Shown piece after piece: positions 1-64,000 of a DNA stretch of 64,000 bases (the stretch's first letter is position 1; the number at the start of each line of letters is the position of its first letter). Source of the DNA: Desulforhabdus amnigena (GTDB lineage: Bacteria; Desulfobacterota; Syntrophobacteria; Syntrophobacterales; Syntrophobacteraceae). The DNA is taken from the NCBI RefSeq assembly GCF_027925305.1, contig NZ_BSDR01000001.1, positions 2,259,001-2,323,000 on the forward strand, in the 5' to 3' direction. A program made the position numbers and the translations under genes. A model generated the notes under the pieces. It was not told where the DNA came from, searched no databases, and was given only the letters and a program-made list of their open reading frames with translations.

Positions 1-450
1 TTTTTATGAGAAACCTTCGCCGGCCATCCTATATCCAAGAAAAAGACGGGAAACCCATTCTTTCTCGCGATCGAGGTGTGATCGCTCTTTGTCGCCCTCC
101 CTGTTGCATGACGCATTCCATGAACAGGAAAGGAACGGCCCCCATGAGTAAAAGCACGTTAGGTGTTGCGTTTCTCCCGCCAACAGAGGTATAAAACGCC
201 CACTTGGGGCCTTGATTCGATCCTCCCTCCAAGGGCGCACACATGATCAATGAAACGACTCATGTTCTTTGTCCGCAAATTTTACGGCAAAACACATGAA
301 AAGGTCCTTTTACAAGTTCCGGAGTGTCAAGAGGAAAGAGAAAGAGCTATAGAGGATCTCCATTCGGTTTTCAGAATGAATGGAGCATTCGCGTGCCGGC
401 GTAATCCCTTCCCATCTTTAATAATAAAGGATATCTGAAAAAGGAGCCTC
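1..450. other. No gene recognised at the left edge
   Basis: Short open frames on both strands overlap each other. None has a convincing ribosome binding site or a sequence I recognise. A 62-codon frame at 250-438 precedes the first stress-protein gene but looks like chance. The stretch may be the tail of an upstream intergenic region plus the leader of the gene at 451. Confidence 0.5.
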
Positions 451-939
451 ATGGATAGCTTTCTCGTTACTTTGGATGGGACGCACGGTTCCCTCAAGAG
501 CATCCGCTACCTCAACCGCATCTTGAAGGGAGCGAAACATATTCGCCTGGTCCTCTTTCATGTAATTCCAACGACCTCGCCCAATCTCCTCAAGAAAGAA
601 GAAGTCCAGAGGATCGAGAAAATACATGCAGAACAAGCTCACTTGAGGGGTTATTTCTGGACCAGGGAAGACGAAGACAGAATGAATCTTGCCTTTCAGG
701 AAGCGAGACAATTGCTTCTGGAAGGAGGATTTTCGAATGCTCAGGTCACTACCCGTTTTTCCGTACAATCCGCCGAGGTGGCGCAGGTCATCTTGGAGGA
801 AGGCAAAAGGCTGGAATGTTCAACCATTGTGATCGGCCGGCGAGGATTGAGCCGGGTTAAAGAATTGTTTTTGGGAAGCGTTTCAAAGACTGTCACCAAA
901 TTGGCGAGATCGATGACCGTGTGGGTTGTCGACGACTGA
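451..939 (+). CDS. Universal stress protein, UspA family
   Basis: A 162-residue single-domain Usp protein. The N-terminal strand-loop (SFLVTLDGT) has the family's usual aspartate. Near the C-terminus lies the ATP-binding pattern G-x2-G-x9-G-S (GRRGLSRVKELFLGSVS), so it probably belongs to the nucleotide-binding Usp class. Family members are cytoplasmic and respond to starvation or redox stress; the precise role is unknown. AAGGAG sits just upstream of the ATG. A second Usp gene follows after 39 bp, so the two are probably co-transcribed. The pair is divergent in sequence, so it is not a recent tandem duplication. Confidence 0.85.
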   Translation: MDSFLVTLDGTHGSLKSIRYLNRILKGAKHIRLVLFHVIPTTSPNLLKKEEVQRIEKIHAEQAHLRGYFWTREDEDRMNLAFQEARQLLLEGGFSNAQVTTRFSVQSAEVAQVILEEGKRLECSTIVIGRRGLSRVKELFLGSVSKTVTKLARSMTVWVVDD

Positions 940-978
940 AAACACATCATCTGAATTCGTACCGGCAAAGGAGAGCAC

Positions 979-1449
979 ATGTCAAACAACCTCTTTCAAA
1001 ATATCGCTTTCTGTACCGATTTTTCGGAAAACGCAGATGAAGCTTTTTTGACAGCCAAAGATCTGGCATGGCATTATGGGGCAAACCTCCATATCGTGCA
1101 TGCTATGGTCAATTTTTCCGTTTCTCCCCCCATCCACGCAACCTACATGCCCATTGAATATGATCCGGGGTTCATCGAACAGGTGACCCAGGCGGCGAAA
1201 GAATCCATCCAGGAACGCTATATCAGTCAACTCAAGGAAAAACAGCCGTATTCCGTGCATCTTCTCTCGGGGTATGCGTCCACCGAAATTCTGCGTATAG
1301 CCGAAGAAAAGGATATCGACCTCATCGTTATGGGGTCCCATGGACTCACCGGTCTGGCCCATGTTCTCTTCGGAAGTACGGCAGACCGGGTGGTACGCAA
1401 GGCTCCCTGCTCCGTGTTGACGGTTCGGCTTCGCCCCAAGAAAGTCTGA
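979..1449 (+). CDS. Universal stress protein, UspA family (second)
   Basis: A 156-residue Usp domain protein. It opens with the typical FQNIAFCTDFSENADEA strand-loop and ends with a G-x2-G-x9-G-S ATP-binding motif (GSHGLTGLAHVLFGSTA) followed by the RKAPCSVLTV strand common in the family. An AAGGAG ribosome binding site precedes the ATG. It follows the first Usp gene by 39 bp and precedes the sugar-nucleotide epimerase gene by 35 bp, all on the same strand. Role inferred from family: stress survival, probably as a dimer, possibly binding ATP. Confidence 0.88.
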   Translation: MSNNLFQNIAFCTDFSENADEAFLTAKDLAWHYGANLHIVHAMVNFSVSPPIHATYMPIEYDPGFIEQVTQAAKESIQERYISQLKEKQPYSVHLLSGYASTEILRIAEEKDIDLIVMGSHGLTGLAHVLFGSTADRVVRKAPCSVLTVRLRPKKV

Positions 1450-1484
1450 CCGCCTGTTAGACTTTGATTAGGAGTCCATTTTAA

Positions 1485-2516
1485 ATGAATGAGAAAAAGC
1501 CCGTACTCGTTACCGGATCTGCCGGATTCATCGGTTACCACCTGGCTCTGCGCCTTCTGAAGGACGGACACCCTGTAGTCGGCATGGACAATCTCAACGA
1601 CTATTATGATGTCAATCTGAAAAAAAACCGCCTGAAACAACTCCAGGAATTCCCGGACTTCCACTTCCATAAGCTGGACCTCTACGATCGCGCGGGTATG
1701 GAAGATCTCTTCAACCGGTATTCTTTTGAAACGGTCGTGAACCTGGCGGCCCAGGCCGGGGTGAGATACTCTCTCACAAACCCCCATGCGTATGTGGATT
1801 CCAACCTGCTGGGATTTATCAATATTTTGGAGGGATGCCGCCATCAAAACGTAAAGCATCTGGTCTTCGCCTCATCGAGTTCCGTCTATGGGGCCAATAC
1901 CCATATGCCTTTTTCCGTTCATCACAATGTAGACCATCCCGTTTCCCTCTATGCCGCCACCAAAAAGGCCAATGAGCTCATGGCTCATACTTATGCCCAC
2001 CTTTACGGTCTTCCCTGCACGGGTTTGCGTTTTTTCACCGTCTACGGTCCATGGGGACGGCCTGACATGGCCCTCTTCCTCTTCACCCGCGCCATTTTGG
2101 AAGGAAAGCCCATAAAAGTCTTCAACGAGGGCAAAATGCGGCGCGACTTCACTTATATCGACGACATCATCGAGGGGGTTGTGAGGGTGATTCAAAAACC
2201 GCCGAAACCCGATTCTTCGTGGAGCGGTGATGCCCCGGATCCCGGAACAAGCTATGCCCCCTACCGCATCTACAATATTGGAAACAATAAACCCGTCGAA
2301 CTGATGGATTTCATCACAGCCATAGAAAACTGCCTCGGGATCACGGCCGAAAAGGAACTGCTTCCTCTGCAACCGGGGGACGTTCCTGCAACCTATGCCG
2401 ACATCGATGATCTCAAACGGGATTTCGGCTTTCACCCCCGTACCTCCATTCAGGAAGGGATTTCACGATTCGTGGAATGGTATCGAAGTTATTACGGAAA
2501 TTCAGATTTCGTCTGA
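1485..2516 (+). CDS. NAD-dependent epimerase, UDP-glucuronate 4-epimerase-like
   Basis: A 343-residue extended SDR protein. It has the NAD-binding TGSAGFIG motif at the N-terminus, the [16 protein letters not shown] segment typical of CapI/GlcA epimerases, a catalytic serine region (FASSSSVYG) and the YxxxK pair in SLYAATKKA. Such enzymes interconvert UDP-glucuronate and UDP-galacturonate for capsule or lipopolysaccharide. It lies far from the main glycan region of this window (33-54 kb) but could feed it. The stop codon runs straight into a family A repeat at 2515. UDP-GlcA specificity is inferred from similarity, not shown. Confidence 0.85.
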
Positions 2517-2590
2517 ACCACGGAGACACGGAGAACACAGAGATTCCATTTAAAGGTATTTCTCTGAGCCCTCTGTGTCTTCTGTGGTTG
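2515..2590. repeat. Family A palindromic repeat, copy 1
   Basis: An imperfect inverted repeat built from an ACCACGGAGACACGGAG-type arm and its complement, CTCTGTGTCTTCTGTGGT, around a short AT-rich centre. It lies between the convergent epimerase and M24 peptidase genes and begins within the epimerase stop codon. Related copies are at 9075, 18277, 55201 and 59461. Confidence 0.8.
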
Positions 2591-2622
2591 CCTCCTCACC
2601 TCCTGCCGGTGCTCCGCTTCCC

Positions 2623-3735
2623 TCAAAATTTATAAAACAGATCCGCACGGTTCAATATCTCACAACCCGTTTGAGTGACTCGAACCATATTTTCCAGTCG
2701 CACCCCCCCAAAGCCGGGCAAATAGATGCCTGGCTCAACGGTTATGATCATGTTTTCCTCGAGGGCGGTCGGGTTACGCTTTCTCAGACCGGGTTTTTCG
2801 TGCACCGCGATTCCCACTCCGTGCCCCAGGCCATGCCCGAACTGCTCTCCATAACCCGCCTCGGTGATGATCCCCCGGGCCACCCCGTCGATTTCCACGG
2901 AATCCCTGCCCGCTCTGATGGCATCCTGGGCCGCCAGTTGCGCTTCGCGGACTATCCTGTAAATCTCCTTGAGCCTGGCATCGGGTGTTCCGGCAATCCA
3001 GGTTCGAGTCATATCCGAGCAATAATGATTGAGCTTAGAACCAAGATCCAGTATCACCGCATCGCCCCGAGCGATTACGCGGTCCGTCGGTACTGCGTGG
3101 GGAAGAGCACCATTGGGACCGCTCGCCACGATGGGAGGAAAGGAAACGGCTTCACCTCCCCCCTCCCTTATTCGCCGCTCGATCTCCCAGGCCAGGTCCT
3201 TTTCCTTTTTTCCCGGCGCAAGGATTTCCCATACCTCGCACAGAGCCTTTTCCGTCAGGGCAATGGACTCTTTGATTCGTTCCACTTCCTGTACTTCCTT
3301 CACAATCCTCAGTCCTTCGATCAGTCCTTCCGACGAAACCATCTCCGCCGTGGGGCGCGATGTCTTGAGGGCTTTTTCCACCTCACAGTAGGTGCGGTAG
3401 GAAATATGATGTCCCTCCGCTCCCAAACGCCGTACCCCCAGGCTGGAAAAAAGATCGGGAAGGACCTGGGGCAATCCTTCACTGTAGATGACCGCTTCAA
3501 AATCCGGGGCTTCGTGCTCCGCTTCCTCCCGGTAGCGAAAGTCGGTCAGAAGATACTGACTGAATTCTCCAATGAGCAAATACCCAGAACTTTCAGTAAG
3601 TTGCAGGTCTTCGGCCTCATAACCGCTCAGGTAGTAGCGGTTTTCTGGAACAGCCACCAGAAATGCATCCAGGGAGTTTTCCTCCATGAGTTTCCGAAAA
3701 CGGGACAGTCTGGCAGCAAAGCATTCACGGTTCAT
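2623..3735 (-). CDS. M24 family metallopeptidase (Xaa-Pro aminopeptidase-like)
   Basis: A 370-residue protein with a creatinase-type N-terminal domain (to about residue 125) and a pita-bread M24 domain. The expected metal ligands are visible in order: Asp in VILDLGS, Asp in SDMTRT, His in HGLGHGVG, Glu in VEPGIY and Glu in GVRLENM. It therefore looks like an active two-metal Xaa-Pro aminopeptidase, releasing N-terminal residues next to proline, in the cytoplasm. The length is normal for short PepQ/YpdF-like members. It is transcribed alone, convergent with the epimerase gene. Substrate preference is not predictable from the sequence. Confidence 0.88.
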   Translation of the reverse strand: MNRECFAARLSRFRKLMEENSLDAFLVAVPENRYYLSGYEAEDLQLTESSGYLLIGEFSQYLLTDFRYREEAEHEAPDFEAVIYSEGLPQVLPDLFSSLGVRRLGAEGHHISYRTYCEVEKALKTSRPTAEMVSSEGLIEGLRIVKEVQEVERIKESIALTEKALCEVWEILAPGKKEKDLAWEIERRIREGGGEAVSFPPIVASGPNGALPHAVPTDRVIARGDAVILDLGSKLNHYCSDMTRTWIAGTPDARLKEIYRIVREAQLAAQDAIRAGRDSVEIDGVARGIITEAGYGEQFGHGLGHGVGIAVHEKPGLRKRNPTALEENMIITVEPGIYLPGFGGVRLENMVRVTQTGCEILNRADLFYKF

Positions 3736-3861
3736 TTAAACATCCTCCTCATTTTGATCATTCAATGATGCATTGCGAAAAGTTTTTTCCAGGATATTAC
3801 AATAAGGATTTCATCGCTTGTGGAATGTGAGGAAGGGCGGATTTTCTCTCAAAAAAGAAAA

Positions 3862-3890
3862 TTGACAAAAGAAGTTGGGTATTTTATGCG
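3862..3890 (+). promoter_or_regulatory. Possible sigma70 promoter for the ferredoxin-nifU-mnmA run
   Basis: TTGACA at 3862-3867 is followed after 17 bp by TATGCG at 3885-3890. It lies about 60 bp upstream of the ferredoxin start. The -35 is perfect and the -10 is weak (TAT only), in an AT-rich stretch between divergent genes. Confidence 0.4.
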
Positions 3891-3946
3891 AAAATGTTAT
3901 TTTTTAGCGTTTTTGACACGGATATGCGAGAGAGGAGCAGCCGGAA

Positions 3947-4372
3947 ATGTATTCCAAAATATTGGTATTGCGGTTTTCCAAGGAAATCGTGGACAAGCCC
4001 ATCATAACCCACCTGGTAAAAGACTACGATCTTACTTTCAATATATTGAAGGCACAAATTTTCCCACGCAAGGAAGGGATGCTCGTCCTGGAATTGAAGG
4101 GAAACCGAAAGGACTATGAAAAGGGCATTCGGTACCTCAAAGCCGTCGGCGTGGAGATTGAACCGGTGGCTCAGGGCATTCGGAGAGACGAGGAAAAGTG
4201 CTATCAATGCGGCGCATGTACAGCGGTCTGTCCGACGGGGGCGTTGCACATCAAACGCCCTGAAATGGAGGTGCTCTTCGAATCGGAGCGCTGCAGTGCG
4301 TGCGAGCTTTGCGTAAAAACGTGCCCCGCCAGGGCGATGATCGTGACTTTTGACAAGACGCTGGTTCTTTAG
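3947..4372 (+). CDS. NIL-domain 2[4Fe-4S] ferredoxin
   Basis: A 141-residue protein. The first about 75 residues look like a NIL domain (ACT-like fold, otherwise known from the C-terminus of MetN). The second half is a bacterial ferredoxin with two four-cysteine clusters, CYQCGACTAVCPTGAL and CSACELCVKTCPARAM. In other anaerobes such NIL-ferredoxins occur beside homocysteine or sulfur-handling genes. Here the next genes are an Fe-S scaffold and the tRNA thiolase mnmA, which suggests a redox role in sulfur trafficking (inference). GAGGAG precedes the start at a suitable distance. Confidence 0.85.
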   Translation: MYSKILVLRFSKEIVDKPIITHLVKDYDLTFNILKAQIFPRKEGMLVLELKGNRKDYEKGIRYLKAVGVEIEPVAQGIRRDEEKCYQCGACTAVCPTGALHIKRPEMEVLFESERCSACELCVKTCPARAMIVTFDKTLVL

Positions 4373-4460
4373 GCGCTTGATATTTTTTCTGTTTTGAATA
4401 TGGGGAGTAGATGTTTATTGGAAGAGAACGGATTGTATTGAACCTTCAAGGAGCGTGAGA

Positions 4461-4952
4461 ATGAATTACAGTGACAAAGTTATGGACCATTTCATAAACC
4501 CGAGAAACGTCGGCGAACTGGAAAATCCGGACGGAGTCGGACAGGTGGGGAATGTCAATTGCGGTGACATCATGCGCATGACCATAAAAGTTGTGGACAA
4601 CCGCATCACGGATATCAATTTCAAGACCTTCGGGTGCGGAGCCGCCATTGCCGTCAGTTCCATGGTAACCGAAATGGTCAAGGGAAAAACCTTGGAGGAA
4701 GCCGTCCTCATCAATCGGGATGACGTGGCTGTAGCTTTGGGAGGATTGCCCGACAAAAAACTGCACTGTTCCAACCTGGGAACGGATGCTTTGAAGGCGG
4801 CCGTCAATGATTTCTGGCGCCGCACGGGACAACCGCAAAAAGTGGTGAAATTGGAAGACGAACATCTGGAACAAGAAAGTGAAGAAGCCAGTGCGTGTTG
4901 CGGTAGCAATGAGCGGGGGTGTGGACAGCCTTCGAACGGCAATCCTGCTTAA
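4461..4952 (+). CDS. NifU/IscU-like Fe-S cluster scaffold with tail overlapping mnmA
   Basis: A protein of 163 residues from the ATG at 4461, which has AAGGAG 7 bp upstream; a GTG at 4455 is a weaker alternative. The IscU ligands are all present: Cys34 with Asp36 (NVNCGD), Cys59 (FGCGA) and Cys103 (LHCSNLG). It should assemble [2Fe-2S]/[4Fe-4S] clusters with a cysteine desulfurase, but none is encoded in this window. Typical IscU ends near residue 130. Here the last about 25 codons are read in a different frame across the start of mnmA and give a Cys-rich tail ([13 protein letters not shown]). That tail may be functional or simply read-through. Confidence 0.88.
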
Positions 4953-6000
4953 AGAACAGGGCTGTGATCTCTTTGGGATTCACATGCGGCTTCTTCCTTC
5001 CTCCCGGCGCGGCTCCCAGGGTAAACCAGGGCTTGCCGAGACCGCCATGGAAAGCCGGGAGGAAGAACTTCACGCCCTCTGTTCCAGGCTGGATATCCCT
5101 CTTGCCATAGTGGACCTGCGGGAAACATTCGAGAAGTCGGTCATTCAACCTTTTTTGGAGACGTATCTTCAGGGGCTTACTCCCAATCCCTGTGTGGTAT
5201 GCAACCCCACAATCAAATTCGGCTTTCTTCTCCAGGAAGCCCGGTTTCGGGGCGCGACCCATCTTGCCACCGGCCACTACGCCCGGATTCTTCCGCCCGG
5301 TTCTTCCTCGGACCGTTTCAAACTGTGCCGGGGATACGATCAGAAAAAGGATCAGTCCTATTTTCTCTATGGGATGACCCAGGCGCAGCTCGGAGCGGCG
5401 TTGTTTCCACTGGGAGACACCACCAAGCGGGAAGTCCAGGAATGGGCGGAGCACAACGGTTGGGCGGCAACGCTTTCCGAAGAAAGCCAGGAAATCTGCT
5501 TCATCCCCTCGGGCAGCTACCATGAGTTCCTCAAAGAACGTCTGTCCCCCACATCCATCTCCACCAGTGGACCCATTCGTGATCTGAAGGGCAATCACTT
5601 GGGAGAACACAAAGGCATTTTTGCCTACACGGTGGGACAAAGGCGTGGACTGGGAATCGCATCCACGGAACCCTACTATGTCGTCGGTCTCGAACCCGAT
5701 TCCAACACGGTCCGGGTGGGACGCGCCGGGGATCTTTTCCGCCGGGAATTTTCCGTAAAAGACGTAAACTGGGTTTCCATACCTCCTCCCGAAGCGCCCA
5801 TTCACGTTCAGGTCCGGATTCGCCATCAGCATCTCCCCGCGCCGGCCTGCGTGACTCCGCTGGAGGGGAATACCGTCTCCGTTGTTCTGGAGAAGCCCCA
5901 AAGGGCGGTCACCCCCGGGCAGGCCGCCGTATTCTACGATGGGGATCTCCTCCTTGGAGGTGGAACGATTCTGCCCGCCGGCCCTTTTCCAAACCTTTAG
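4879..6000 (+). CDS. mnmA: tRNA-specific 2-thiouridylase MnmA
   Basis: A 373-residue enzyme that activates U34 of tRNA(Lys, Glu, Gln) with ATP and inserts sulfur to form s2U. The PP-loop SGGVDS lies near residue 12. The catalytic cysteine motif NPCVVCN has its first Cys at about 105, the partner cysteine lies in QEICFIPSG, and the GQRRGLGI motif of the central domain is present. The start is a GTG inside the scaffold gene, giving a 74-nt out-of-frame overlap. This start is needed to keep the beta-strand before the PP-loop; the ATG at 4909 would remove it. The overlap suggests translational coupling between cluster scaffold and thiolase. Confidence 0.93.
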
Positions 6001-6027
6001 CCTCTGATCTTAACTCCGGAGTATTCG

Positions 6028-7347
6028 ATGAATATTAAAGTGGCCCTCGAAACCCTGGGCTGCAAGGTGAACCAGTATGAATCCTCCTACTTCCTGCAAC
6101 TCCTCGAGGAAGCGGGATGCAAAACGGTCGGCTTTCGGGAACATGCAGACGTCTACATTGTCCACAGCTGCGCAGTCACTTCCAAAGCGGGGTTCCAGAC
6201 GAGACAACTCCTCCGCCGCGCTCAGCGCCTCAACCCCGCGGCAAAAATCATCGTCACGGGATGTGAGGCGCAGCTCGATTCCCGGCGCATCGCAGAGGAA
6301 GGGCTTGCCACCCACATTTTGGGGAACGCGGAAAAATTCGATCTCCCGAAGTGGCTGCAAGCGCCGGGCAGCCTGTCCCACCCCCTTATGGCGTTGAGCG
6401 ATCCGCGTCGCTACGACCATTTTCCTCCCCAGCCCGTTACCCGTATGTATTCCGGCCGCGCACGGGCTTTTCTGAAGCTGCAGGACGGATGCGACTCTTT
6501 TTGTTCCTACTGTGTGATACCCTTTACCCGGGGCAAGAGCAGAAGCCTTCCGGCACACGAAGTCCGTCTCCAAATGGATCGTTTTTTGGATCACGGATAC
6601 CAGGAGGTCGTTCTCACGGGAATCCACCTCGGACAATGGGGCAAGGACCTCGAGCCGCGGCAGGGATTGGCCGCTCTGCTGGAAGAACTGGAGAGGAGCG
6701 CACTCCCCCCGCGGGTGCGTCTCAGCTCCCTGGAACCCATGGAATGGACGGACGAACTTCTCCATTACCTCACCTCCCGGCAATGGATCTGCCCCCACTT
6801 CCATGTCCCCTTACAAAGCGGAGACGACGAAATCCTTGAAAGGATGCACCGGCCCTACAAGGCTCACCAGTATGAAGAGCTCGTTCGGGAGCTTCATTTT
6901 CTTTTTCCCCGGGCCGCCATCGGCGCAGATGTCCTCGTGGGTTTCCCTGGAGAAACGGAAGAGCATTTTCAAAATACCTTTGAATTGCTCAACCGCCTTC
7001 CCATCTCGTACATGCACGTGTTTCCCTTTTCCCCCCGCCCCGGGACTCTTGCAGCCAAATGGCCGGGACGGGTCACAGGAAACGAACTGAAGCGAAGGGC
7101 CCGTTTGCTCCACCGGTTGAGCGCCGCAAAACGGCAGACCTTCCGGGAACGCTTCATGGGGGAAACCATCGAAGTGCTGGCGGAATCCCAGGTAAAGCCC
7201 GGATGGTGGCAGGGAACTTCAAGAAACTATCTCCAGATCTTTTTTCCGGCTCCCTGCGACCTGCCTCCGGGTTCGCTGGTATCGGTGCGCATTCGACGCC
7301 TGACCGGGGAGGGAGTGATGGGCGAGATGGTTCTCAATCCGCACTGA
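6028..7347 (+). CDS. mtaB: tRNA t6A37 methylthiotransferase MtaB (MiaB-like radical SAM)
   Basis: A 439-residue methylthiotransferase. The N-terminal UPF0004 domain (LETLGCKVNQYES with further cysteines at HSCAVTS and VTGCEAQ) should bind an auxiliary [4Fe-4S] cluster. The radical SAM motif is CDSFCSYC (CxxxCxxC), followed by VLTGIHLGQWG, and a C-terminal TRAM-like domain is present. The GCKVNQYE signature fits the MtaB/e-MtaB clade (ms2t6A37) better than MiaB. It follows mnmA by 27 bp, so two sulfur-inserting tRNA enzymes sit behind one Fe-S scaffold. Its 3' end overlaps the convergent DUF6178 gene by 14 bp. Confidence 0.9.
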   Translation: MNIKVALETLGCKVNQYESSYFLQLLEEAGCKTVGFREHADVYIVHSCAVTSKAGFQTRQLLRRAQRLNPAAKIIVTGCEAQLDSRRIAEEGLATHILGNAEKFDLPKWLQAPGSLSHPLMALSDPRRYDHFPPQPVTRMYSGRARAFLKLQDGCDSFCSYCVIPFTRGKSRSLPAHEVRLQMDRFLDHGYQEVVLTGIHLGQWGKDLEPRQGLAALLEELERSALPPRVRLSSLEPMEWTDELLHYLTSRQWICPHFHVPLQSGDDEILERMHRPYKAHQYEELVRELHFLFPRAAIGADVLVGFPGETEEHFQNTFELLNRLPISYMHVFPFSPRPGTLAAKWPGRVTGNELKRRARLLHRLSAAKRQTFRERFMGETIEVLAESQVKPGWWQGTSRNYLQIFFPAPCDLPPGSLVSVRIRRLTGEGVMGEMVLNPH

Positions 7348-9025
7348 AGAGAAAATGTTTCACGAGACGGGGGTCGGGAGGGGTTCCTCCCGTAAAAGGA
7401 CGCATCTCTTCGGCATACTCGCGAAAAAGTGGATCTAAATAGGCTGAAACCATTTCCCGTTGGGAAGCGTCCGGCACAATGCGGTCTATCCAGGACCGGA
7501 TCAGCTTTTCCAGTGGATCCGGAAGCAACATGGAGAAAGCGGCAGGCCATTTTGTGATGGCCAGAGGCTTCACAACCCACTCTCCGTCCTGCCGGAATCG
7601 AGCAGCCGCTGTATAAATCATCAGACCGAGGGTCACATCTTCCACGCTCCTCACCAGCCCCCCTTTCCACAACCCATCCATCAAAGGATCGGCCTCGACC
7701 TGAAGGGCATCGAAAAGGGGCCCGAGGGCAGTGAAAAGATCGATGAGGCGCTTTCCCTCAAAAAGATCCTTGCGAGTCCTGAAAAAATCCTCGTGGCGGG
7801 ATGCATGAGATTCCGACGGCGCACGCATCAGGCGTGGAGTCTTCCGCAACAGCGCTTCAGCAGACTCCAGCCAATAAGGTTCGAGACACCTCAACCCGCC
7901 CGGCCACCTGGAAAACCAGCCTTGCAGTTGCAGGTTTTTCATGCGGTTTCTCAGGTTGGCCACCTCTTCCTGTCCCAGCCGAAACAGGTGTTCCAGAAAA
8001 GTGCTGCCCAGCACCTCGATCGAGAGCTTCAGATCCCCCGCGCTTTTCAGATCCAGCCCCAGGTTGACGCAGGCTACCGTCTTGTCCACTGCCCGGCGCA
8101 GGGCTTCCGGATCATCGGCCTGCAATTGATCCGCAACAATCACCTTATTGGCCAGATTTGCCAACTCCACTTGCAGGGAATCGAGCAGAAGGGGGTCTCC
8201 TATGCCCTGCAGGGAAAGTTGAAGCAGATCCCCTTGTGGAATGAGCGCCAGGGCGAAACAGGGGATGCTCGCCCCTTCCGGCTTCAGAAGAGCCGGCTCT
8301 TTGCGCAAAGCCATCTCCTCCGGACGCAGGGAACGATAAATTTCCAGGGCATCATAGAAGTCCGGAATCGCCAGGTCTTCCAATCGCCCCTTGTGGAAGC
8401 GGTAAGCGTCTTCCTCCATCTCAACATCGGCAGCCCACAGGATGTGGTCCATCAGTTCCTTGTAGAACCCCTGGTGCACCTCAAAAAGGAGGCTCAAAAG
8501 GTCCTTGATAAAGCCTTCATATTGAGGGTAACGGCTTTCCCAGTAATAAAGGTCATCCAGAGTATTCAAGGGAAGCTTGTCCCTGGCCTCCAGAAGATCG
8601 ACGTCCTCGGGGACTGTGGTTACGGAAATCCATCGTTTGAAGAGAATCACCAAAAGCTCGAAGTCAGCATCCTGCAGCCAGGCCAGGAGCTTTTCCCGGC
8701 TGGCCAGGGCCAGCCGCTCCAACCAATCCACGGCCTTGGCCGGCGCAACGGAATCCTTCTGCCACCATTCGAGATCGAAGAGGTGGTTGATCTGCTCTAC
8801 CCGCGCAAGGGCAAGAAGGGGCAGCGCATCGTCCGCCCCGATCTCTTTCACGGAAAAGTAGAAATCCTGGGGAGCCAGAGCCGCCACAACGGCTTCCGCA
8901 TCCACTCTGGACAAGACGGTTTCCAGCCTCTTTTTGGCTGGCATCCGCATCAGATGGAGCGCCAACTCCTCGGGAGGCAACCTTTCAAGACGCTTTTCTT
9001 CCAAAACCATCAAACCTTTCGGCAT
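7334..9025 (-). CDS. DUF6178 family protein
   Basis: A 563-residue soluble protein, rich in Leu, Glu and Asp with long predicted helices and no signal peptide or membrane segment. The opening (LERLPPEELALHLMRMP) and the repeated short acidic helices match my memory of the uncharacterised DUF6178 family of Desulfobacterota. No catalytic motif is visible. It is monocistronic and convergent with mtaB. A GGAG site precedes the ATG. Function unknown. Confidence 0.65.
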   Translation of the reverse strand: MPKGLMVLEEKRLERLPPEELALHLMRMPAKKRLETVLSRVDAEAVVAALAPQDFYFSVKEIGADDALPLLALARVEQINHLFDLEWWQKDSVAPAKAVDWLERLALASREKLLAWLQDADFELLVILFKRWISVTTVPEDVDLLEARDKLPLNTLDDLYYWESRYPQYEGFIKDLLSLLFEVHQGFYKELMDHILWAADVEMEEDAYRFHKGRLEDLAIPDFYDALEIYRSLRPEEMALRKEPALLKPEGASIPCFALALIPQGDLLQLSLQGIGDPLLLDSLQVELANLANKVIVADQLQADDPEALRRAVDKTVACVNLGLDLKSAGDLKLSIEVLGSTFLEHLFRLGQEEVANLRNRMKNLQLQGWFSRWPGGLRCLEPYWLESAEALLRKTPRLMRAPSESHASRHEDFFRTRKDLFEGKRLIDLFTALGPLFDALQVEADPLMDGLWKGGLVRSVEDVTLGLMIYTAAARFRQDGEWVVKPLAITKWPAAFSMLLPDPLEKLIRSWIDRIVPDASQREMVSAYLDPLFREYAEEMRPFTGGTPPDPRLVKHFLFSAD

Positions 9026-9074
9026 ATGTTCTCCATAATCAATCGATATAATTTGATATTGTCAGATTTCATAT

Positions 9075-9149
9075 GAACCACGGAGACACGGGAGGCACGG
9101 AGAAAGGCTCTCAAATAAAATCTCCGTGTCTCCGTGTCTCCGTGGTTCA
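9075..9149. repeat. Family A palindromic repeat, copy 2
   Basis: The arm GAACCACGGAGACACGG and its complement TCTCCGTGTCTCCGTGGTTC flank an AT-rich centre. It lies upstream of both the DUF6178 gene (minus) and sufC (plus). The remaining 9150-9230 is AT-rich without a recognisable gene. Confidence 0.85.
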
Positions 9150-9231
9150 TACAACAATGTCATATTATTTTTATTCAATCAATCCAAAAAGATAACAAAC
9201 AAACCCCTCGTGAATTCTTCCACTTATTGAC

Positions 9232-9282
9232 TTGCACTCAGGTGGATGAGAGATTATAAAAGAACCAATATTTCAAATCTCT
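9232..9282 (+). promoter_or_regulatory. Possible promoter and operator for sufCB
   Basis: TTGCAC at 9232-9237 and TATAAA at 9255-9260 are 17 bp apart. A 7-bp inverted repeat, AGAGATT (9249-9255) and AATCTCT (9276-9282), overlaps the -10 region. That layout is compatible with a repressor site, perhaps of an Rrf2/IscR-type regulator (inference). The leader to sufC is about 120 nt. Confidence 0.35.
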
Positions 9283-9382
9283 ATTAAGGTTGGTTGTCAA
9301 TAAATTTACCGGCGCTCGCCTCGAGGTGGGAGTGAGGCGCCCGGGAGAATATTTTTATTTCGAAGGTTACAGGAGAGAAAAG

Positions 9383-10150
9383 ATGTTGATCATAGAGGAT
9401 CTGCAAGTAGAGCTTGCAGGCAAAATCATACTCAAACACATCGATCTGGAGATCAAGGCGGGCGAAACGCATACGCTTTTTGGGCCCAACGGGTCTGGAA
9501 AGACGTCTCTTCTCATGACCATCATGGGCTATCCGCAGTACAAGGTCGTGGGGGGGAAAATCGTTTTCAAGGGTGTGGATATCACTCACAGCCCCATCAA
9601 CGAAAGAGCCCGGCTGGGTATAGGCATGTCTTATCAGCGCCCTCCAACGATTCATGGCCTCAAGACGCGTCAAATGGTGGAAATCTGCGCTTCCAATCGG
9701 GAAATTGATGTGGAAAATCTGGCCAGGAGAGTCAATTTCCAAAACTTTTTAGAAAGGGATGTCAACGCGGGTTTTTCGGGTGGAGAGATCAAGCGTTCCG
9801 AGTTGCTTCAGTTGATGGCTCAGAACCCCGATTTCATGCTTTTTGACGAACCCGAATCCGGAGTGGATATGGAGAATATCGCTCTGGTCGGCAACACCAT
9901 CGCCAGGCTTCTGCAAAAGGATTGTGAATCGACGCCGGAAAAGTCCAGGATGCAGATGAAACGTGAACGGACCAAAATGGGCCTCATCATTACGCATACG
10001 GGATACATTCTGGATTATGTCCCGGCGGACAAAGGTCAGGTTCTGTACAATGGAGTTCTGAGCTGCAGCACGAACCCTCGTGAAATTTTGAAATGCATCG
10101 AGGAAGTAGGATATGAGGAGTGTGTGAGATGTACAACAGGCAGACCCTAA
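9383..10150 (+). CDS. sufC: SufC-type Fe-S assembly ABC ATPase
   Basis: A protein of 255 residues from the ATG at 9383. That start has AGGAG 8 bp upstream and gives the standard SufC N-terminus (MLIIEDLQVELAGK); the frame is open further upstream but not SufC-like. Walker A is GPNGSGKT (34-41), the signature is FSGGEIKRSELLQL and Walker B is FMLFDEPESGVD. The loop around residues 188-200 (Lys-rich, KMQMKRERTKMG-like) is longer than usual. With SufB it drives ATP-dependent Fe-S cluster assembly on a SufBC(D) complex in the cytoplasm. The next gene starts inside its 3' end. Confidence 0.9.
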   Translation: MLIIEDLQVELAGKIILKHIDLEIKAGETHTLFGPNGSGKTSLLMTIMGYPQYKVVGGKIVFKGVDITHSPINERARLGIGMSYQRPPTIHGLKTRQMVEICASNREIDVENLARRVNFQNFLERDVNAGFSGGEIKRSELLQLMAQNPDFMLFDEPESGVDMENIALVGNTIARLLQKDCESTPEKSRMQMKRERTKMGLIITHTGYILDYVPADKGQVLYNGVLSCSTNPREILKCIEEVGYEECVRCTTGRP

Positions 10151-11355
10151 TAGAAAAGGCATCAAAGGCGCTGGATAAAAAGGCGGCTATCGGTCCCGAC
10201 ATCAACCTGGATGAATTCGACAAGGCTCCCGTTCTTCACAAATATCTCGACGAAGCCGAGCTGCAGAATCTTCCCCAGGAGGAGAAGCATCAATTGCTCA
10301 TGGCGGGAGTCGATGTGTCCGGCCTGGAACGGGGAGGCACCTTCATCCAAAAGGATACTTCCGTTGTTCATTGCAAGTCCAAACAGGAAGGCATCGAGGT
10401 CCTTCCCATTCGAGAGGCATTGGAGAAATACGACTGGATTCAGGACTATTACTGGAAGCTGGCCTCGGTGGAAACGGACAAATACACCGCCGCCTCGGAG
10501 CTCAGCCTGCACAACGGATATGTGATCCGCGCCCTGCCGGGAGTCAAGAGCATCTACCCGATCCAGGCCTGCCTTTACCTGGATAAACAAGGGCTTCAGC
10601 AAAATGTTCACAACATCATCATTGCTGAAGAGGATTCGGAATTGCATATCATAACGGGATGCTCGACCTCTCCCCATACGACCAAGGGGATACATGTAGG
10701 CATTTCCGAGTTTTTTATAAAGAAAAACGCAAAATTGAGCTTCACCATGATTCACAATTGGGCGGAAGACATGGTGGTACGCCCGCGTTCCGTCGCCCAG
10801 GTGGAGGAAGGCGGACTCTTTCTGAACAATTACATCTGCATGAAGCCGGTCCGATCTTTGCAGATGTACCCGACGACGCATCTCGTGGGCGAAAATGCCG
10901 TAGCGAGAATGTACAGCATCATCGTGGGCAGTCCCGGTTCGGAATACGATGTGGGCGGTCGGGTCTATCTCAAGAAACCAGGCAACCGGGCTGAAGTGGT
11001 GGCGCGAACGATCACCAACGGGGGTAAAATCGTTTCCAGAGGCCACTTGATCGGTGAAGTCGCGGACATCAAGGCGCACCTGGAGTGCAAGGGGTTGATC
11101 CTGAAGGGCGGTTTGATTTATGCCGTTCCCGAGCTCGAAGGGCATGTGGATGGAGTGGAAATGTCCCATGAAGCGGCGGTCGGTAAGATCGCTCAGGAAG
11201 AAATTTTCTATCTCATGTCCCGCGGCCTCAGTGAAGATGAGGCCACATCGACCATCGTGCGCGGTTTTCTGAGTGTGGATATCCCCGGGCTGCCGCCCAA
11301 ACTGAAAGCGGAAATAGACAAGGCCATTGAACTGAGTGAAAAAGATGTGATGTAG
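10129..11355 (+). CDS. sufB: SufB/SufD family Fe-S assembly scaffold
   Basis: A protein of 408 residues from the ATG at 10129, which has GAGGAG 8 bp upstream; a GTG at 10120 is in frame. The C-terminal half carries the SufBD beta-helix signature, including RGHLIGEVADIKAHLECKG and the PELEGHVDGVEMSHEAAVGKI stretch with the conserved Glu and His. The N-terminal half is shorter than E. coli SufB, and no separate sufD, sufS or sufE is nearby. This fits the minimal SufBC arrangement of archaea and anaerobic bacteria. Start and stop overlap with sufC implies translational coupling. Confidence 0.88.
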   Translation: MYNRQTLIEKASKALDKKAAIGPDINLDEFDKAPVLHKYLDEAELQNLPQEEKHQLLMAGVDVSGLERGGTFIQKDTSVVHCKSKQEGIEVLPIREALEKYDWIQDYYWKLASVETDKYTAASELSLHNGYVIRALPGVKSIYPIQACLYLDKQGLQQNVHNIIIAEEDSELHIITGCSTSPHTTKGIHVGISEFFIKKNAKLSFTMIHNWAEDMVVRPRSVAQVEEGGLFLNNYICMKPVRSLQMYPTTHLVGENAVARMYSIIVGSPGSEYDVGGRVYLKKPGNRAEVVARTITNGGKIVSRGHLIGEVADIKAHLECKGLILKGGLIYAVPELEGHVDGVEMSHEAAVGKIAQEEIFYLMSRGLSEDEATSTIVRGFLSVDIPGLPPKLKAEIDKAIELSEKDVM

Positions 11356-11395
11356 TTTTTGGAGGAGACGCACGTCAGGAAGGGGGGCAAAGATC

Positions 11396-11770
11396 ATGAA
11401 AAGAATGGTATGTTTGCTGATGGTTCTATCTTTTTTTGTGGGAGGCATCGCGATTCCTGCCCGGGCGGATGATGATGCACCACCGCCCCCCTTTCCCATC
11501 CAACAAAGTCCCCAGGTTCCTTCCGCTCGAACCTGTCAGACCTATGCCGATTCGTCGGAAGAATCGGCTCCTCCCGGGGAACTCATTCTGGTGGATACTC
11601 TCGTCTTGAGGCCCCTTGGGTGTGTCGCCCTGACCATCGGAGCTCTGGGCTGGGTCATCAGCAGGCCTTTCGCCGTCATGACCAACAGCTGCGACCGTGC
11701 AGACGAGGCTCTTATCAACAGGCCCTTCAATTACACTTTTACACGCCCCCTGGGTGATGTCGATCACTGA
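11396..11770 (+). CDS. Small exported protein, function unknown
   Basis: A 124-residue protein. A clear Sec signal peptide (MKRMVCLLMVLSFFVGG to about residue 25, cut near ARA-D) is followed by a Pro-rich acidic stretch. A hydrophobic segment at about 65-90 (LRPLGCVALTIGALGWVIS) and a C-terminal FTRPLGDVD end follow. Two cysteines (about 47 and 76) could form a disulfide. It may be an inner-membrane or periplasmic protein. It lies 40 bp after sufB on the same strand, but a functional link is not evident. Confidence 0.6.
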   Translation: MKRMVCLLMVLSFFVGGIAIPARADDDAPPPPFPIQQSPQVPSARTCQTYADSSEESAPPGELILVDTLVLRPLGCVALTIGALGWVISRPFAVMTNSCDRADEALINRPFNYTFTRPLGDVDH

Positions 11771-11815
11771 CAGGAGTGTGCTTTTCCAACAGATCTGCCC
11801 CCTCAGGACCTTATA

Positions 11816-11910
11816 TGAAAAAAGGCTCATGGTTTGTGGTTCATGGCTCATAGCCCAGGGTTTGTGGTGCCCTTTTTTCATCTTTCGTTGTGACCGCTCC
11901 GATCATGGGA
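11816..11910 (+). repeat. Family E element, copy 1 (heptad repeat plus palindrome)
   Basis: It begins with ATGAAAAAAGGCTCATGG, continues with degenerate 7-bp units of the CATGGTT/CATGGCT type, and ends with the palindrome TGACCGCTCCGATCA followed by TGGGA. The end of the element includes the start codon used by coaE at 11905. Compared with the copies at 22640 and 28022 it lacks the central about 60 bp. Confidence 0.7.
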
Positions 11911-12519
11911 CTTATTGTGAAGACCGGGAAAATAGCCATTACAGGAGGAATCGCCACGGGCAAGAGCACCGTTGCGCGGATGTTTGCAGAGCTGGGAGCG
12001 ATTATCCTGGATGCAGATCAAGTGGCCCGCGAAGTGGTAGAAGTAGGTACTCCCTGCTGGAAGAGCCTTCACCATCTCCTGGGGCCCGCCTTCTTCGAAA
12101 AGGATGGACAGCTGAAGAGGCGAAAACTGAGGGACTGCATTATCGACGACAGGGAATGCCGGAACAAGGTGAACGCCATTTTACATCCCTCCATCCTCGA
12201 AAAGATGGAGCAGGAGTGGCAATATCACCATCGAACACATCCCGGACGGCCTGTTATCTTTGATATTCCGCTGCTTTTCGAAGGGAAATTTCATCCGCAT
12301 TTTGGAACGATCATTCTCGTTTACGTGCCGCAGGAAATTCAAATCCGCCGCTTGATGGAGCGAGACGGCCTGTCCCGCCCAGAAGCCGAAAAGACCCTCA
12401 CCATGCAACTCCCCATCGATTCAAAGAAATCGCTTTCCCACCTGATCATCGACAATTCCTACTCGATCGACCATACAAAGCAGCAGGTCCAGGCGGTCTG
12501 GAATCAGCTCAAGAACTGA
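11905..12519 (+). CDS. coaE: Dephospho-CoA kinase
   Basis: The protein phosphorylates the 3' hydroxyl of dephospho-CoA in the last step of CoA synthesis. It has 204 residues from the ATG at 11905; a GTG at 11890 would add five. Walker A is GGIATGKST near residue 10. The DADQVAREVVE segment holds the substrate-binding Asp, followed by FDIPLLFE and the lid RLMERDGLS. Length is normal for bacterial CoaE. Its 5' end lies in a family E repeat (11816-11910), so the start region has been contributed or reshaped by that element. Confidence 0.92.
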   Translation: MGLIVKTGKIAITGGIATGKSTVARMFAELGAIILDADQVAREVVEVGTPCWKSLHHLLGPAFFEKDGQLKRRKLRDCIIDDRECRNKVNAILHPSILEKMEQEWQYHHRTHPGRPVIFDIPLLFEGKFHPHFGTIILVYVPQEIQIRRLMERDGLSRPEAEKTLTMQLPIDSKKSLSHLIIDNSYSIDHTKQQVQAVWNQLKN

Positions 12520-12653
12520 GAAATTATCTCAAAATTCACTCATACCGTCACCCTGGCGGAAGCCAGGGTCCAGCTCTATCGGGAATGCCTGGATTCCGGT
12601 TTTCACCGGAATGACGATCAAGGGTATTCGGACCGTTTTGAAATAGTTTCTAA
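12520..12653. repeat. Family D palindromic repeat, copy 1
   Basis: A 134-bp unit with two internal hairpins, CACCCTGGCGGAAGCCAGGGT and the CTGGATTCCGG...CCGGAATGACG type. Its ends are related: GAAATTATCTCAAAA at the left and TTTTGAAATAGTTTCTAA at the right. It starts at the coaE stop codon. The IS701 element is inserted at its right end. The inverted second copy is at 32573-32708. Confidence 0.8.
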
Positions 12654-14138
12654 TACTACAACCGCCATATGTAAAATGCCGCACTTCCGGATATATTATA
12701 AGGTAGAGAAACCTTCGGAGGTAACGGTCATGACGTTGAAAGAGTTGGATTATTGGGAAGATTCTTTTCGGTCCTTTCATGCTCGTTTTTCTCATCTATT
12801 CCCCCGGGCGCAATCTCGGGAACAGTCGGCAAAATACCTTCACTCCTTGCTTGCACCCGTTGAGCGCAAGAACGGCTGGCAGATGGCTGAGGCCATAGGA
12901 GATAAGAGACCGGATAAGATGGAAAGGCTGCTTTACCGAGTGAACTGGGATGCGGATGAGGCACGGGATATTTTGGAGCAGTTCGTGATCGAGAATTTTG
13001 CAGACCCGGAAGGAATTGGAGTCGTAGATGAGACGGGTTTTATCAAAAAAGGTGATAAGTCTGTCGGGGTGAAAAGACAATACACGGGTACGGCCGGGAA
13101 GGTGGAAAACTCTCAGGTGGGAACCTTCCTCACCTATTCCTCGGCCAAAGGACATGTGTTCCTGGACAGAAGACTCTTTCTTCCCGAGGACTGGGCCAAT
13201 GACATGGTAAGACGCAAGGGGGCGAAGGTTCCTGATGAGGTGGTGTTTGAGACCAAGCCCGAACAGGCCTTCTCGATGCTCGATCATGCCTGGAAAATGG
13301 GTGTCCCGATACGCTGGGTCACAGGAGATGAGATCTACGGGGATTCTCCGAAACTTCGAGCAGCTATCCAGGAGAGTGGACACTGGTATGTCTTGGCAGT
13401 CTCTTGCAATACCCCCGTTTGGACCAGGCGACCGTTGCTCCAACAGCCCTTGCGCAAAGGGATGGGCAGGCCACCCACAAGGGTACGGTTGGCCAAGGAT
13501 GCTCCGCATGCCGGGACGGTGGCTGAGGTGGTGATGGGATGGTCTCCTGATGTCTGGAAGCGGTTCAGTGTGGCAAAAGGAGAAAAGGGACCGAGAACTT
13601 ATGACTGGGCAAGGGTTCGTGTGATCGAGAGCCGTGGCAAGCTCCCCGGACCTGAGGTCTGGCTTCTGGCCAGACGATCTGTAGCCAAACCCGAAGAAAT
13701 GGCCTACTACCTTTGCTTTGCTCCCGAGAATGTTCCTCTCACTCGTCTTGCCCAGGTGGCATCGACCCGCTACACCATTGAGCAATGCTTTGAGGAAGGC
13801 AAAGGAGAAGCCGGGCTTGATCACTATGAAGTCAGGTACTGGCACAGCTGGCATCGTCACATTACCCTCTCTATGATGGCCCATACCTGGCTGAGCTCGA
13901 TCCGGGCTTCGGAGGAGGGGAAAAAAAGACGCAGAGCTGGCCGAGCTGACAGTTCCAGAGGTGAGGCGACTGCTTGAAATCGTTCTGCCCTTGCCAGTAC
14001 ACTCTCCTGAATTTCGGTTGGCCTGGTCCCGCTGGAGACGAAAAAGAAGGCTTCAGGCCCGACAAAGTCACTATCGTTCTCGATTCTTGGGGTGCACATT
14101 GAAGGTATGCTCATTCTAATCATATGGCGGTTGTAGTA
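12654..14138 (+). mobile_element. IS701-family insertion sequence, complete, 1485 bp
   Basis: Perfect 18-bp terminal inverted repeats, TACTACAACCGCCATATG at 12654-12671 and its complement at 14121-14138. The 4-bp direct duplication CTAA occurs at 12650-12653 and 14139-14142. A 4-bp YTAR-like duplication and the transposase sequence fit IS701. It sits exactly at the junction of family D and family C repeats. Confidence 0.93.
12730..14119 (+). pseudogene. IS701-family transposase, frameshifted near the 3' end
   Basis: The start at 12730 is preceded by GGAGG 8 bp upstream. The first frame runs to 13977 and holds the DDE-5 features: DETGFIKKGDKSVGVKRQY, then TGDEIYGDS and a C-terminal IEQCFEEGKGEAGLDHYEVR block. 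At 13921-13927 there is a run of seven A after GGGG. The family C-terminus (VPEVRRLLEIVLPLP, LAWSRWRRKRRLQARQSHYR) continues in the +1 frame and stops at 14119. Six A would restore one frame. It is either an inactivating indel, slippage on the A run, or an assembly error. Confidence 0.8.
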
Positions 14139-14313
14139 CTAAGCACTGATCTTCGCAATTACACAGCCGTTTCATTCGTTTACCCCTGCGTTTTTGTAGG
14201 AGCGGCATCCTGCCGCGACAAAGTATGCGATTGCCGGTTCCTGTCACGGCTGGAAGCCGTTCCTACAAAAAAATGGCCGCGTATTTACAATTTTCGGTAT
14301 TAAGAACCTATCC
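14139..14313. repeat. Family C repeat, copy 1, with a truncated family B end
   Basis: The core palindrome TAGGAGCGGCATCCTGCCGCGAC...GGCTGGAAGCCGTTCCTA lies inside longer imperfect ends (CTAAGCACTGATCTTCGCAA on the left, TTTACAATTTTCGGTATTAAG on the right). Directly after it come about 14 bp of the family B terminus (TTAAGAACCTATCC), four bases before the ppiD stop codon. Other full copies are at 30806 and 59545. Confidence 0.85.
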
Positions 14314-14316
14314 CCC

Positions 14317-16215
14317 CTACAGTTCTTTATATATCTCAACCTTGGCCTTGGAGCGCTCTTCCTCAATCCAGGACTGCCACAACATTCCCTGTTTCATCTG
14401 ATACAGGCGCCTGCTGATGGAATCCCGTTCCTTCTCCAATCCCTCCTCAGAGGACTTCTTGCCCAACAACTGAACGACGGCATAACGGTTTCCCAGCGAG
14501 AGAGGCGCTTCGGGGAAAGGATTCGATTCTTCCATTTGGAATACCGAATTGAGAGCATTTCCCTGCAAAAGCAGTAAATCATTATCGGGCTCGCGGCGTG
14601 AGAACCAGTCGCTTTTCCTGACATCCATCTTCATCTCCCTGGCGGCTTGTTCCAGACTCTTGAGATTCTTCGCCGCCGAGAGCAGCTCCGAAGCTTTCGC
14701 CTTTGCCAGTTCACCCGCTTTCTCTTTCTTTAAATCCTCCTGAACGCGATCTTTCACTTTCTCCAGGGGCGGAACCTGGGGCCCTTGAACAGCCGTCACT
14801 TCAGCAACCAGATAGCCTTCGGGAGTTTCCAGAACATCACTGACTTCTTTTTCCCCCAGGGCAAAAATCTTTTTCATCAGGGCGGGATCCGCTTCCTTCA
14901 GGCCGGAAAGTGAATCGCTTTCACTCACCCACACTCCATTTCCCATCAGCTGCACCTTCTGTTCTTCAGCCGTTTTGCCGACGTCCTTCCGGGCATAAGC
15001 GACATCTTCGAAGGCCTGCGCCTTCTCGTAGGCAAGCTCCCGCGCTTTTTCCTCTTTCAAAGACTTCTCGATGGCGGCCCTTGCCTCTTCCAGAGATTCT
15101 GTCCTTTCGGGTCGAACATCCTCCACTTTGATGATGTGAAATCCATAGGGACTGCGCACCAAATCGCTTATTTGTCCCGGTTTCATGGCGAATGCCGCAT
15201 CGGAGAAGGCGTCAACCATTTCATGGCGCTTGAAATACCCTAAATCCCCACCATTCTGAGCCGCCGATGGGTCCTGGGAATATTTCTTAGCCAACTCGCT
15301 AAAGTCCTTACCTTTTTTGACTTCATCCAGCACTTTCTGGGCTTCGGAACGGACCTTTGCAACCTCTGCCTCGGGAGCATTCTCCGTTACGATAAAAAGG
15401 ATATGGCGTGCGTGCACTTCCGGTTCATGATGGTACTGATCCTTATTTTCTTCATATTTCTGCAGAATTTCATCGTTCGTGACCTGCACATTGGCCAGGT
15501 AATCGTCGGTTTTGAAGAGCACATAAGAAATCTGACGTTTCTCAGGATCTTTATACCGGTCCTGATGCTCCTTGAAATAGGTTTCTACGGCCTTTTCATC
15601 TATGGTAACCTGGTTTTCATAGGACTTGGGGTCCAGGATCACGTAATCCAACTGAATGGTACTGTGGTTGAACAGAAAATCGGAGCGGATTTCTCCTTCC
15701 GTCACAACGGCCTGACGCTTGATGAAAGATTCCAGCTTTCGAGTCGTCAGGTCTTCGGCCAGTTTCTGTTCAAAGGCTTCAGGGGTAAGACGGTTTTGCT
15801 GCAAAACCCGCACATAGAGGTTTTGATCAAACTTTCCATCTTTCTGGAAAACGGGATACTCGAGAACCTGGTCCTGGATCTCCCGCGTCGTGGCGGTCAG
15901 CCCCAATTCCTGTGCCGCTTTGGTAAGAACATAGCGGTTGATCAGCATGTCCAGGGCCTGCTTTTTAAGGTTGAACCGGCGAATCAGATCTTCGGAAAAC
16001 GCATCCCCGAATTGGCGGCGATACACTTCGAGCAACTGATTGTAAGCCTGGTTATAGTCGTTGATGCTGATGTAATGATCATCGACACGAGCCATCTGGC
16101 TTGCTTTCTGCGAATTATAACTGTAGCCGCCCCAAAAGATGAAAACGATGACGATGAGGAAAAGAGCGACTTTGATCAGCCATGATGTTGCGTGCTTTCT
16201 GAAAAGATTGAGCAT
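14317..16215 (-). CDS. ppiD: PpiD-like membrane-anchored peptidyl-prolyl isomerase
   Basis: A 632-residue periplasmic folding factor. The N-terminus has one membrane anchor (residues about 14-32, WLIKVALFLIVIVFIFWGGY). A SurA_N-like chaperone domain follows (LLEVYRRQFGDAFSEDLIRRF), then a parvulin rotamase domain at about 260-365 (HARHILFIV, GGDLGYFKRHEMVDAFSDAAF, YGFHIIKVEDV) and a long helical C-terminal part. It matches PpiD in order and length, and should assist secreted proteins emerging from SecYEG. It is the last gene of a minus-strand run with the PLDc_N protein 25 bp upstream. Confidence 0.9.
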   Translation of the reverse strand: MLNLFRKHATSWLIKVALFLIVIVFIFWGGYSYNSQKASQMARVDDHYISINDYNQAYNQLLEVYRRQFGDAFSEDLIRRFNLKKQALDMLINRYVLTKAAQELGLTATTREIQDQVLEYPVFQKDGKFDQNLYVRVLQQNRLTPEAFEQKLAEDLTTRKLESFIKRQAVVTEGEIRSDFLFNHSTIQLDYVILDPKSYENQVTIDEKAVETYFKEHQDRYKDPEKRQISYVLFKTDDYLANVQVTNDEILQKYEENKDQYHHEPEVHARHILFIVTENAPEAEVAKVRSEAQKVLDEVKKGKDFSELAKKYSQDPSAAQNGGDLGYFKRHEMVDAFSDAAFAMKPGQISDLVRSPYGFHIIKVEDVRPERTESLEEARAAIEKSLKEEKARELAYEKAQAFEDVAYARKDVGKTAEEQKVQLMGNGVWVSESDSLSGLKEADPALMKKIFALGEKEVSDVLETPEGYLVAEVTAVQGPQVPPLEKVKDRVQEDLKKEKAGELAKAKASELLSAAKNLKSLEQAAREMKMDVRKSDWFSRREPDNDLLLLQGNALNSVFQMEESNPFPEAPLSLGNRYAVVQLLGKKSSEEGLEKERDSISRRLYQMKQGMLWQSWIEEERSKAKVEIYKEL

Positions 16216-16240
16216 GACTCGGTTGTGCCTCCTTTTTTGG

Positions 16241-16450
16241 CTATCGGATTTCCAGGGGTTCCGTATGGCGTCTCATGAGCAAAATATACAGCACAGCACC
16301 CAGGAAGGGCAAAGTCGATACCGTCAGAAACCAGAGGATCTTTTTCCCGGGACTTGAAAAACGTCGCTTGGGAATGTCCACCAGGGCCCAGAAAGTGGGA
16401 ACCAGGGGAATGGCGAAGATAAAGAGAAGAATCAAAATCTTTACAGGCAT
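16241..16450 (-). CDS. Two-TM small membrane protein, PLDc_N domain
   Basis: 69 residues with two hydrophobic helices (ILILLFIFAIPLVPTFWAL and ILWFLTVSTLPFLGAVLYIL) separated by a basic loop with PGKKILWF. It matches the phospholipase D nuclease N-terminal (PLDc_N) domain, which is often encoded alone; no catalytic HKD motif is present. Role unknown, possibly a membrane regulatory subunit. It sits 10 bp after the dynamin-like GTPase gene and 25 bp before ppiD. Confidence 0.75.
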   Translation of the reverse strand: MPVKILILLFIFAIPLVPTFWALVDIPKRRFSSPGKKILWFLTVSTLPFLGAVLYILLMRRHTEPLEIR

Positions 16451-16460
16451 TTATCATCCT

Positions 16461-18179
16461 TCAGTCGCGTTTCGGCAAAACGGACACCAGCGAAATTTCC
16501 GCTTCAACTTCCCGATCCAACTCCACCAGGCAGTTGATGATCAAATCGAATTCTTCCTTATAGATTCTTTTGACCTCGAATTTGAGAGAATCTATAAACT
16601 TTTGCGCACGCCGCTGCAAGGATTTCTTGTAGCGTCCATAAAAGCGCAAACCCAGGAAAAGCTGCAGCAGGAGAAAGCTCCCCAAAGCCGCCAGACCGAC
16701 GGGGCTGAAAATCGTCCGGGTCATGTGAGAAACCAGGTCAACCCATTGAGCCCATCCCGGGTCTTTCAGAATCCCACTCCAGGTTTCCCCCCCGAGCGAC
16801 AGCAAAAATCCCAGAAAGACAAGAAAATAAACACCATACTGCATTGCGAGAAAGCCCCTGAATTTCTTTTTTTCATAACCCGATAAACGCATCTGCACAT
16901 AACGATGCATGCGACCGGTCAAAACATCCCATCCCCCTTCTGCATTCACCTTTTCTTCCAGTTCGGAGGTAAAAGCCGCGGGGAGCCCGCGTCGAAGCAG
17001 TCGATTCGCCATGCGATCTTCCCACCTTTGCAGCTGGCGCCGCATGGGAGCAAGTGAACCTTCCTCCCGGAATAAGTCGGGCAGCCCGATGCCGGCGTTA
17101 TTTCCCACGGCTTTCTTTTGCCACGCGCTCATCAAAAGGGCAATACCGTACCCCGGACCCACCAGGCAGGAGGCATCGGACAGCCATGAAAGCGCATGGG
17201 GTTTCAAGTCCTGCTCGATCCAGTGTTCCAGGCTTTCTTCGGCTGTCCGGATCCATTCAGAACGGCCTTCTTCCAGTTCCACAACCATCTCTTTGAGAGC
17301 CTGGCGGAATGATTCCAGGTAGAGGATCTCTTTTTCCAGGACGAGAAAAAATTGCTGTATCTCCACATCCAGGTTTGCAGCCTTGATGGCCAGGACTTCC
17401 TTGATGTCGCGTTGCTGAAATATCTGGTTCCGAAGAGCCGGAAACTGATTCCATGGACCGGAAGAACCGGATGCCGCAGCGTCGCGGACTGAAACGGCAT
17501 AGATGAGTGGATGCGCGATCCCGTTTTCCGAAAGATGCTCTTGAAACCGCCCGGTCACTCTCACCAGGCTGTCGTAGCCGCCTTCGGACGTCTGATCCCC
17601 GAAAAACAGATCTACTTTATTGAGAATGAAATAGTAATTCTCATGGGCCTTGGGAACATCCCTGAGAAAGTCATAGAAGCGGCCGTCCGCGTATTTCTCG
17701 GGAGAGGTCACCCACAAGAGCACATCCAAATGTTCCAGAAAACTCAAAACATGCCGACGGTGCTCCCCCACCAGGCTGTCAAAATCGGGAAGATCACAGA
17801 GGATAATCTGTCGGACGGACCCGGCGTCATGCCGTATCTCGCTCCAGGGAACAGTGGTCTTTTGGAGGGCCGAAGGAAGCGGTACGGTTTCATGGCAGTA
17901 GATCAGCACCTGCTCCGTATGAGGGCGGCGGTGGCTCGTGGAGGCTATCTCCCGGCCGGCCAGGGCATTCATGAGGCTGGACTTCCCGACCCCCGTTCCG
18001 CCCAGGAGCCCAACCGTCAAAAAGCTCTCTCCCAGTACGTCAATTTTTTGGAGAAGTTTTTGGGAATCCCCGAGCAACGCCTGCCTCTCCGCAGGCTCCA
18101 GGGAGAGCAGGCTTCCCCGGTTCAACAATTCCTGAATTTGAGTGAGACCTGTTCGATACTCCTGAATGGGATCCCCCAT
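16461..18179 (-). CDS. Dynamin-like GTPase with C-terminal membrane segments (1)
   Basis: A 572-residue protein with a G domain: P-loop GGTGVGKSS (about 60-68), DLPDFDS as the G3 box and NKVD as the G4 box. A long helical middle follows, then two strong hydrophobic segments near residues 470-490 and 515-535 (FLVFLGFLLSLGG and VGLAALGSFLLLQLFLG) and a short helical tail. This is the plan of bacterial dynamin/YfjP-like membrane GTPases, which reshape or stabilise membranes. A second, diverged copy lies upstream at 19905-21659, and paired genes are typical of bacterial dynamins. The specific function is not known. Confidence 0.75.
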   Translation of the reverse strand: MGDPIQEYRTGLTQIQELLNRGSLLSLEPAERQALLGDSQKLLQKIDVLGESFLTVGLLGGTGVGKSSLMNALAGREIASTSHRRPHTEQVLIYCHETVPLPSALQKTTVPWSEIRHDAGSVRQIILCDLPDFDSLVGEHRRHVLSFLEHLDVLLWVTSPEKYADGRFYDFLRDVPKAHENYYFILNKVDLFFGDQTSEGGYDSLVRVTGRFQEHLSENGIAHPLIYAVSVRDAAASGSSGPWNQFPALRNQIFQQRDIKEVLAIKAANLDVEIQQFFLVLEKEILYLESFRQALKEMVVELEEGRSEWIRTAEESLEHWIEQDLKPHALSWLSDASCLVGPGYGIALLMSAWQKKAVGNNAGIGLPDLFREEGSLAPMRRQLQRWEDRMANRLLRRGLPAAFTSELEEKVNAEGGWDVLTGRMHRYVQMRLSGYEKKKFRGFLAMQYGVYFLVFLGFLLSLGGETWSGILKDPGWAQWVDLVSHMTRTIFSPVGLAALGSFLLLQLFLGLRFYGRYKKSLQRRAQKFIDSLKFEVKRIYKEEFDLIINCLVELDREVEAEISLVSVLPKRD

Positions 18180-18193
18180 CGCAAGACCTCTTA

Positions 18194-18276
18194 GATAAAA
18201 AAGCTCATGGGTTATGGCTCATGGCTCATGGCTCATGGCTCATGGGTTATGGGTTATGGGTTATGGGTTATGGTCT
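18194..18276. repeat. Heptad tandem repeat (family E-type)
   Basis: About eleven consecutive 7-bp units in two variants, CATGGCT-type followed by TTATGGG-type, immediately upstream of the dynamin-like GTPase gene and directly next to a family A repeat. The arrangement resembles the short tandem heptamers known from cyanobacteria, but with different sequences. Confidence 0.85.
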
Positions 18277-18342
18277 GAACCACGGAGACACGGAGGGCAC
18301 GGAGAAAGACCTTCAAATGAAATCTCCGTATTCTCCGTGGTC
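18277..18342. repeat. Family A palindromic repeat, copy 3
   Basis: GAACCACGGAGACACGGAG and the complement TCTCCGTATTCTCCGTGGTC. It continues through GTGACAATGTCGCAT into the family B repeat beginning at 18361. The same tail follows copy 5 at 59525. Confidence 0.85.
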
Positions 18343-18423
18343 AATGTGACAATGTCGCATTAAGAGCCTATCCGAAAACCTACCTCGGCAGCGGCCCCCC
18401 CCTTTAATTCCCCCCTCGAGGGG

Positions 18424-19844
18424 ATTGGCGTCAGGTTAAGAATGTTTTCCTTCCATTCTGAAGACTTACATTTAAATGTGTCCATCAGTTAAATGAGGTC
18501 TTCAGAAGGAGGAAAAACAAATGAAGGACAGCCAATTGATTCCTGTTGAAAACATGGACATTAAACTCGATGACGCAACTCTTTTGCTCAAAGCCAAAGA
18601 AACTGGCTTCATGAAGCGCATCAGAAAGTTTAATCCATTCGATTTCATAAAGGCTCTCTGCCTTATGACTCTCTACAGCACAGTCAGTCTTGAAGTATTT
18701 GCCACAATTCTGGGGTTTGTTGCAGGCTCTTGCATCTCAAAGCAATCCCTCTGGGAGAGGATAACCCCCAAATGTGTTGCTTTTGTGCGCTCAGTGCTCA
18801 TGTCACTCATGTTTAGAGCATCCAGCCTGGAACCTCTCACAGCCAAAGGGGCATTCAGTCGTTTCAAGAGGGTTCTCCTCCAGGACAGCACTACCATTAA
18901 CCTGCCCGAGAGTCTGGTTCGTTTCTTCCCCGGCTCAGGTAATCAGACGGGAAAGGTGCAAGCAATCATGAAAATTCAAGTCATCCATGATTTGCTCTCG
19001 CAGACTTGCCTTCATTTTGGGTTAAGTGGTTTTAGAAGAAACGATCAGAAAGCCTCTGCCGATATTCTTAACTTTGCCAGGCCAGGGGATCTTGTCATCC
19101 GAGATCTTGGCTATTTCGTTCTCAACATATTTAGATTATTTACCCGTCAAGGAATCTACTTCCTTACTCCCTATCAGCATAATGTTAATTATTATACAGA
19201 AGATGGAGAAAGACTCGATCTCCTTAAACTTCTCAAAAAACATCCTATTGTGGATACCATGATTGTAGCAGGAGCTACGGAGAGACTGCCGGTTAGACTC
19301 GTAGCCTCCCCTGTGCCTGCAAACATTGCCCAGATAAGGCGAAGAAAGCTCCTCAAGAAGGACAGAAGGTCCAATCCTACGAAAGAGCAACTCGAACTCC
19401 TTGGATGGGATATATTCCTCAGCAATGTTGGGGAGGATATCTGGGATAGCCTGACTGCATGCAGAATCTATGGCATCCGTTGGAGAATAGAGATTCTCTT
19501 TAAAGCATGGAAGAGTCACTTCCACCTCAACTCTTTGCCCCAGAAGGGGAGCAAGAGCTATATCGAGCTTCTTGTCTACTCAAGGCTTGTCTTCATCACT
19601 CTCTTTCAGTCTTTCTTTGCAGAATTCAGCGCATATGCTTATGCCACTGAGGGCAAACATCTCAGTCTTTTGAAATTTGCTCAGTTTATCCAAGAACATA
19701 TCTGGGCTCTTATCCTTTTATTCCACTCATCTCAGATGCCAAATCTTTTCCTTGAACAGCTACTCAGGCATTGTGCCTATGAATCACGTCATGAAAGGAA
19801 AAACTACCATGAAAAACTCTCTAATTTCTTAACCTGACGCCAAT
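18424..19844 (+). mobile_element. IS4-family insertion sequence, complete, about 1421 bp
   Basis: The terminal inverted repeat ATTGGCGTCAGGTTAAGAA is at 18424 with its complement ending at 19844. It is flanked by CCCCTCGAGGGG on both sides (18412-18423 and 19845-19856), read as a 12-bp target duplication. Because the target is itself palindromic, the exact boundary could shift by a few bases. 10-13 bp duplications are normal for IS4. Confidence 0.88.
18521..19837 (+). CDS. IS4-family transposase
   Basis: A 438-residue DDE transposase. The first Asp is in LLQDSTTINLPESL, the second in LVIRDLGYF, and the IS4 signature Y-x2-R-x3-E-x6-K is in YGIRWRIEILFKAWK. It has an AGGAGG-like ribosome binding site. 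The frame is intact and the ends are well preserved, so the element may be active. It separates two dynamin-like GTPase genes that would otherwise be neighbours, and it points against their direction of transcription. Confidence 0.92.
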   Translation: MKDSQLIPVENMDIKLDDATLLLKAKETGFMKRIRKFNPFDFIKALCLMTLYSTVSLEVFATILGFVAGSCISKQSLWERITPKCVAFVRSVLMSLMFRASSLEPLTAKGAFSRFKRVLLQDSTTINLPESLVRFFPGSGNQTGKVQAIMKIQVIHDLLSQTCLHFGLSGFRRNDQKASADILNFARPGDLVIRDLGYFVLNIFRLFTRQGIYFLTPYQHNVNYYTEDGERLDLLKLLKKHPIVDTMIVAGATERLPVRLVASPVPANIAQIRRRKLLKKDRRSNPTKEQLELLGWDIFLSNVGEDIWDSLTACRIYGIRWRIEILFKAWKSHFHLNSLPQKGSKSYIELLVYSRLVFITLFQSFFAEFSAYAYATEGKHLSLLKFAQFIQEHIWALILLFHSSQMPNLFLEQLLRHCAYESRHERKNYHEKLSNFLT

Positions 19845-19904
19845 CCCCTCGAGGGGGGACCAAGGGGGGTGTCGCAAAGTTCACAGGTGGTTTCCGGATA
19901 GGTT

Positions 19905-21659
19905 CTAAGAATCCCCCCAAAGATCTTTCTCCAGATTCCGCAATCCCTGTATCGTTTCATCTGAAGTCATAAGGGATTCCAGGCAACCCGCGTAGCGCTC
20001 TTTTTGCCGGCGGACCACGGAGATCAAGCCCTCCTGATATCTTTTTCCCAATTCACGGGCGATCTTCTGGAGCTCCCGGTAGGCAAACAGTTCCACAGCC
20101 CCTTTCGTTACGAAAGGGGCAATGGCGGAATCCAAAACGGCTTCCATGATGCTGATCCCTCCCCCGATGGCGGTTTCGAGAGCGAGGATCAGCCCTCCCC
20201 AGAGGATGGATGTGGAATATATCCCCCATTCCTTGCTCTTGGGAATCCCCCGGGCCAGATCCTGGAAAGTGCGTTCCAGCCAGCCGACGAGTTCATCCTG
20301 CTCTTCCTCGACCGCTTTTCCGATCTCCTCGTCCGTCAGAGCGACGCCCTCCGCCCGAAGGTGTTCGAAAAGAGGCGCTGTCGGATCGGCAGGCGAAAGC
20401 TTTTCCAGCACGGACCGGTTGAAATTCTCTATGGCTGCGTGGATCGGCAGCAGGTCGATTCTCCCGCGAATCCTCGCCAGCGCCTCTTCGCGCGATTCCT
20501 GAGCCCGCTCGCCCACGATCCCCAGGAAGCGAAGGGGCATACGAATGATGTCGGAAATGAAGCGGCGGGGTTTCCTCAACAAGTCGTACTCGGCAAACGT
20601 ATCACGAACCTGCCGCTGAAGGTATGCCCGGGTCTCTTCATTGAGATGCTCCTCCTGTTTTTCATGAAGGACCCGGCACGCCGACCGGAAGAAAACATCC
20701 AACCGGTCCAGCCATCCCTGGGCTGCAAGCCTTTCATTCTTCAGGTGATCGAGCAGAAGCCGGAATTCTTCTTTCCCCTTCTCCCGGTCTCTTTTTCTTT
20801 CCTCCCGGAGAAGATTCAATCCGTTCTGCCTGGAGAGTGCCTGGAAAAATACTCTCCGGAATTCGGAGAACCCCGGCTCTTCGAGAATCTTCGCCGATAT
20901 ATCGGAACGCAGATAGGGCAAGACATGGAATCGATCCCCGGACAGTTCGACGCCCTGCTCCCGGAAAACTGCCAGTACATCCCCGGGAATGGAGTCCTCC
21001 TGTGCTTTGTTGAGGAGAAGGAAATAAGATTTTGCATCCTTCCGGATGCGTCCCAGGAATTGAAATGGAACATCATCCGCATACTTTTCCTGGCTTGTCA
21101 CGAACACGACCACATGAGCCAGGAGATAGAGTTCCTCCACCATACGGCGGTTTTGCAGCTCCAGGCTGTCCAGATCGGGAGTATCTACAAGGACAAGATG
21201 CGCAAGATCCTCTCTCGAGTGTTCAGCGATCAGCAACCTGCCGGCGGAGCCCGTCGAAGCGGCGGCACCGGCAGGACCCTGCCGAACCCTTCGGATTTCC
21301 ATGGAATCGAAGGGAAACCCTTTCTCTATGAGCGCATCTCGATGAACATACGCGATGGGGCCATACGTCTTGGGCCTTTCCACCCCCGTTTCACTCAGAT
21401 GCTTTCCACAGATGGCGTTGAAGAGAGTGGATTTCCCCGTGCCGGTTCCCCCGATGAAAACCACCCAGACCACCCCTGTGGAGCTCTTGTAATGGAAGGC
21501 TGCGGCCTTCCGGGGAATTTCCTTCACCAACCGCAGGACTTCCCCTGCGGAAGGAGTCAATCCGGGGCATTGCACCTTATCCCAGAGTGACGGACCGGGA
21601 GAGATCGTTGTACGCATTTTGGATTCCAGCGATTTATCGAGTGACGGCATCGGCTTCAC
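19905..21659 (-). CDS. Dynamin-like GTPase with C-terminal membrane segment (2)
   Basis: Up to 584 residues. The start is uncertain between the GTG at 21659 and ATGs at 21650 and 21617, of which only the last avoids the upstream gene. The G domain has P-loop GGTGTGKST (about 70-78), DTPDLDS as the G3 box and NKAQ where NKxD is expected, an atypical G4. A helical stalk of Glu/Arg-rich coils follows, then a Gly-rich hydrophobic segment (STSILWGGLILALETAIGGG and following) and a basic tail. It is distantly related to the GTPase at 16461. Its stop codon lies in the family B repeat. Confidence 0.75.
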   Translation of the reverse strand: MKPMPSLDKSLESKMRTTISPGPSLWDKVQCPGLTPSAGEVLRLVKEIPRKAAAFHYKSSTGVVWVVFIGGTGTGKSTLFNAICGKHLSETGVERPKTYGPIAYVHRDALIEKGFPFDSMEIRRVRQGPAGAAASTGSAGRLLIAEHSREDLAHLVLVDTPDLDSLELQNRRMVEELYLLAHVVVFVTSQEKYADDVPFQFLGRIRKDAKSYFLLLNKAQEDSIPGDVLAVFREQGVELSGDRFHVLPYLRSDISAKILEEPGFSEFRRVFFQALSRQNGLNLLREERKRDREKGKEEFRLLLDHLKNERLAAQGWLDRLDVFFRSACRVLHEKQEEHLNEETRAYLQRQVRDTFAEYDLLRKPRRFISDIIRMPLRFLGIVGERAQESREEALARIRGRIDLLPIHAAIENFNRSVLEKLSPADPTAPLFEHLRAEGVALTDEEIGKAVEEEQDELVGWLERTFQDLARGIPKSKEWGIYSTSILWGGLILALETAIGGGISIMEAVLDSAIAPFVTKGAVELFAYRELQKIARELGKRYQEGLISVVRRQKERYAGCLESLMTSDETIQGLRNLEKDLWGDS

Positions 21660-22629
21660 TTCGCGGGTTTGCCCTCAAATCCTCGGGCAGGGTTTTGGAA
21701 AGGGGCTGATAGAGGGAAAAGAGCCAGTCTCCCCTGGAAGTTCTCAAAAGCCACCTGGAGAGCAAAGCGCCTGGAAATCTCTTCTGCTCCTCGACTTCAT
21801 CCAGACTGAGGAAATGTTTCTGCAGGCGAAACCATCGTTTGTAGAGCAGGTGAATCGCCGTGGAGGTGATCACCACCCTCAGGGGGGTGAACCTGCGAAT
21901 GCCGGGAACACGAACAGCATAAGCGGGGCCCGTCCAAACCAATCTTTCCTTGTTCCCCTTCTGCTCTTCCCAGAAAGTATTCCATGAAAAGGGCAAGAAT
22001 CGAGACATCGCCCATGGCGTATCCTTGGCGAAAAAGCACTTGATTCTGAAGAACACGGCGGAAAAGAGCATTCGCAACGTCCGGAAGATCAGAGGCATCA
22101 CCAGCAGGATGATGCCGAGACACACCAAGGTGAGGAAAAAGCTCAAGACGGGGTGAGCCAGACAAAGGTATGCAAAACCGACGGCCCCGACATCCTCCCC
22201 AAGGCTGATCAGGATATTGGAGAAGGGTTCCGGGCTCGTGTTGACGATCAGGCGGGTCCCGGCCTTCGTAATGTGAGCGGCGGAAGCCAGACTCGCGCCC
22301 AGCATGAAAACGATTACTTCCAGGGCGGGAGAAGCCTCCCCCACCTGCATCACCGCCAGCATAGCCCCTCCCAGGGGGCGAATCAGGGTATGAATGGAAT
22401 CCCACAGGGTATCCAGCCCGGGAATCTTGTCGGCGAAAAATTCAAGCAGATAGAGAAACACCGCAATGAATATCACCACATCGTTGCCGAGCACGCTCAG
22501 TTCCGGCGGAAGCCCATGGACGAGATTGAATTTACTGCAGAAACCCACCACGGCGACCGTCGCATAGAGGTTGATCCCAGAAATAAAAGAGAGTCCGAAA
22601 AGCGAACCGAGTTTTGCAATGATTTCCAT
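21634..22629 (-). CDS. DUF4126 integral membrane protein
   Basis: 331 residues from the ATG at 22629 (GGGAG five bases upstream); the frame is open further upstream but only through a family E repeat. The N-terminal two thirds match DUF4126: GLSFISGINLYATVAVVG, then LEFFADKIPGLDTLWDSIHTLIRPLGGA and several TM helices (about six). A basic cytoplasmic tail of about 110 residues follows. Function unknown. It overlaps the start region of the dynamin-like gene by up to 26 bp, so the two are probably translated together, which makes it a candidate membrane partner of the GTPases. Confidence 0.8.
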   Translation of the reverse strand: MEIIAKLGSLFGLSFISGINLYATVAVVGFCSKFNLVHGLPPELSVLGNDVVIFIAVFLYLLEFFADKIPGLDTLWDSIHTLIRPLGGAMLAVMQVGEASPALEVIVFMLGASLASAAHITKAGTRLIVNTSPEPFSNILISLGEDVGAVGFAYLCLAHPVLSFFLTLVCLGIILLVMPLIFRTLRMLFSAVFFRIKCFFAKDTPWAMSRFLPFSWNTFWEEQKGNKERLVWTGPAYAVRVPGIRRFTPLRVVITSTAIHLLYKRWFRLQKHFLSLDEVEEQKRFPGALLSRWLLRTSRGDWLFSLYQPLSKTLPEDLRANPRSEADAVTR

Positions 22630-22639
22630 TTTAACTCCC

Positions 22640-22770
22640 ATGACCGGAACGGTCATAACGAAAAATGAAAAAGGCAAAGAGATGCAAGCCAATATGGAAA
22701 GCAGAAAACGCTCTTGAAAAGCGATGTTATCATGAGCCATGAACCATGAGCCATGAGCCTTTTTTCATAT
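22640..22770 (-). repeat. Family E element, copy 3, upstream of the DUF4126 gene
   Basis: Read on the minus strand: ATGAAAAAAGGCTCATGG, three further 7-bp units, GATAACATCGCTTTTCAAGA, a central stretch, then the palindrome TGACCGTTCCGGTCA, just upstream of the start codon at 22629. It is nearly identical over about 130 bp to 28022-28165, which is not followed by a gene. Confidence 0.9.
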
Positions 22771-22854
22771 AAATTTCCTATAAATTGGATTTATCTGTCA
22801 TAAATATGAAATTTTGCCTGTTCTGGCAAGGCTTGGAAGAGTGCAAATCGCAGT

Positions 22855-22882
22855 TTGACATGTTTTACAATCGTATAATATA
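22855..22882 (+). promoter_or_regulatory. Possible promoter for the yhaM-holB-ricT-metG run
   Basis: TTGACA at 22855-22860 is followed by TATAAT at 22874-22879 (13 bp spacing) or TAATAT at 22876-22881 (15 bp). Both boxes look good but the spacing is short of the usual 17. Between it and the first gene, 22907-22955 holds an inverted repeat, CCGTTCACCGC...GCGGTGAACGG, in a family A-like repeat. Confidence 0.35.
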
Positions 22883-22990
22883 GGAGAAGGGTTCAAATCG
22901 TAACCGTTCACCGCACAGAGCGCGCAGGCCGCGGAGAAAAATGGCGGTGAACGGAATACTCAAAAATTACAGACAGGTAAAGCGAGAAGC

Positions 22991-24037
22991 GTGGCGAAAA
23001 TATTCATAGCGGACATACAACCCAGTCAGGAAGTGGCCACTTCATTTGTCCTCACTGACAAGCAAATCCGGACGGCGCGCAACGGGACGAACTTTCTTAC
23101 CCTGAAGCTCGTCGACAGGACGGGAGAAATCACCGGACGCGTTTGGGAAAAAGCCGATGAGGTCGCCAGGACCATCAGCACCGGGAGCGCCGTTTTTGTC
23201 AATGGCCGCAGTGAAACATTCCGCGATGAACTGCAGCTCCAGGTGCAGCAGATTTTCCCCATTCCCGCGACGGAAGTGGATCCTGCGGATTTTCTGCCCG
23301 TATGCCCCGTGGACCCTGAAATCCTCCTGGAGAAGCTCAAGAAAATCGTCGGCAAGATCAAGAGGCGTTCCCTCGTTCAGCTCATGCGCCAGATCTTGAG
23401 GGACCGTGAACTCATGGAACGCTTCAAACTCGCCCCCGCGGCCAAGTCCATGCACCACGCCTATCTCGGCGGCCTGCTGGAACACACGGCCGCCGTAGCG
23501 GAACTTGCCTCCCGCATCAGTGAACACTATCCCGGTCTCGACCGGGACCTTTTGATTGTCGGCGCAATCCTCCACGATATCGGAAAAATCGAAGAGTTCG
23601 TCTACGACCTGAGCATCGATTATTCTCACTCGGGGCGTTTACTGGGGCATATGATCCTGGGGGTTCAAATCCTGGAAGAAAAGCTTTCCACCCTGAAGAA
23701 TTTTCCCGGAGAGGAAGCGTTGCTGCTCAAGCACCTGATCCTGAGTCACCACGGAGACGCGCAATTCGGAGCGGTGAAGCTGCCCATGACGCGCGAAGCC
23801 TTTGTCCTCCATTTTGCCGACGACCTGGACGCAAAAATGAACACCCTGACTCGAATCATGGAAGATTGTAAAAACGGGGACGAAACCTGGACCGCTTACC
23901 AGCCCCTCTTCGACCGCTTCTTTTTTCGCGGACTGCCTTCGAACGAGGGGGAAACGCCCATGAGCTGTCCGGAATCCGAAGAGGAAAAAGGCGTGCAGTT
24001 GAGCATCTGGCCTCAAGAGAGGAGGAATCCGAGTTGA
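22991..24037 (+). CDS. YhaM-like 3'-5' exoribonuclease (OB fold plus HD domain)
   Basis: 348 residues from a GTG start. An N-terminal OB-fold nucleic-acid domain (LTLKLVDRTGEITGRVWEKAD) covers about residues 15-95. An HD phosphohydrolase domain follows from about 155: HHAYLGGLLEHT, then AILHDIGKIEEF with the HD pair, and LILSHHG. Architecture and length match YhaM, which shortens RNA 3' ends with Mn2+. It begins an operon-like run with holB, ricT and metG on the same strand. Confidence 0.85.
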   Translation: MAKIFIADIQPSQEVATSFVLTDKQIRTARNGTNFLTLKLVDRTGEITGRVWEKADEVARTISTGSAVFVNGRSETFRDELQLQVQQIFPIPATEVDPADFLPVCPVDPEILLEKLKKIVGKIKRRSLVQLMRQILRDRELMERFKLAPAAKSMHHAYLGGLLEHTAAVAELASRISEHYPGLDRDLLIVGAILHDIGKIEEFVYDLSIDYSHSGRLLGHMILGVQILEEKLSTLKNFPGEEALLLKHLILSHHGDAQFGAVKLPMTREAFVLHFADDLDAKMNTLTRIMEDCKNGDETWTAYQPLFDRFFFRGLPSNEGETPMSCPESEEEKGVQLSIWPQERRNPS

Positions 24038-24122
24038 GGGACCCCATCGACTCCATCGACAACACCGGTGCCGATACCGTGTCGCGCCCGCGAAAGCCGT
24101 CATTTCCCTTGAAAGTATTTCT

Positions 24123-25154
24123 ATGTCGTTAGAAGACATCCCCGGCCAACCTCGCACGAAGCGTTTCCTCAAGCGGCTTTTACGAAGCGGCAATGTGCCT
24201 CATGCCCTGCTTTTCAGCGGAATGGCGGGAATCGGCAAAACCGCCATGGCCCGGGAACTGGCCAAGCTCCTCAACTGCCATCGTCCGCGGGAGTGGGACT
24301 GCTGCGACGAATGCCCTTCCTGCCGCAAATTGAACGCAGGCCATCACCCCGACCTGATATGGGTGAGCCGCGAGGGAACGTTCATAAAAATCGAACAAAT
24401 CCGGGATATTCAGGGACGCCTGCGTTTTCGCCCCTTCGAAGGCAAGTGGCGCGTTATCGTCCTGCAAAACGCCCAGGACCTCAAGGAAGAGGCGGCGAAT
24501 TCCCTTCTGAAGCTCCTGGAAGAACCTCCGAAGCAAAACGTCTTCATACTGACGGCCATCGAACCCCAGATGCTCCTGCCCACCCTCGTATCCCGCTGCT
24601 GCCATGTCCGTTTCCAGCCTCTTGAAGAAGCATGGATCGCACAACACCTTGTCACCACCCTTCAAATCCCCCCGCCTCGCGCCGCGGAACTGGCGCGCCT
24701 CTCGGACGGCAGCCTGGACCGGGCGCAGTGGCTCGCCGAAGAAAACCGCCTGGACCGTTGGAATGAAATACTGGAAAGGATTCAAAAACTTGAAACGCTC
24801 CCCATGATGGATTTTTTTTCGCTCATGAACCAGTGGGTCCAAAAAACAGATGACTTGGAGCAGGACATGGAATGGATTAAACTTTGGTTGCGGGACCTTA
24901 TTTGTTCCCGCCTGATGAGTGATCATCATCCCATCTTCCAAACGCATGAGACGTTTCATCGCAGAATCGGAAGTGTTAAGGTGAATTTTCTTTTTACATT
25001 ATACGATCAGATCGAGCAAGCCGTTCAGCACCTTCGTCAAAACGCCAACAAACAGCTTACGCTGGAAGGTGTGTGCTTAGCCATTAGGGATGGTTTATAT
25101 GGACAAGGTCATCGGAATTCGTTTTCGCCAGGGGGGCAAAATCTATCATTTTGA
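24123..25154 (+). CDS. holB: DNA polymerase III delta' subunit
   Basis: A 343-residue clamp-loader subunit. P-loop-like GMAGIGKTAMA, the zinc-binding CDECPSCRK with an earlier Cys in LLNCHRPREWDCC, the sensor-1 region with LKLLEEPPKQNVFILTA, and the arginine-finger SRC motif (LVSRCCHVRF) are present. It resembles HolB of other Proteobacteria, with a normal C-terminal helical domain. It starts 86 bp after the exoribonuclease gene. Its last 65 nt are read in another frame as the start of ricT, suggesting coupled translation. Confidence 0.9.
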   Translation: MSLEDIPGQPRTKRFLKRLLRSGNVPHALLFSGMAGIGKTAMARELAKLLNCHRPREWDCCDECPSCRKLNAGHHPDLIWVSREGTFIKIEQIRDIQGRLRFRPFEGKWRVIVLQNAQDLKEEAANSLLKLLEEPPKQNVFILTAIEPQMLLPTLVSRCCHVRFQPLEEAWIAQHLVTTLQIPPPRAAELARLSDGSLDRAQWLAEENRLDRWNEILERIQKLETLPMMDFFSLMNQWVQKTDDLEQDMEWIKLWLRDLICSRLMSDHHPIFQTHETFHRRIGSVKVNFLFTLYDQIEQAVQHLRQNANKQLTLEGVCLAIRDGLYGQGHRNSFSPGGQNLSF

Positions 25155-25893
25155 CCCGGGCGACTTTACATTCAAGCGGGACGACTACGTCATCGTCCAC
25201 ACGGAACAGGGCATGGGATTGGGAAGGGTTGTGGAGGGCCCTTTCCCCAGGGACCCTCGAGTACACCCCGCCGAAATCAAGAAGGTGGACCGGCCGGCCA
25301 CCGATGAGGAAATTCAGACACACCTGAGCAACACGGAGGTCGAAAGGGACGCTAAGAACTACTGCCTGGAAAGGATCGCCGCCCACAACCTGGCCATGAA
25401 CCTGGTGGATGTGGAGTATTTTTTCGACGGCAGCCGAATCATCTTCTACTTCACGGCAGAAGGACGTGTCGATTTCCGTGAACTTTTGAAGGACTTGGTG
25501 CGCAGGTTGAGGACGCGCGTGGAGCTCCGCCAGATCGGAATCCGAAACCAGGCCAAGATGGTCGGAGGGCTGGGAAACTGCGGCAGGCCGCTCTGCTGCT
25601 CCTCTTTTCTGAAAAATTTCCATGCCGTTTCCATAAAAATGGCCAAAGAACAGAATCTGAGCCTCAACCCCGCCAAGATTTCAGGAGCCTGCGGGCGCCT
25701 CATGTGCTGCCTGCAGTATGAATACGATACTTATAGAGAATACAAGAAGGACATGCCGAAACTTGGCAAGAAGATAGAGCTTCCCGAGGGGCGGGGCAAA
25801 GTGATCCGTCAGAATGTCATGGACAGGACCGTGACCGTCCTCCTGGAAGACGGGCGGGAAATCGAGAAAAAACTGGACAATCCGGAGAAATAA
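25090..25893 (+). CDS. ricT: PSP1-domain protein RicT (YaaT)
   Basis: 267 residues; an in-frame ATG at 25099 is an alternative start. The PSP1 C-terminal domain is clear, with cysteine pairs in GNCGRPLCCSSFL and GACGRLMCCLQYEYDTY. In Bacillus subtilis RicT these cysteines help bind [4Fe-4S] clusters of the RicA-RicF-RicT complex, which affects RNase Y-dependent mRNA processing. No RicA or RicF is visible here. The position after holB is the common one in bacteria (holB-yaaT), and the gene overlaps holB by 65 nt. Confidence 0.9.
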   Translation: MVYMDKVIGIRFRQGGKIYHFDPGDFTFKRDDYVIVHTEQGMGLGRVVEGPFPRDPRVHPAEIKKVDRPATDEEIQTHLSNTEVERDAKNYCLERIAAHNLAMNLVDVEYFFDGSRIIFYFTAEGRVDFRELLKDLVRRLRTRVELRQIGIRNQAKMVGGLGNCGRPLCCSSFLKNFHAVSIKMAKEQNLSLNPAKISGACGRLMCCLQYEYDTYREYKKDMPKLGKKIELPEGRGKVIRQNVMDRTVTVLLEDGREIEKKLDNPEK

Positions 25894-25969
25894 AATTCGG
25901 ATGAAGAGTGGCTGTTTCAAAGCAGCGCGTCTTGTCATCCATAGCTTACAAAAGAATGAAAGGATAAGG

Positions 25970-27925
25970 ATGGAGCGTTTTTATGTCTCAACCCCCATTT
26001 ACTACGTCAATGCGGAACCGCATATCGGCCATGCCTATACCACTATTGTCGCGGATGTCATGAATCGTTTTCACAAGCTGCTGGGGTACAAGACGTTTTT
26101 CCTCACGGGAACGGACGAGCACGGCGACAAAATCGCCCAGGCGGCGCAGGATTCGGGCACGGACCCCAAGAGCTATGCCGACCGCATCAGTCAACTCTTC
26201 CGGGAGACCTGGCCGAAGCTCAACATCAGCAACGACCACTTCATCCGCACAACCGATCCCGAACACATTCAAGTCGTGCAAAACATCCTGCAGAAGGTGT
26301 ACGATTCCGGGGACATCTATTTCAGCACCTATAAAGGGCTCTACTGCGTCGGGTGCGAACGCTTCTACACCGAAAAGGAACTGGTGGACGGAAAATGCCC
26401 GGACCACGACAAGGAACCCATCGAACGGGAAGAAGCCAACTACTTTTTTCGCATGAGCAAATACCAGGACTGGCTGATTCAGCACATCGAATCCCACCCC
26501 GATTTCATCCGGCCCGAACGCTACAGGAACGAAGTGCTGGCATTCCTGAGGGAACCCCTTGAAGACCTGTGTATTTCGAGACCCAAGGAGCGCCTGAGCT
26601 GGGGAATCCCCCTGCCCTTCGACGACCGGTACGTCACTTACGTCTGGTTTGACGCCCTCATCAATTACGTCTCGGCGCTGAACTACCCGGACGGCCCCCT
26701 CTTCCATGAATTCTGGCCGGTGGTGCAGCATACCATTGCCAAGGATATCCTCAAACCCCACGGCATCTACTGGCCCACCATGATCAAGGCGGCGGGGTTT
26801 GCCCCCTACCAACATTTAAATGTCCACGGCTACTGGAAAACGAGCGAAGGCAAAATGAGCAAAAGCCGGGGAACGGTGGTGCGGCCCCTCGATCTCGTTC
26901 CCATCTACGGTCTGGACGCCTTCCGCTATTTTCTCATGCGGGAAATGGTCTTCGGGCTGGATTCCAACTTCAGCGAAGAAGCCCTGGTGCAGCGCCTCAA
27001 TGCGGACCTGGCCAATGACCTGGGGAACCTCTACAGCCGTACGCTCGCCATGACGGCCAAATACTTCGAGGGTAAAATCCCCCCCTTCGGAGCAGAACCC
27101 GACGATATGGACCGGGCTCTCATGGCACAGGTGGAAAACGCGACCAAACAGTTTGTCGAGGAGATCCCCAAGCTCGGATATCACAAAGCCCTCATGGCCA
27201 TCTGGGAATGCATCAGCGCCGCCAACAAGTACATCGACCACGTCGGCCCCTGGAACCTGGCAAAAGATCCGCAACAGCACTCACACCTGCAGACCGTCAT
27301 CAGGATCCTGCTGGAACTGAACAAGACCGTGGCCGTGCTCATCTCCCCCTTCATGCCCGAAACATCGGAAAAAATGCTCGAACGCCTGGGAATTCCCAAA
27401 AAGGCCCTGGACCTGAGGCTCAAAGACGATGCCGCGTGGGGAACACTCCAGGAGGGGAACCCGGTCCAAAAGGGTGAATCCCTCTTTCCCCGCGTGGAAC
27501 TGAAGGAACACAAAGGGGAAAAGCCCGCCGGAGAGCAACCGAAGCAACCGTCGAAGAAGCAGCCGCCCGTAAAGGAATCCCGGGAAAAAGAAGAAGAAAA
27601 ACCGGAGAATATTTCCTTTGACGCTTTCAAACAGGTGGACCTGCGTGTGGGGCTCGTGAAGGAGGCCGAAAGAATCCCCAAATCCAAGAAGCTCCTGCGC
27701 CTCATCGTGGATATCGGGGAAGAGCGGCAGGTGGTGGCGGGTATAGCCGAAACGCACGCGCCTGAAGATCTCGTCGGCAAGCAGGTCGTCATCGTGGCCA
27801 ACCTGCAGCCCGCTAAACTCATGGGCGTGGAATCCCACGGCATGGTGCTCGCCGTCCGCGACGGGGAATCCCTTCACCTGCTCACACCGGAAAAGCCCGT
27901 CACCCCGGGCCGGAGGATTTCATAG
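25970..27925 (+). CDS. metG: Methionyl-tRNA synthetase with C-terminal tRNA-binding domain
   Basis: 651 residues from the ATG at 25970, which follows AAGGATAAGG; the frame is open 69 nt further up but without family sequence. Class I motifs are present: HIGH (EPHIGHAYT) and KMSKS (GKMSKSRGTV), plus the metal-knuckle CVGCERFY...GKCPDHD. A Lys/Glu/Pro-rich linker (about 515-550) joins the catalytic body to an EMAPII-like tRNA-binding domain (FDAFKQVDLRVGLV, then ANLQPAKLMGVESHGM). It charges both initiator and elongator tRNA(Met). Confidence 0.95.
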   Translation: MERFYVSTPIYYVNAEPHIGHAYTTIVADVMNRFHKLLGYKTFFLTGTDEHGDKIAQAAQDSGTDPKSYADRISQLFRETWPKLNISNDHFIRTTDPEHIQVVQNILQKVYDSGDIYFSTYKGLYCVGCERFYTEKELVDGKCPDHDKEPIEREEANYFFRMSKYQDWLIQHIESHPDFIRPERYRNEVLAFLREPLEDLCISRPKERLSWGIPLPFDDRYVTYVWFDALINYVSALNYPDGPLFHEFWPVVQHTIAKDILKPHGIYWPTMIKAAGFAPYQHLNVHGYWKTSEGKMSKSRGTVVRPLDLVPIYGLDAFRYFLMREMVFGLDSNFSEEALVQRLNADLANDLGNLYSRTLAMTAKYFEGKIPPFGAEPDDMDRALMAQVENATKQFVEEIPKLGYHKALMAIWECISAANKYIDHVGPWNLAKDPQQHSHLQTVIRILLELNKTVAVLISPFMPETSEKMLERLGIPKKALDLRLKDDAAWGTLQEGNPVQKGESLFPRVELKEHKGEKPAGEQPKQPSKKQPPVKESREKEEEKPENISFDAFKQVDLRVGLVKEAERIPKSKKLLRLIVDIGEERQVVAGIAETHAPEDLVGKQVVIVANLQPAKLMGVESHGMVLAVRDGESLHLLTPEKPVTPGRRIS

Positions 27926-28327
27926 ACGGGACTTGAAAGAGATATTTTAAAGCCAAAGGTCGTTTTGAAGCCGTCCGGTCACATTTCTAACGGTGATTTA
28001 CCCCTCGAGGGAGACGGTTTTATATGAAAAAAGGCTCATGGTTCATAGCTCATGGCTCATGATAACATCGCTTTTCAAGAGCGTTTCCCGCTTTCCACAT
28101 TGGCTTGCATCTCTTTGCCTTTTTCGTTTTTCGTTGTGACCGTTCCGGTCATGGGAGTTAATGACAATTCCCTCTCGAGGGAACAGACGCCAAGTTAAGC
28201 ATAAAGTTGCTCGATTGAGGGTTCAAGTTCCCCCTTGAGGGGGGCAAGGGGGGTGTAGTTCTCAACACATTCCCCTTAATCCCCTTCGAGGGGAGAATTA
28301 TTACCTACTTTAACCATCTTCAGACGC
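27926..28327. other. Gene-free stretch with a family E copy and C-rich repeat fragments
   Basis: No coding sequence is recognised between the convergent metG and rsmB genes. It holds the family E copy (28022-28165), then CCTCTCGAGGGAAC and ACGCCAAGTTAAGC, which resembles a transposon end. Several CCCCCTTGAGGGGGGC-type palindromes related to the centre of family B follow (28225-28305). Confidence 0.7.
28022..28165 (+). repeat. Family E element, copy 4 (orphan)
   Basis: The same order as the copy in front of the DUF4126 gene: ATGAAAAAAGGCTCATGG, heptads, GATAACATCGCTTTTCAAGA, centre, TGACCGTTCCGGTCATGGGA, then GTTAATGACA. By eye about 94% identical over about 130 bp. It has no gene downstream, which shows that the unit is mobile or was duplicated independently of a gene. 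Confidence 0.88.
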
Positions 28328-29677
28328 TCAGCCCCCTCGCCTCCAGCGGGCCCCAAAAAAACCGTCCAGTCCATGGCGATGCGGCCAGGATTTGAAAAAA
28401 TCCCCCTCCACCATGGCGCCGCAGGATTCGGGAAGAAAATTCCCCGCCGGTTCCACGTTCCATCCCGGATGGCCGTCGGCGAAATAGCCGGCCACGCCCT
28501 CGTCCTCTTCCGCGAAGAAGGTGCAGGTGGCGTAGACCAGGACTCCGCCCTTTTTGACAAAAGAGGACGCCTGATCCAGAAGTTTTTTCTGCAACTGGGA
28601 AAAACGGTAGGGGTCCTTGAGATGACGACGCCACTTGATGTCGGGTTTCCGTCGCAGGGCGCCAAATCCGCTGCAGGGGGCATCGAGCAAAACCCGGTCG
28701 AACTCTCCGGTCTTCCCAGGGTTGAGCTCCAGCACATCGTTCGCCAGTATCTTGACGATACCCACCCCCTGCCGCTCAGCGTTCCGGCGCAGCTCCTCCA
28801 ATTTCCATGCAGACTGGTCGACGGCCAGGATTTCGCCCTCATTTTTCATGAGAATGCCAAGGTGCGTGGATTTTCCTCCGAAACCGGAACAAAGATCCAG
28901 CACACGTTCCCCCGGCCGGGGAGAAACCAGCAGGGAAACCAGTTGGGATGCTTCGTCCTGCACCTGGACCCAGCCTTCCTGAAAAAGGGGAAGACGGGAA
29001 ATGTCCTGCCGAAAGCCGGAGACTCGAACGGCATGAGGAAGCAACGGAGAAGGATCGGCTTCGATGCCCCTTCCCCGCAGCGCCTGAATCACCTCGGACG
29101 TTGAAGTCCTCAGAGTGTTGACCCTCAGGGCCATGGGCGCAATGGCATTGTTGGCCAGGCAGAGCGCACGGGTTTCTTCCGGCCCCAGTTCCTTTAGGCA
29201 TTTCTGCACAAACCAGAGGGGATGAGAAGTCGTGACGGCCAGAAAGGCGGCGGGGTCTTTTTCCTCCGGGGGCCAGTTCCATGCGTTCTCACGGCGGAGC
29301 GCTTCCCGAAGGAGGGCGTTCACAAACCCCACCAGGTGAGGCGGCTGTGTGGCCTTGGCGAGCTTTACGGTCTCGTTGACCGCCGCATGGGGCGGAATGC
29401 GATCGAGCAGGAGGATCTGATAGAGCGCCAGACGCAGGAGGATGCGGACTTCCGGATCGATTTTTTTGGGTTTGATCTTGCTGAGCTGATCGATGTGCCA
29501 GTCCAGGCGTCCCTGCCACCTGAGAACCCCGTACACCAGCTCGGTCAGGAGGGCGCGGTCCCGCTCGTCCAGGCGGGAATGACGCTCCAGCATGGCCCGG
29601 ATCAAGCGGTCCGGGTGGGAAACCTTCCGGTTCAAATGGAGCAGAACCTGGTAAGCCAGGCTTCTGGAGCTGATCAT
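28328..29677 (-). CDS. rsmB: 16S rRNA m5C967 methyltransferase RsmB
   Basis: 449 residues. The N-terminal NusB-like RNA-binding domain (LTELVYGVLRWQGRLD) covers about residues 1-140. A SAM-dependent m5C methyltransferase follows: VLDLCSGFGGKSTHL as motif I, DAPCSGFGALRRKPDI with one conserved Cys (motif IV), and VLVYATCTFFAEED with the catalytic Cys (motif VI). The end HGLDGFFGARWRR is typical. It overlaps the DUF116 gene by 4 bp, so the two are translationally coupled and belong with fmt and def upstream. Confidence 0.93.
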   Translation of the reverse strand: MISSRSLAYQVLLHLNRKVSHPDRLIRAMLERHSRLDERDRALLTELVYGVLRWQGRLDWHIDQLSKIKPKKIDPEVRILLRLALYQILLLDRIPPHAAVNETVKLAKATQPPHLVGFVNALLREALRRENAWNWPPEEKDPAAFLAVTTSHPLWFVQKCLKELGPEETRALCLANNAIAPMALRVNTLRTSTSEVIQALRGRGIEADPSPLLPHAVRVSGFRQDISRLPLFQEGWVQVQDEASQLVSLLVSPRPGERVLDLCSGFGGKSTHLGILMKNEGEILAVDQSAWKLEELRRNAERQGVGIVKILANDVLELNPGKTGEFDRVLLDAPCSGFGALRRKPDIKWRRHLKDPYRFSQLQKKLLDQASSFVKKGGVLVYATCTFFAEEDEGVAGYFADGHPGWNVEPAGNFLPESCGAMVEGDFFKSWPHRHGLDGFFGARWRRGG

Positions 29678-30486
29678 GATTCCGCCCGCCTCATGGAAAC
29701 GACCTCCTGGAGCACCGCCTCCACCCGCTCGACAGCCACCTGGGTGTTGAAGCAGGGCCCGTGGGGGCGCTCGTTGAAAATGCCGTAGACGGGCAGAGGC
29801 GTCGTATCCTGAATGCCGCTCGTCAAATCGCGCTCACAGGCCACGGCGATGATCAAATCGGGGCGTTTCTCGAGGACAATCTGGCGCGCCCTGGTGCCCC
29901 CCGTGGCCACGGCGAGATCCACACCGTACTTTGCGGAGAGTTCCAGCAGGTCCTTGATGGGACATTTCCCGCATCGCTTGCAGTTTTGAACCCGGTAGGT
30001 GATTTTAACCGGGCAGTTGCTGTTCTGCAGGCAGTGGGGCATGAGGAGAAGGATTCTTTGAGGGGCGTGCCCATTGCGGCATTGAGCCATGACGATTTCA
30101 TTGTTCACCGCCACAAAGGCATGCTGCACTTCTTCCCGCTTGAGTCCCACCAGCTTCCCCACCACCACGAGCACCGGAAGCATGAATTTGGCTGTAAAGC
30201 TCCTCAGCTTCTTGGAAAAGGGCACGTCATGCCCCAGCAGGGTCACGGCAATGAGGAGGGATACGCCAACCAGGGTCAGGATGCCCAGCACCCCGAGGAG
30301 CGATGCCATGAACCATACAAATTGCGAATGAAAGCGGTTCAGCCCGTAATAGGGCACGAGATAAACAAGGGAAAGAGTCAATAAAATCAGAATACCCGTC
30401 AGCCCCATGAGACCGACGAGGGTGATTTTTGCGGGCTGCTTGAGAGGCGCAACACGATCTTCCGAACTATGTTTCTCCAAGGGCAT
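29674..30486 (-). CDS. DUF116 membrane protein with cysteine cluster
   Basis: 270 residues with two or three N-terminal TM helices (about 23-45 and 60-90, ITLVGLMGLTGILILLTLSL). A cytoplasmic DUF116 domain follows, with cysteines in LMPHCLQNSNCPVK and QNCKRCGKCPIKDL and a later VACERDLTSGI. The Cys pattern suggests a metal or Fe-S site (inference). The family commonly sits with def, fmt and rsmB in Desulfobacterota and Clostridia, but its role is unknown. It overlaps rsmB by 4 bp. Confidence 0.85.
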   Translation of the reverse strand: MPLEKHSSEDRVAPLKQPAKITLVGLMGLTGILILLTLSLVYLVPYYGLNRFHSQFVWFMASLLGVLGILTLVGVSLLIAVTLLGHDVPFSKKLRSFTAKFMLPVLVVVGKLVGLKREEVQHAFVAVNNEIVMAQCRNGHAPQRILLLMPHCLQNSNCPVKITYRVQNCKRCGKCPIKDLLELSAKYGVDLAVATGGTRARQIVLEKRPDLIIAVACERDLTSGIQDTTPLPVYGIFNERPHGPCFNTQVAVERVEAVLQEVVSMRRAES

Positions 30487-30535
30487 TTTACCTGAATGTC
30501 AAGTTTGTGGTTTGGGCCTGCTGCATGCCCGATCT

Positions 30536-30650
30536 AATAGCCTATCCCAAAACCCCCTGTGGACTTTGCGCCCCCCCCTTGGTCCCCCCTCGAGGGGGGA
30601 ATTGAAGGGGGGTGTCCGCTGCCGAGGTAGGTTTTGGGATAGGCTCTAAG
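30536..30650. repeat. Family B palindromic repeat, copy 2
   Basis: It runs from TAATAGCCTATCCCAAAACC to GGTTTTGGGATAGGCTCTAAG. The centre is CCCCCCTCGAGGGGGGAATT. The two ends form a nearly perfect inverted repeat in this copy. Confidence 0.88.
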
Positions 30651-30805
30651 TACCTGAGCACATATTTTTTGGCATTTTCATACCGTCATACCGGCGTAAG
30701 CCGGTATCCAGAGAATTTGCCGTGAGGCTGGATTCCGGCTAAAAGCATGCCGGAATGACATAATCAATAAGGATCGAGAATGTTAAATAACTTCTGATCA
30801 GGTGC

Positions 30806-30970
30806 TTAAATACTGGTCTTCATAATTGCGCAGCCGTTTACCCATACGTTTTCGTAGGAGCGGCATCCTGCCGCGACAAGGTGTGCGGCTGCCGATTCCT
30901 ATTCCTATCACGGCTGGAAGCCGTTCCTACAAAGAAATGGCTGCGTATTTACGATCCTCGATACTTAATC
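30806..30970. repeat. Family C palindromic repeat, copy 2
   Basis: TAGGAGCGGCATCCTGCCGC and its partner GGCTGGAAGCCGTTCCTAC lie inside longer imperfect ends (TTAAATACTGGTCTTCATAA and TTTACGATCCTCGATACTTAA). It lies just downstream of fmt. Confidence 0.85.
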
Positions 30971-31006
30971 TCTGCCGCTCACCCTTCCACCGCTTCCCTC
31001 ACCGTA

Positions 31007-31975
31007 TCAATCGAAACGGGACCCCGGCGGCATGGGGCGGCCCCGAAGAAACTCTTCTGCGGCCATACGGCGCTGCCCTTCCCATTGGAGCTCTCCAATG
31101 GACACAGCCTTTCGGTCTCCACCCAGAACGACCAAGCCGTTTTCCATGAATCCCACCACTTCTCCGGCCTCGCCCTCCCCTTTCCAGTTCAAAAGAGAGG
31201 CATGGAAACACTTCACCCGCTTTCCGCCGTAAAAACCGTAAGCGCCGGGCCAGGGATCGAAGGCTCGAATGGTATTGACAATCCGGTGAGCCGGTGCGTT
31301 CCAGGAAATGCGCCATTCCCCCTTGGCAAGAGGCGGAGCGTTCGTGGCCAGTCGATCATCCTGCGGCTGGGGCCGCAGTTCACCCGCTTTCCATTTTCTG
31401 AGCGTTTCGCAAAGCAATTCCGCACCCAGCAGGGCGAGCTTGTCGTGCAACACCCCCAGCGTATCTTCGGGCAGAATGGGGATCTCTTTTTGAGCCAGCA
31501 CAGGGCCTGTGTCCATGCCCGCATCCAGAAGCATGATGCTCACTCCCGTCACCGTATCCCCTGCAAGAATGGACCTCTGGATGGGCGCGGCTCCGCGATA
31601 CCTGGGCAGAAGCGAGGCATGGACGTTCAGCGCCCCCAGGGGATGCCCATCCAGAAACGGCTGGGGCAATATCTGACCGTAAGCCACAACGGCGGCACAT
31701 TCGGCTTCAAAAGAAAGAATGTGTTCGAGAACTCCTTCCGCCCTGATTTTCGCCGGTTGATAGACAGGGATTTCGAGCTTCTCTGCCAACAATTTGACAG
31801 GAGGCGGAGTCAGCTTTTTCCCGCGCCCGCTGGGCCGGTCCGGCTGAGTCACCACCAGGCGCACATCGGCCCCGGCATCATGGAGTTGCTTCAAAGACGG
31901 AACGGCGAAATCGGGAGTACCCATAAAAATGAGAGTGGGAAGCTCGGGGTTTGTCATTTTTTTGGCTTTCTCCAC
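31007..31975 (-). CDS. fmt: Methionyl-tRNA formyltransferase
   Basis: A 322-residue enzyme that formylates initiator Met-tRNA with 10-formyl-THF. The N-terminus is LIFMGTPDFAVPSLKQL. The formyl-THF binding and catalytic motif NVHASLLPRYRGAAPIQRSI holds the Asn-His pair, with the essential Asp in MLLDAGMDTGP. The C-terminal OB-like domain has FDPWPGAYG. It follows def after 4 bp on the same strand. The downstream partners DUF116 and rsmB are 520 bp away behind a repeat cluster. Confidence 0.94.
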   Translation of the reverse strand: MEKAKKMTNPELPTLIFMGTPDFAVPSLKQLHDAGADVRLVVTQPDRPSGRGKKLTPPPVKLLAEKLEIPVYQPAKIRAEGVLEHILSFEAECAAVVAYGQILPQPFLDGHPLGALNVHASLLPRYRGAAPIQRSILAGDTVTGVSIMLLDAGMDTGPVLAQKEIPILPEDTLGVLHDKLALLGAELLCETLRKWKAGELRPQPQDDRLATNAPPLAKGEWRISWNAPAHRIVNTIRAFDPWPGAYGFYGGKRVKCFHASLLNWKGEGEAGEVVGFMENGLVVLGGDRKAVSIGELQWEGQRRMAAEEFLRGRPMPPGSRFD

Positions 31976-31979
31976 CGCA

Positions 31980-32492
31980 CTAGGCTTCCTTCTCTTTCAA
32001 CCTTTTTTTCCATTTTCTCTTGAAAATATCCCGTGCGATGAGACCGATCCGGTCGATGAAGAGCTTCCCCTCCAAGTGATCGATCTCGTGCTGCAGGGCG
32101 ATAGCCAGGAGCCCTCCGGCCTGGATTTCCACGGGCTTTCCATCGGGGTCCATCCCCCGCACGACGACCTCTTCATAGCGTTTTACCTTGGAATAAAATT
32201 CGGGCACGCTCAGACACCCTTCTTCGTAGGTTGTTTCGCCCCGGCCGCTCACGATTTCCGGGTTTACGAGGACAATCAGCCCGTGCTCATATTCAGGCTT
32301 CTGAAGATCTATCATGACCAGCCGGAGCAGCTTTCCCACCTGGTTGGCGGCCAAGCCGATGCCCGGAGCGTCATACATGGTCTCGGCCATGTCATCGATG
32401 AGTTTTCGAATCTCCCGATCCACCGTTTCAACCCGTCGCGCCTTCTCGCGCAGCACGGGATTGGGATAGGTACAAATTTCCAGTAAAGCCAT
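31980..32492 (-). CDS. def: Peptide deformylase
   Basis: A 170-residue metalloenzyme that removes the formyl group from new N-terminal methionines. The three PDF motifs are present: GIGLAANQVG (motif 1), EEGCLSVPE with the metal Cys (motif 2) and QHEIDHLEGKLF with the HExxH histidines (motif 3). A basic C-terminal tail (KRKWKKRLKEKE) is typical. It heads the def-fmt unit and lies downstream of a family D repeat at 32573. Confidence 0.95.
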   Translation of the reverse strand: MALLEICTYPNPVLREKARRVETVDREIRKLIDDMAETMYDAPGIGLAANQVGKLLRLVMIDLQKPEYEHGLIVLVNPEIVSGRGETTYEEGCLSVPEFYSKVKRYEEVVVRGMDPDGKPVEIQAGGLLAIALQHEIDHLEGKLFIDRIGLIARDIFKRKWKKRLKEKEA

Positions 32493-32572
32493 TTAAAACC
32501 CCTTCATATTTTGGACAACCCGACACCCCTCTTGCGGGAAAATTTTCTAAAGATTCAAATTCCTGAAGGTTT

Positions 32573-32708
32573 AAGAAACTATCTCAAAACGGTCTGAATA
32601 CCCTTGATCGTCATTCCGGTGAAAACCGGAATCCAGGCATTCCCGATAGATCTGGACCCTGGATTCCGCCAGGGTGACGGTTTGAGCGAATTTTGAGATA
32701 GCTTCTAA
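32573..32708. repeat. Family D palindromic repeat, copy 2 (inverted relative to copy 1)
   Basis: The reverse complement of the 12520-12653 unit with few changes. The ends are AAGAAACTATCTCAAAACGG and TTTTGAGATAGCTTCTAAA, giving terminal inverted repeats of about 17 bp. Internal hairpins are ATTCCGGTGAAAACCGGAAT and CCTGGATTCCGCCAGGGTGA. Confidence 0.85.
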
Positions 32709-32957
32709 ATTCCCCCCTCGAGGGGGGACAAGGGGAGTGTAAATTTTTCAAAATGAGAATCGCCCCGCTGAAATGCTTGCATATTTTTAGTGAACAACGA
32801 TCCATTTTAAACATTAGGGATATTCTTTTCAACCAGTATTCGGGTGCAGGAAGATAGTCCCCTGACAACCGAACTCACCGGCACACGCGCATCACACACC
32901 CCGGTACAGGCAGTTGTACATTGATTCTTATGATCGAGATCGATCACAAGGCAACAT

Positions 32958-33007
32958 GAAAACCACCGCCGTTTGCGAGGTACCGAAGCGCAAACGGGTA
33001 ATTTTCA
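32958..33007. other. Strong hairpin upstream of the glycan locus
   Basis: CCGTTTGCG (32969-32977) and CGCAAACGG (32989-32997) form a perfect 9-bp stem with an 11-nt loop. Imperfect pairing extends outward to GAAAA and TTTTC. There is no clear T tract, so I do not call it a terminator. It may be a leader structure for the genes from 33228. Confidence 0.35.
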
Positions 33008-33227
33008 TATACTCTCTATAGCCCCGGCCGCTTCGACTACTTGAACAAAATGGACAAAGTCCGCTTTAGAGATCGTCAAATCGACACCTTTGGGCTTTTA
33101 AACTTTGGCACTGATTTGGCATTGCAAAGAAGATAACCTTGCACTTTTTTTTAAAAAAACTTTGCCACGGAATTATTACGACGAGCAGGGACAGGAAAGC
33201 AACCTTGAGCAGGAAAGCACGTATTAC

Positions 33228-34181
33228 ATGACACCGGAGAGCATGTCTGTATTAGTCAAGCTACCCAATAACGAGCCTGAGGAACTTCCGGAAGTAAGCA
33301 TCCTCATTCCTGCAAACAATGAAGCCGGTGGAATTGCGGAAGTTGTGGGGAGAGTCCGCCAGGTCATGGACAATCTGGACTATCTTTACGAAATCCTTGT
33401 GATAGATGACGGATCAACAGACGACACCGCTCAAAATGCCCATGACGCAGGAGCCAGAGTCATACAACACCCTTACAATATCGGAAACGGGGCGGCAATC
33501 AAGACCGGTATCCGAAACGCGCACGGCAAATGGCTCGTCACACTCGACGGCGATGGTCAGCATCCACCCGAGGAAATCCCGCATCTGCTGGAAAAACTGC
33601 AGATTTTTGACATGGTCGTGGGAGCTCGTACTCAAGAGTCGGCAACCTGCATGCATCGGAACCTAGCAAACAGAATCTACAACTGGTTTGCATCCTACGT
33701 GTGCGGACACAAAATTGAGGACCTCACCTCCGGATTCAGAGCCGTCAAAGCACACATCGCACAAGAATTCATCTCTTTGCTGCCAAACACCTTTTCCTAC
33801 CCTACCACCATCACCATGGCGACTTTGAGGTCAGGGTATAGTTTGAAATATATCCCCATTACAACATGCAAACGCAATGGAGACAGCAAAAGCAAGATCA
33901 AGCTTCTCCGCGACGGATCGCGATTTTTCCTCATCATTTTTAAGGTTGCCACCCTGTTTTCACCTATGAAGATATTCTTGCCGGTCAGCTTCTCGACCTT
34001 TCTCCTGGGGCTCGGTTACGGGCTTTTCAAGGTTTTCTTTTTGGATGGTCGTTATGGTCCAACCTCAGCCATGCTGATGACAACGTCTATCCTCATGTTT
34101 CTTGTCGGGCTGGTATCAGAGCAAATTACCCAGCTAAGGTTTGATCGTTCTGAATTCTCAAAAGTGGTTAAGAATAACTAA
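33228..34181 (+). CDS. Family 2 glycosyltransferase (DPM1-like) with C-terminal TM helices
   Basis: 317 residues from the ATG at 33228; the frame is open upstream but no better start is seen. GT-A fold: EVSILIPANNEAGG, then the nucleotide-binding IDDGSTDDT and LDGDGQHPPEEI with the metal DxD-like Asp. Two hydrophobic helices follow at the C-terminus (FLPVSFSTFLLGLGYGLF, then MLMTTSILMFLVGLV). The layout matches polyprenyl-phosphate mannose or glucose synthases that load a lipid carrier on the inner membrane. It precedes the Wzm/Wzt exporter genes. Confidence 0.85.
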   Translation: MTPESMSVLVKLPNNEPEELPEVSILIPANNEAGGIAEVVGRVRQVMDNLDYLYEILVIDDGSTDDTAQNAHDAGARVIQHPYNIGNGAAIKTGIRNAHGKWLVTLDGDGQHPPEEIPHLLEKLQIFDMVVGARTQESATCMHRNLANRIYNWFASYVCGHKIEDLTSGFRAVKAHIAQEFISLLPNTFSYPTTITMATLRSGYSLKYIPITTCKRNGDSKSKIKLLRDGSRFFLIIFKVATLFSPMKIFLPVSFSTFLLGLGYGLFKVFFLDGRYGPTSAMLMTTSILMFLVGLVSEQITQLRFDRSEFSKVVKNN

Positions 34182-34330
34182 CATGTCATGAACATCAGGA
34201 AACTTTCACCCCCAACCATTCTCGAGAACGCGATATCCATACCTTGGGGGATCGATCCACCAACGACGACCAGGAGACTTGATCAAGAGTTCTGTTTTAT
34301 GGTGAACTCACTTGATCAATTACAAAATGA

Positions 34331-35161
34331 ATGCACGACACAAGACCATTTGTTCACATTAAACCCCGCAACGGATGGAACCTTTTCGACAGCGTAGAGC
34401 TTCTGCACTACCGCGACCTTCTCTACTTTCTGACCATGCGCTCCATCAAGGTGAAATACAAGCAGACCGTACTCGGGGGCTTATGGGCCGTCATCCAGCC
34501 GCTTTTTTCCGTAGCTATTTTTACTCTGGTTTTCGGAAAGCTCGCCCGCGTTCCATCAGACGGTGTTCCCTATCCCGTGTTCAGTCTCACCGCTATGGTG
34601 GCCTGGACCTATTTTGCCAATTCCGTTTCTTCCGCGGCAAACAGTATCGTTCAGGAAGCCGGTCTTTTGACCAAGGTCTATTTTCCCAGGCTGTTCATAC
34701 CCTTTGCATACGTCCTTGCCGGACTCCTCGATTTCATTATAGCTTACCTCATTTCCCTGATCCTGGCCCTCTGTTACGGAATCACACTTACTGGGACTCT
34801 GCTGCTGATGCCTGTCTTCGTTCTCCTGATGGCCCTTTCCGCAACGGGGGTCGGTGTGTTCCTGGCGGCTATGAATGCACGGTATCGTGACGTGAGGTAC
34901 GCGATTCCCTTTCTCATACAACTTTGGATGTTTGCTTCCCCCATCGTGTATCCTTCGTCGATTTTTCCCGAACATTACCGCCTGGCTTACGCCCTCAACC
35001 CCATGGCTGGAATCATCGAGGGATTCCGTTACAGTCTCATTGGCGGCAACGCCTTTCCCTTTGGGATGATCGCAGTTTCCGCCGCATCCGGTATCACACT
35101 GTTTTGCGTCGGCTTGATATATTTCAAGAAAACGGAACGCTTTTTTGCGGATATCGTTTAG
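34331..35161 (+). CDS. ABC-2 polysaccharide exporter permease (Wzm-like)
   Basis: A 276-residue membrane protein of the O-antigen/capsule exporter family. The N-terminal amphipathic segment (YRDLLYFLTMRSIKVKYKQ) and the TVLGGLWAVIQPLF start of TM1 are hallmarks. Six TM helices are expected, with the conserved region YRDVRYAIPFLIQLWMFASP. It forms the pore with the ATPase at 35204 and moves undecaprenyl-linked glycan across the inner membrane. The 149 bp before it hold only a weak frame. Confidence 0.88.
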   Translation: MHDTRPFVHIKPRNGWNLFDSVELLHYRDLLYFLTMRSIKVKYKQTVLGGLWAVIQPLFSVAIFTLVFGKLARVPSDGVPYPVFSLTAMVAWTYFANSVSSAANSIVQEAGLLTKVYFPRLFIPFAYVLAGLLDFIIAYLISLILALCYGITLTGTLLLMPVFVLLMALSATGVGVFLAAMNARYRDVRYAIPFLIQLWMFASPIVYPSSIFPEHYRLAYALNPMAGIIEGFRYSLIGGNAFPFGMIAVSAASGITLFCVGLIYFKKTERFFADIV

Positions 35162-35203
35162 CCACGGCATACGCCGGCCGTACATGAATAGGATTCACTC
35201 GGT

Positions 35204-36496
35204 ATGCATCCCGTCATTCAAGTCAGAAACCTTTCAAAATGTTACCGCATTGGAACCAGAGATCGTGCGACCAGGAACTTTCGAGAATCCATCATGGAAA
35301 CCCTTCTCAGTCCCTTACGCAATCTCAAACGCATTCGCAACCAGACTCGATTCGAAAATGGGGATACCGGTCTGTATTATGGCAACGGTACCGAAAGTGA
35401 TGTGATCTGGGCACTCAGGGGCGTCTCTTTTGACGTCCAGCAGGGTGAAGTGCTGGGCATCATCGGCCGTAACGGCGCAGGCAAGAGCACTCTTCTCAAG
35501 GTATTGAGCCGAATAACGGAACCGACCTCAGGCGAAGCGAAAATCTACGGTCGCATTGCGAGCCTCCTGGAAGCCGGTTCCGGCTTCCATCCCGACCTCA
35601 CGGGACGCGAAAACATCTATCTCAACGGCACCATCCTGGGCATGCGTAAAGCGGAGGTGAATCGCAAATTCGATGAGATTGTCGACTTCTCTGAAATTGA
35701 AAAATTCTTGGATACTCCGGTCAAATACTACTCCAGTGGAATGTATGTACGCCTGGCTTTTGCGGTTGCAGCCCACCTGGAATCCGAGATCCTGGTAGTT
35801 GACGAGGTACTGGCGGTAGGGGACGCCGCTTTCCAGAAGAAATGCCTGGGCAAAATGGGAGAAGTCGAAAAGGAGGGAAGGACCATCCTGTTTGTGAGCC
35901 ACAACACGGGCACAGTAAGTTCTCTCTGTAATCAGGGGTTGTTTCTCGACAACGGAGAGGCCATCTTCAAAGGAATGACCAGGGAATGCATTGGTCATTA
36001 TCTCAAGTCCACCGCATCGAACGACGAGAGCCACACCGTTCATCTCGATAAGCCGACCAATGCGCCGATCTGGATGGAGTCCATCACCATCATCTGCAAC
36101 TCCACCCCATCTGACTGCCTTGTCGCCGGAGAAGAATTGTCTTTCAAGGTGACTTTCCAATCAGAAGAAACCCTCCGTTCACCCAAAGTCACCTATATTA
36201 TCTCTTCAGTGGATGGCGTCCCCTTGATCAATGCGAGCAATCGTTACCAACCATCCCCTGATTTTCCCACATCTGTATCCAACGGGACCGTCTATTGCCA
36301 TCTTGGGTCAGTACCCTTTATGGAAGGATCATATACGGTTTCTTTTTCGCTGGGTGACGAGCTACGAGACTGGCATATCGCCGAAAATGCACTGACATTC
36401 AGGGTATTTGGGAACGATGTATGGGGTACCGGAAGACTCCCAAAACCCAATTCATCTTACTTTTGGCACCCTACCGTTTTTGAGCCGGCAATTTGA
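35204..36496 (+). CDS. ABC exporter ATPase with C-terminal Wzt-type glycan domain
   Basis: 430 residues. ABC domain: Walker A GRNGAGKST, signature YSSGM, Walker B ILVVDEVLAVGD and switch His in FVSHNTG. A C-terminal beta-sandwich of about 150 residues follows (from about 285), like the Wzt domain that recognises the end group of finished O-antigen chains. It has the same direction as the permease, 42 bp downstream. Export of a terminally capped O-polysaccharide is inferred; the sugar is unknown. Confidence 0.88.
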   Translation: MHPVIQVRNLSKCYRIGTRDRATRNFRESIMETLLSPLRNLKRIRNQTRFENGDTGLYYGNGTESDVIWALRGVSFDVQQGEVLGIIGRNGAGKSTLLKVLSRITEPTSGEAKIYGRIASLLEAGSGFHPDLTGRENIYLNGTILGMRKAEVNRKFDEIVDFSEIEKFLDTPVKYYSSGMYVRLAFAVAAHLESEILVVDEVLAVGDAAFQKKCLGKMGEVEKEGRTILFVSHNTGTVSSLCNQGLFLDNGEAIFKGMTRECIGHYLKSTASNDESHTVHLDKPTNAPIWMESITIICNSTPSDCLVAGEELSFKVTFQSEETLRSPKVTYIISSVDGVPLINASNRYQPSPDFPTSVSNGTVYCHLGSVPFMEGSYTVSFSLGDELRDWHIAENALTFRVFGNDVWGTGRLPKPNSSYFWHPTVFEPAI

Positions 36497-36649
36497 TTGT
36501 CTGGAAGTTGAAAGAGTACAATTTTGCATAGAAACAAAACCCGTATGATCTAATCTAAACCCAAAAAACCTCACAAGAGCATCGACCTCGGTTCCACACA
36601 CGCAATAAAGAATTTCAAAATCAAATGGGAATGCTGTCGACCTTTATAG

Positions 36650-37837
36650 TCATTCCTGGTGTCTTCGACAAATTTCCATTAGTCTTTTATAGTAGCTCTC
36701 TTTATTAAATTCTTTTAGTACCTTAGCATAACCGGCCTCACCGAGTTTAATTGACAATTTTTTATTATTATATAATTTTCTCATATATTTTGCCAATTCA
36801 ATATAATTTCCCATTTCAAACAGATAACCTGTTGTACCATGTTCAACAATATCTTGAATAGCACCTATATTTGAAGCGATAACTGGAGTTTTATTCTTCA
36901 TAGCCTCAATATTAATCAACCCAAATGTTTCCATGCAGACACTAGGAACTATTACCGCTATTGAATCTTGATAGTATTTATCGATTTGAGAATGGGGTAT
37001 AAAACCAATAAATCTAATCTGATTAATCACTTGAAGTTGGATTACCAGTTTTTGTAAAATTCCTAGTTCAGAGCCATCTCCAATGATTTTCAATACAGCA
37101 TCTTGTATGCCCCATTTCTTTAATAAGGCAATTGCTTTTATAGCAATATCAATTCCTTTTTCGCTTGATATTCTACCTACAAACAAGAATTGCTTTGGAT
37201 TAATATTGTCAAAATTTATATAGCTATTTTTATCAATCTCTATAAAGTGAGGAAGAAAAGTTACCTTTGCATCAGAAAGTTTTAACGATTTTTTCATGCA
37301 TTCAGCTAAGAATGCAGAAGGACAAATAAAATGATTAACAAAATTTTTCATAGTTATTCTATGCAAACCAACCTTTAGCCACTTTAATATATAATATAAT
37401 ATATAATTTACTCCTTCCTTAGAGCTTTTACATTTATATATTAAACATAGAGCATTATAACCTTTATTACACGGTTTTCCATTTTTAAAAATGGCCCATG
37501 TTTTTGGGCAAAAATAGCTATACGAATGTATTATTTTAATATGATATATTTTATTTTTATATAAATATCTATCTATACTTTCAGTTATTACTCTATTCGT
37601 TCCATTTGAAATCACTATATCTGGACTGAATTTTGCGATTATTTTTTTTAATATTTTCTTTTGCTTTAAATTATAAAATTTACTTATAGCTCCAAACACA
37701 GAGCAGTCCTCTTGCTCTGAACCATAATATTTATAAACTATATTTCCATAACTTTTTAATAATACTTCTATATCCTCTACAAATTTTTCTCCACCTCCAA
37801 ATGGTTTTTTTACATCATGTATCAATAATATTTTCAT
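36650..37837 (-). CDS. Family 4 glycosyltransferase, AT-rich
   Basis: A 395-residue GT-B enzyme. The N-terminus MKILLIHDVKKPFGGGEKFVEDI and the C-terminal donor site are clear: FLFVGRISSEKGIDIAIKAI, then the EX7E region PSVCMETFGLINIEAMKNKTPVIAS. It should transfer a nucleotide-activated sugar to a glycan acceptor on the cytoplasmic face. The gene is very AT-rich and uses many ATA and AAA codons, unlike the exporter genes beside it. It is probably a recent acquisition. Confidence 0.88.
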   Translation of the reverse strand: MKILLIHDVKKPFGGGEKFVEDIEVLLKSYGNIVYKYYGSEQEDCSVFGAISKFYNLKQKKILKKIIAKFSPDIVISNGTNRVITESIDRYLYKNKIYHIKIIHSYSYFCPKTWAIFKNGKPCNKGYNALCLIYKCKSSKEGVNYILYYILKWLKVGLHRITMKNFVNHFICPSAFLAECMKKSLKLSDAKVTFLPHFIEIDKNSYINFDNINPKQFLFVGRISSEKGIDIAIKAIALLKKWGIQDAVLKIIGDGSELGILQKLVIQLQVINQIRFIGFIPHSQIDKYYQDSIAVIVPSVCMETFGLINIEAMKNKTPVIASNIGAIQDIVEHGTTGYLFEMGNYIELAKYMRKLYNNKKLSIKLGEAGYAKVLKEFNKESYYKRLMEICRRHQE

Positions 37838-37860
37838 TTTTGCTCGCGTTAGGTCAAGGA

Positions 37861-38313
37861 TTATTGCATGGCTTTGAATTTGGTTTCACGTTCGGCACGC
37901 CGTTCTCGCGTCCCGATGATGAATGTGCTCACCAGTCCCGTGAGACTAGTGAACCCCAACACGCTTCCAGCAATTTGAGCGCCTGACAAGATGCAGGCCA
38001 CCGAACCTACAATACCAGTCATACCGATAATGAAAGCAAACCAGAGACCTTTTCGGCTGTCTCCGCAACCGCTTTCGATAACCCTCTTTTCAAGCTCTTG
38101 CCGATGTTTTGTTTGCAACAGGTAATTATCTATAATGAGCTTGGTTGCACCGGGATAGAGAACTTCGTACTTTTCAAGGATGGACGGGTGTGGTAACGGA
38201 CCCGAGTATTGATGACCTAATAGAAGCTGTTGTTTTGTCTGAAGTTGGTTGTTCTGATCAGAAGCAGTCGAACGGCTTTGTTTGGCTATATCCTTATGAT
38301 TTTTCGACGTCAT
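37861..38313 (-). CDS. DUF2335 membrane protein
   Basis: 150 residues from the ATG at 38313 (the frame is open to 38358). A polar N-terminus leads to the DUF2335 signature HQYSGPLPHPSILEKYEVLYPGA, then an amphipathic helix (KLIIDNYLLQTKHRQELEKR). Two hydrophobic helices follow (LWFAFIIGMTGIVGSVACIL and IAGSVLGFTSLTGLVSTFII) and a basic tail. Function of the family is unknown; phage and mobile-element association is reported. Its start overlaps the end of the small gene upstream by 20 nt. Confidence 0.8.
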   Translation of the reverse strand: MTSKNHKDIAKQSRSTASDQNNQLQTKQQLLLGHQYSGPLPHPSILEKYEVLYPGATKLIIDNYLLQTKHRQELEKRVIESGCGDSRKGLWFAFIIGMTGIVGSVACILSGAQIAGSVLGFTSLTGLVSTFIIGTRERRAERETKFKAMQ

Positions 38314-38503
38314 ATTCTGATCCGAACTTCTCAATGGCATTCCATAAATCCTGGCCAACAGCCATCCAATCAGATTTCAGTGCCAAGGCGTCAGCCACTT
38401 CAGGGGATGGAGAATCATTGTAAACGTTCAGGGTCCCGCCCAAATCTAACGATCTAGCCATACCACCAAGGAAATTCGGCTTTGCGAAGAGATAGTCTGT
38501 CAT
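38294..38503 (-). CDS. Small conserved-looking protein paired with DUF2335
   Basis: 69 residues from the ATG at 38503 (GGAG upstream); the frame is open to 38572. The sequence runs from YLFAKPNFLGGMARSLDLGG through VYNDSPSPEVADALALKSDW to a helical tail. From memory, similar small proteins occur next to DUF2335 genes in other genomes, but no function is assigned. It has no membrane segment and is acidic. The 20-nt overlap with the DUF2335 gene suggests a stoichiometric pair, possibly a toxin-antitoxin or regulator-membrane protein unit (speculative). Confidence 0.6.
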   Translation of the reverse strand: MTDYLFAKPNFLGGMARSLDLGGTLNVYNDSPSPEVADALALKSDWMAVGQDLWNAIEKFGSEYDVEKS

Positions 38504-38635
38504 GGCCCTACACTCCATCAATTTAATACTATCGGTTGCCAAATATGTGAAAAACGCACAGTCTTTTGTCATATATCTAATCTATAGGACCATGCGAGTC
38601 AATTTAAAGGAAATAGTTTACACCATCTCGATTTT

Positions 38636-39772
38636 TTAAAAGCAATGGAACCTCACTGTCTCCCCTGAACCCCCTATTACTATCTGGTAGATTTTAGCCA
38701 CTTGCCTGGAAATGTTTTGCCAGTCATAAAGAGCCTTCACTCGATTTTTACCATTTTCTGCCAGCTGCTGCCGTTCCAAGTCATTCCGGAGCAAATCCAG
38801 AACGCATCCTCTCAGGCCCTCCACATCATTGTATGGAACCAGTCTTCCGCTCACTCCATCTTCAACAACATCCCTGAGACCATCCACATCGGTGGCGATG
38901 ACCGGAGTTCCGCAAGACATGGCTTCGATGGCATTGAGGCCGAACCCTTCGAACACAGACGGAATAACGACCACAGATACCTTGTTGTACCACTCATTCA
39001 CATCACGGTCGTCAATGACCCCAAGGAAGCGAACGTTTTCATGCAAGCCGAAATGTTCGGTCATTTCCTCCAGCTCCCGTTTCAGGCAGCCACTTCCAGC
39101 TACATAGAGGCGAACATCCCTGCAACCGTTTTTGACCACGGGCATGCACTTCAGCAAAAAATCAATCCCCTTCCGTGTTTCCAGCCTTCCCATGAAAAAG
39201 AGACTATTGGGGATTCGAGGCAAATTCATATCAAAGAACCTCGTTCCATCGACTCCATTGGGAATCACCCGAAGTCCTTCTTTCAATTTATATCGTCGGC
39301 CCAAAACTCTTTTGGTCGATGGCGAAACACAGATGAGGAAATCCGACTTCCTGTAGCTGAACATTTCCCACAGGAATAGCAGTTTTTTCCACCTTTGATT
39401 CTCAATGTGGGCCGACTGCTGATAATAGGTATGATGTACAGTGTAGATAACGGGAATGGATGGTTTCTTGATGAGAAACAGCCCGCCCGGGCCTCCCTGA
39501 TAATGAACAAGTCCCAGATCATATTTTCTGATCAGATTTTCCAGAACAAAACCGAGCTTGATGGAAAAACCGATATTCTTTCCAGCAGAGGCATGAGAAC
39601 CGCCAAATACCTCGACATGATACGGATCGTCTATCCCCGGAGACGGAGAGAAGACAAAAATCTTCCCCTCATAAACACGGCGCAGATTTTTTGCCAGTTC
39701 GTAAACATAACGCCCCTGCCCCCAAGGCTTATAAGGATATAAATCATGGGTAAAAATGCCGATATTTTTCAT
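38636..39772 (-). CDS. Family 4 glycosyltransferase
   Basis: A 378-residue GT-B enzyme. The start is MKNIGIFTHDLYPYKPWGQGR. The acceptor half has VIYTVHHTYYQQ, and the donor half has FFMGRLETRKGIDFLLKCM and the EX7E motif in VFEGFGLNAIEAMSCGTPVIAT. It overlaps the upstream radical SAM gene by 4 nt (ATGA), so it is translated with it. It belongs to the minus-strand run 43504 to 38636 and probably adds a sugar to the same glycan as its neighbours. Confidence 0.9.
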   Translation of the reverse strand: MKNIGIFTHDLYPYKPWGQGRYVYELAKNLRRVYEGKIFVFSPSPGIDDPYHVEVFGGSHASAGKNIGFSIKLGFVLENLIRKYDLGLVHYQGGPGGLFLIKKPSIPVIYTVHHTYYQQSAHIENQRWKKLLFLWEMFSYRKSDFLICVSPSTKRVLGRRYKLKEGLRVIPNGVDGTRFFDMNLPRIPNSLFFMGRLETRKGIDFLLKCMPVVKNGCRDVRLYVAGSGCLKRELEEMTEHFGLHENVRFLGVIDDRDVNEWYNKVSVVVIPSVFEGFGLNAIEAMSCGTPVIATDVDGLRDVVEDGVSGRLVPYNDVEGLRGCVLDLLRNDLERQQLAENGKNRVKALYDWQNISRQVAKIYQIVIGGSGETVRFHCF

Positions 39773-41193
39773 TGATGCAACTTTATGGTGCGCACTAGAC
39801 TCATGAGAGAGCGAAAGACTCTTTTTATTTCATCCATATTCTTCATATTGAAAAGAGTCTGAAAAACAAATGCCGGTCTGAAGTAAAACTCCCTGTAGGC
39901 CCTCGCAAGAATATGTTCGAGATCTTCTCGTTCCATATCCAGTGTTTTCACCACCGGTCCATAGGTCATGTCGAATTCTTTGAAGCTCTTCGCCAAAAGC
40001 AGATGATTCTCCCTGGCATATTCATAAAGAGAGGTGCCCGGATAGCACATGGCGATAGAAAACTGCACCTGGTCCGGCGAGAGCCGTTTGGCAAAACGAA
40101 GGGTTTCCTCGACAGACTTCCTGGAATCGTAAGGGAAACCAAACATGAAACCGCCAAGAGTCTGGATGCCGTGCCTCTTGACCATCCGGACTCCATCCTC
40201 GATCTGCTTCAGGGTCAAACCCTTACGGATCTTGTCGAGCACCTCTTGAGAACCGCTTTCGACACCCAGACGGATCATCTTGCAACCGCCCTTCTTCATT
40301 TCGGAAAGCATCTCATCATCGAGAGTGTCCACCCGTCCATTGCAGGTCCAGATAAGATCCAACTTTTCGCGGCGCAAACGCCGGCAGAACTCGATCACTC
40401 TGCGCTTATTGGTCGTAAATGTGCCGTCATCGATATTGAGCTCGCGAACACCATACCTTCCGACAAGCTCAAGGATTTCGGACATCACGTTGTCGATGCT
40501 GCGAAATCGCTGCTTGTGCCCATACATGCTCTGAGGCCAAAGACAGAAACTGCAGTGATACGGACATCCGCGGGAAGTCATTAAATTCATGAAGGGCTGC
40601 CGGGAATACCAGGCTTCCAGATACCACCTCCATGGGATGGTATCCCGGTCGGGAAAAGGGATCTGATCGAGATGTTCGGACAACTCACCGTCACCGTTGT
40701 CAATGATCTGACCGTCATTGCGATAAGTGATACCGGCAACACCTTTGAGATCCCGCAGGTTGGAAACCACCGAAGAAATTTTCGTATCGAACTCATGCCG
40801 GATGACGACATCGATAGCCGGACACTCTTCGAGAACCTGCCGATGAAAATAGGTCGCGTGGGGACCGCCCACGATGATGCCGGCGCCTGTCGCCTCTTTC
40901 AAGCGCGTCAGATTTTCATAGTCGGCTACGATGGAAGGCGTGGTGGTCTCCATAAAGATCACGTCCGGCAAAGCTTTTTTGGCTTCCATCTCGGTACGCT
41001 GCAGGTCGAAATCCTGAATGACGGAATCGATATAGCTCACGCTATGTCCGGCATTCTTCAACTGAGATGCGCTATAAGCCAGAAAAATGGGGTACTGCAG
41101 GAACTTGTCGCTTCGATGCTTGATGATTCGATTTTGGGATCTTGTTCCGAATCCTTTTCCCGGCCAGGGGGGATTGACGATCAACACTCGCAT
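39769..41193 (-). CDS. B12-binding-domain radical SAM protein
   Basis: 474 residues. The N-terminal half resembles a cobalamin-binding domain (MRVLIVNPPWPGKG, AYSASQLKNAGHSV, IIVGGPHATYF). The radical SAM motif is CPYHCSFC (CxxxCxxC), followed by LNIDDGTFTTNKRR and a TIM-barrel. In surface-glycan loci such B12-radical SAM enzymes are thought to methylate or rearrange sugars or lipids; the substrate here is unknown. It is translationally linked to the GT4 gene downstream and overlaps the GT2 gene upstream by 13 bp. A deleted copy of this gene lies at about 49997-50131. Confidence 0.88.
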   Translation of the reverse strand: MRVLIVNPPWPGKGFGTRSQNRIIKHRSDKFLQYPIFLAYSASQLKNAGHSVSYIDSVIQDFDLQRTEMEAKKALPDVIFMETTTPSIVADYENLTRLKEATGAGIIVGGPHATYFHRQVLEECPAIDVVIRHEFDTKISSVVSNLRDLKGVAGITYRNDGQIIDNGDGELSEHLDQIPFPDRDTIPWRWYLEAWYSRQPFMNLMTSRGCPYHCSFCLWPQSMYGHKQRFRSIDNVMSEILELVGRYGVRELNIDDGTFTTNKRRVIEFCRRLRREKLDLIWTCNGRVDTLDDEMLSEMKKGGCKMIRLGVESGSQEVLDKIRKGLTLKQIEDGVRMVKRHGIQTLGGFMFGFPYDSRKSVEETLRFAKRLSPDQVQFSIAMCYPGTSLYEYARENHLLLAKSFKEFDMTYGPVVKTLDMEREDLEHILARAYREFYFRPAFVFQTLFNMKNMDEIKRVFRSLMSLVRTIKLHQ

Positions 41194-42071
41194 GGAATGA
41201 TCTCCCTATACTTCGCACAGAAAAAGCCGGACATCTGCACGAGAAAGCTCATCAGAAGCAAAAAAACAATCAAAGGGAATTTACTGTCTGAATGATAGTG
41301 CTTGATTATGTTCAAGGTGGACCAGAGACGCAGGGAAGCGAAGTTCCGTTTTCCGGTAACCTTTTTTGAAAAAATGAAGCTGCTGAGCCCCCTATGGAAC
41401 TGCCACCTGAAAAAGCTTTTCAAGGAGTCCCGGGCACCGTGATAGACGAGTACCTCCGGACAATACTTGATTCTATAACTTGACTGGACCAGGGAATAAG
41501 CCAAAAAACTGTCCTCCCCTCCGGCATAGGGGAAACATTCGTCAAACCCGCCGATACCTTCGAAGACTTCCCTTTTGATAGCGAAGTTACAGGAACTGAG
41601 GCTGTTGGTGAAACCATCCTCCGAAACCCTCCACACTTTTTCAAAACCTAAAGCTCCACCGGCGGGAAAACCGAGTGCGGAGATGGAATCCCCCAAAAAA
41701 CTAGACGGCAAAAGCACCAACTTGCCCATGATCACCTCTGCATCTCCCTGAGCAAAACAGCGCTCGATTTGCTCAAGCCAGTCATGCGCCACAATACAGT
41801 CACTGTCCGTAAAAATCAGTACATCCCCTTTGGCTCTGCGCGCTCCAAGGTTTCTGCAATGTGCGGGGCCACGGTTTTTTTTCAATCGTAGGATCTCACC
41901 ATTTTTTAAGCGACACACTTCAGGAGTGGCATCGTTTGAACAATCATCCACAACGATGATTTCAAAATCGCTCTTGTAAGTTTGCTTACTCAATGAATCC
42001 AACAATACCGGAAGTGTCACCTCTGCATTGTAGGCCGGCACAATGATAGAACAGTTCAATCCCTTTTTCAT
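41181..42071 (-). CDS. Family 2 glycosyltransferase, copy 1 of a duplicated pair
   Basis: 296 residues from the ATG at 42071, which removes an overlap with the upstream gene. GT-A features: SIIVPAYNAEVTLPVLL, IIVVDDCSND, the metal motif TDSDCIVAHDW, and GGFDECFPYAGGEDSFLAY with the ED acceptor/base motif. One C-terminal TM helix is present (FPLIVFLLLMSFLVQM). From about residue 70 to the end it is almost identical to the protein at 50117-51073, and the last about 90 residues appear unchanged. The N-terminal part is clearly diverged. Confidence 0.9.
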   Translation of the reverse strand: MKKGLNCSIIVPAYNAEVTLPVLLDSLSKQTYKSDFEIIVVDDCSNDATPEVCRLKNGEILRLKKNRGPAHCRNLGARRAKGDVLIFTDSDCIVAHDWLEQIERCFAQGDAEVIMGKLVLLPSSFLGDSISALGFPAGGALGFEKVWRVSEDGFTNSLSSCNFAIKREVFEGIGGFDECFPYAGGEDSFLAYSLVQSSYRIKYCPEVLVYHGARDSLKSFFRWQFHRGLSSFIFSKKVTGKRNFASLRLWSTLNIIKHYHSDSKFPLIVFLLLMSFLVQMSGFFCAKYREIIPCEC

Positions 42072-42076
42072 TTCTG

Positions 42077-43504
42077 CTAAGAGTGCCCTCCCCAAAGAGG
42101 CAAAGAAGGTTTTCGTATAGGCGTTGAGTGTATTTGCCGCCACTTTTTACAAAGCGTTTTAAAAACCACATTCAAAAGAAACATTGCCATCCCATACATA
42201 AAAGGACGCACCGGCACTGAATAACGCGGGAACGGCGCACCGATCATATGAAATACTGTAAAGTAGAGAATAAGAATCGCGACCAACCGAACAGCAAAAA
42301 TTGACGAACTTGTCATATCTCTGACAAAAAAGCTGTGCCACACTGCTAGCGTACCAACCATACAACAAAGTACCAACGGCCAATGTGACCACTTCATAAA
42401 GGCGTGAGCACATTGAAATAGGTTGTCATGGAAATAAGGAGACGTACGGACCGGATAAACGAATGCATCACCCATACCTTGAATGATGTCCCATGACCAA
42501 AAATAGAATGGTTTGCCAAAGAGAAACCATGAACCGATCCTAACCGGGTCGTGTAAAATAGATTTATAGATCTCGTGCACAACACTTTGAAGATCCTTAG
42601 AAATTTCTTCAGTACGCGGATCGAACCGGTAGGGAAATCCAAATGTCTCCGGCCTTCCATCAAAAGTAAAGTTTGGATACATGCCGTGGTGCAGAAAATT
42701 GATCATTAGTTTTTGATCGCCAGCCTTATGCAATACCACTGTATTGCGGATAAGCCAGGGTGAATAAATCAAAATGAAACCGAGTATTATCAAAAGTGCC
42801 TTCTTCAATCCTTGGCGCCAGCCGAAATACAGAACCATCAGGAGCGCCAGTGCAATAGGAAAATATTGAACAGTTGGGCGTACAAGGGCTGTCAAACCAA
42901 GTAAGACACCTGTTAGAATAGCAACAACGGTTGGATGGTCCCCCCCCAGATTACTGCCCACCCATATCGTTATTACAAGCAGAAAAGCAAATAAGGTTTC
43001 AGTCAGCAGATAGCTGTTGCTTACTACCAAGTGTGGACTGAGTGCAGTAAGAAATGCAGATGCACAAGCCCAACCAAAGGAGAGGAATTTTCGAAACAGA
43101 AAAAACGCTGCCACTACCATGAGTGAACTCATTAGAGCTTGAACGACGAGGATTCGTGCCAAAGTTCGATCATTTGGATAGCCATCCAAAAATAGGGCTA
43201 AGAATAAAGGATACCCAGGCGTACGCACGGCATCCGGAGTCGGTTTGGCCATGGAATTTTCCAAAGTCTCTGTACTCTTCGAATAGATATTTGCGGTCCG
43301 CAGGTTTAAAGCATACATAAAATATTCCAGAGCATCGGCACGCAAAGGTTGAATGACCTGGGTATCTGCAATTGACACCATTCTCAGATGAAGGCCCAGC
43401 AGGCATACCATAATCAGGATAATGATCTTCAGGTATTGAACTTGTGCGGACACGTCTCTTCCTTTCTCGCTATGCAATTTATACCAGTAGCCGGAGATTG
43501 GCAC
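42077..43504 (-). CDS. PMT/ArnT-like membrane glycosyltransferase
   Basis: A 475-residue polytopic protein of about ten TM helices (IIILIMVCLLGLHLRMVSI first). A periplasmic loop after TM1 has RADALEYFMYALNL, where an acidic pair serves as the catalytic site in GT-C enzymes. SNSYLLTETLFAFLLV and similar segments are typical of PMT_2/GT83 proteins. It should use a polyprenyl-phosphate sugar on the periplasmic side. It is the first gene of the minus-strand glycan run. The 255 bp upstream separate it from an IS4-type transposase gene. Confidence 0.8.
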   Translation of the reverse strand: MPISGYWYKLHSEKGRDVSAQVQYLKIIILIMVCLLGLHLRMVSIADTQVIQPLRADALEYFMYALNLRTANIYSKSTETLENSMAKPTPDAVRTPGYPLFLALFLDGYPNDRTLARILVVQALMSSLMVVAAFFLFRKFLSFGWACASAFLTALSPHLVVSNSYLLTETLFAFLLVITIWVGSNLGGDHPTVVAILTGVLLGLTALVRPTVQYFPIALALLMVLYFGWRQGLKKALLIILGFILIYSPWLIRNTVVLHKAGDQKLMINFLHHGMYPNFTFDGRPETFGFPYRFDPRTEEISKDLQSVVHEIYKSILHDPVRIGSWFLFGKPFYFWSWDIIQGMGDAFVYPVRTSPYFHDNLFQCAHAFMKWSHWPLVLCCMVGTLAVWHSFFVRDMTSSSIFAVRLVAILILYFTVFHMIGAPFPRYSVPVRPFMYGMAMFLLNVVFKTLCKKWRQIHSTPIRKPSLPLWGGHS

Positions 43505-43759
43505 TGACTGTGCTATCTATTCACTTGAATAACAATAGACGTTTTGCAAGAAAGATGCGAACCAGGACAATTGGAAAGTACTTAAACATTGCGCCAAATC
43601 TTCCCGTCTGCCCACAAAGCCGCAGTGGGTAAGCTTTTGGAGGCGAGCGAGAGTGTAAGAACCATAGATTGTTAGTTTTTTTGCAGAACTGTTTGTAGAG
43701 CGGATTCCTCCGCCATATTTTAAAGGTATGCCCATCTTTATTACAGCGGAGGAAAGGAA

Positions 43760-45016
43760 ATGCGGTTCTACATTTTTAGAAACTGGTTGCTCAAAAAACT
43801 CAACGTGAGCAAACGCCTGCAGAGGATCTGCCTGTGGTACATCATCTCCCTTATGATAACCACTCGAAAGCACTCTCTGGAGCATGCCTCTGCAATTTCT
43901 GGAAAGAACAGTTCTCAGTTCAGTCGGTTGCTCAAGGAGCATCCGGATACGACCATCTACACACTCAAGGATCTTTCCAGGCGGCAAGGAAAGAAATACT
44001 CCAAGGCTATGAAGACATTGGGAAAACTCCCATGGAAGGTGGCCATGCTGGTTGATCTGACCGGCCAGGGCAGATCCAGCCTGCACTCTGAAAATGTCCA
44101 GAGGCACAATCACGGCAAGGGATACTTTGTTGGCCATCAATGGACCAACATCGTGCTGCTGATAAATGACATGATCATTCCTCTGCTTCCGATTGCCTTC
44201 CTGAGCAGGAATTACTGCAGACAGAAGAATCTGGAGTACAAGAGCGAGCACAAAAGGGTCATAGACTACCTCCAGTCGCTGGATCTTTCGGAATACATCG
44301 AAAACTACAAACCCGAGGAAGTGGTTGTGCTTGCTGACTCCGGCTACGATGATAAGCGAATTCAAAAAGTCATCCTCTCCAGAGGATGGGATTTCATCAT
44401 GGCTGTAAAGAAAAGAAGATCCGTTAAATCCAATGCTCAGTACCTCAAGACCAGTTCCAAAGAGGGCTGGGGCCAAATCCAGGATTTTTTCAGGGCTCAG
44501 CGCAGGCTTGGATGGGAAACTGTTCGTCTCACTGCGAACGGACCAGGAAAAAGGCGGAAGGAGTTCCGCATCAGACATACCATCGTTTGGCTCAAAAATG
44601 TTGCACCGGTTCAACTGGTATGCTCGGAAAGAAAGCGTGCTCCCAGAGGAGAGCGCAAATACTTTGCCTGCTCGCACCTTACACTCCAGCCCAGACAGAT
44701 CCTGATTGGGTACTCTCTGAGGTGGGCGGTGGAACTTTTTCACAAATCCGTAAAGATGCATCTGGGGTTTGAGGATATCGCCGCCACATCCTTTGATTCC
44801 GTGATCTCTCATGTACATTGGGTCTACTGTGCCTACATCCTGCTCCATGCACAGCTTCCCGGTGTGCCATCCTCGGCAAGAACCCTGCACGAAAGGCAGA
44901 GCTATGTTATGAGAGTTGTTGAGCATAAGGAAAAAGCCAATCTTCTTCAGCGGTTGACTCAGATCAACGGGGTAGAGAAACAGAAAAACCAGTTAAAAGA
45001 GGCTCTTGCAGCATGA
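43760..45016 (+). CDS. IS4-family transposase (second type)
   Basis: A 418-residue DDE transposase unrelated in detail to the one at 18521. The second catalytic Asp is in VVLADSGYDD. The IS4 signature Y-x2-R-x3-E-x6-K is in YSLRWAVELFHKSVK. GGAGGAAAGG lies just before the ATG. The frame looks intact. I could not find convincing terminal inverted repeats in the 255 bp before or the 100 bp after the gene, so the element limits are unknown. Confidence 0.85.
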   Translation: MRFYIFRNWLLKKLNVSKRLQRICLWYIISLMITTRKHSLEHASAISGKNSSQFSRLLKEHPDTTIYTLKDLSRRQGKKYSKAMKTLGKLPWKVAMLVDLTGQGRSSLHSENVQRHNHGKGYFVGHQWTNIVLLINDMIIPLLPIAFLSRNYCRQKNLEYKSEHKRVIDYLQSLDLSEYIENYKPEEVVVLADSGYDDKRIQKVILSRGWDFIMAVKKRRSVKSNAQYLKTSSKEGWGQIQDFFRAQRRLGWETVRLTANGPGKRRKEFRIRHTIVWLKNVAPVQLVCSERKRAPRGERKYFACSHLTLQPRQILIGYSLRWAVELFHKSVKMHLGFEDIAATSFDSVISHVHWVYCAYILLHAQLPGVPSSARTLHERQSYVMRVVEHKEKANLLQRLTQINGVEKQKNQLKEALAA

Positions 45017-45163
45017 GTGTCTGATAACTTATTAATTTATAAGGACATATGGCTTATATACCCAATTATAAGCAAGGTTTAAGAAAGTATGGTTCCCCCT
45101 GAAAACTGGAAATCCGCTAAGTTCTAATCTAAGGTAGTTCAGTTGGACAGAAAGCAGGGAGAT

Positions 45164-45300
45164 GAGAGGGTGCTACGGAAAAGCTACTTGGCAGAATTCA
45201 AATCTAAAGTCGCTTTAGAGACTATCAGGGGGGAAAAGAGGAAGATGATTGCCATCTGGTCATTTAAGCCCTTCTTTAGATGGACTATCGGAACACTTCT
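45164..45300 (+). pseudogene. IS3-family orfA fragment
   Basis: In the frame starting at 45176 the DNA reads RKSYLAEFKSKVALETIRGE, the well-known N-terminus of IS3-family OrfA. The similarity then stops; no orfB follows. The fragment lies in a 404-bp stretch (45017-45420) with no intact gene between the IS4-type transposase and the FAD oxidoreductase. Confidence 0.65.
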
Positions 45301-45400
45301 TGAGTAGTCAAACGCAAGATATCAAAATTCCACCTCAAACGACCTGAGCGCTCCCACACTCCTCAACCTTCAAAACCCCTCTGTAAGGCTTTTCATATAT

Positions 45401-45420
45401 TTAACTGAACCGTACTGGGG
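45401..45420. repeat. TTAACTGAACCGTA-type end repeat, copy 1
   Basis: TTAACTGAACCGTACTGGGG ends one base before the stop codon of the FAD oxidoreductase. The inverted counterpart CCCAATACGGTTCAGTTAA is at 47295-47313 and a third, direct copy at 48214-48231. They look like ends of an unknown insertion sequence. Confidence 0.65.
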
Positions 45421-46830
45421 CTAGCTCAAGCCGGATTTTTGGAGTGAGCCACTCTCTTGGTACTCATCATCCGTATTCACCAGCCAAAGGTCATGGTTGG
45501 CGTCCTCGAGAAGATTCTCTGCAGCTAATACACCCATCAGTATCGAGTGATCTTGGTTGTTATACTTGAAGGAACCGCTGCGGCCAATCAGAGTAAGTCT
45601 TTTGATAGTCTTGAGATACTCCACTACCGGCACAAGCACATCCTTATAACCGCGCCTGTAGACCGGGTAGGAATTGTGGATTCTTTTTACGAATCCGGCG
45701 CTGATTGGTGCTTCACCGATAAGGCCGGTTTTCTTCAGCTCATTGTTACCCAATTCGACCAACTCGGCGTCAGAAGACTTCCACAATGAATCGTTATCGT
45801 AACACCAGTATTCAAGCACGACGATGGTAGATGTCTCAGCCCCATTTATCTTGGGCGTCCAGTTCCGAAAATTGGTAAGCCTGCCTGTTTGTAGGTCTGG
45901 AGAATGAACATAAAGCCAATTGTCAGAAAAGAGATTCTGAGCTTCGATCTTTAGATAGACGAGAATTGTGTTTCGAAATCCAAGCTTTTTAACATTTTCC
46001 TGAACAACGATTGGCGTGCCTTCAAGCCTCTCAACCAAGTGGGGCAAGGGCATTGTAGATATAACGTGGTCGAAACGCTCCACACCGCCCACCTCGGCTT
46101 CGATACCCACGGCACAGCCGCTTTCCGTCACAACACGCTTTACCGACGTGGAGAGGAGCACCTTACCGCCATTTTTTATTATGGAATCCGCCATACGCTG
46201 ATAAGGCATTCCCGCCCCGCCGTGTGGATAAGCAAACTGGTCCACCAAAGTTTTGTGTTTGTTGCCGCGGCCTTTGGTCAGGGCGTTCCAGATAGCACTG
46301 GTAAGAGACAGTTTTTTTATGCGTTGCGCTGCGAAATCAGCATCCAGTTCGCTGCAATTTATGCCCCAGAGTTTTTCTGTGTAGGTCTTAAAGAAGACCT
46401 CATAAAGCCGGTAACCGAATCGATGGGCAACCCAGGTTTCGAAAGAACCATCCTGAGCAGTGGGAGATACTTTTTCGCACAGATAGTCGAACATGCAACG
46501 TGCAGTTTCAACGGGGCCGAGCTTTTTGAGAGCGTCAAATGGTTTGAGCGGGTAGTAGAAGAAACGTTTCTTGTAGAATATGCGCGTAAGCCTTCGGACA
46601 AGGTCGTAATCCCCTGCCACAGCCTTAAGCCACACTGCATTTATGCGTGGATCAGAACTAAAGAACCTATGAGGCCCCAGATCCACTTTCTGCCCCCAGA
46701 GGTCGAAGGTCTTGGCCATGCCGCCAACAGTGTTGTCCGCCTCATAAACTACGACTTCATGACCCGCCCGGCTTATAAGTTCTGCGGCGGTAAGCCCTGC
46801 AGGCCCTGCTCCGATGATGCCTACTCGCAA
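45421..46830 (-). CDS. FAD-dependent oxidoreductase, UDP-galactopyranose mutase/PPO-like
   Basis: A 469-residue flavoprotein. The N-terminal dinucleotide motif is GIIGAGPAGLTAAELISRAG with the downstream YEADNTVGGMAKTF. The LGPHRFFSSDPRIN segment and the C-terminal LIGRSGSFKYNNQDHSILMG resemble UDP-galactopyranose mutase-like and protoporphyrinogen-oxidase-like glycan proteins. It may isomerise or oxidise a lipid-linked or nucleotide sugar (inference). It pairs with the GtrA gene 36 bp upstream, and the two are framed by inverted copies of the 45401 repeat. Confidence 0.78.
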   Translation of the reverse strand: MRVGIIGAGPAGLTAAELISRAGHEVVVYEADNTVGGMAKTFDLWGQKVDLGPHRFFSSDPRINAVWLKAVAGDYDLVRRLTRIFYKKRFFYYPLKPFDALKKLGPVETARCMFDYLCEKVSPTAQDGSFETWVAHRFGYRLYEVFFKTYTEKLWGINCSELDADFAAQRIKKLSLTSAIWNALTKGRGNKHKTLVDQFAYPHGGAGMPYQRMADSIIKNGGKVLLSTSVKRVVTESGCAVGIEAEVGGVERFDHVISTMPLPHLVERLEGTPIVVQENVKKLGFRNTILVYLKIEAQNLFSDNWLYVHSPDLQTGRLTNFRNWTPKINGAETSTIVVLEYWCYDNDSLWKSSDAELVELGNNELKKTGLIGEAPISAGFVKRIHNSYPVYRRGYKDVLVPVVEYLKTIKRLTLIGRSGSFKYNNQDHSILMGVLAAENLLEDANHDLWLVNTDDEYQESGSLQKSGLS

Positions 46831-46866
46831 TGGTTAGCCCCTTCATATGCGCCGGCCAGGCTTGGA

Positions 46867-47265
46867 CTACCGGCGGAATGTGATGTATTTGTGACCGATA
46901 TAATTCCCGATGAATCCGAACCCGATCCCAGCGATATGGGCCAGGGCCTCTTGGGACTTTCGCTCTTCGAGCGGGCCGAAGCTGTTCAGCACCGAAAGCG
47001 CTTCCATAGAACCCAGCCAAGTCAGGGTGAGTCCAAGCATGGCCACGACGGTAAACACAGGCAACTGCTTTCGTTTGCCAACGCTGCAAGCCCCCTCAAA
47101 GACAAATCGACGGCTTAACATATAATTATAAATCAATCCAGTTGTATAGGCCAACACAACACTTATCTCAAAGGGAACGAAGGCGTTGTACAAGAACCTA
47201 GACCCAAAATTCAGTAGCGCAGCGGAACCAGCGACAATTAAATACAGACTGAATTGCTTGAACAT
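46867..47265 (-). CDS. GtrA-like membrane protein
   Basis: 132 residues with four TM helices, the GtrA layout (YLIVAGSAALLNFGSRFLYN, VVLAYTTGLIYNYMLSRRFVF, then two more and IAGIGFGFIGNYIGHKYITFRR). The family is thought to flip undecaprenyl-phosphate sugars across the inner membrane for O-antigen or teichoic acid glycosylation. It precedes the FAD oxidoreductase gene in the same direction. Its upstream DNA holds the 47295 inverted repeat and an IS5 element. Confidence 0.85.
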   Translation of the reverse strand: MFKQFSLYLIVAGSAALLNFGSRFLYNAFVPFEISVVLAYTTGLIYNYMLSRRFVFEGACSVGKRKQLPVFTVVAMLGLTLTWLGSMEALSVLNSFGPLEERKSQEALAHIAGIGFGFIGNYIGHKYITFRR

Positions 47266-47348
47266 GTAAGCGTACTCATGCCTGAAATTTTAATCCCAAT
47301 ACGGTTCAGTTAAGGGAACCAATTATAATTTTCGATGCAGCGATGCTA

Positions 47349-48157
47349 GGTTCTGTTGACATTTGGGTTCTAATTAACAGATGTCAACAGCACTACTACA
47401 AGATGAAACATGGTTGAAGATCCTCCAATTCCTTCGCTCCTGTGTGGATGTTTACGTAGGAGAAGAAGGTGATTGCCGTCTTTTCATTGAGGCACTCCTT
47501 TGGATTACACGAAGTGGTGCTCAGTGGAGACTGCTCCCGGAGAAATTCGGTAACTGGAACAGTGTCTATAAACGATTCGCCCGCTGGTGTAACAAGGGTA
47601 TCTTCTCCAGAATGCACGAGCATTTCATAGATGATCCCGATATGGAGAACTTCATGTTTGACAGCACCATTGTTCGTGCCCATCCCTGTGCTGCCGGAGC
47701 CCTCAAAAGATCCGGTGGACAAGAGACACAGGCTCTCGGGCGCAGCCGAGGAGGTTTTTCCACCAAGATCCACGTAGCGGTAGATGGCTTGGGAAATCCC
47801 CTGAGGTTCATTCTCACTCCCGGTCAGAAGAGTGACATCGAACAGGGACCGGCTCTTATCGAGGGTTTCACCTTCGCTCATGCACTGGGAGACAAGGGCT
47901 ATGATTCGGATGCCTTCGTCCAGGCGATCACCCAATCTGGAGCTACTGCTGTGATTCCACCCCGGTCCAATCGCAAAGAGCCCCGTGAATACGACCAATG
48001 CCGCTACCGCGAACGACATCTGATCGAGTGCTTTATGAGCAAGATCAAACATTTCAGACGCATCTTCTCCAGATTCGACAAGCTCGACAGAAGCTTCTTG
48101 GGCTTTCTTGGCTTTGTCGCAGCTCTCATCTGGTTGAGGTGAAATGTCAACAGAACC
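47349..48157 (+). mobile_element. IS5-family insertion sequence, complete, 809 bp
   Basis: The terminal inverted repeats start GGTTCTGTTGACATTT at 47349, with the complement ending at 48157. They are flanked by TA on both sides (47347-47348 and 48158-48159), compatible with a 2-bp target duplication as in the IS427-like group. It is nested inside the 47295/48214 inverted repeats. Confidence 0.88.
47381..48142 (+). CDS. IS5-family transposase
   Basis: 253 residues with the catalytic triad visible: [28 protein letters not shown] and [16 protein letters not shown] (E-x6-K). Unlike many relatives, it is one continuous frame rather than two overlapping ones. It is probably intact and, with exact ends, possibly active. 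Confidence 0.9.
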
Positions 48158-48337
48158 TAGAGTTGAAGACATTTCAGCAGTCATCAAAAACGCCAAATGA
48201 CCGCATTTTCGGCTTAACTGAACCGTATTGGTTTTAACCCATTAGACATCCTAACCTTGTGGAGTTTGATACCTAAAACACAACAATCGAGTCAGCTTCT
48301 TGGCATTTCTATTTTGTTTTTTTCAACCCAAATGTAC

Positions 48338-49906
48338 TCATTTTCCGCATGATCTGTAGATATGATCCTTCATTAACTGGTAAATCTTGAACTCACTGTT
48401 CTCATAGATTAACTGGGCAGCGCCATGTTCTGAAAGGTACATGATCACTTTAGGAGAAACTTGATCACCCGCTTCATTTTTAAGGCAGAGGTAATCTCCA
48501 CTTGAGAGTCCTTTAGCCGTGTCTCTTATAATGGATTTTCGCCCAGTCATCATCCTCATGACGCGAGGCTTAAAAAAGATCACCGTGCTTTCTGGTTTCG
48601 TGTTTTCATTAATGAATGAAAACATCTTTTCGGAGGTTGCAGTGAACGGTCCTATAGAAATTTCACGATTGTGAATGATATTTAAGTATGCATAACGTAT
48701 CGAGCGAATCCCGAAGCTTGAAATGACAAAAAAAATGAGGAGAAAACTGACTTTTTTTCGTAAAAATTGCTTTATCTTTGTTGAGCCATCTTGAACATCT
48801 TGAAATGCCTCCATTCCAATTAGCGCGAACGACACACAGAAAGGCAATACTGGAAATAGAAATCGGAGTCCTTGTCTTTCCGGCCAAAATATATAAAGCA
48901 AAATAGTAAGTATGACGTATATAATAATATGATAATCAGATCGATAACGTATAATCAAACCTTTTATAACATAAGGAATAGTTATAACGTAGATCAAGTA
49001 GCCAAATATCCCCATGGAGAAAAAATCAGCGGGTAACTTGGCATAGTAGAGCAGATTGTAAAAGATGCTATGCATTGATATTTTGCTAAGATAACTCATA
49101 TGAGATGAGCCACCATCTGGGAAAAAGCCATTCCATAGTAGTACCAAGCCCAAAAAAGATACATAGGGCAAGAAAGCAAGCAGACAACTGTACACTGCTT
49201 TAGAGTTCCATGAGAGATGGCTCCTGGTAACTGCCGACCAACTGAAATTTGCTACTTGGCCTGTCAAAATCCTTTGGATCAATATAAAAAGCTGTGTACT
49301 AGTTAGTGTTAGTAGAAGAAGAATGCCATTGGTTCGTACAAAAAACGCTATAGCTATTAATATACCCAAAACAATGTTGTCACAAATAGGTGAAATAAAT
49401 TGTCTTTTTTCAATAATCAATAATCCAATTAGTAACACAGTTATCGTAGAAAATAGCAAAAATGGTATATCGGATAGTACATTGTCTAAAAACTCAAGTA
49501 AAAATGGATTTAGGGAAAATATGCATACCAAGCATAAAACCCAAAAAGATGAATGATATTTTCTAAAGCCAATAAATAGCAAGCATAAATAAAACAAGAA
49601 GAAGATGGCTCCTATTGATTTTAGAGCGATCATATTGATTCCGAATATTCCATATAATGGTGATAATAATGCAGGGAATCCCCAAGGATAGGCAATTGGA
49701 CCTATCTTTCTTGAAGATTGAAGCATTGTAAAACTATTCTCTTCTATAAATTTACTTGGATTACCTTCGAAAATGCTCCTTGCCTGCATTATATACGCTG
49801 CAAAATCGCCTCCCCAGTCGTGACCTTTTGAGAGGGTGCAATAGACCAAGATTCCAGCAACGCTCAAAATCATAATAAAAAGTGCTCTGATATTCGCTTC
49901 TTTCAT
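48338..49906 (-). CDS. Membrane glycosyltransferase-like protein (GT-C type)
   Basis: 522 residues with about ten to twelve TM helices. After the first helix comes a loop with HDWGGDFAAYIMQA, whose acidic residues fit the catalytic loop of GT39/GT83 enzymes. VLSDIPFLLFSTI is similar to other PMT-like proteins. A C-terminal soluble part of about 100 residues (from KMFSFINENT) lies outside the membrane. The gene is AT-rich compared with the housekeeping regions. No acceptor can be predicted. Confidence 0.7.
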   Translation of the reverse strand: MKEANIRALFIMILSVAGILVYCTLSKGHDWGGDFAAYIMQARSIFEGNPSKFIEENSFTMLQSSRKIGPIAYPWGFPALLSPLYGIFGINMIALKSIGAIFFLFYLCLLFIGFRKYHSSFWVLCLVCIFSLNPFLLEFLDNVLSDIPFLLFSTITVLLIGLLIIEKRQFISPICDNIVLGILIAIAFFVRTNGILLLLTLTSTQLFILIQRILTGQVANFSWSAVTRSHLSWNSKAVYSCLLAFLPYVSFLGLVLLWNGFFPDGGSSHMSYLSKISMHSIFYNLLYYAKLPADFFSMGIFGYLIYVITIPYVIKGLIIRYRSDYHIIIYVILTILLYIFWPERQGLRFLFPVLPFCVSFALIGMEAFQDVQDGSTKIKQFLRKKVSFLLIFFVISSFGIRSIRYAYLNIIHNREISIGPFTATSEKMFSFINENTKPESTVIFFKPRVMRMMTGRKSIIRDTAKGLSSGDYLCLKNEAGDQVSPKVIMYLSEHGAAQLIYENSEFKIYQLMKDHIYRSCGK

Positions 49907-49996
49907 GGGTGCAGATCTTTTCTGATGCTACCGGATTTTGTGTTTAGGTTCTCCGGGACTGGAGAACAGCGGCAACCAGCATATTTTGGAGGCAGT

Positions 49997-50131
49997 TGGA
50001 ATGATGGTAGCACATGGCGATAGAAAACTGTACCTGGTCCAATAAGAGGCGTTGGCAAAACGAAGGGCTTCCTCCCCCTGTGTCAGAATAGTTGTCGTGT
50101 CAGGGGGGATTGACAATCAACACTCGCATGG
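49997..50131 (-). pseudogene. Deleted copy of the B12-radical SAM gene
   Basis: The DNA at about 50010-50075 matches codons of the C-terminal part of the gene at 39769-41193 (region 40047-40107). The DNA at 50103-50131 matches its first ten codons (MRVLIVNPP). About 1.05 kb between them is missing. What follows (50117 on) is the second GT2 copy, so the whole block is a decayed duplication. Confidence 0.75.
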
Positions 50132-51073
50132 AATGATCTCCCTATACTTCGCACAGAAAAAGCCGGACATCTGCACAAGAAAGCTCATCAGAAGCAAAAA
50201 AACAATCAAAGGGAATTTACTGTCTGAATGATAGTGCTTGATTATGTTCAAGGTGGACCAGAGACGCAGGGAAGCGAAGTTCCGTTTTCCGGTAACCTTT
50301 TTTGAAAAAATGAAGCTGCTGAGCCCCCTATGGAACTGCCACCTCAAAAAGCTTTTCAAGGAGTCACTGGCAACATGATAGGCGAGTACCTGCGGGCAAT
50401 ACTTGATTCTGTAGCCTGACTGGACCAGGGAATAAGCCAGAAAACTGTCCTCTCCCCCGGCATAGGGAAAACACTCATCAAACCCGCCAACATCTTCGAA
50501 CAGTTCCCTTTTGATGGCGAAGTTACAGGAACTGAGGCTGTTGGTGAATCCATCCTCCGAAACCTTCCACACTTTTTCAAAACCTAAAGCGCCCCCGGCG
50601 GGAAAACCGAGTGCGGAGATGGAATCTCCCAAGAAATTGGACGGCAAGAGCACCAACTTGCCCATGATCACCTCTGCATCTCCCTGAGCAAAACAGCGCT
50701 CGATTTGCTCAAGCCAGTCATATGCCACAATACAGTCACTGTCCGTAAAAATCAGTACATCCCCTTTGGCTCTGCGCGCTCCAAGGTTTCTGCAATGTGC
50801 GGGACCACGGTTTTTTTTCAGCCGCCACGGCTGGATCTCCCACGCATGGCAGGCGCCACAAGTGCCATCTGTTGAGCAATCGTCCACAACAATGATTTCA
50901 AAATCTTTCTCGTAGGTTTGTTTTTTGAGAGAATTCAGCAGCGCCGGCAGAGTGATCTCTGAATTATAGGCTGGTATGATGATAGAGAATTTCAATTTTA
51001 CCTCTATCCTTTCAGAAAATGCCCGCAGATCAATATGTCTGTCATATGTAGGCATGTTCAAAAGGCTATGCAA
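50117..51073 (-). CDS. Family 2 glycosyltransferase, copy 2 of a duplicated pair
   Basis: 318 residues. GT-A motifs as in copy 1: SIIIPAYNSEITLPALL, IIVVDDCSTD, TDSDCIVAYDW and GGFDECFPYAGGEDSF, plus the same C-terminal TM helix. From RLKKNRGPAHCRNLGARRAK on it is nearly identical to 41181-42071, whereas the first about 70 residues after the start are only moderately similar. That mosaic suggests recombination or gene conversion of the 3' portion. The start is uncertain within the first 15 codons. Confidence 0.88.
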   Translation of the reverse strand: MHSLLNMPTYDRHIDLRAFSERIEVKLKFSIIIPAYNSEITLPALLNSLKKQTYEKDFEIIVVDDCSTDGTCGACHAWEIQPWRLKKNRGPAHCRNLGARRAKGDVLIFTDSDCIVAYDWLEQIERCFAQGDAEVIMGKLVLLPSNFLGDSISALGFPAGGALGFEKVWKVSEDGFTNSLSSCNFAIKRELFEDVGGFDECFPYAGGEDSFLAYSLVQSGYRIKYCPQVLAYHVASDSLKSFLRWQFHRGLSSFIFSKKVTGKRNFASLRLWSTLNIIKHYHSDSKFPLIVFLLLMSFLVQMSGFFCAKYREIIPCEC

Positions 51074-51104
51074 TTATTTTATTCAAATTAATGCAATAGC
51101 ATCA

Positions 51105-53567
51105 TTATGACCCCGAATGCGAGGTGCCTAAAACTTCGCTATCCACATTCATATTCGCCAAAGGATGAACCACGGAGGCGTCTGTTAATTTTTTTTCCAA
51201 GTCTTTAATCAGGTCTTGCAAAATGATGCGCTCAGGGCAGCCGGGATAAAGCCTCAAACATGTTCGAAAAGCATCAATCGACCCTTCTATTTGATTTGCT
51301 TCGGTGAGAAATAATCCTAATGCCAGATACGCCTTGGAATTGTTGTTATCTAATTTCAATGCTAAATTCACAGATGCGATAGCCTGATCAAGTTGCCTTT
51401 TTTCAAAATAATACCAGCCTCGTAAAAGTTGAACATCGGCTGCTGATGGTTGCAATGTCTCACAATAGGATAGTAAATTTTCACCAAGGGTAATGAAAGG
51501 GGAAGGAAGCTTGTATTTACGAATCAAATAAGCGGTAGCCATACAAGCATTAAATCGTGAAAAAGGATGGTTTATATATTTCTCTCGAAAGCTCCATTTT
51601 GCACTTTGTATTCGATTGAGATTCTCATTTGCTTCCAAATTCTTAAGTAAATTTAGTGCCGTAGCATCATTGGGATATTCATTTTTTGATTTACAAAGCA
51701 GTTCTTTGGCTTTCGCTTCAAAACCCATCGACAGTAGAAATCTGGCAACCCATGTTGTAGTCGGCAAGTCCCCAGGATCACAAGCCCCATCCCCATCGAG
51801 ATCCAGCTTCAGATTCTTTCTCTGAACTTCGTGAAGGATATATTGCAGCATGGGAAACCGAAGATCTTCAACATCGATCTCTTTTCCGGAGAGTTTTTGT
51901 GTATACAAAAGCAATCTTTGAATTGAATAAACAGCACATTTATAGTCTTCCATCTTGGCATAAATAACAGCCAAATTAGAGCACATAGTCACCAACCCCT
52001 GGCGGCTTGCATTCAGAGGTTGTTCGTCAAGAAGCTTCTCTGCTTCCTTAAGTCCTTTGTAAGGTTGGCCCATATTTTCATACGCCAGCAAAATGGTATT
52101 TGCAGCAACATAATATGAATCATTATTTTCCTTACCCATTTCTATGGCATATCTTGCCTTCTCAATAGCCTCTTCATTCTTTCCAATACGAGCCAAAGAA
52201 ACAGCTAGATTTGCATAAGAGCGCGGGCTACTCATTGAATTATTTATATTATGTTCATTTAGTGAAATAATATCATAAAAAAAGTTATTTCTATCATATG
52301 TCATTAAAGTCATTAATGAAAATAGCAATATAAAAATGCACCATTGAACTTTTTTAAAATCAAATTCAGACAGCTTATTAAAAATTTTTCTAATAAAAAA
52401 ATATAACATCAACACAAAGCTAATAATTATACCAACAGACGGAAGATAAACCCTATGCTCGAAAATCAATTCAAGAGGAATAATAGTTGATTCAATGACC
52501 AAGTTTAAAAAAAACCAAATAATTCCATAAGTAATCAATGGATATTTTTTTCTATAAAAAATAGAACCAATAATGATAATAAAAATGGTTATAGATGATA
52601 ATAATGTTGTGTAAGGATTTATTAATGAGGTTGAAAGATCAATATCATGTTCAATAGAAAAACGGTTTGGATTAGGCCACAAAAGTAAAGATATATACCA
52701 AATAACGATGCGTGTTTCCGTTAAAATCCGTTGATTTAAAGTAAAATCTCGAACATCATAGCCAGCCAGGATAGGGTTTAGAACATATAATCCCACAGCG
52801 CCCGACAAGCAAATTATGCTGATCGAAAAGAACCAATGCTTAATAGAATATTTAAAAATACGTTTCGGTAAATCCTGCTGAAAAAACCACACTTCTGTGC
52901 AGAACAACATGACCGGAAGCATGGCAGAATTTTCCTTGGACAAGAAAGCTAACATTGCAGCGATAAAAGAACTAAAATAAAAAAGCAAGGCCTTGAAATT
53001 TAATGTTTTTTCTTTCAAATGCATAGAACGCGCCGTAAGGTAACAAGCCACGCTCATAATATAAAATAGCGTCATAAGTGAGGTCATGCGTTGGACCAAA
53101 TACGTCACTGCGCTTGCCTGAATGGGTTGCAGCGCCCATATTCCGGCAACCCACAATGCCATGTTCCATTGATCGGGCAAGGGTTCGCCTGTGAGATTAT
53201 TTTCCCTAACATGTTGAATAAGCCTGGAGACAAAAAAAATGATGCAAAATACATTTACCAGATGAATCAAGAAGTTGGTGAGATGAAGATAAAAAAATTT
53301 TCCTTTTCCAATCGAAATATCGGCTGCAAAAGTCAGCATGGGGATAAATCTTTTCCAACCGAATTTTGTATCGGAAATGGACAAAAAACGATCTATCGTC
53401 CAATGCTGTATCTTGACTAACGGTTCATTTACAAATGAATGAAAATCATCTAGTAGTGGAGGAGATTGGAAAGTATTGCAATATGCAGAATATATCAATA
53501 TGGTTAAAAGTAATGTCAATAATGCAATATGATACTTTGAGAGCATTTTTGATAAATAAATACTCAT
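51105..53567 (-). CDS. Polytopic membrane protein with C-terminal TPRs, TMTC-like
   Basis: 820 residues. The first about 430 have roughly ten TM helices and a first periplasmic loop with PPLLDDFHSFVNEPLV (acidic DD pair), like TMTC/PMT O-glycosyltransferases. From about 465 on, TPR-like helix pairs follow (YANLAVSLARIGKNEEAIEKAR, AYLALGLFLTEANQIEGSID). An LDLDGDGACDPGDL stretch near 600 looks like a dockerin/EF-hand Ca-binding loop. It lies 175 bp downstream of the pilin gene on the same strand, so pilin glycosylation is a reasonable hypothesis, not proven. Confidence 0.75.
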   Translation of the reverse strand: MSIYLSKMLSKYHIALLTLLLTILIYSAYCNTFQSPPLLDDFHSFVNEPLVKIQHWTIDRFLSISDTKFGWKRFIPMLTFAADISIGKGKFFYLHLTNFLIHLVNVFCIIFFVSRLIQHVRENNLTGEPLPDQWNMALWVAGIWALQPIQASAVTYLVQRMTSLMTLFYIMSVACYLTARSMHLKEKTLNFKALLFYFSSFIAAMLAFLSKENSAMLPVMLFCTEVWFFQQDLPKRIFKYSIKHWFFSISIICLSGAVGLYVLNPILAGYDVRDFTLNQRILTETRIVIWYISLLLWPNPNRFSIEHDIDLSTSLINPYTTLLSSITIFIIIIGSIFYRKKYPLITYGIIWFFLNLVIESTIIPLELIFEHRVYLPSVGIIISFVLMLYFFIRKIFNKLSEFDFKKVQWCIFILLFSLMTLMTYDRNNFFYDIISLNEHNINNSMSSPRSYANLAVSLARIGKNEEAIEKARYAIEMGKENNDSYYVAANTILLAYENMGQPYKGLKEAEKLLDEQPLNASRQGLVTMCSNLAVIYAKMEDYKCAVYSIQRLLLYTQKLSGKEIDVEDLRFPMLQYILHEVQRKNLKLDLDGDGACDPGDLPTTTWVARFLLSMGFEAKAKELLCKSKNEYPNDATALNLLKNLEANENLNRIQSAKWSFREKYINHPFSRFNACMATAYLIRKYKLPSPFITLGENLLSYCETLQPSAADVQLLRGWYYFEKRQLDQAIASVNLALKLDNNNSKAYLALGLFLTEANQIEGSIDAFRTCLRLYPGCPERIILQDLIKDLEKKLTDASVVHPLANMNVDSEVLGTSHSGS

Positions 53568-53741
53568 ACTTATCTTTTCCGATATAGGAAATAGAGGTTA
53601 TGTGTCTAATAGATGTTTCTTAGAGTTTTAAATCATTAAGGTTGAATAAACTTGAATACTTATATATTTTATTATCTCAAAATACAATTCAAGCATGAAA
53701 AACAATCTATCATTCACATAACCCCTCATTTCAATGGAAAA

Positions 53742-54179
53742 TTATTTTAAACCAAGCTCATCTGCCAATGGTGCACCATTGGAGTCAAATCTCCATACTA
53801 ATTTCCCTGTACCAACCACACTTGCTTTAGTTATGAGGGTTCTACCTGCAAACGCTTTCATCATATCGCTTGGCCCTGCAGTCATAACAATTGTCAGTTG
53901 CTTGGAAGTTGCACTGAAGTTTACCGATTTCATGTATCTAGTATCTGCATCGGTTATACCAGGTATGGTATTGGAAAAAATTTCACTTACAGCAAACTTG
54001 GTAGTGATATTTGTTTGAAGCATATGCATGCCGGGAAATATGTAGCGGGTAAGCTTGGACTTCGCAACATACCTTTGATAATAAGGTACTGCAACGGCAG
54101 CCAGAATACCGACGATGGCCACGACGATCATCAATTCCACCAGGGTAAAACCCTTGCTTTCGCGCATTTTCACTAACAT
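53742..54179 (-). CDS. pilA: Type IV pilin, major subunit-like
   Basis: A 145-residue prepilin from the ATG at 54179, which has AGGAGG 8 bp upstream; the frame is open further but without a site. The leader [10 protein letters not shown] is cut before [19 protein letters not shown], with the required Glu5, and the [14 protein letters not shown] spine follows. The globular part is about 95 residues and has no cysteine pair, so it lacks the usual C-terminal disulfide loop. PilD would cleave and methylate it. The preceding DNA has a sigma54-like promoter and the next gene is a membrane glycosyltransferase-like protein. Confidence 0.92.
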
Positions 54180-54329
54180 GTCTTGTTTCCTCCTAAGGAT
54201 TTGTATGATTAAAATTTCGACCCTTGCCTGAATGGTTTGACTTTTTCCCTCCTTCCTTTGCAAGATTTGAGCGAATGAACTTCGACAGCGGGACAGCTTT
54301 GTGCATTTCTGATTTGAGTTCAGTGGATA

Positions 54330-54346
54330 AGCAACGAATATGCCGG
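54330..54346 (-). promoter_or_regulatory. Sigma54-like promoter of the pilin gene
   Basis: On the minus strand the sequence CCGGCATATTCGTTGCT matches TGGCAC-N5-TTGCW at the GG and GC dinucleotides with the required spacing. It lies about 150 bp before the start codon. Pilin genes of Pseudomonas and Geobacter use sigma54 with the PilS/PilR two-component system. Confidence 0.5.
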
Positions 54347-54379
54347 ATGGAATCATGAGGAGAGAGATGTCAGGAAACC

Positions 54380-55200
54380 GACTCCCTGGGGAACGGGGGG
54401 TGCGTCAAACGGTGCGTTCGGGAGGATAGTGAAATCTGCACTCTCCGCTTTCCTGAGAACGCATTTTAAAGGTAACGATCGAGAAGGTCCCGGCTGGGGG
54501 ATCACGTTTTTTATCGTTTTCCACTGCGTCAAGAATTCCCCTCAGACCGTTGAGATTTTGAAAGGGGCACAAAGCAGGTACCTCAAAGGGGCCGGCATTT
54601 GACAAAAAATGTCACAACCCTATCAGAATGTGTCACACGGGTATAAGAGGCTGTCTGAAAATTCCCCTTTGAGGGGTATCAAGATTTGGCGCACCAGGAA
54701 AACACCCCCCTGCCCCCTCAATGTTGTTGACTTAACGTCACCCCGGTGAAAACCGGGGTCCAGAAAGTCTTTATTCTCCTGGATTCCGGCTTTCGCCGGA
54801 ATGACGAAAGTTGGTTAAGAACCTATCCGGAAACCACCTGTGGACTTTGCGACACCCCCCTTGGTCCCCCCCCTCGAGGGGGGAATTAAAGGGGGGTGTC
54901 CGCTGCCGAGGTAGGTTTTCGGATAGGCTCTAAGTCAACAGCATTGCCTGCCCCCCCTCAAGGGGAAATTTGTGAGCCTGCTCTTGTTCTCTGCGCTCTC
55001 TGTGTCCTCCGCGGTGAACGATTGCGAGAAGGGGGAGGGACAGGGGGATGTGTGTTTTAAAACGAAAAATGGCTGAAATCTTGCATCCTGGAAGGTCTAT
55101 TCAGTAAATGATTATAGGTATTTCGCCTGATTCTTGTTCTAAAACGGGTGAGAATTTTCGCCGCCTTGTGACAGGTACTTGGTGTGACATTGTTGTATTC
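54380..55200. other. Gene-free region upstream of pilA with regulatory motifs and repeats
   Basis: A 66-codon frame at 54405-54605 is not recognised. At 54599-54660 TGTC occurs three times (ATGTCACAACC, GTGTCACACGG, CTGTCTG) near a GACA...TGTC inverted repeat. Then come a CCGGTGAAAACCGG hairpin block (54728-54812), a family B copy (54815-54934) and a family A variant (54985-55020). Confidence 0.6.
54815..54934. repeat. Family B palindromic repeat, copy 3
   Basis: From TTAAGAACCTATCCGGAAACC to GGTTTTCGGATAGGCTCTAAG, with the centre CCCCCCCTCGAGGGGGGAA. It directly follows a hairpin of the CTGGATTCCGGCTTTCGCCGG type. Confidence 0.88.
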
Positions 55201-55272
55201 ACCACGGAGACACGGAGAACACGGAGATTTCATTTAAGGCCTTTCTCTGTGCCCTCCGTGTCTCCGTGGTTC
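55201..55272. repeat. Family A palindromic repeat, copy 4
   Basis: ACCACGGAGACACGGAGAAC and the complementary arm CCTCCGTGTCTCCGTGGTTC. It lies 40 bp upstream of the pilP-like start. Confidence 0.85.
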
Positions 55273-55316
55273 AGATGAAATCCGGCAATGTCGAGTTAGA
55301 GGAGGATTTAAAAGTG

Positions 55317-56081
55317 ATGGGACTCTCAAGCGACCGGCAGCGTCCATTTCGATGCGCAATGATGGTTTTTCTCTTGCTGAGCATGATGCCGGCTCTCGAA
55401 CTCCAGGCCAGTCCATCCGATACCCTGGCCAGTGTTCAGCCCGGTATTCAGACCGGTGTATCGACGAATGCCCAGGCCGGCGCACAGACTGCTGATGGGG
55501 CAAAGGCGCAGGCCGGCGACCCGGCGGCAGCGCTTGCTGCGCTCCCGCCGGCAGCACCGACTCCCTCTCCCGAGCCTCCCGTGCTGGTGCCCCCTCCGCC
55601 TGTGCCGGCTCCCGGCTCCGTAGCGTCCAGGCATTCCGATTCCCTGAGAAGCAAAATCACGGAAGCCCTCCTGCAGGAGTCCTTCACCTACGAACCTCGG
55701 GAGATGGCCGATCCATTCGTTTCTTTCATCGTTCCATTGGAAACGTCCCCCGTGGGGCTTCCCAAGGAAGACGACGAACCGGACCTTCCCCCTGTGCCGC
55801 AGAAGCCTTTGACCCCTCTTCAAAAGATGAGTCTCGCGGAAATCGAAAATGGACTCAAGGCCATTACCTGGGGCGAACTGGGGCGCCGGGCCGTGATCGA
55901 GGATGCGGCGGGCAAGGGGTATATCGTGGGCGTCGGGACCCCGGCGGGGGGCAGGAATGGAGTGATCACCCAGATCTTCAACGACAGCCTGGTCATTCAG
56001 CAGGAGACCTGGGACAAGAAGTCAAAGCGGATGATCGCTCAAAACGCCCTGGTGAAACTCAAAAAGGAAAAAGAGAAATAG
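55317..56081 (+). CDS. pilP: PilP-like pilus assembly lipoprotein-type protein
   Basis: 254 residues from the ATG at 55317; GTG at 55314 is equally possible behind AGGAGG. An N-terminal signal-like helix (CAMMVFLLLSMMPALELQA) is present but no classic lipobox. A long Ala/Pro/Gly-rich linker (about 35-110) leads to the PilP-type C-terminal domain: the ADPFVSFI start, PLTPLQKMSLAEIENGLKAI, then GRRAVIEDAAGKGYIVGVG. PilP links the PilMNO platform to the PilQ secretin in the periplasm. It stands alone here without pilM, pilN, pilO or pilQ; its stop is 2 bp from the convergent lspA stop. Confidence 0.75.
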   Translation: MGLSSDRQRPFRCAMMVFLLLSMMPALELQASPSDTLASVQPGIQTGVSTNAQAGAQTADGAKAQAGDPAAALAALPPAAPTPSPEPPVLVPPPPVPAPGSVASRHSDSLRSKITEALLQESFTYEPREMADPFVSFIVPLETSPVGLPKEDDEPDLPPVPQKPLTPLQKMSLAEIENGLKAITWGELGRRAVIEDAAGKGYIVGVGTPAGGRNGVITQIFNDSLVIQQETWDKKSKRMIAQNALVKLKKEKEK

Positions 56082-56083
56082 CC

Positions 56084-56545
56084 TCATTTGCCTCGAACGA
56101 GGGAAATGAGCAGCATGACCGCTCCCACGCTGATGGCGCTGTCCGCGACATTGAAGGCGGGCCAGTGGTACGAACCCACATAGACATCCAGGAAATCCAC
56201 CACTTCATTCAACCGCAGCCGGTCCACCAGGTTTCCCAGGGCGCCTCCGATGATGAGCGAGTAAGCCGCCCTGCCCCACACGTCGCCGCTTCTCACCTTG
56301 CGATAGGCAAAGAAAAGCATCGCCACAATGAGGAGGGTCATTCCCACGAAAAACGTTTGACGCCAGAAGGAGGGCATGCCCGCAAGCAGGCTGAAGGCAG
56401 CTCCTGTGTTGCGGGTATGGACCAGGTTGAAAAACCCCGGGATCACTTCTTTGCCCGAGTGAAGGGGCAGATACCGCAGGACGAGCAGCTTGGTGAACTG
56501 GTCCAGGAAGACAACGGCCCCAACGATAAAAGTAAGGAAAGTCAT
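56084..56545 (-). CDS. lspA: Lipoprotein signal peptidase (signal peptidase II)
   Basis: 153 residues from the ATG at 56545. Four TM helices are present: FIVGAVVFLDQFTKLLVLRY, then ones around FFVGMTLLIVAMLFFAYR, YSLIIGGALGNLVDR and SVGAVMLLISLV. The catalytic aspartates lie in GGALGNLVDRL and FNVADSAISVG (the NxxD and NxADS motifs). It cleaves diacylglyceryl prolipoproteins. It is 42 bp downstream of ileS on the same strand, the widespread ileS-lspA pairing. Confidence 0.95.
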   Translation of the reverse strand: MTFLTFIVGAVVFLDQFTKLLVLRYLPLHSGKEVIPGFFNLVHTRNTGAAFSLLAGMPSFWRQTFFVGMTLLIVAMLFFAYRKVRSGDVWGRAAYSLIIGGALGNLVDRLRLNEVVDFLDVYVGSYHWPAFNVADSAISVGAVMLLISLVRGK

Positions 56546-56586
56546 GGGTTCAAGGCATCTTTTCAGTTTATGGTCAAAAGGGAAAT

Positions 56587-59376
56587 TCAGTTCGTCCCGG
56601 CCACCACGGCGTGACAGCGGTGGCAGATCGCCGGGTGATCGGGGAACTGTCCGACACTTTCTGCACGCACCCAGCAGCGTTCGCATTTTTCTCCGGGGGA
56701 AGGTTCCACCTGGACCTGGAGTCCCTCGATTTCAACCCCGGCCACGGGATTTGCAAGCTCCGCCGCCGGGACGAAACTCACCTGTGAAACGATGAAAACG
56801 GAGCGGAGGAGCTCTTCCTGACCGGCAAAGGCTTCCTGCAGGGAAGCGGGCAGGGCGAGCTTCACCCGGGCGTCGAGGGGATGACCGATGGTCTTTGCCT
56901 GGCGGGCTCCCTCCAGGGCCCTCGCCACGTCGGTTCGAAGAGAGAGGATCGTCTGCCAGCGCTGATTCAGGGCCTCGTCCAGGACCTCCGGTTTCATTTC
57001 GGGGAACTGTTCCAGGTGCACCGTTTCGCTGGGGCGGTGGGGCAGATAGCTCCAGGCCTCATCCGCCGTGAAGGAGAGAATGGGGGCCATGAGCTTCAGA
57101 AGCGCAGTGAGGATCTCGTAGAGGGCCGTCTGGGCGGAACGCCGGGCCTGGCTCCGGGCCCCCGTGATATAGAGGCGGTCTTTCAAAATATCCAGGTAGA
57201 AGGCGCTCAGGTCCACCACGCAATAGTTGTGGATGGCATGGTACACCCGGTGAAATTCGAACCGTTCGTAGGCGCTGCGAATCTTCCGGTTCAGGTCCTG
57301 GAGCTGATAGAGCGCGAACCGGTCCAGTTCATCCATCTCGGCGTAGGGTACGGCGTCCCTGGACGGATCGAAATCGCTCAGGTTCCCCAGCAGGAAGCGG
57401 CAGGTGTTTCGAATCCGGCGGTAAGCCTCGCTCAAACGCTTGAGGATATCGGGAGAGATGCGGATATCGTCCCGGTAATCCTCCGCGGAGACCCACAACC
57501 GGAGGACCTCCGCCCCGTATTGGCGAATGATCTCTTCGGGAGCGATGACGTTTCCCAGGGACTTGGACATCTTGTACCCCTGCCCGTCCACCACGAACCC
57601 GTGGGTGAGAACCCCCTTGTAGGGGGCCATATCCCGCGTGCCGACCGCTTCCAGGAGAGACGAGTGGAACCAGCCCCGGTGCTGGTCGCTTCCCTCCAGA
57701 TAGAGGTCCGCGGGGGCATCCAGGTACGGCCTTCCCTCCAGGACCGCCGCATAGGAGGCTCCCGAATCGAACCACACGTCCAGGATGTCCATTTCCTTCT
57801 TGAAACGGGCGCTTCCGCACTTCCCGCAAACGGTTCCCGCCGGAAGGAGCTCCTCCGTGGGCCTTGCAAACCAGCAATCGGCTCCCTCTTTCTCGAAGAG
57901 AGCCACCACGTGGTCGAAGACCTCCTGCGTGGCCAGGATCTCGCCGCAATCCTCGCAGGTAAATACCGTGATGGGGACTCCCCAGGAGCGCTGGCGCGAA
58001 ATGCACCAATCGGGGCGATTGGCGATCATGTTGTGGATGCGGTCCCGCCCCCAGCTGGGAATCCATTCCACCTTGTCGATCCACTCCAGGGCCTTCTTCC
58101 TCAGATCGTTGTTTTCCATGGAGATAAACCACTGTTCCGTGGCGCGGAAAATCACCGGCTTCTTGCATCGCCAGCAGTGAGGGTAGCTGTGCTTGATCTC
58201 CTTTTGAAGGACCAGTTTTCCCTCTTCCTGCAGCTTCGCGATCACCGCCTTGTTGGCGTCGAAGACGAACTGCCCTTCGAAAAGCGGCACATCGGAAGTG
58301 AAGCAACCCCTGTCGTCGATGGGGGAGTAGACATCCAGGCCGTATTTCAGGGCCATGTCGTAGTCTTCGCGGCCATGCCCGGGAGCGGTATGCACACAGC
58401 CGGTGCCCGCATCGAGGGTGACATGTGCTCCCAGGATCAGGACGGAATCCCGATCCAGGAAGGGATGGCGGCACTTGAGCCCTTCGAGTTCGGAGGCCCT
58501 GAAGGTGCGAATCAGGCTGTAATCTTCGATGCCGAAGCTCTGCATGCAGCTTTCCAGGAGCCCTTCGGCCAGGATCCAGATTTCATCCCGGACCGCGACC
58601 GCCACATACGTGAAATCGGGATGGAGGGTGATGGCCAGGTTGGCGGGCAGGGTCCAGGGGGTCGTGGTCCAGATGAGGACGGAAACCTGCTTTCCCGAAA
58701 ATTCCGGGATCTTCGACTGGCTCTCGGGGGAGAGGGGAAACTTCACGTAGATGGATGGAGAGGCGTGGTCGTGATACTCCACCTCCGCTTCCGCCAGGGC
58801 CGTTCCGCAGCTCGAACACCAGTAAATGGGCTTCTTGCTCCGAATGACCCCTCCCCTGGCAAAGAACCGCCCCAGCTCCCGCGCGATGGTCGCTTCATAG
58901 TCGTAGGACATGGTGAGGTACGGGTTTTCCCATTCCCCCAGACCGCCCAGCCGTTTGAATTCCTCCCGCTGAATGTCGATGAACCGTTCGGCGTACTTGC
59001 GGCAATGCTGCCGGATTTCCACCTTGGTCATGGTCTTTTTGCGCGCTCCCAGTTCCTTGTCCACGTTGTGCTCGATGGGAAGGCCGTGGCAATCCCAGCC
59101 GGGGACATATGGCGCGTCGTAGCCGCTCATCTGGCGGGTCTTGATGATCATGTCCTTCAGAATTTTATTGAGAGCGGTGCCCAGGTGGATATGACCGTTG
59201 GCGTAGGGGGGACCATCATGAAGAATGTATTTGGGGCGTCCTTTACTCTTTTCTCTCAGCTGATGGTAAAGTCGCATCTCTTCCCACCGGGCAAGGATTT
59301 CAGGTTCACGTTTCGAAAGATTCGCTTTCATGGGAAACGCAGTCTGAGGCAGATTCAGAGTCTTCTTGTAGTCCAT
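56587..59376 (-). CDS. ileS: Isoleucyl-tRNA synthetase
   Basis: A 929-residue class I enzyme. HIGH motif [18 protein letters not shown] motif [10 protein letters not shown], a CP1 editing domain ([15 protein letters not shown] is its typical start) and a C-terminal zinc knuckle with [12 protein letters not shown] and CHRCHAVV. Full length for bacterial IleRS of the single-zinc type. Upstream (59377-60156) is a repeat cluster, so its promoter must lie within or between repeats. Confidence 0.96.
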
Positions 59377-59460
59377 GTTTCATTCCCCTTATATTTGAAA
59401 AGCACTGCAACGCTTCATAATCCGCATGCGGCGGGGTGTATCTCGCTGCTTTTCCAACTA

Positions 59461-59525
59461 ACCACGGAGAACACGGAGGTTTCATTTGGAGGTCTTTCTC
59501 TGCGCCCTCCGTGTCTCCGTGGTTG
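59461..59525. repeat. Family A palindromic repeat, copy 5
   Basis: ACCACGGAGAACACGGAGG and the arm CCTCCGTGTCTCCGTGGTT, then GTGACAATGTCGCACTAAG, which leads directly into the family C unit. Confidence 0.85.
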
Positions 59526-59544
59526 ATGTGACAATGTCGCACTA

Positions 59545-59696
59545 AGTACTGGTCTTCGTAATTACGCAGCCGTTTACCCCTACGTTTTCGTAGGAGCGGC
59601 ATCCTGCCGCGACAAGGTGTGCGGTTGCCGGTTCCTGTCACGGCTGGAAGCCGTTCCTACAAAGAAATGGCCGCGTATTTACAATCTTTGGTACTA
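59545..59696. repeat. Family C palindromic repeat, copy 3
   Basis: Ends TAAGTACTGGTCTTCGTAAT and TTTACAATCTTTGGTACTAAG around TAGGAGCGGCATCCTGCCGC and GGCTGGAAGCCGTTCCTAC. It is joined directly to the next family B unit through CTAAGAACC. Confidence 0.87.
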
Positions 59697-59810
59697 AGAA
59701 CCTATCCAGAAACCACCTGTGGACTTTGCGACACCCCCCTTGATCCCCCCTTGAGGGGGGAATTAAAGGGGGTGTCCGCTGCCGAGGTAGGTTTTTGGAT
59801 AGACTCTAAG
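59695..59810. repeat. Family B palindromic repeat, copy 4
   Basis: From TAAGAACCTATCCAGAAACC to GGTTTTTGGATAGACTCTAAG with a CCCCCCTTGAGGGGGGAATT centre. Confidence 0.87.
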
Positions 59811-59948
59811 TATTTGTCCACTGAATAAAACGACCAAAATGCAGGTTGGGTTGAGCTGCCGCTCAACCCAACCTCACAGAACTGATCGGCAATCGGAAAA
59901 GCATTCTAGTAGCACACCGATGGAACAAGTCAAGAGTCTAAAAACAAA

Positions 59949-59984
59949 AAGCCCTCCCGTTTTCAATCGCCAAACGGGAGGGCT
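59949..59984 (-). terminator. Rho-independent terminator of groESL
   Basis: The perfect 12-bp stem GCCCTCCCGTTT and AAACGGGAGGGC has a 9-nt loop. On the minus strand it is followed by TTTTTGTTTTT. It lies about 170 bp after the groEL stop codon because a family B repeat sits between them. Confidence 0.85.
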
Positions 59985-60044
59985 CAAAAGCAGAGCGAAA
60001 GAGCAACGCGCGTGATGTCATGCGCTGCTCAATGGAGCTTATTT

Positions 60045-60152
60045 CTTAGAGCCTATCAGAAAACCTACCTCGACAGCGGACACCCTCCTTCAATTCCCCC
60101 CTCGAGGGACCAAGGGGAGTGTCGCAAAGTCCGCAGGTGGTTTCCGGATAAG
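60045..60152. repeat. Family B palindromic repeat, copy 5 (opposite orientation)
   Basis: CTTAGAGCCTATCAGAAAACC at one end and GGTTTCCGGATAAGGTTAT at the other, with a CCCCCCTCGAGGGACC centre. It directly abuts the groEL stop codon. Confidence 0.85.
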
Positions 60153-60156
60153 GTTA

Positions 60157-61845
<1,689 letters not shown>

Positions 61846-61858
61846 CTAAAAGATGAAT

Positions 61859-62149
61859 TTATTTTTCAATGATGGCGAGAATATCGTCTTCGCGCATGAT
61901 CAGAAGCTCTTCGCCTTCAACCTTGATGTCGGTTCCGGCGTATTTGCCGAAAAGCACGCGATCGCCCGCTTTGATATCCAGAGGACGCCTGGTGCCGTCT
62001 TCCATCACTTTGCCGTTTCCAACGGCCAGGACTTCGCCCTGAATGGGTTTTTCCTTGGCGGTATCGGGAATGATGATGCCACCTGCGGTCTTGGTTTCCT
62101 CTTCCAGGCGTTTCACAACAACACGGTCATTGAGCGGTCTAAGCTTCAT
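61859..62149 (-). CDS. groES: Co-chaperonin GroES (10 kDa)
   Basis: 96 residues from the ATG at 62149 ([18 protein letters not shown]); the frame is open 36 nt further but that is not GroES sequence. The mobile-loop region [20 protein letters not shown] and the C-terminal [14 protein letters not shown] are typical. GAAAGGAG lies before the start. It is transcribed first in the operon from the promoter and CIRCE element at 62240-62291. Confidence 0.97.
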
Positions 62150-62239
62150 TTTGTGGACTCCTTTCGATTCTTCTAATGAATTCAAGCAAATTTCCAGACA
62201 ACTAAGCTTGCTGATCCCAATGAGGATTTAAAGATCCTA

Positions 62240-62266
62240 TTAGCACTCGCTTTCAATGAGTGCTTA
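62240..62266. promoter_or_regulatory. CIRCE operator (HrcA-binding site)
   Basis: TTAGCACTC, nine bases, then GAGTGCTTA. This matches the consensus TTAGCACTC-N9-GAGTGCTAA except for one base. HrcA repression relieved by heat is the known mode of such sites; hrcA is not in this window. Confidence 0.95.
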
Positions 62267-62291
62267 TAATCACCTTTGGATCAGTTGGCAA
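62263..62291 (-). promoter_or_regulatory. Sigma70-type promoter of groESL
   Basis: On the minus strand: TTGCCA (62286-62291), 17 bp, TATAAG (62263-62268). The -10 overlaps the CIRCE inverted repeat, and the -35 lies inside the last codons of the sensor kinase gene. Confidence 0.7.
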
Positions 62292-63996
62292 GAGGGAAAG
62301 AAGCATCGGAAGGGAAAAAAAGTGAAAAGGTCGTCCCCGCGTTCTCATGGCTGGAAATTTCTATGCGGCCTCCAGCCTTCTCCACCAGTTGATAGACGAT
62401 CCCAAGACCAAGGCCGGTCCCTTTTTGTTTTGTGGTGAAGAAAGGCTCGAAAACCCGGTCCCGAATGTCGGGTGGAATCCCTTCTCCCGTATCGCGAATC
62501 TCCACCCGCACTTCATCCTTACCGGAATCCCTTGCGCCGCAACGACTCACACCGATGGTCAGATCCCCCCCCTCCGGCATGGCCTCCAGTGCGTTCAAAA
62601 TGATATTCCAGAGAATCTGCCGGATATGATGGGAGTCCACCAGACACGAAGGATTGGATTCAAAGAGCGTGTGGACCCGGTGAGCCGGCGAAATCTTGTC
62701 ACGCGCCCTAAGCAGGGTGAGGATTTCCTGTATGACGGCGCAAAGGGAAACACTCTCAAGATTTTCCGTCGTGTGAACGCCTTTGGCAAGCCATAGAAAA
62801 TCCTTGATCAGGCCGTTGATCCGGTCGATTTCCCTTTTCACGATATTCACGAGTTTCGACTGTAGGGGGTCGGAATCCCCTCCGGATCCGAGCATTTGAA
62901 CGGCTCCGCTCATGGCTGCCAGGGGATTTTTGATTTCATGCGCTATTTCGGAAGCGATCCGCCCGGCAAAAGCCAGACGCTCCACCCGCTGCACATGTTC
63001 TTCCATGGCCTTCAGGTGAGTCAGATCCTGAAAGATGAAGACCCATCCGGAGGCTTCCCCCTCCCCTTTCTGGAGCACGGAAACGGTATACCCCAGGCAC
63101 AACTCTTCGCCCATCGGCTTTTGGTACCGCACCTCCCTGCGTTCCATCGTATCCCGGGAGCCGGTATGCTGGGTGGGAGGAATCTCACGGCGCCAGGCCC
63201 GGGGGTCCAGGAGCGGAAAAACTTCGGTGAAAGGGCGTCCTTCCAGTTCCGTTTCGGAAAGCGACAGGATCTGGCGCGCAGCATGATTGGAAAAGAGAAT
63301 GGTGCCGCGGGGATCGATGGTGAGCAGTCCGCTGCTCATACTCTGAACGATGTTGCGGTGCAGGATTTCGAGTTGATGGAAATCCATTTTCTGCCTTCGA
63401 ACCTGCTGGCTCGATTTATGGAGCTCTTCGGCCAGATAGCCGCTCAAATAGGCCACGAGATAAAAGCCTGCGATATTCATGAGTATGGTATGGAAATAGG
63501 CCCCGCTATCCTTCATCTGAAGTGTCTGGGTGAGCACATGCAGGGGAGCGATCCATCCAAAATATTGAAAATCCAGGAGCAGCCCGTAGGAAAGACTACA
63601 GAGGGAGGCGATGAAGATGCTGCCGCGGCGGTAGAGGAGGAGGGCGGCGCTTATGATCACGGGCATGTAGAGAAACGAGAAAAGACTCTCCAGGCCGCCG
63701 GAAAGATAGATGAGGACCGTCACGGCCGTGACGTCGAACAGGAGCTGGCTGTAGGCAAACCGCCGATAGCGGCGAACCCGTTCGAGGCTGAACGCCGCCA
63801 CTATGGTGAAGAGGAAGAGAATGCAGGAAAAGAAATAGAGGGGCTGCAGACGCGCGGAAAGGAGGTCTCCTTCCCGGCCGCCCTGAGCGATGAGCGTCAG
63901 GAAAAGAAAGAGAATGGCCAGAAGAAGGCGGAAAAAGAGCAGCCCCTTGAGCTTCTCCTTGAAAGAAGCGTCGGCTGCCGCGACACTTACGCTCAA
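62281..63996 (-). CDS. Membrane sensor histidine kinase, PilS-like
   Basis: 571 residues to the ATG at 63996. The window ends four bases later, so a longer N-terminus cannot be excluded. Six TM helices (about 20-185) precede a PAS domain (about 210-325, with LLTIDPRGTILFSNHAARQIL). The HisKA helix has the phospho-acceptor His353 in SEIAHEIKNPLA. The HATPase has N-box HIRQILWNIILNALEA, DTGEGIPPDI and GTGLGLGI. Arrangement and the NtrB-type H-box fit PilS, which with PilR activates sigma54-dependent pilA. The responder would lie outside the window. Confidence 0.78.
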   Translation of the reverse strand: MSVSVAAADASFKEKLKGLLFFRLLLAILFLFLTLIAQGGREGDLLSARLQPLYFFSCILFLFTIVAAFSLERVRRYRRFAYSQLLFDVTAVTVLIYLSGGLESLFSFLYMPVIISAALLLYRRGSIFIASLCSLSYGLLLDFQYFGWIAPLHVLTQTLQMKDSGAYFHTILMNIAGFYLVAYLSGYLAEELHKSSQQVRRQKMDFHQLEILHRNIVQSMSSGLLTIDPRGTILFSNHAARQILSLSETELEGRPFTEVFPLLDPRAWRREIPPTQHTGSRDTMERREVRYQKPMGEELCLGYTVSVLQKGEGEASGWVFIFQDLTHLKAMEEHVQRVERLAFAGRIASEIAHEIKNPLAAMSGAVQMLGSGGDSDPLQSKLVNIVKREIDRINGLIKDFLWLAKGVHTTENLESVSLCAVIQEILTLLRARDKISPAHRVHTLFESNPSCLVDSHHIRQILWNIILNALEAMPEGGDLTIGVSRCGARDSGKDEVRVEIRDTGEGIPPDIRDRVFEPFFTTKQKGTGLGLGIVYQLVEKAGGRIEISSHENAGTTFSLFFPSDASFPLAN

Positions 63997-64000
63997 TTCC

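Follow-up and report, generated by a model that had tools for sequence, protein, structure and literature searches.

A tandem pair of asymmetric dynamin-like GTPases with a putative DUF4126-linked receptor in Desulforhabdus amnigena

Five neighbouring genes of Desulforhabdus amnigena encode a DUF4126 protein, two dynamin-like GTPases, a PLDc_N protein and a PpiD-type peptidyl-prolyl isomerase, and an initial annotation of the DNA proposed that they make up one membrane-remodelling unit. Do all five belong together, and what would the GTPases do? We addressed these questions by comparing gene content, motifs and predicted folds across related genomes.

Organisation of the locus

The window, that is, the whole stretch of DNA analysed, comprises 64,000 nt of D. 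amnigena (NZ_BSDR01000001.1, 2,259,001-2,323,000; GCF_027925305.1), in which the locus lies at 14317-22629. ORF calls and Pfam matches confirmed the five genes, all on the minus strand and closely spaced except at an insertion sequence (IS). The first gene (21634..22629, 331 residues from the ATG at 22629) encodes a DUF4126 membrane protein (PF13548, 167.6 bits against a cut-off of 27.5) with five hydropathy segments and a C-terminal extension domain of about 110 residues (21634..22011), and is referred to here as DUF4126X; gene content across the class genomes marks the extension as a putative receptor domain for GTPase 1. It overlaps by 26 nt the gene for GTPase 1 (19905..21659), which is dynamin-like by Dynamin_N match (34.7 bits against the curated Pfam cut-off of 27) and by predicted fold, and has a degenerate G4 motif, NKAQ (residues 217-220; 21000..21011), where the NK is retained and the Asp of NKxD is missing. 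GTPase 2 (16461..18179) is also dynamin-like, barely exceeding the same cut-off (27.2) and matching MMR_HSR1 at 31.3 against 21.9, and has an intact NKxD, NKVD (residues 187-190; 17610..17621). The two GTPase genes are separated by 1,725 nt, 1,451 nt of which are the IS element (18409..19859, plus strand), delimited by 34-nt exact inverted ends and encoding a DDE_Tnp_1 transposase by Pfam (18521-19837, plus strand); six full or near-full copies with 100% identity are present in this genome and the element is considered to lie outside the system.

Downstream of GTPase 2 and 10 nt from it is the gene for PLDc_N (16241..16450), a protein of 69 residues with two hydrophobic segments (PF13396, 39.7 bits against a cut-off of 23.3), followed after 25 nt by that for PpiD (14317..16215; SurA_N_3 and Rotamase in Pfam; one hydropathy segment). 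Both are judged below to fall outside the GTPase unit. A longer ORF, 16457-16176, is in a different frame and was rejected as the PLDc_N gene. Promoter and terminator scans of the locus gave no excess over shuffled sequence. The C-terminal hydrophobic segments originally ascribed to both GTPases were found by hydropathy in unequal number, with a lone stretch in GTPase 1 (residues 490-508; 20136..20192) and a two-segment hairpin in GTPase 2 (residues 444-462 and 493-511; 16647..16850), the latter in the window and in sampled members.

Conservation of the GTPase pair and its neighbours

Within the class the two GTPases co-occur strictly: both are found in 30 of 55 genomes and neither in the other 25, counting strong matches (E < 1e-70 for GTPase 1 and < 1e-38 for GTPase 2). 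Relaxing the threshold to E 0.001 gives 32 (GTPase 1) and 35 (GTPase 2) of 55, the weaker matches being excluded as other GTPases. In 26 of the 30 pair-bearing genomes the genes form a tandem within a single contig, far beyond chance, and they overlap by exactly 4 nt in 15 of 52 pair loci; where GTPase 1 has no adjoining GTPase 2, the latter is encoded elsewhere in the genome (8/8). Neither the Fisher value of 1.1e-11 nor the correlation of 0.94 between the GTPase 1 and GTPase 2 distance matrices (44 Desulfobacterota-type pairs) is corrected for phylogeny. Across the phylum the pair was detected in just 25 of 297 genomes at E 1e-10, with four candidates scored per genome. Of 170 relatives collected, the best 80 were retained. 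Homologous tandem pairs exist in actinobacteria (Nonomuraea).

This patchy distribution, with repeated absence, is what a stress or anti-phage defence unit of the LeoABC type in PADLOC might display, and PADLOC models were indeed matched (LeoBC, 0.0005; LeoA, 3e-5), although these are weak G-domain matches. In several families, however, the pair has a constant place flanked by housekeeping genes, the divergence of its two members is correlated and no defence genes were recognised alongside. We think a defence role improbable.

The proposal of a single five-gene membrane-remodelling unit, in which PLDc_N and PpiD would take an active part, draws on the single strand and short spacing and on the genes downstream of GTPase 2 in pair-bearing class genomes, PLDc_N in 27/30 and PpiD in 24/30, some at contig edges. 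It is also consistent with two genomes (G027 and G028) in which the locus is split on separate contigs into DUF4126X-GTPase1 and GTPase2-PLDc_N-PpiD. Yet all 14 same-family genomes without the GTPases retain both PLDc_N and PpiD at this locus, eight of these empty sites having a divergent OB/HD gene within 1.5 kb, 98-458 nt from PLDc_N, and the flanking holB and coaE are equally conserved while being plainly unrelated. Of the 25 class genomes with no GTPase pair, 24 have PpiD, and 28 of 46 Desulfobacterota-type loci carrying both GTPases lack DUF4126, PLDc_N and PpiD alike. A GTPase 2 remnant lies between the OB/HD gene and PLDc_N in one genome devoid of the pair (G031). Because PLDc_N and PpiD persist in the absence of the GTPases, the five-gene unit was rejected, and we give it very little credence. 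The neighbourhood is thus conserved for part of the original set: the unit is DUF4126X-GTPase1-GTPase2, and PLDc_N and PpiD, which occur independently of the pair, would be bystanders kept close by synteny.

In class genomes the DUF4126X gene lies directly upstream of GTPase 1. Its C-terminal domain is encoded by 26 of the 30 pair-bearing class genomes and by none of the 25 without the pair (26/55 overall); in the phylum it was found in 10 of 297 genomes, each of which belongs to the window's order and carries GTPase 1 (up to 15 candidates scored per genome). The earlier suggestion that DUF4126 is a membrane partner of the GTPases therefore stands as regards the linkage of the gene, but the constant part is the new C-terminal domain and not the DUF4126 membrane part: in two genomes (loci L079/L169 and L080) the extension domain occurs by itself upstream of GTPase 1. 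Two genomes (G030 and G032) retain the pair without this domain, so the pair can do without the putative receptor. Searches with the extension domain gave no Pfam family above its cut-off and no convincing match in the PDB. A PH-like fold, an idea formed by eye, gained no support: the hhalign probability was 5.4% against four bPH_2 proteins, family scans did not favour it and the window's own extension had no Pfam match. Among 54 class genomes, bPH_2 itself is present in 5 and bPH_3 is absent.

Other neighbours are seen at some loci. A CDP-alcohol phosphatidyltransferase gene is directly upstream of GTPase 1 in four of them (L146, L147, L149 and L150; pgsA by NCBIfam in L149), and an FtsX/MacB-like permease adjoins GTPase 2 in some Desulfomonile-type loci. 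These neighbours, neither of which is general, suggest envelope biology and serve here as leads.

Predicted folds of the two GTPases

The dynamin-like identity given to both GTPases at the outset agrees with their predicted folds, which resemble mitofusin, Fzo1 and the bacterial dynamin-like protein BDLP. The GTPase 2 model (pLDDT 84.5, pTM 0.66) has BDLP as its best Foldseek match (2j69, E 1.1e-12), with Cj-DLP (5oxf) at 1.4e-10, and in structural comparison aligns with Mfn1 (5yew; Z 21.0, rmsd 4.2, 303 aligned) and Fzo1 (Z 20.7) over residues 1..572. The GTPase 1 model (pLDDT 82.8, pTM 0.78) matches BDLP at 5.0e-9 and Fzo1 (9kfd) with a Z of 21.2 (rmsd 4.5, 291 aligned, spanning 24..584). 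These pairwise comparisons are confined to the structures listed for each model. Both predicted models have a G domain and a neck formed by N- and C-terminal helices in BDLP/mitofusin style. The two hydrophobic segments of GTPase 2 precede the last long helix, and the single one of GTPase 1 falls inside a low-confidence region of its model, the trunk of which has blocks with pLDDT 53-67 around 340-390 and 470-530. Dynamin_N scores vary among three relatives scanned, one GTPase 2 reaching 41.2 bits and two GTPase 1 proteins 26.0 and 24.0.

Single-protein sequence searches of the PDB gave nothing useful, while sequence profiles match Era, Der and IRG proteins first, and the NCBIfam matches of members are mostly weak ones to Era and Der. 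This would be expected of membrane GTPases of IRG, septin or Era type, which have only the G domain in common with dynamins and no membrane-remodelling activity. In the predicted models, however, the Mfn1/Fzo1 matches take in the helices of both ends and extend over about 290-300 residues with a Z near 21, whereas Era and EngB reach only about 15-16 over about 160 residues, making the G-domain-only reading very improbable. The two profiles align to each other with an hhalign probability of 100% (E 4e-44, 456 columns), and a tree of 57 selected sequences separates two clades at 100/99, with members of Planctomycetota and Omnitrophota pairs in each of the two. GTPase 1 and GTPase 2 are ancient paralogues of predicted mitofusin/BDLP-like architecture.

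Asymmetry of the pair and its proposed function

The P-loops and DxPDxDS boxes reported initially were seen in the translations of both proteins, the motifs being GGTGTGKS, DTPDLDS and NKAQ in GTPase 1 and GGTGVGKS, DLPDFDS and NKVD in GTPase 2. The NKAQ is present as first noted, but it is no oddity of one protein, the loss of the Asp being family-wide. In an alignment of GTPase 1 (the window and 63 of 73 listed sequences) the N and K of G4 are invariant (64/64 each) and Asp is found at position 220 in merely 10/64, while in that of GTPase 2 (the window and 51 of 55) Asp is found in 52/52. Two actinobacterial pairs are asymmetric in the same way (34 sequences used). In G3, both families have DxPD and not DxxG, with Asp for Gly in 64/64 GTPase 1 and 52/52 GTPase 2 sequences. 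DxxG is a general GTPase motif, which is usual but does not define the fold. GTP hydrolysis is not assured, because the substitution is found in all members.

The unequal-pair behaviour first proposed is upheld by the folds and the strict co-occurrence. We consider it somewhat more probable than its converse that the locus encodes an obligate asymmetric dynamin-like pair at the inner membrane together with a lineage-specific receptor, DUF4126X, and infer the following biochemistry. GTPase 2 would be the standard GTP-binding subunit, anchored in the inner membrane through its two-segment hairpin. GTPase 1, whose only hydrophobic stretch is weaker and which mostly lacks the base-specifying Asp, would be a peripheral partner, held at the membrane through the C-terminal domain of DUF4126X and completing a heterotypic G-domain dimer with GTPase 2. 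Turnover stimulated by assembly may then act from the cytoplasmic side to tether, bend or fuse surfaces of the inner membrane.

Adjacent pairs of bacterial dynamins are, as the initial annotation noted, well known (PMC6104087, PMC4159319). Cj-DLP1/Cj-DLP2 of Campylobacter jejuni form an adjoining pair of similar fold (PMC6104087), and Cj-DLP structures are among the best Foldseek matches of both models. Cj-DLP1 differs in having its own assembly domain, and the accessible part of that account describes no G4-degenerate partner or DUF4126 receptor (PMC6104087), whereas the GTPases studied here have DxPD in G3. Nostoc BDLP1, mitofusin and Fzo1 share with the predicted models the G domain, the N- and C-terminal neck helices and, for GTPase 2, the hairpin before the last long helix, but have only about 12-18% identity and differ in G3 and, for GTPase 1, in G4. 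LeoABC of ETEC also has tandem dynamins, for which the authors of that system's description propose hetero-dimerisation (PMC4159319), but with different neighbours; GTPase 2 scores 13.7 bits with the LeoA/HP0731 family NF041922, far under the cut-off of 325, and 12 of 52 GTPase 2 members match it at E 0.001. The Bacillus DynA equivalog NF052648 gave GTPase 2 36.7 bits against a cut-off of 1600, the best stretch being 70 residues. In mycobacteria, IniA and IniC are two dynamin-like GTPases with a third gene in the operon, which is IniB and not DUF4126X (PMC6715688); an IniA structure is among the fold matches, and no IniA match emerged at E 0.01 when sequence profiles were searched against the PDB.

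Streptomyces DynA/DynB may be a further analogue, with unequal paired genes and two transmembrane segments in one partner. DynB, like GTPase 2, has these segments and a partner, DynA, and it binds divisome proteins (PMC8748795); the homologous actinobacterial pairs share the G4 asymmetry, and the present pair might likewise stabilise septa or complete them at the site of division. Streptomyces DynA/DynB differ, however, in their known role in sporulation septation, and DUF4126X does not figure in the available sections of that article (PMC8748795). In the contexts inspected, no recognisable division gene adjoins the pair, and related genera live without it. A role in division is, on balance, unlikely. 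A literature search, for which subscription journals were mostly out of reach, found no description of the pair. Since tandem bacterial dynamins are already known, the asymmetric pair with DUF4126X is a variant of that arrangement.

More tentatively, and with more doubt than belief, we propose that the locus belongs to a family of asymmetric dynamin pairs spanning phyla, where partner 1, without guanine specificity, would be an obligate, catalytically degenerate activator of partner 2; in the Syntrophobacteria the C-terminal domain of DUF4126X would recruit partner 1, as a bacterial counterpart of mitochondrial receptor-plus-dynamin logic.

Among the searched genomes the extension domain is found only in pair-bearing ones, which makes it a candidate dedicated receptor for a bacterial dynamin, and this is, as far as one search of the literature shows, the first context proposed for DUF4126. 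The division of labour can be read in the sequences, the G4 Asp being always present in one partner and mostly missing in the other. Because the pair is present or absent together in the searched genomes and divided in G4, the contribution of each partner is directly testable. The system bears on why bacterial dynamins come in pairs and offers a case for how bacteria bend or join membranes.

Locus layout and co-occurrence of the GTPase pair

The initial annotation described a candidate five-gene membrane-remodelling unit, and its same-strand gene order was confirmed. In order of transcription on the minus strand, the genes encode a DUF4126 membrane protein (22629-21634), two dynamin-like proteins, GTPase 1 (upstream, 21659-19905) and GTPase 2 (downstream, 18179-16461), a PLDc_N protein of 69 aa (16450-16241) and a PpiD-type isomerase (16215-14317). 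The IS element noted between the GTPase genes, whose frames are both intact, lies on the opposite (plus) strand (18409-19859) and is probably a recent insertion: its inverted ends of 34 nt are exact, and the 4.54-Mb genome carries six copies of it, full or near-full. A second insertion-like element (12651-14141), with a DDE_5 transposase (12676-13977) and 21-nt inverted ends, is located between coaE and ppiD. Imperfect tandem 7-nt repeats (GCTCATGG/GTTATGG type) are found upstream of GTPase 2 (18203-18272), and an inverted copy precedes the DUF4126 gene (22731-22764).

Searches of 55 genomes of the class Syntrophobacteria revealed strong matches to both GTPases in the same 30 genomes and to neither in the other 25. 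In 26 of the 30 pair-bearing genomes the two genes form a tandem on a single contig. They are on separate contigs in G017 and G019, where contig ends may account for the separation, and in G027 and G028, the GTPase 1 gene of G027 being well away from the end of its contig. In all eight genomes reached from loci with GTPase 1 alone (seven Desulfomonile-type, one other), GTPase 2 is encoded elsewhere (E 1.9e-109 to 5.5e-100). Among the best 80 of 170 relatives from the named collection, the 63 Desulfobacterota-type loci all have GTPase 1 and 46 have GTPase 2 as well; contig ends truncate several of the remaining 17. A further 17 loci are more distant: both GTPases are present in 10 of them, and DUF4126, PLDc_N and PpiD in none. 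The exact 4-nt overlap of the GTPase genes occurs in 15/52 loci. Over 44 Desulfobacterota-type pairs, the GTPase 1 and GTPase 2 distance matrices have a correlation of 0.94, a value uncorrected for shared ancestry.

Motif asymmetry, predicted folds and phylogeny

The description of the GTPases as an unequal pair is borne out by their motifs as well as by their co-occurrence. In the NKxD motif (G4) of GTPase 1 the Asn and Lys are invariant (64/64) and the Asp is present in only 10/64 sequences, compared with 52/52 in GTPase 2, which also has two hydrophobic segments to the one of GTPase 1. Common to both are a DxxG box in which Gly is replaced by Asp in every aligned sequence and an SxEKYAD box with a nearly invariant EKY. 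Elsewhere, the genome of the window encodes a third dynamin-like protein (G000:C1:3492080-3494701; L263 2581-5202; 873 aa; Dynamin_N E 5.2e-27), which has a C-terminal DUF6062 and canonical DTPG and NKID; the G3/G4 changes therefore belong to the pair. One in-frame TGA was found within GTPase 1 in each of two genomes of one genus (G280:C282:7963-9570 and G259:C174:217-1821), for which a pseudogene, an error and recoding are candidate readings.

AlphaFold models based on alignments with 64 sequences for GTPase 1 and 52 for GTPase 2 (mean pLDDT 82.8 and 84.5, the GTPase 1 trunk being at low confidence) support the dynamin-like identity first assigned to both. The GTPase 2 model matches BDLP (E 1.1e-12) and the Campylobacter pair (E 1.4e-10) in Foldseek, and mitofusin 1 (Z 21.0, rmsd 4.2, 303 aligned) and Fzo1 (Z 20.7) in VIA-align, while the GTPase 1 model matches BDLP (E 5.0e-9, structure search) and Fzo1 (Z 21.2, rmsd 4.5, 291 aligned). 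For both models the matches extend into the helices at both ends that make up the neck; plain G proteins, e.g. Era, reach Z of about 16 across about 160 residues. Among the matches listed, the full-length TM-scores by query lie at 0.22-0.42, low values that are expected for hinged proteins. The alignment of GTPase 1 with GTPase 2 (hhalign E 4e-44, 456 columns) indicates that they are paralogues across most of their length.

Two tandem pairs (L275, L276) from an 11.85-Mb record of the actinobacterium Nonomuraea gerenzanensis, listed as a plasmid, have the same gene order and a 4-nt gene overlap. The first gene is without NKxD; the second retains N..D and encodes two hydrophobic segments close to the C-terminus, the same asymmetry as in GTPase 1/GTPase 2. 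A tree places the first Nonomuraea gene of each pair on the GTPase 1 side and the second on the GTPase 2 side; support for this is moderate (87/87, 90% of 200 bootstrap trees). Without the actinobacterial sequences the two clades split at 100/99, each with members from the Desulfobacterota, Planctomycetota and Omnitrophota.

Candidate partner genes of the pair

Comparison of neighbourhoods, the check proposed with the five-gene unit, linked the GTPase pair with the C-terminal domain of DUF4126X, the DUF4126 protein of the locus, and not with PLDc_N and PpiD. DUF4126X is a longer form (317-344 aa in most loci) with a C-terminal domain of about 110 residues. A profile search found this domain once each in 26/55 class genomes, with coordinates that place it immediately ahead of GTPase 1 in every case, and in none of the 25 genomes lacking the pair; of the four pair-bearing genomes without it, two have GTPase 1 at a contig edge (G014, G015) and two lack it (G030, G032). 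Across 297 genomes of the phylum the domain is present in 10, all with GTPase 1 and all from the taxonomic order to which the window belongs; DUF4126 is present in 33, with GTPase 1 adjoining in only 8, all from that taxonomic order. The proposed DUF4126 partner is thus supported in its C-terminal domain and not in its DUF4126 part, which is gone from G052 and G053, where the domain alone forms a gene of 160 or 164 aa (first-start ORFs) upstream of GTPase 1. The domain has no convincing Pfam family and no PDB sequence match. Profile comparison gave no support for a resemblance to bacterial PH domains.

Membership of PLDc_N and PpiD in the unit was not upheld. PpiD is matched in 24/25 class genomes without the pair, and PLDc_N lies directly upstream of PpiD in 14 of these, which are all 14 pair-less genomes of the same family. 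In eight of the 14 a divergent OB/HD gene lies at most 1.5 kb away and is separated from PLDc_N by 98-458 nt, too little space for the three cassette genes. One of the eight, G031, which lacks the cassette, retains a C-terminal remnant of GTPase 2 (81 aa; L223 3634-3879, also L251 8056-8301) directly upstream of PLDc_N. The missing block in these genomes is so DUF4126X-GTPase1-GTPase2 (the cassette), and PLDc_N-PpiD are independent neighbours. Among the 46 Desulfobacterota-type loci with both GTPases, 28 have no DUF4126, PLDc_N or PpiD.

Proposed roles of the cassette proteins

Tandem dynamins as such are already known: two papers describe most bacterial dynamins as side-by-side pairs (PMC6104087, PMC4159319), and the former reports that hetero-assembly activates the Campylobacter pair, which tethers liposomes. 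As far as literature searches show, the consistent G4 degeneration in one partner across phyla, the DxPD box in both GTPases and the partner-specific domain occurring only alongside the pair are new.

A CDP-alcohol phosphatidyltransferase is encoded directly upstream of GTPase 1 in four loci outside the Syntrophobacteria (L146, L147, L149, L150; pgsA in L149), and a 385-aa FtsX/MacB-like permease right after GTPase 2, on the same strand, in five Desulfomonile-type loci (L268, L269, L270, L272, L273; Pfam check of L268 and L272 only). These neighbours are compatible with an unspecified role in the envelope; rival readings place the pair at the division site, in vesicles or in defence. Most likely, by analogy with the known pairs, GTPase 2 would be the guanine-specific subunit embedded in the membrane and GTPase 1 a peripheral partner of it, for which DUF4126X would serve as membrane receptor.
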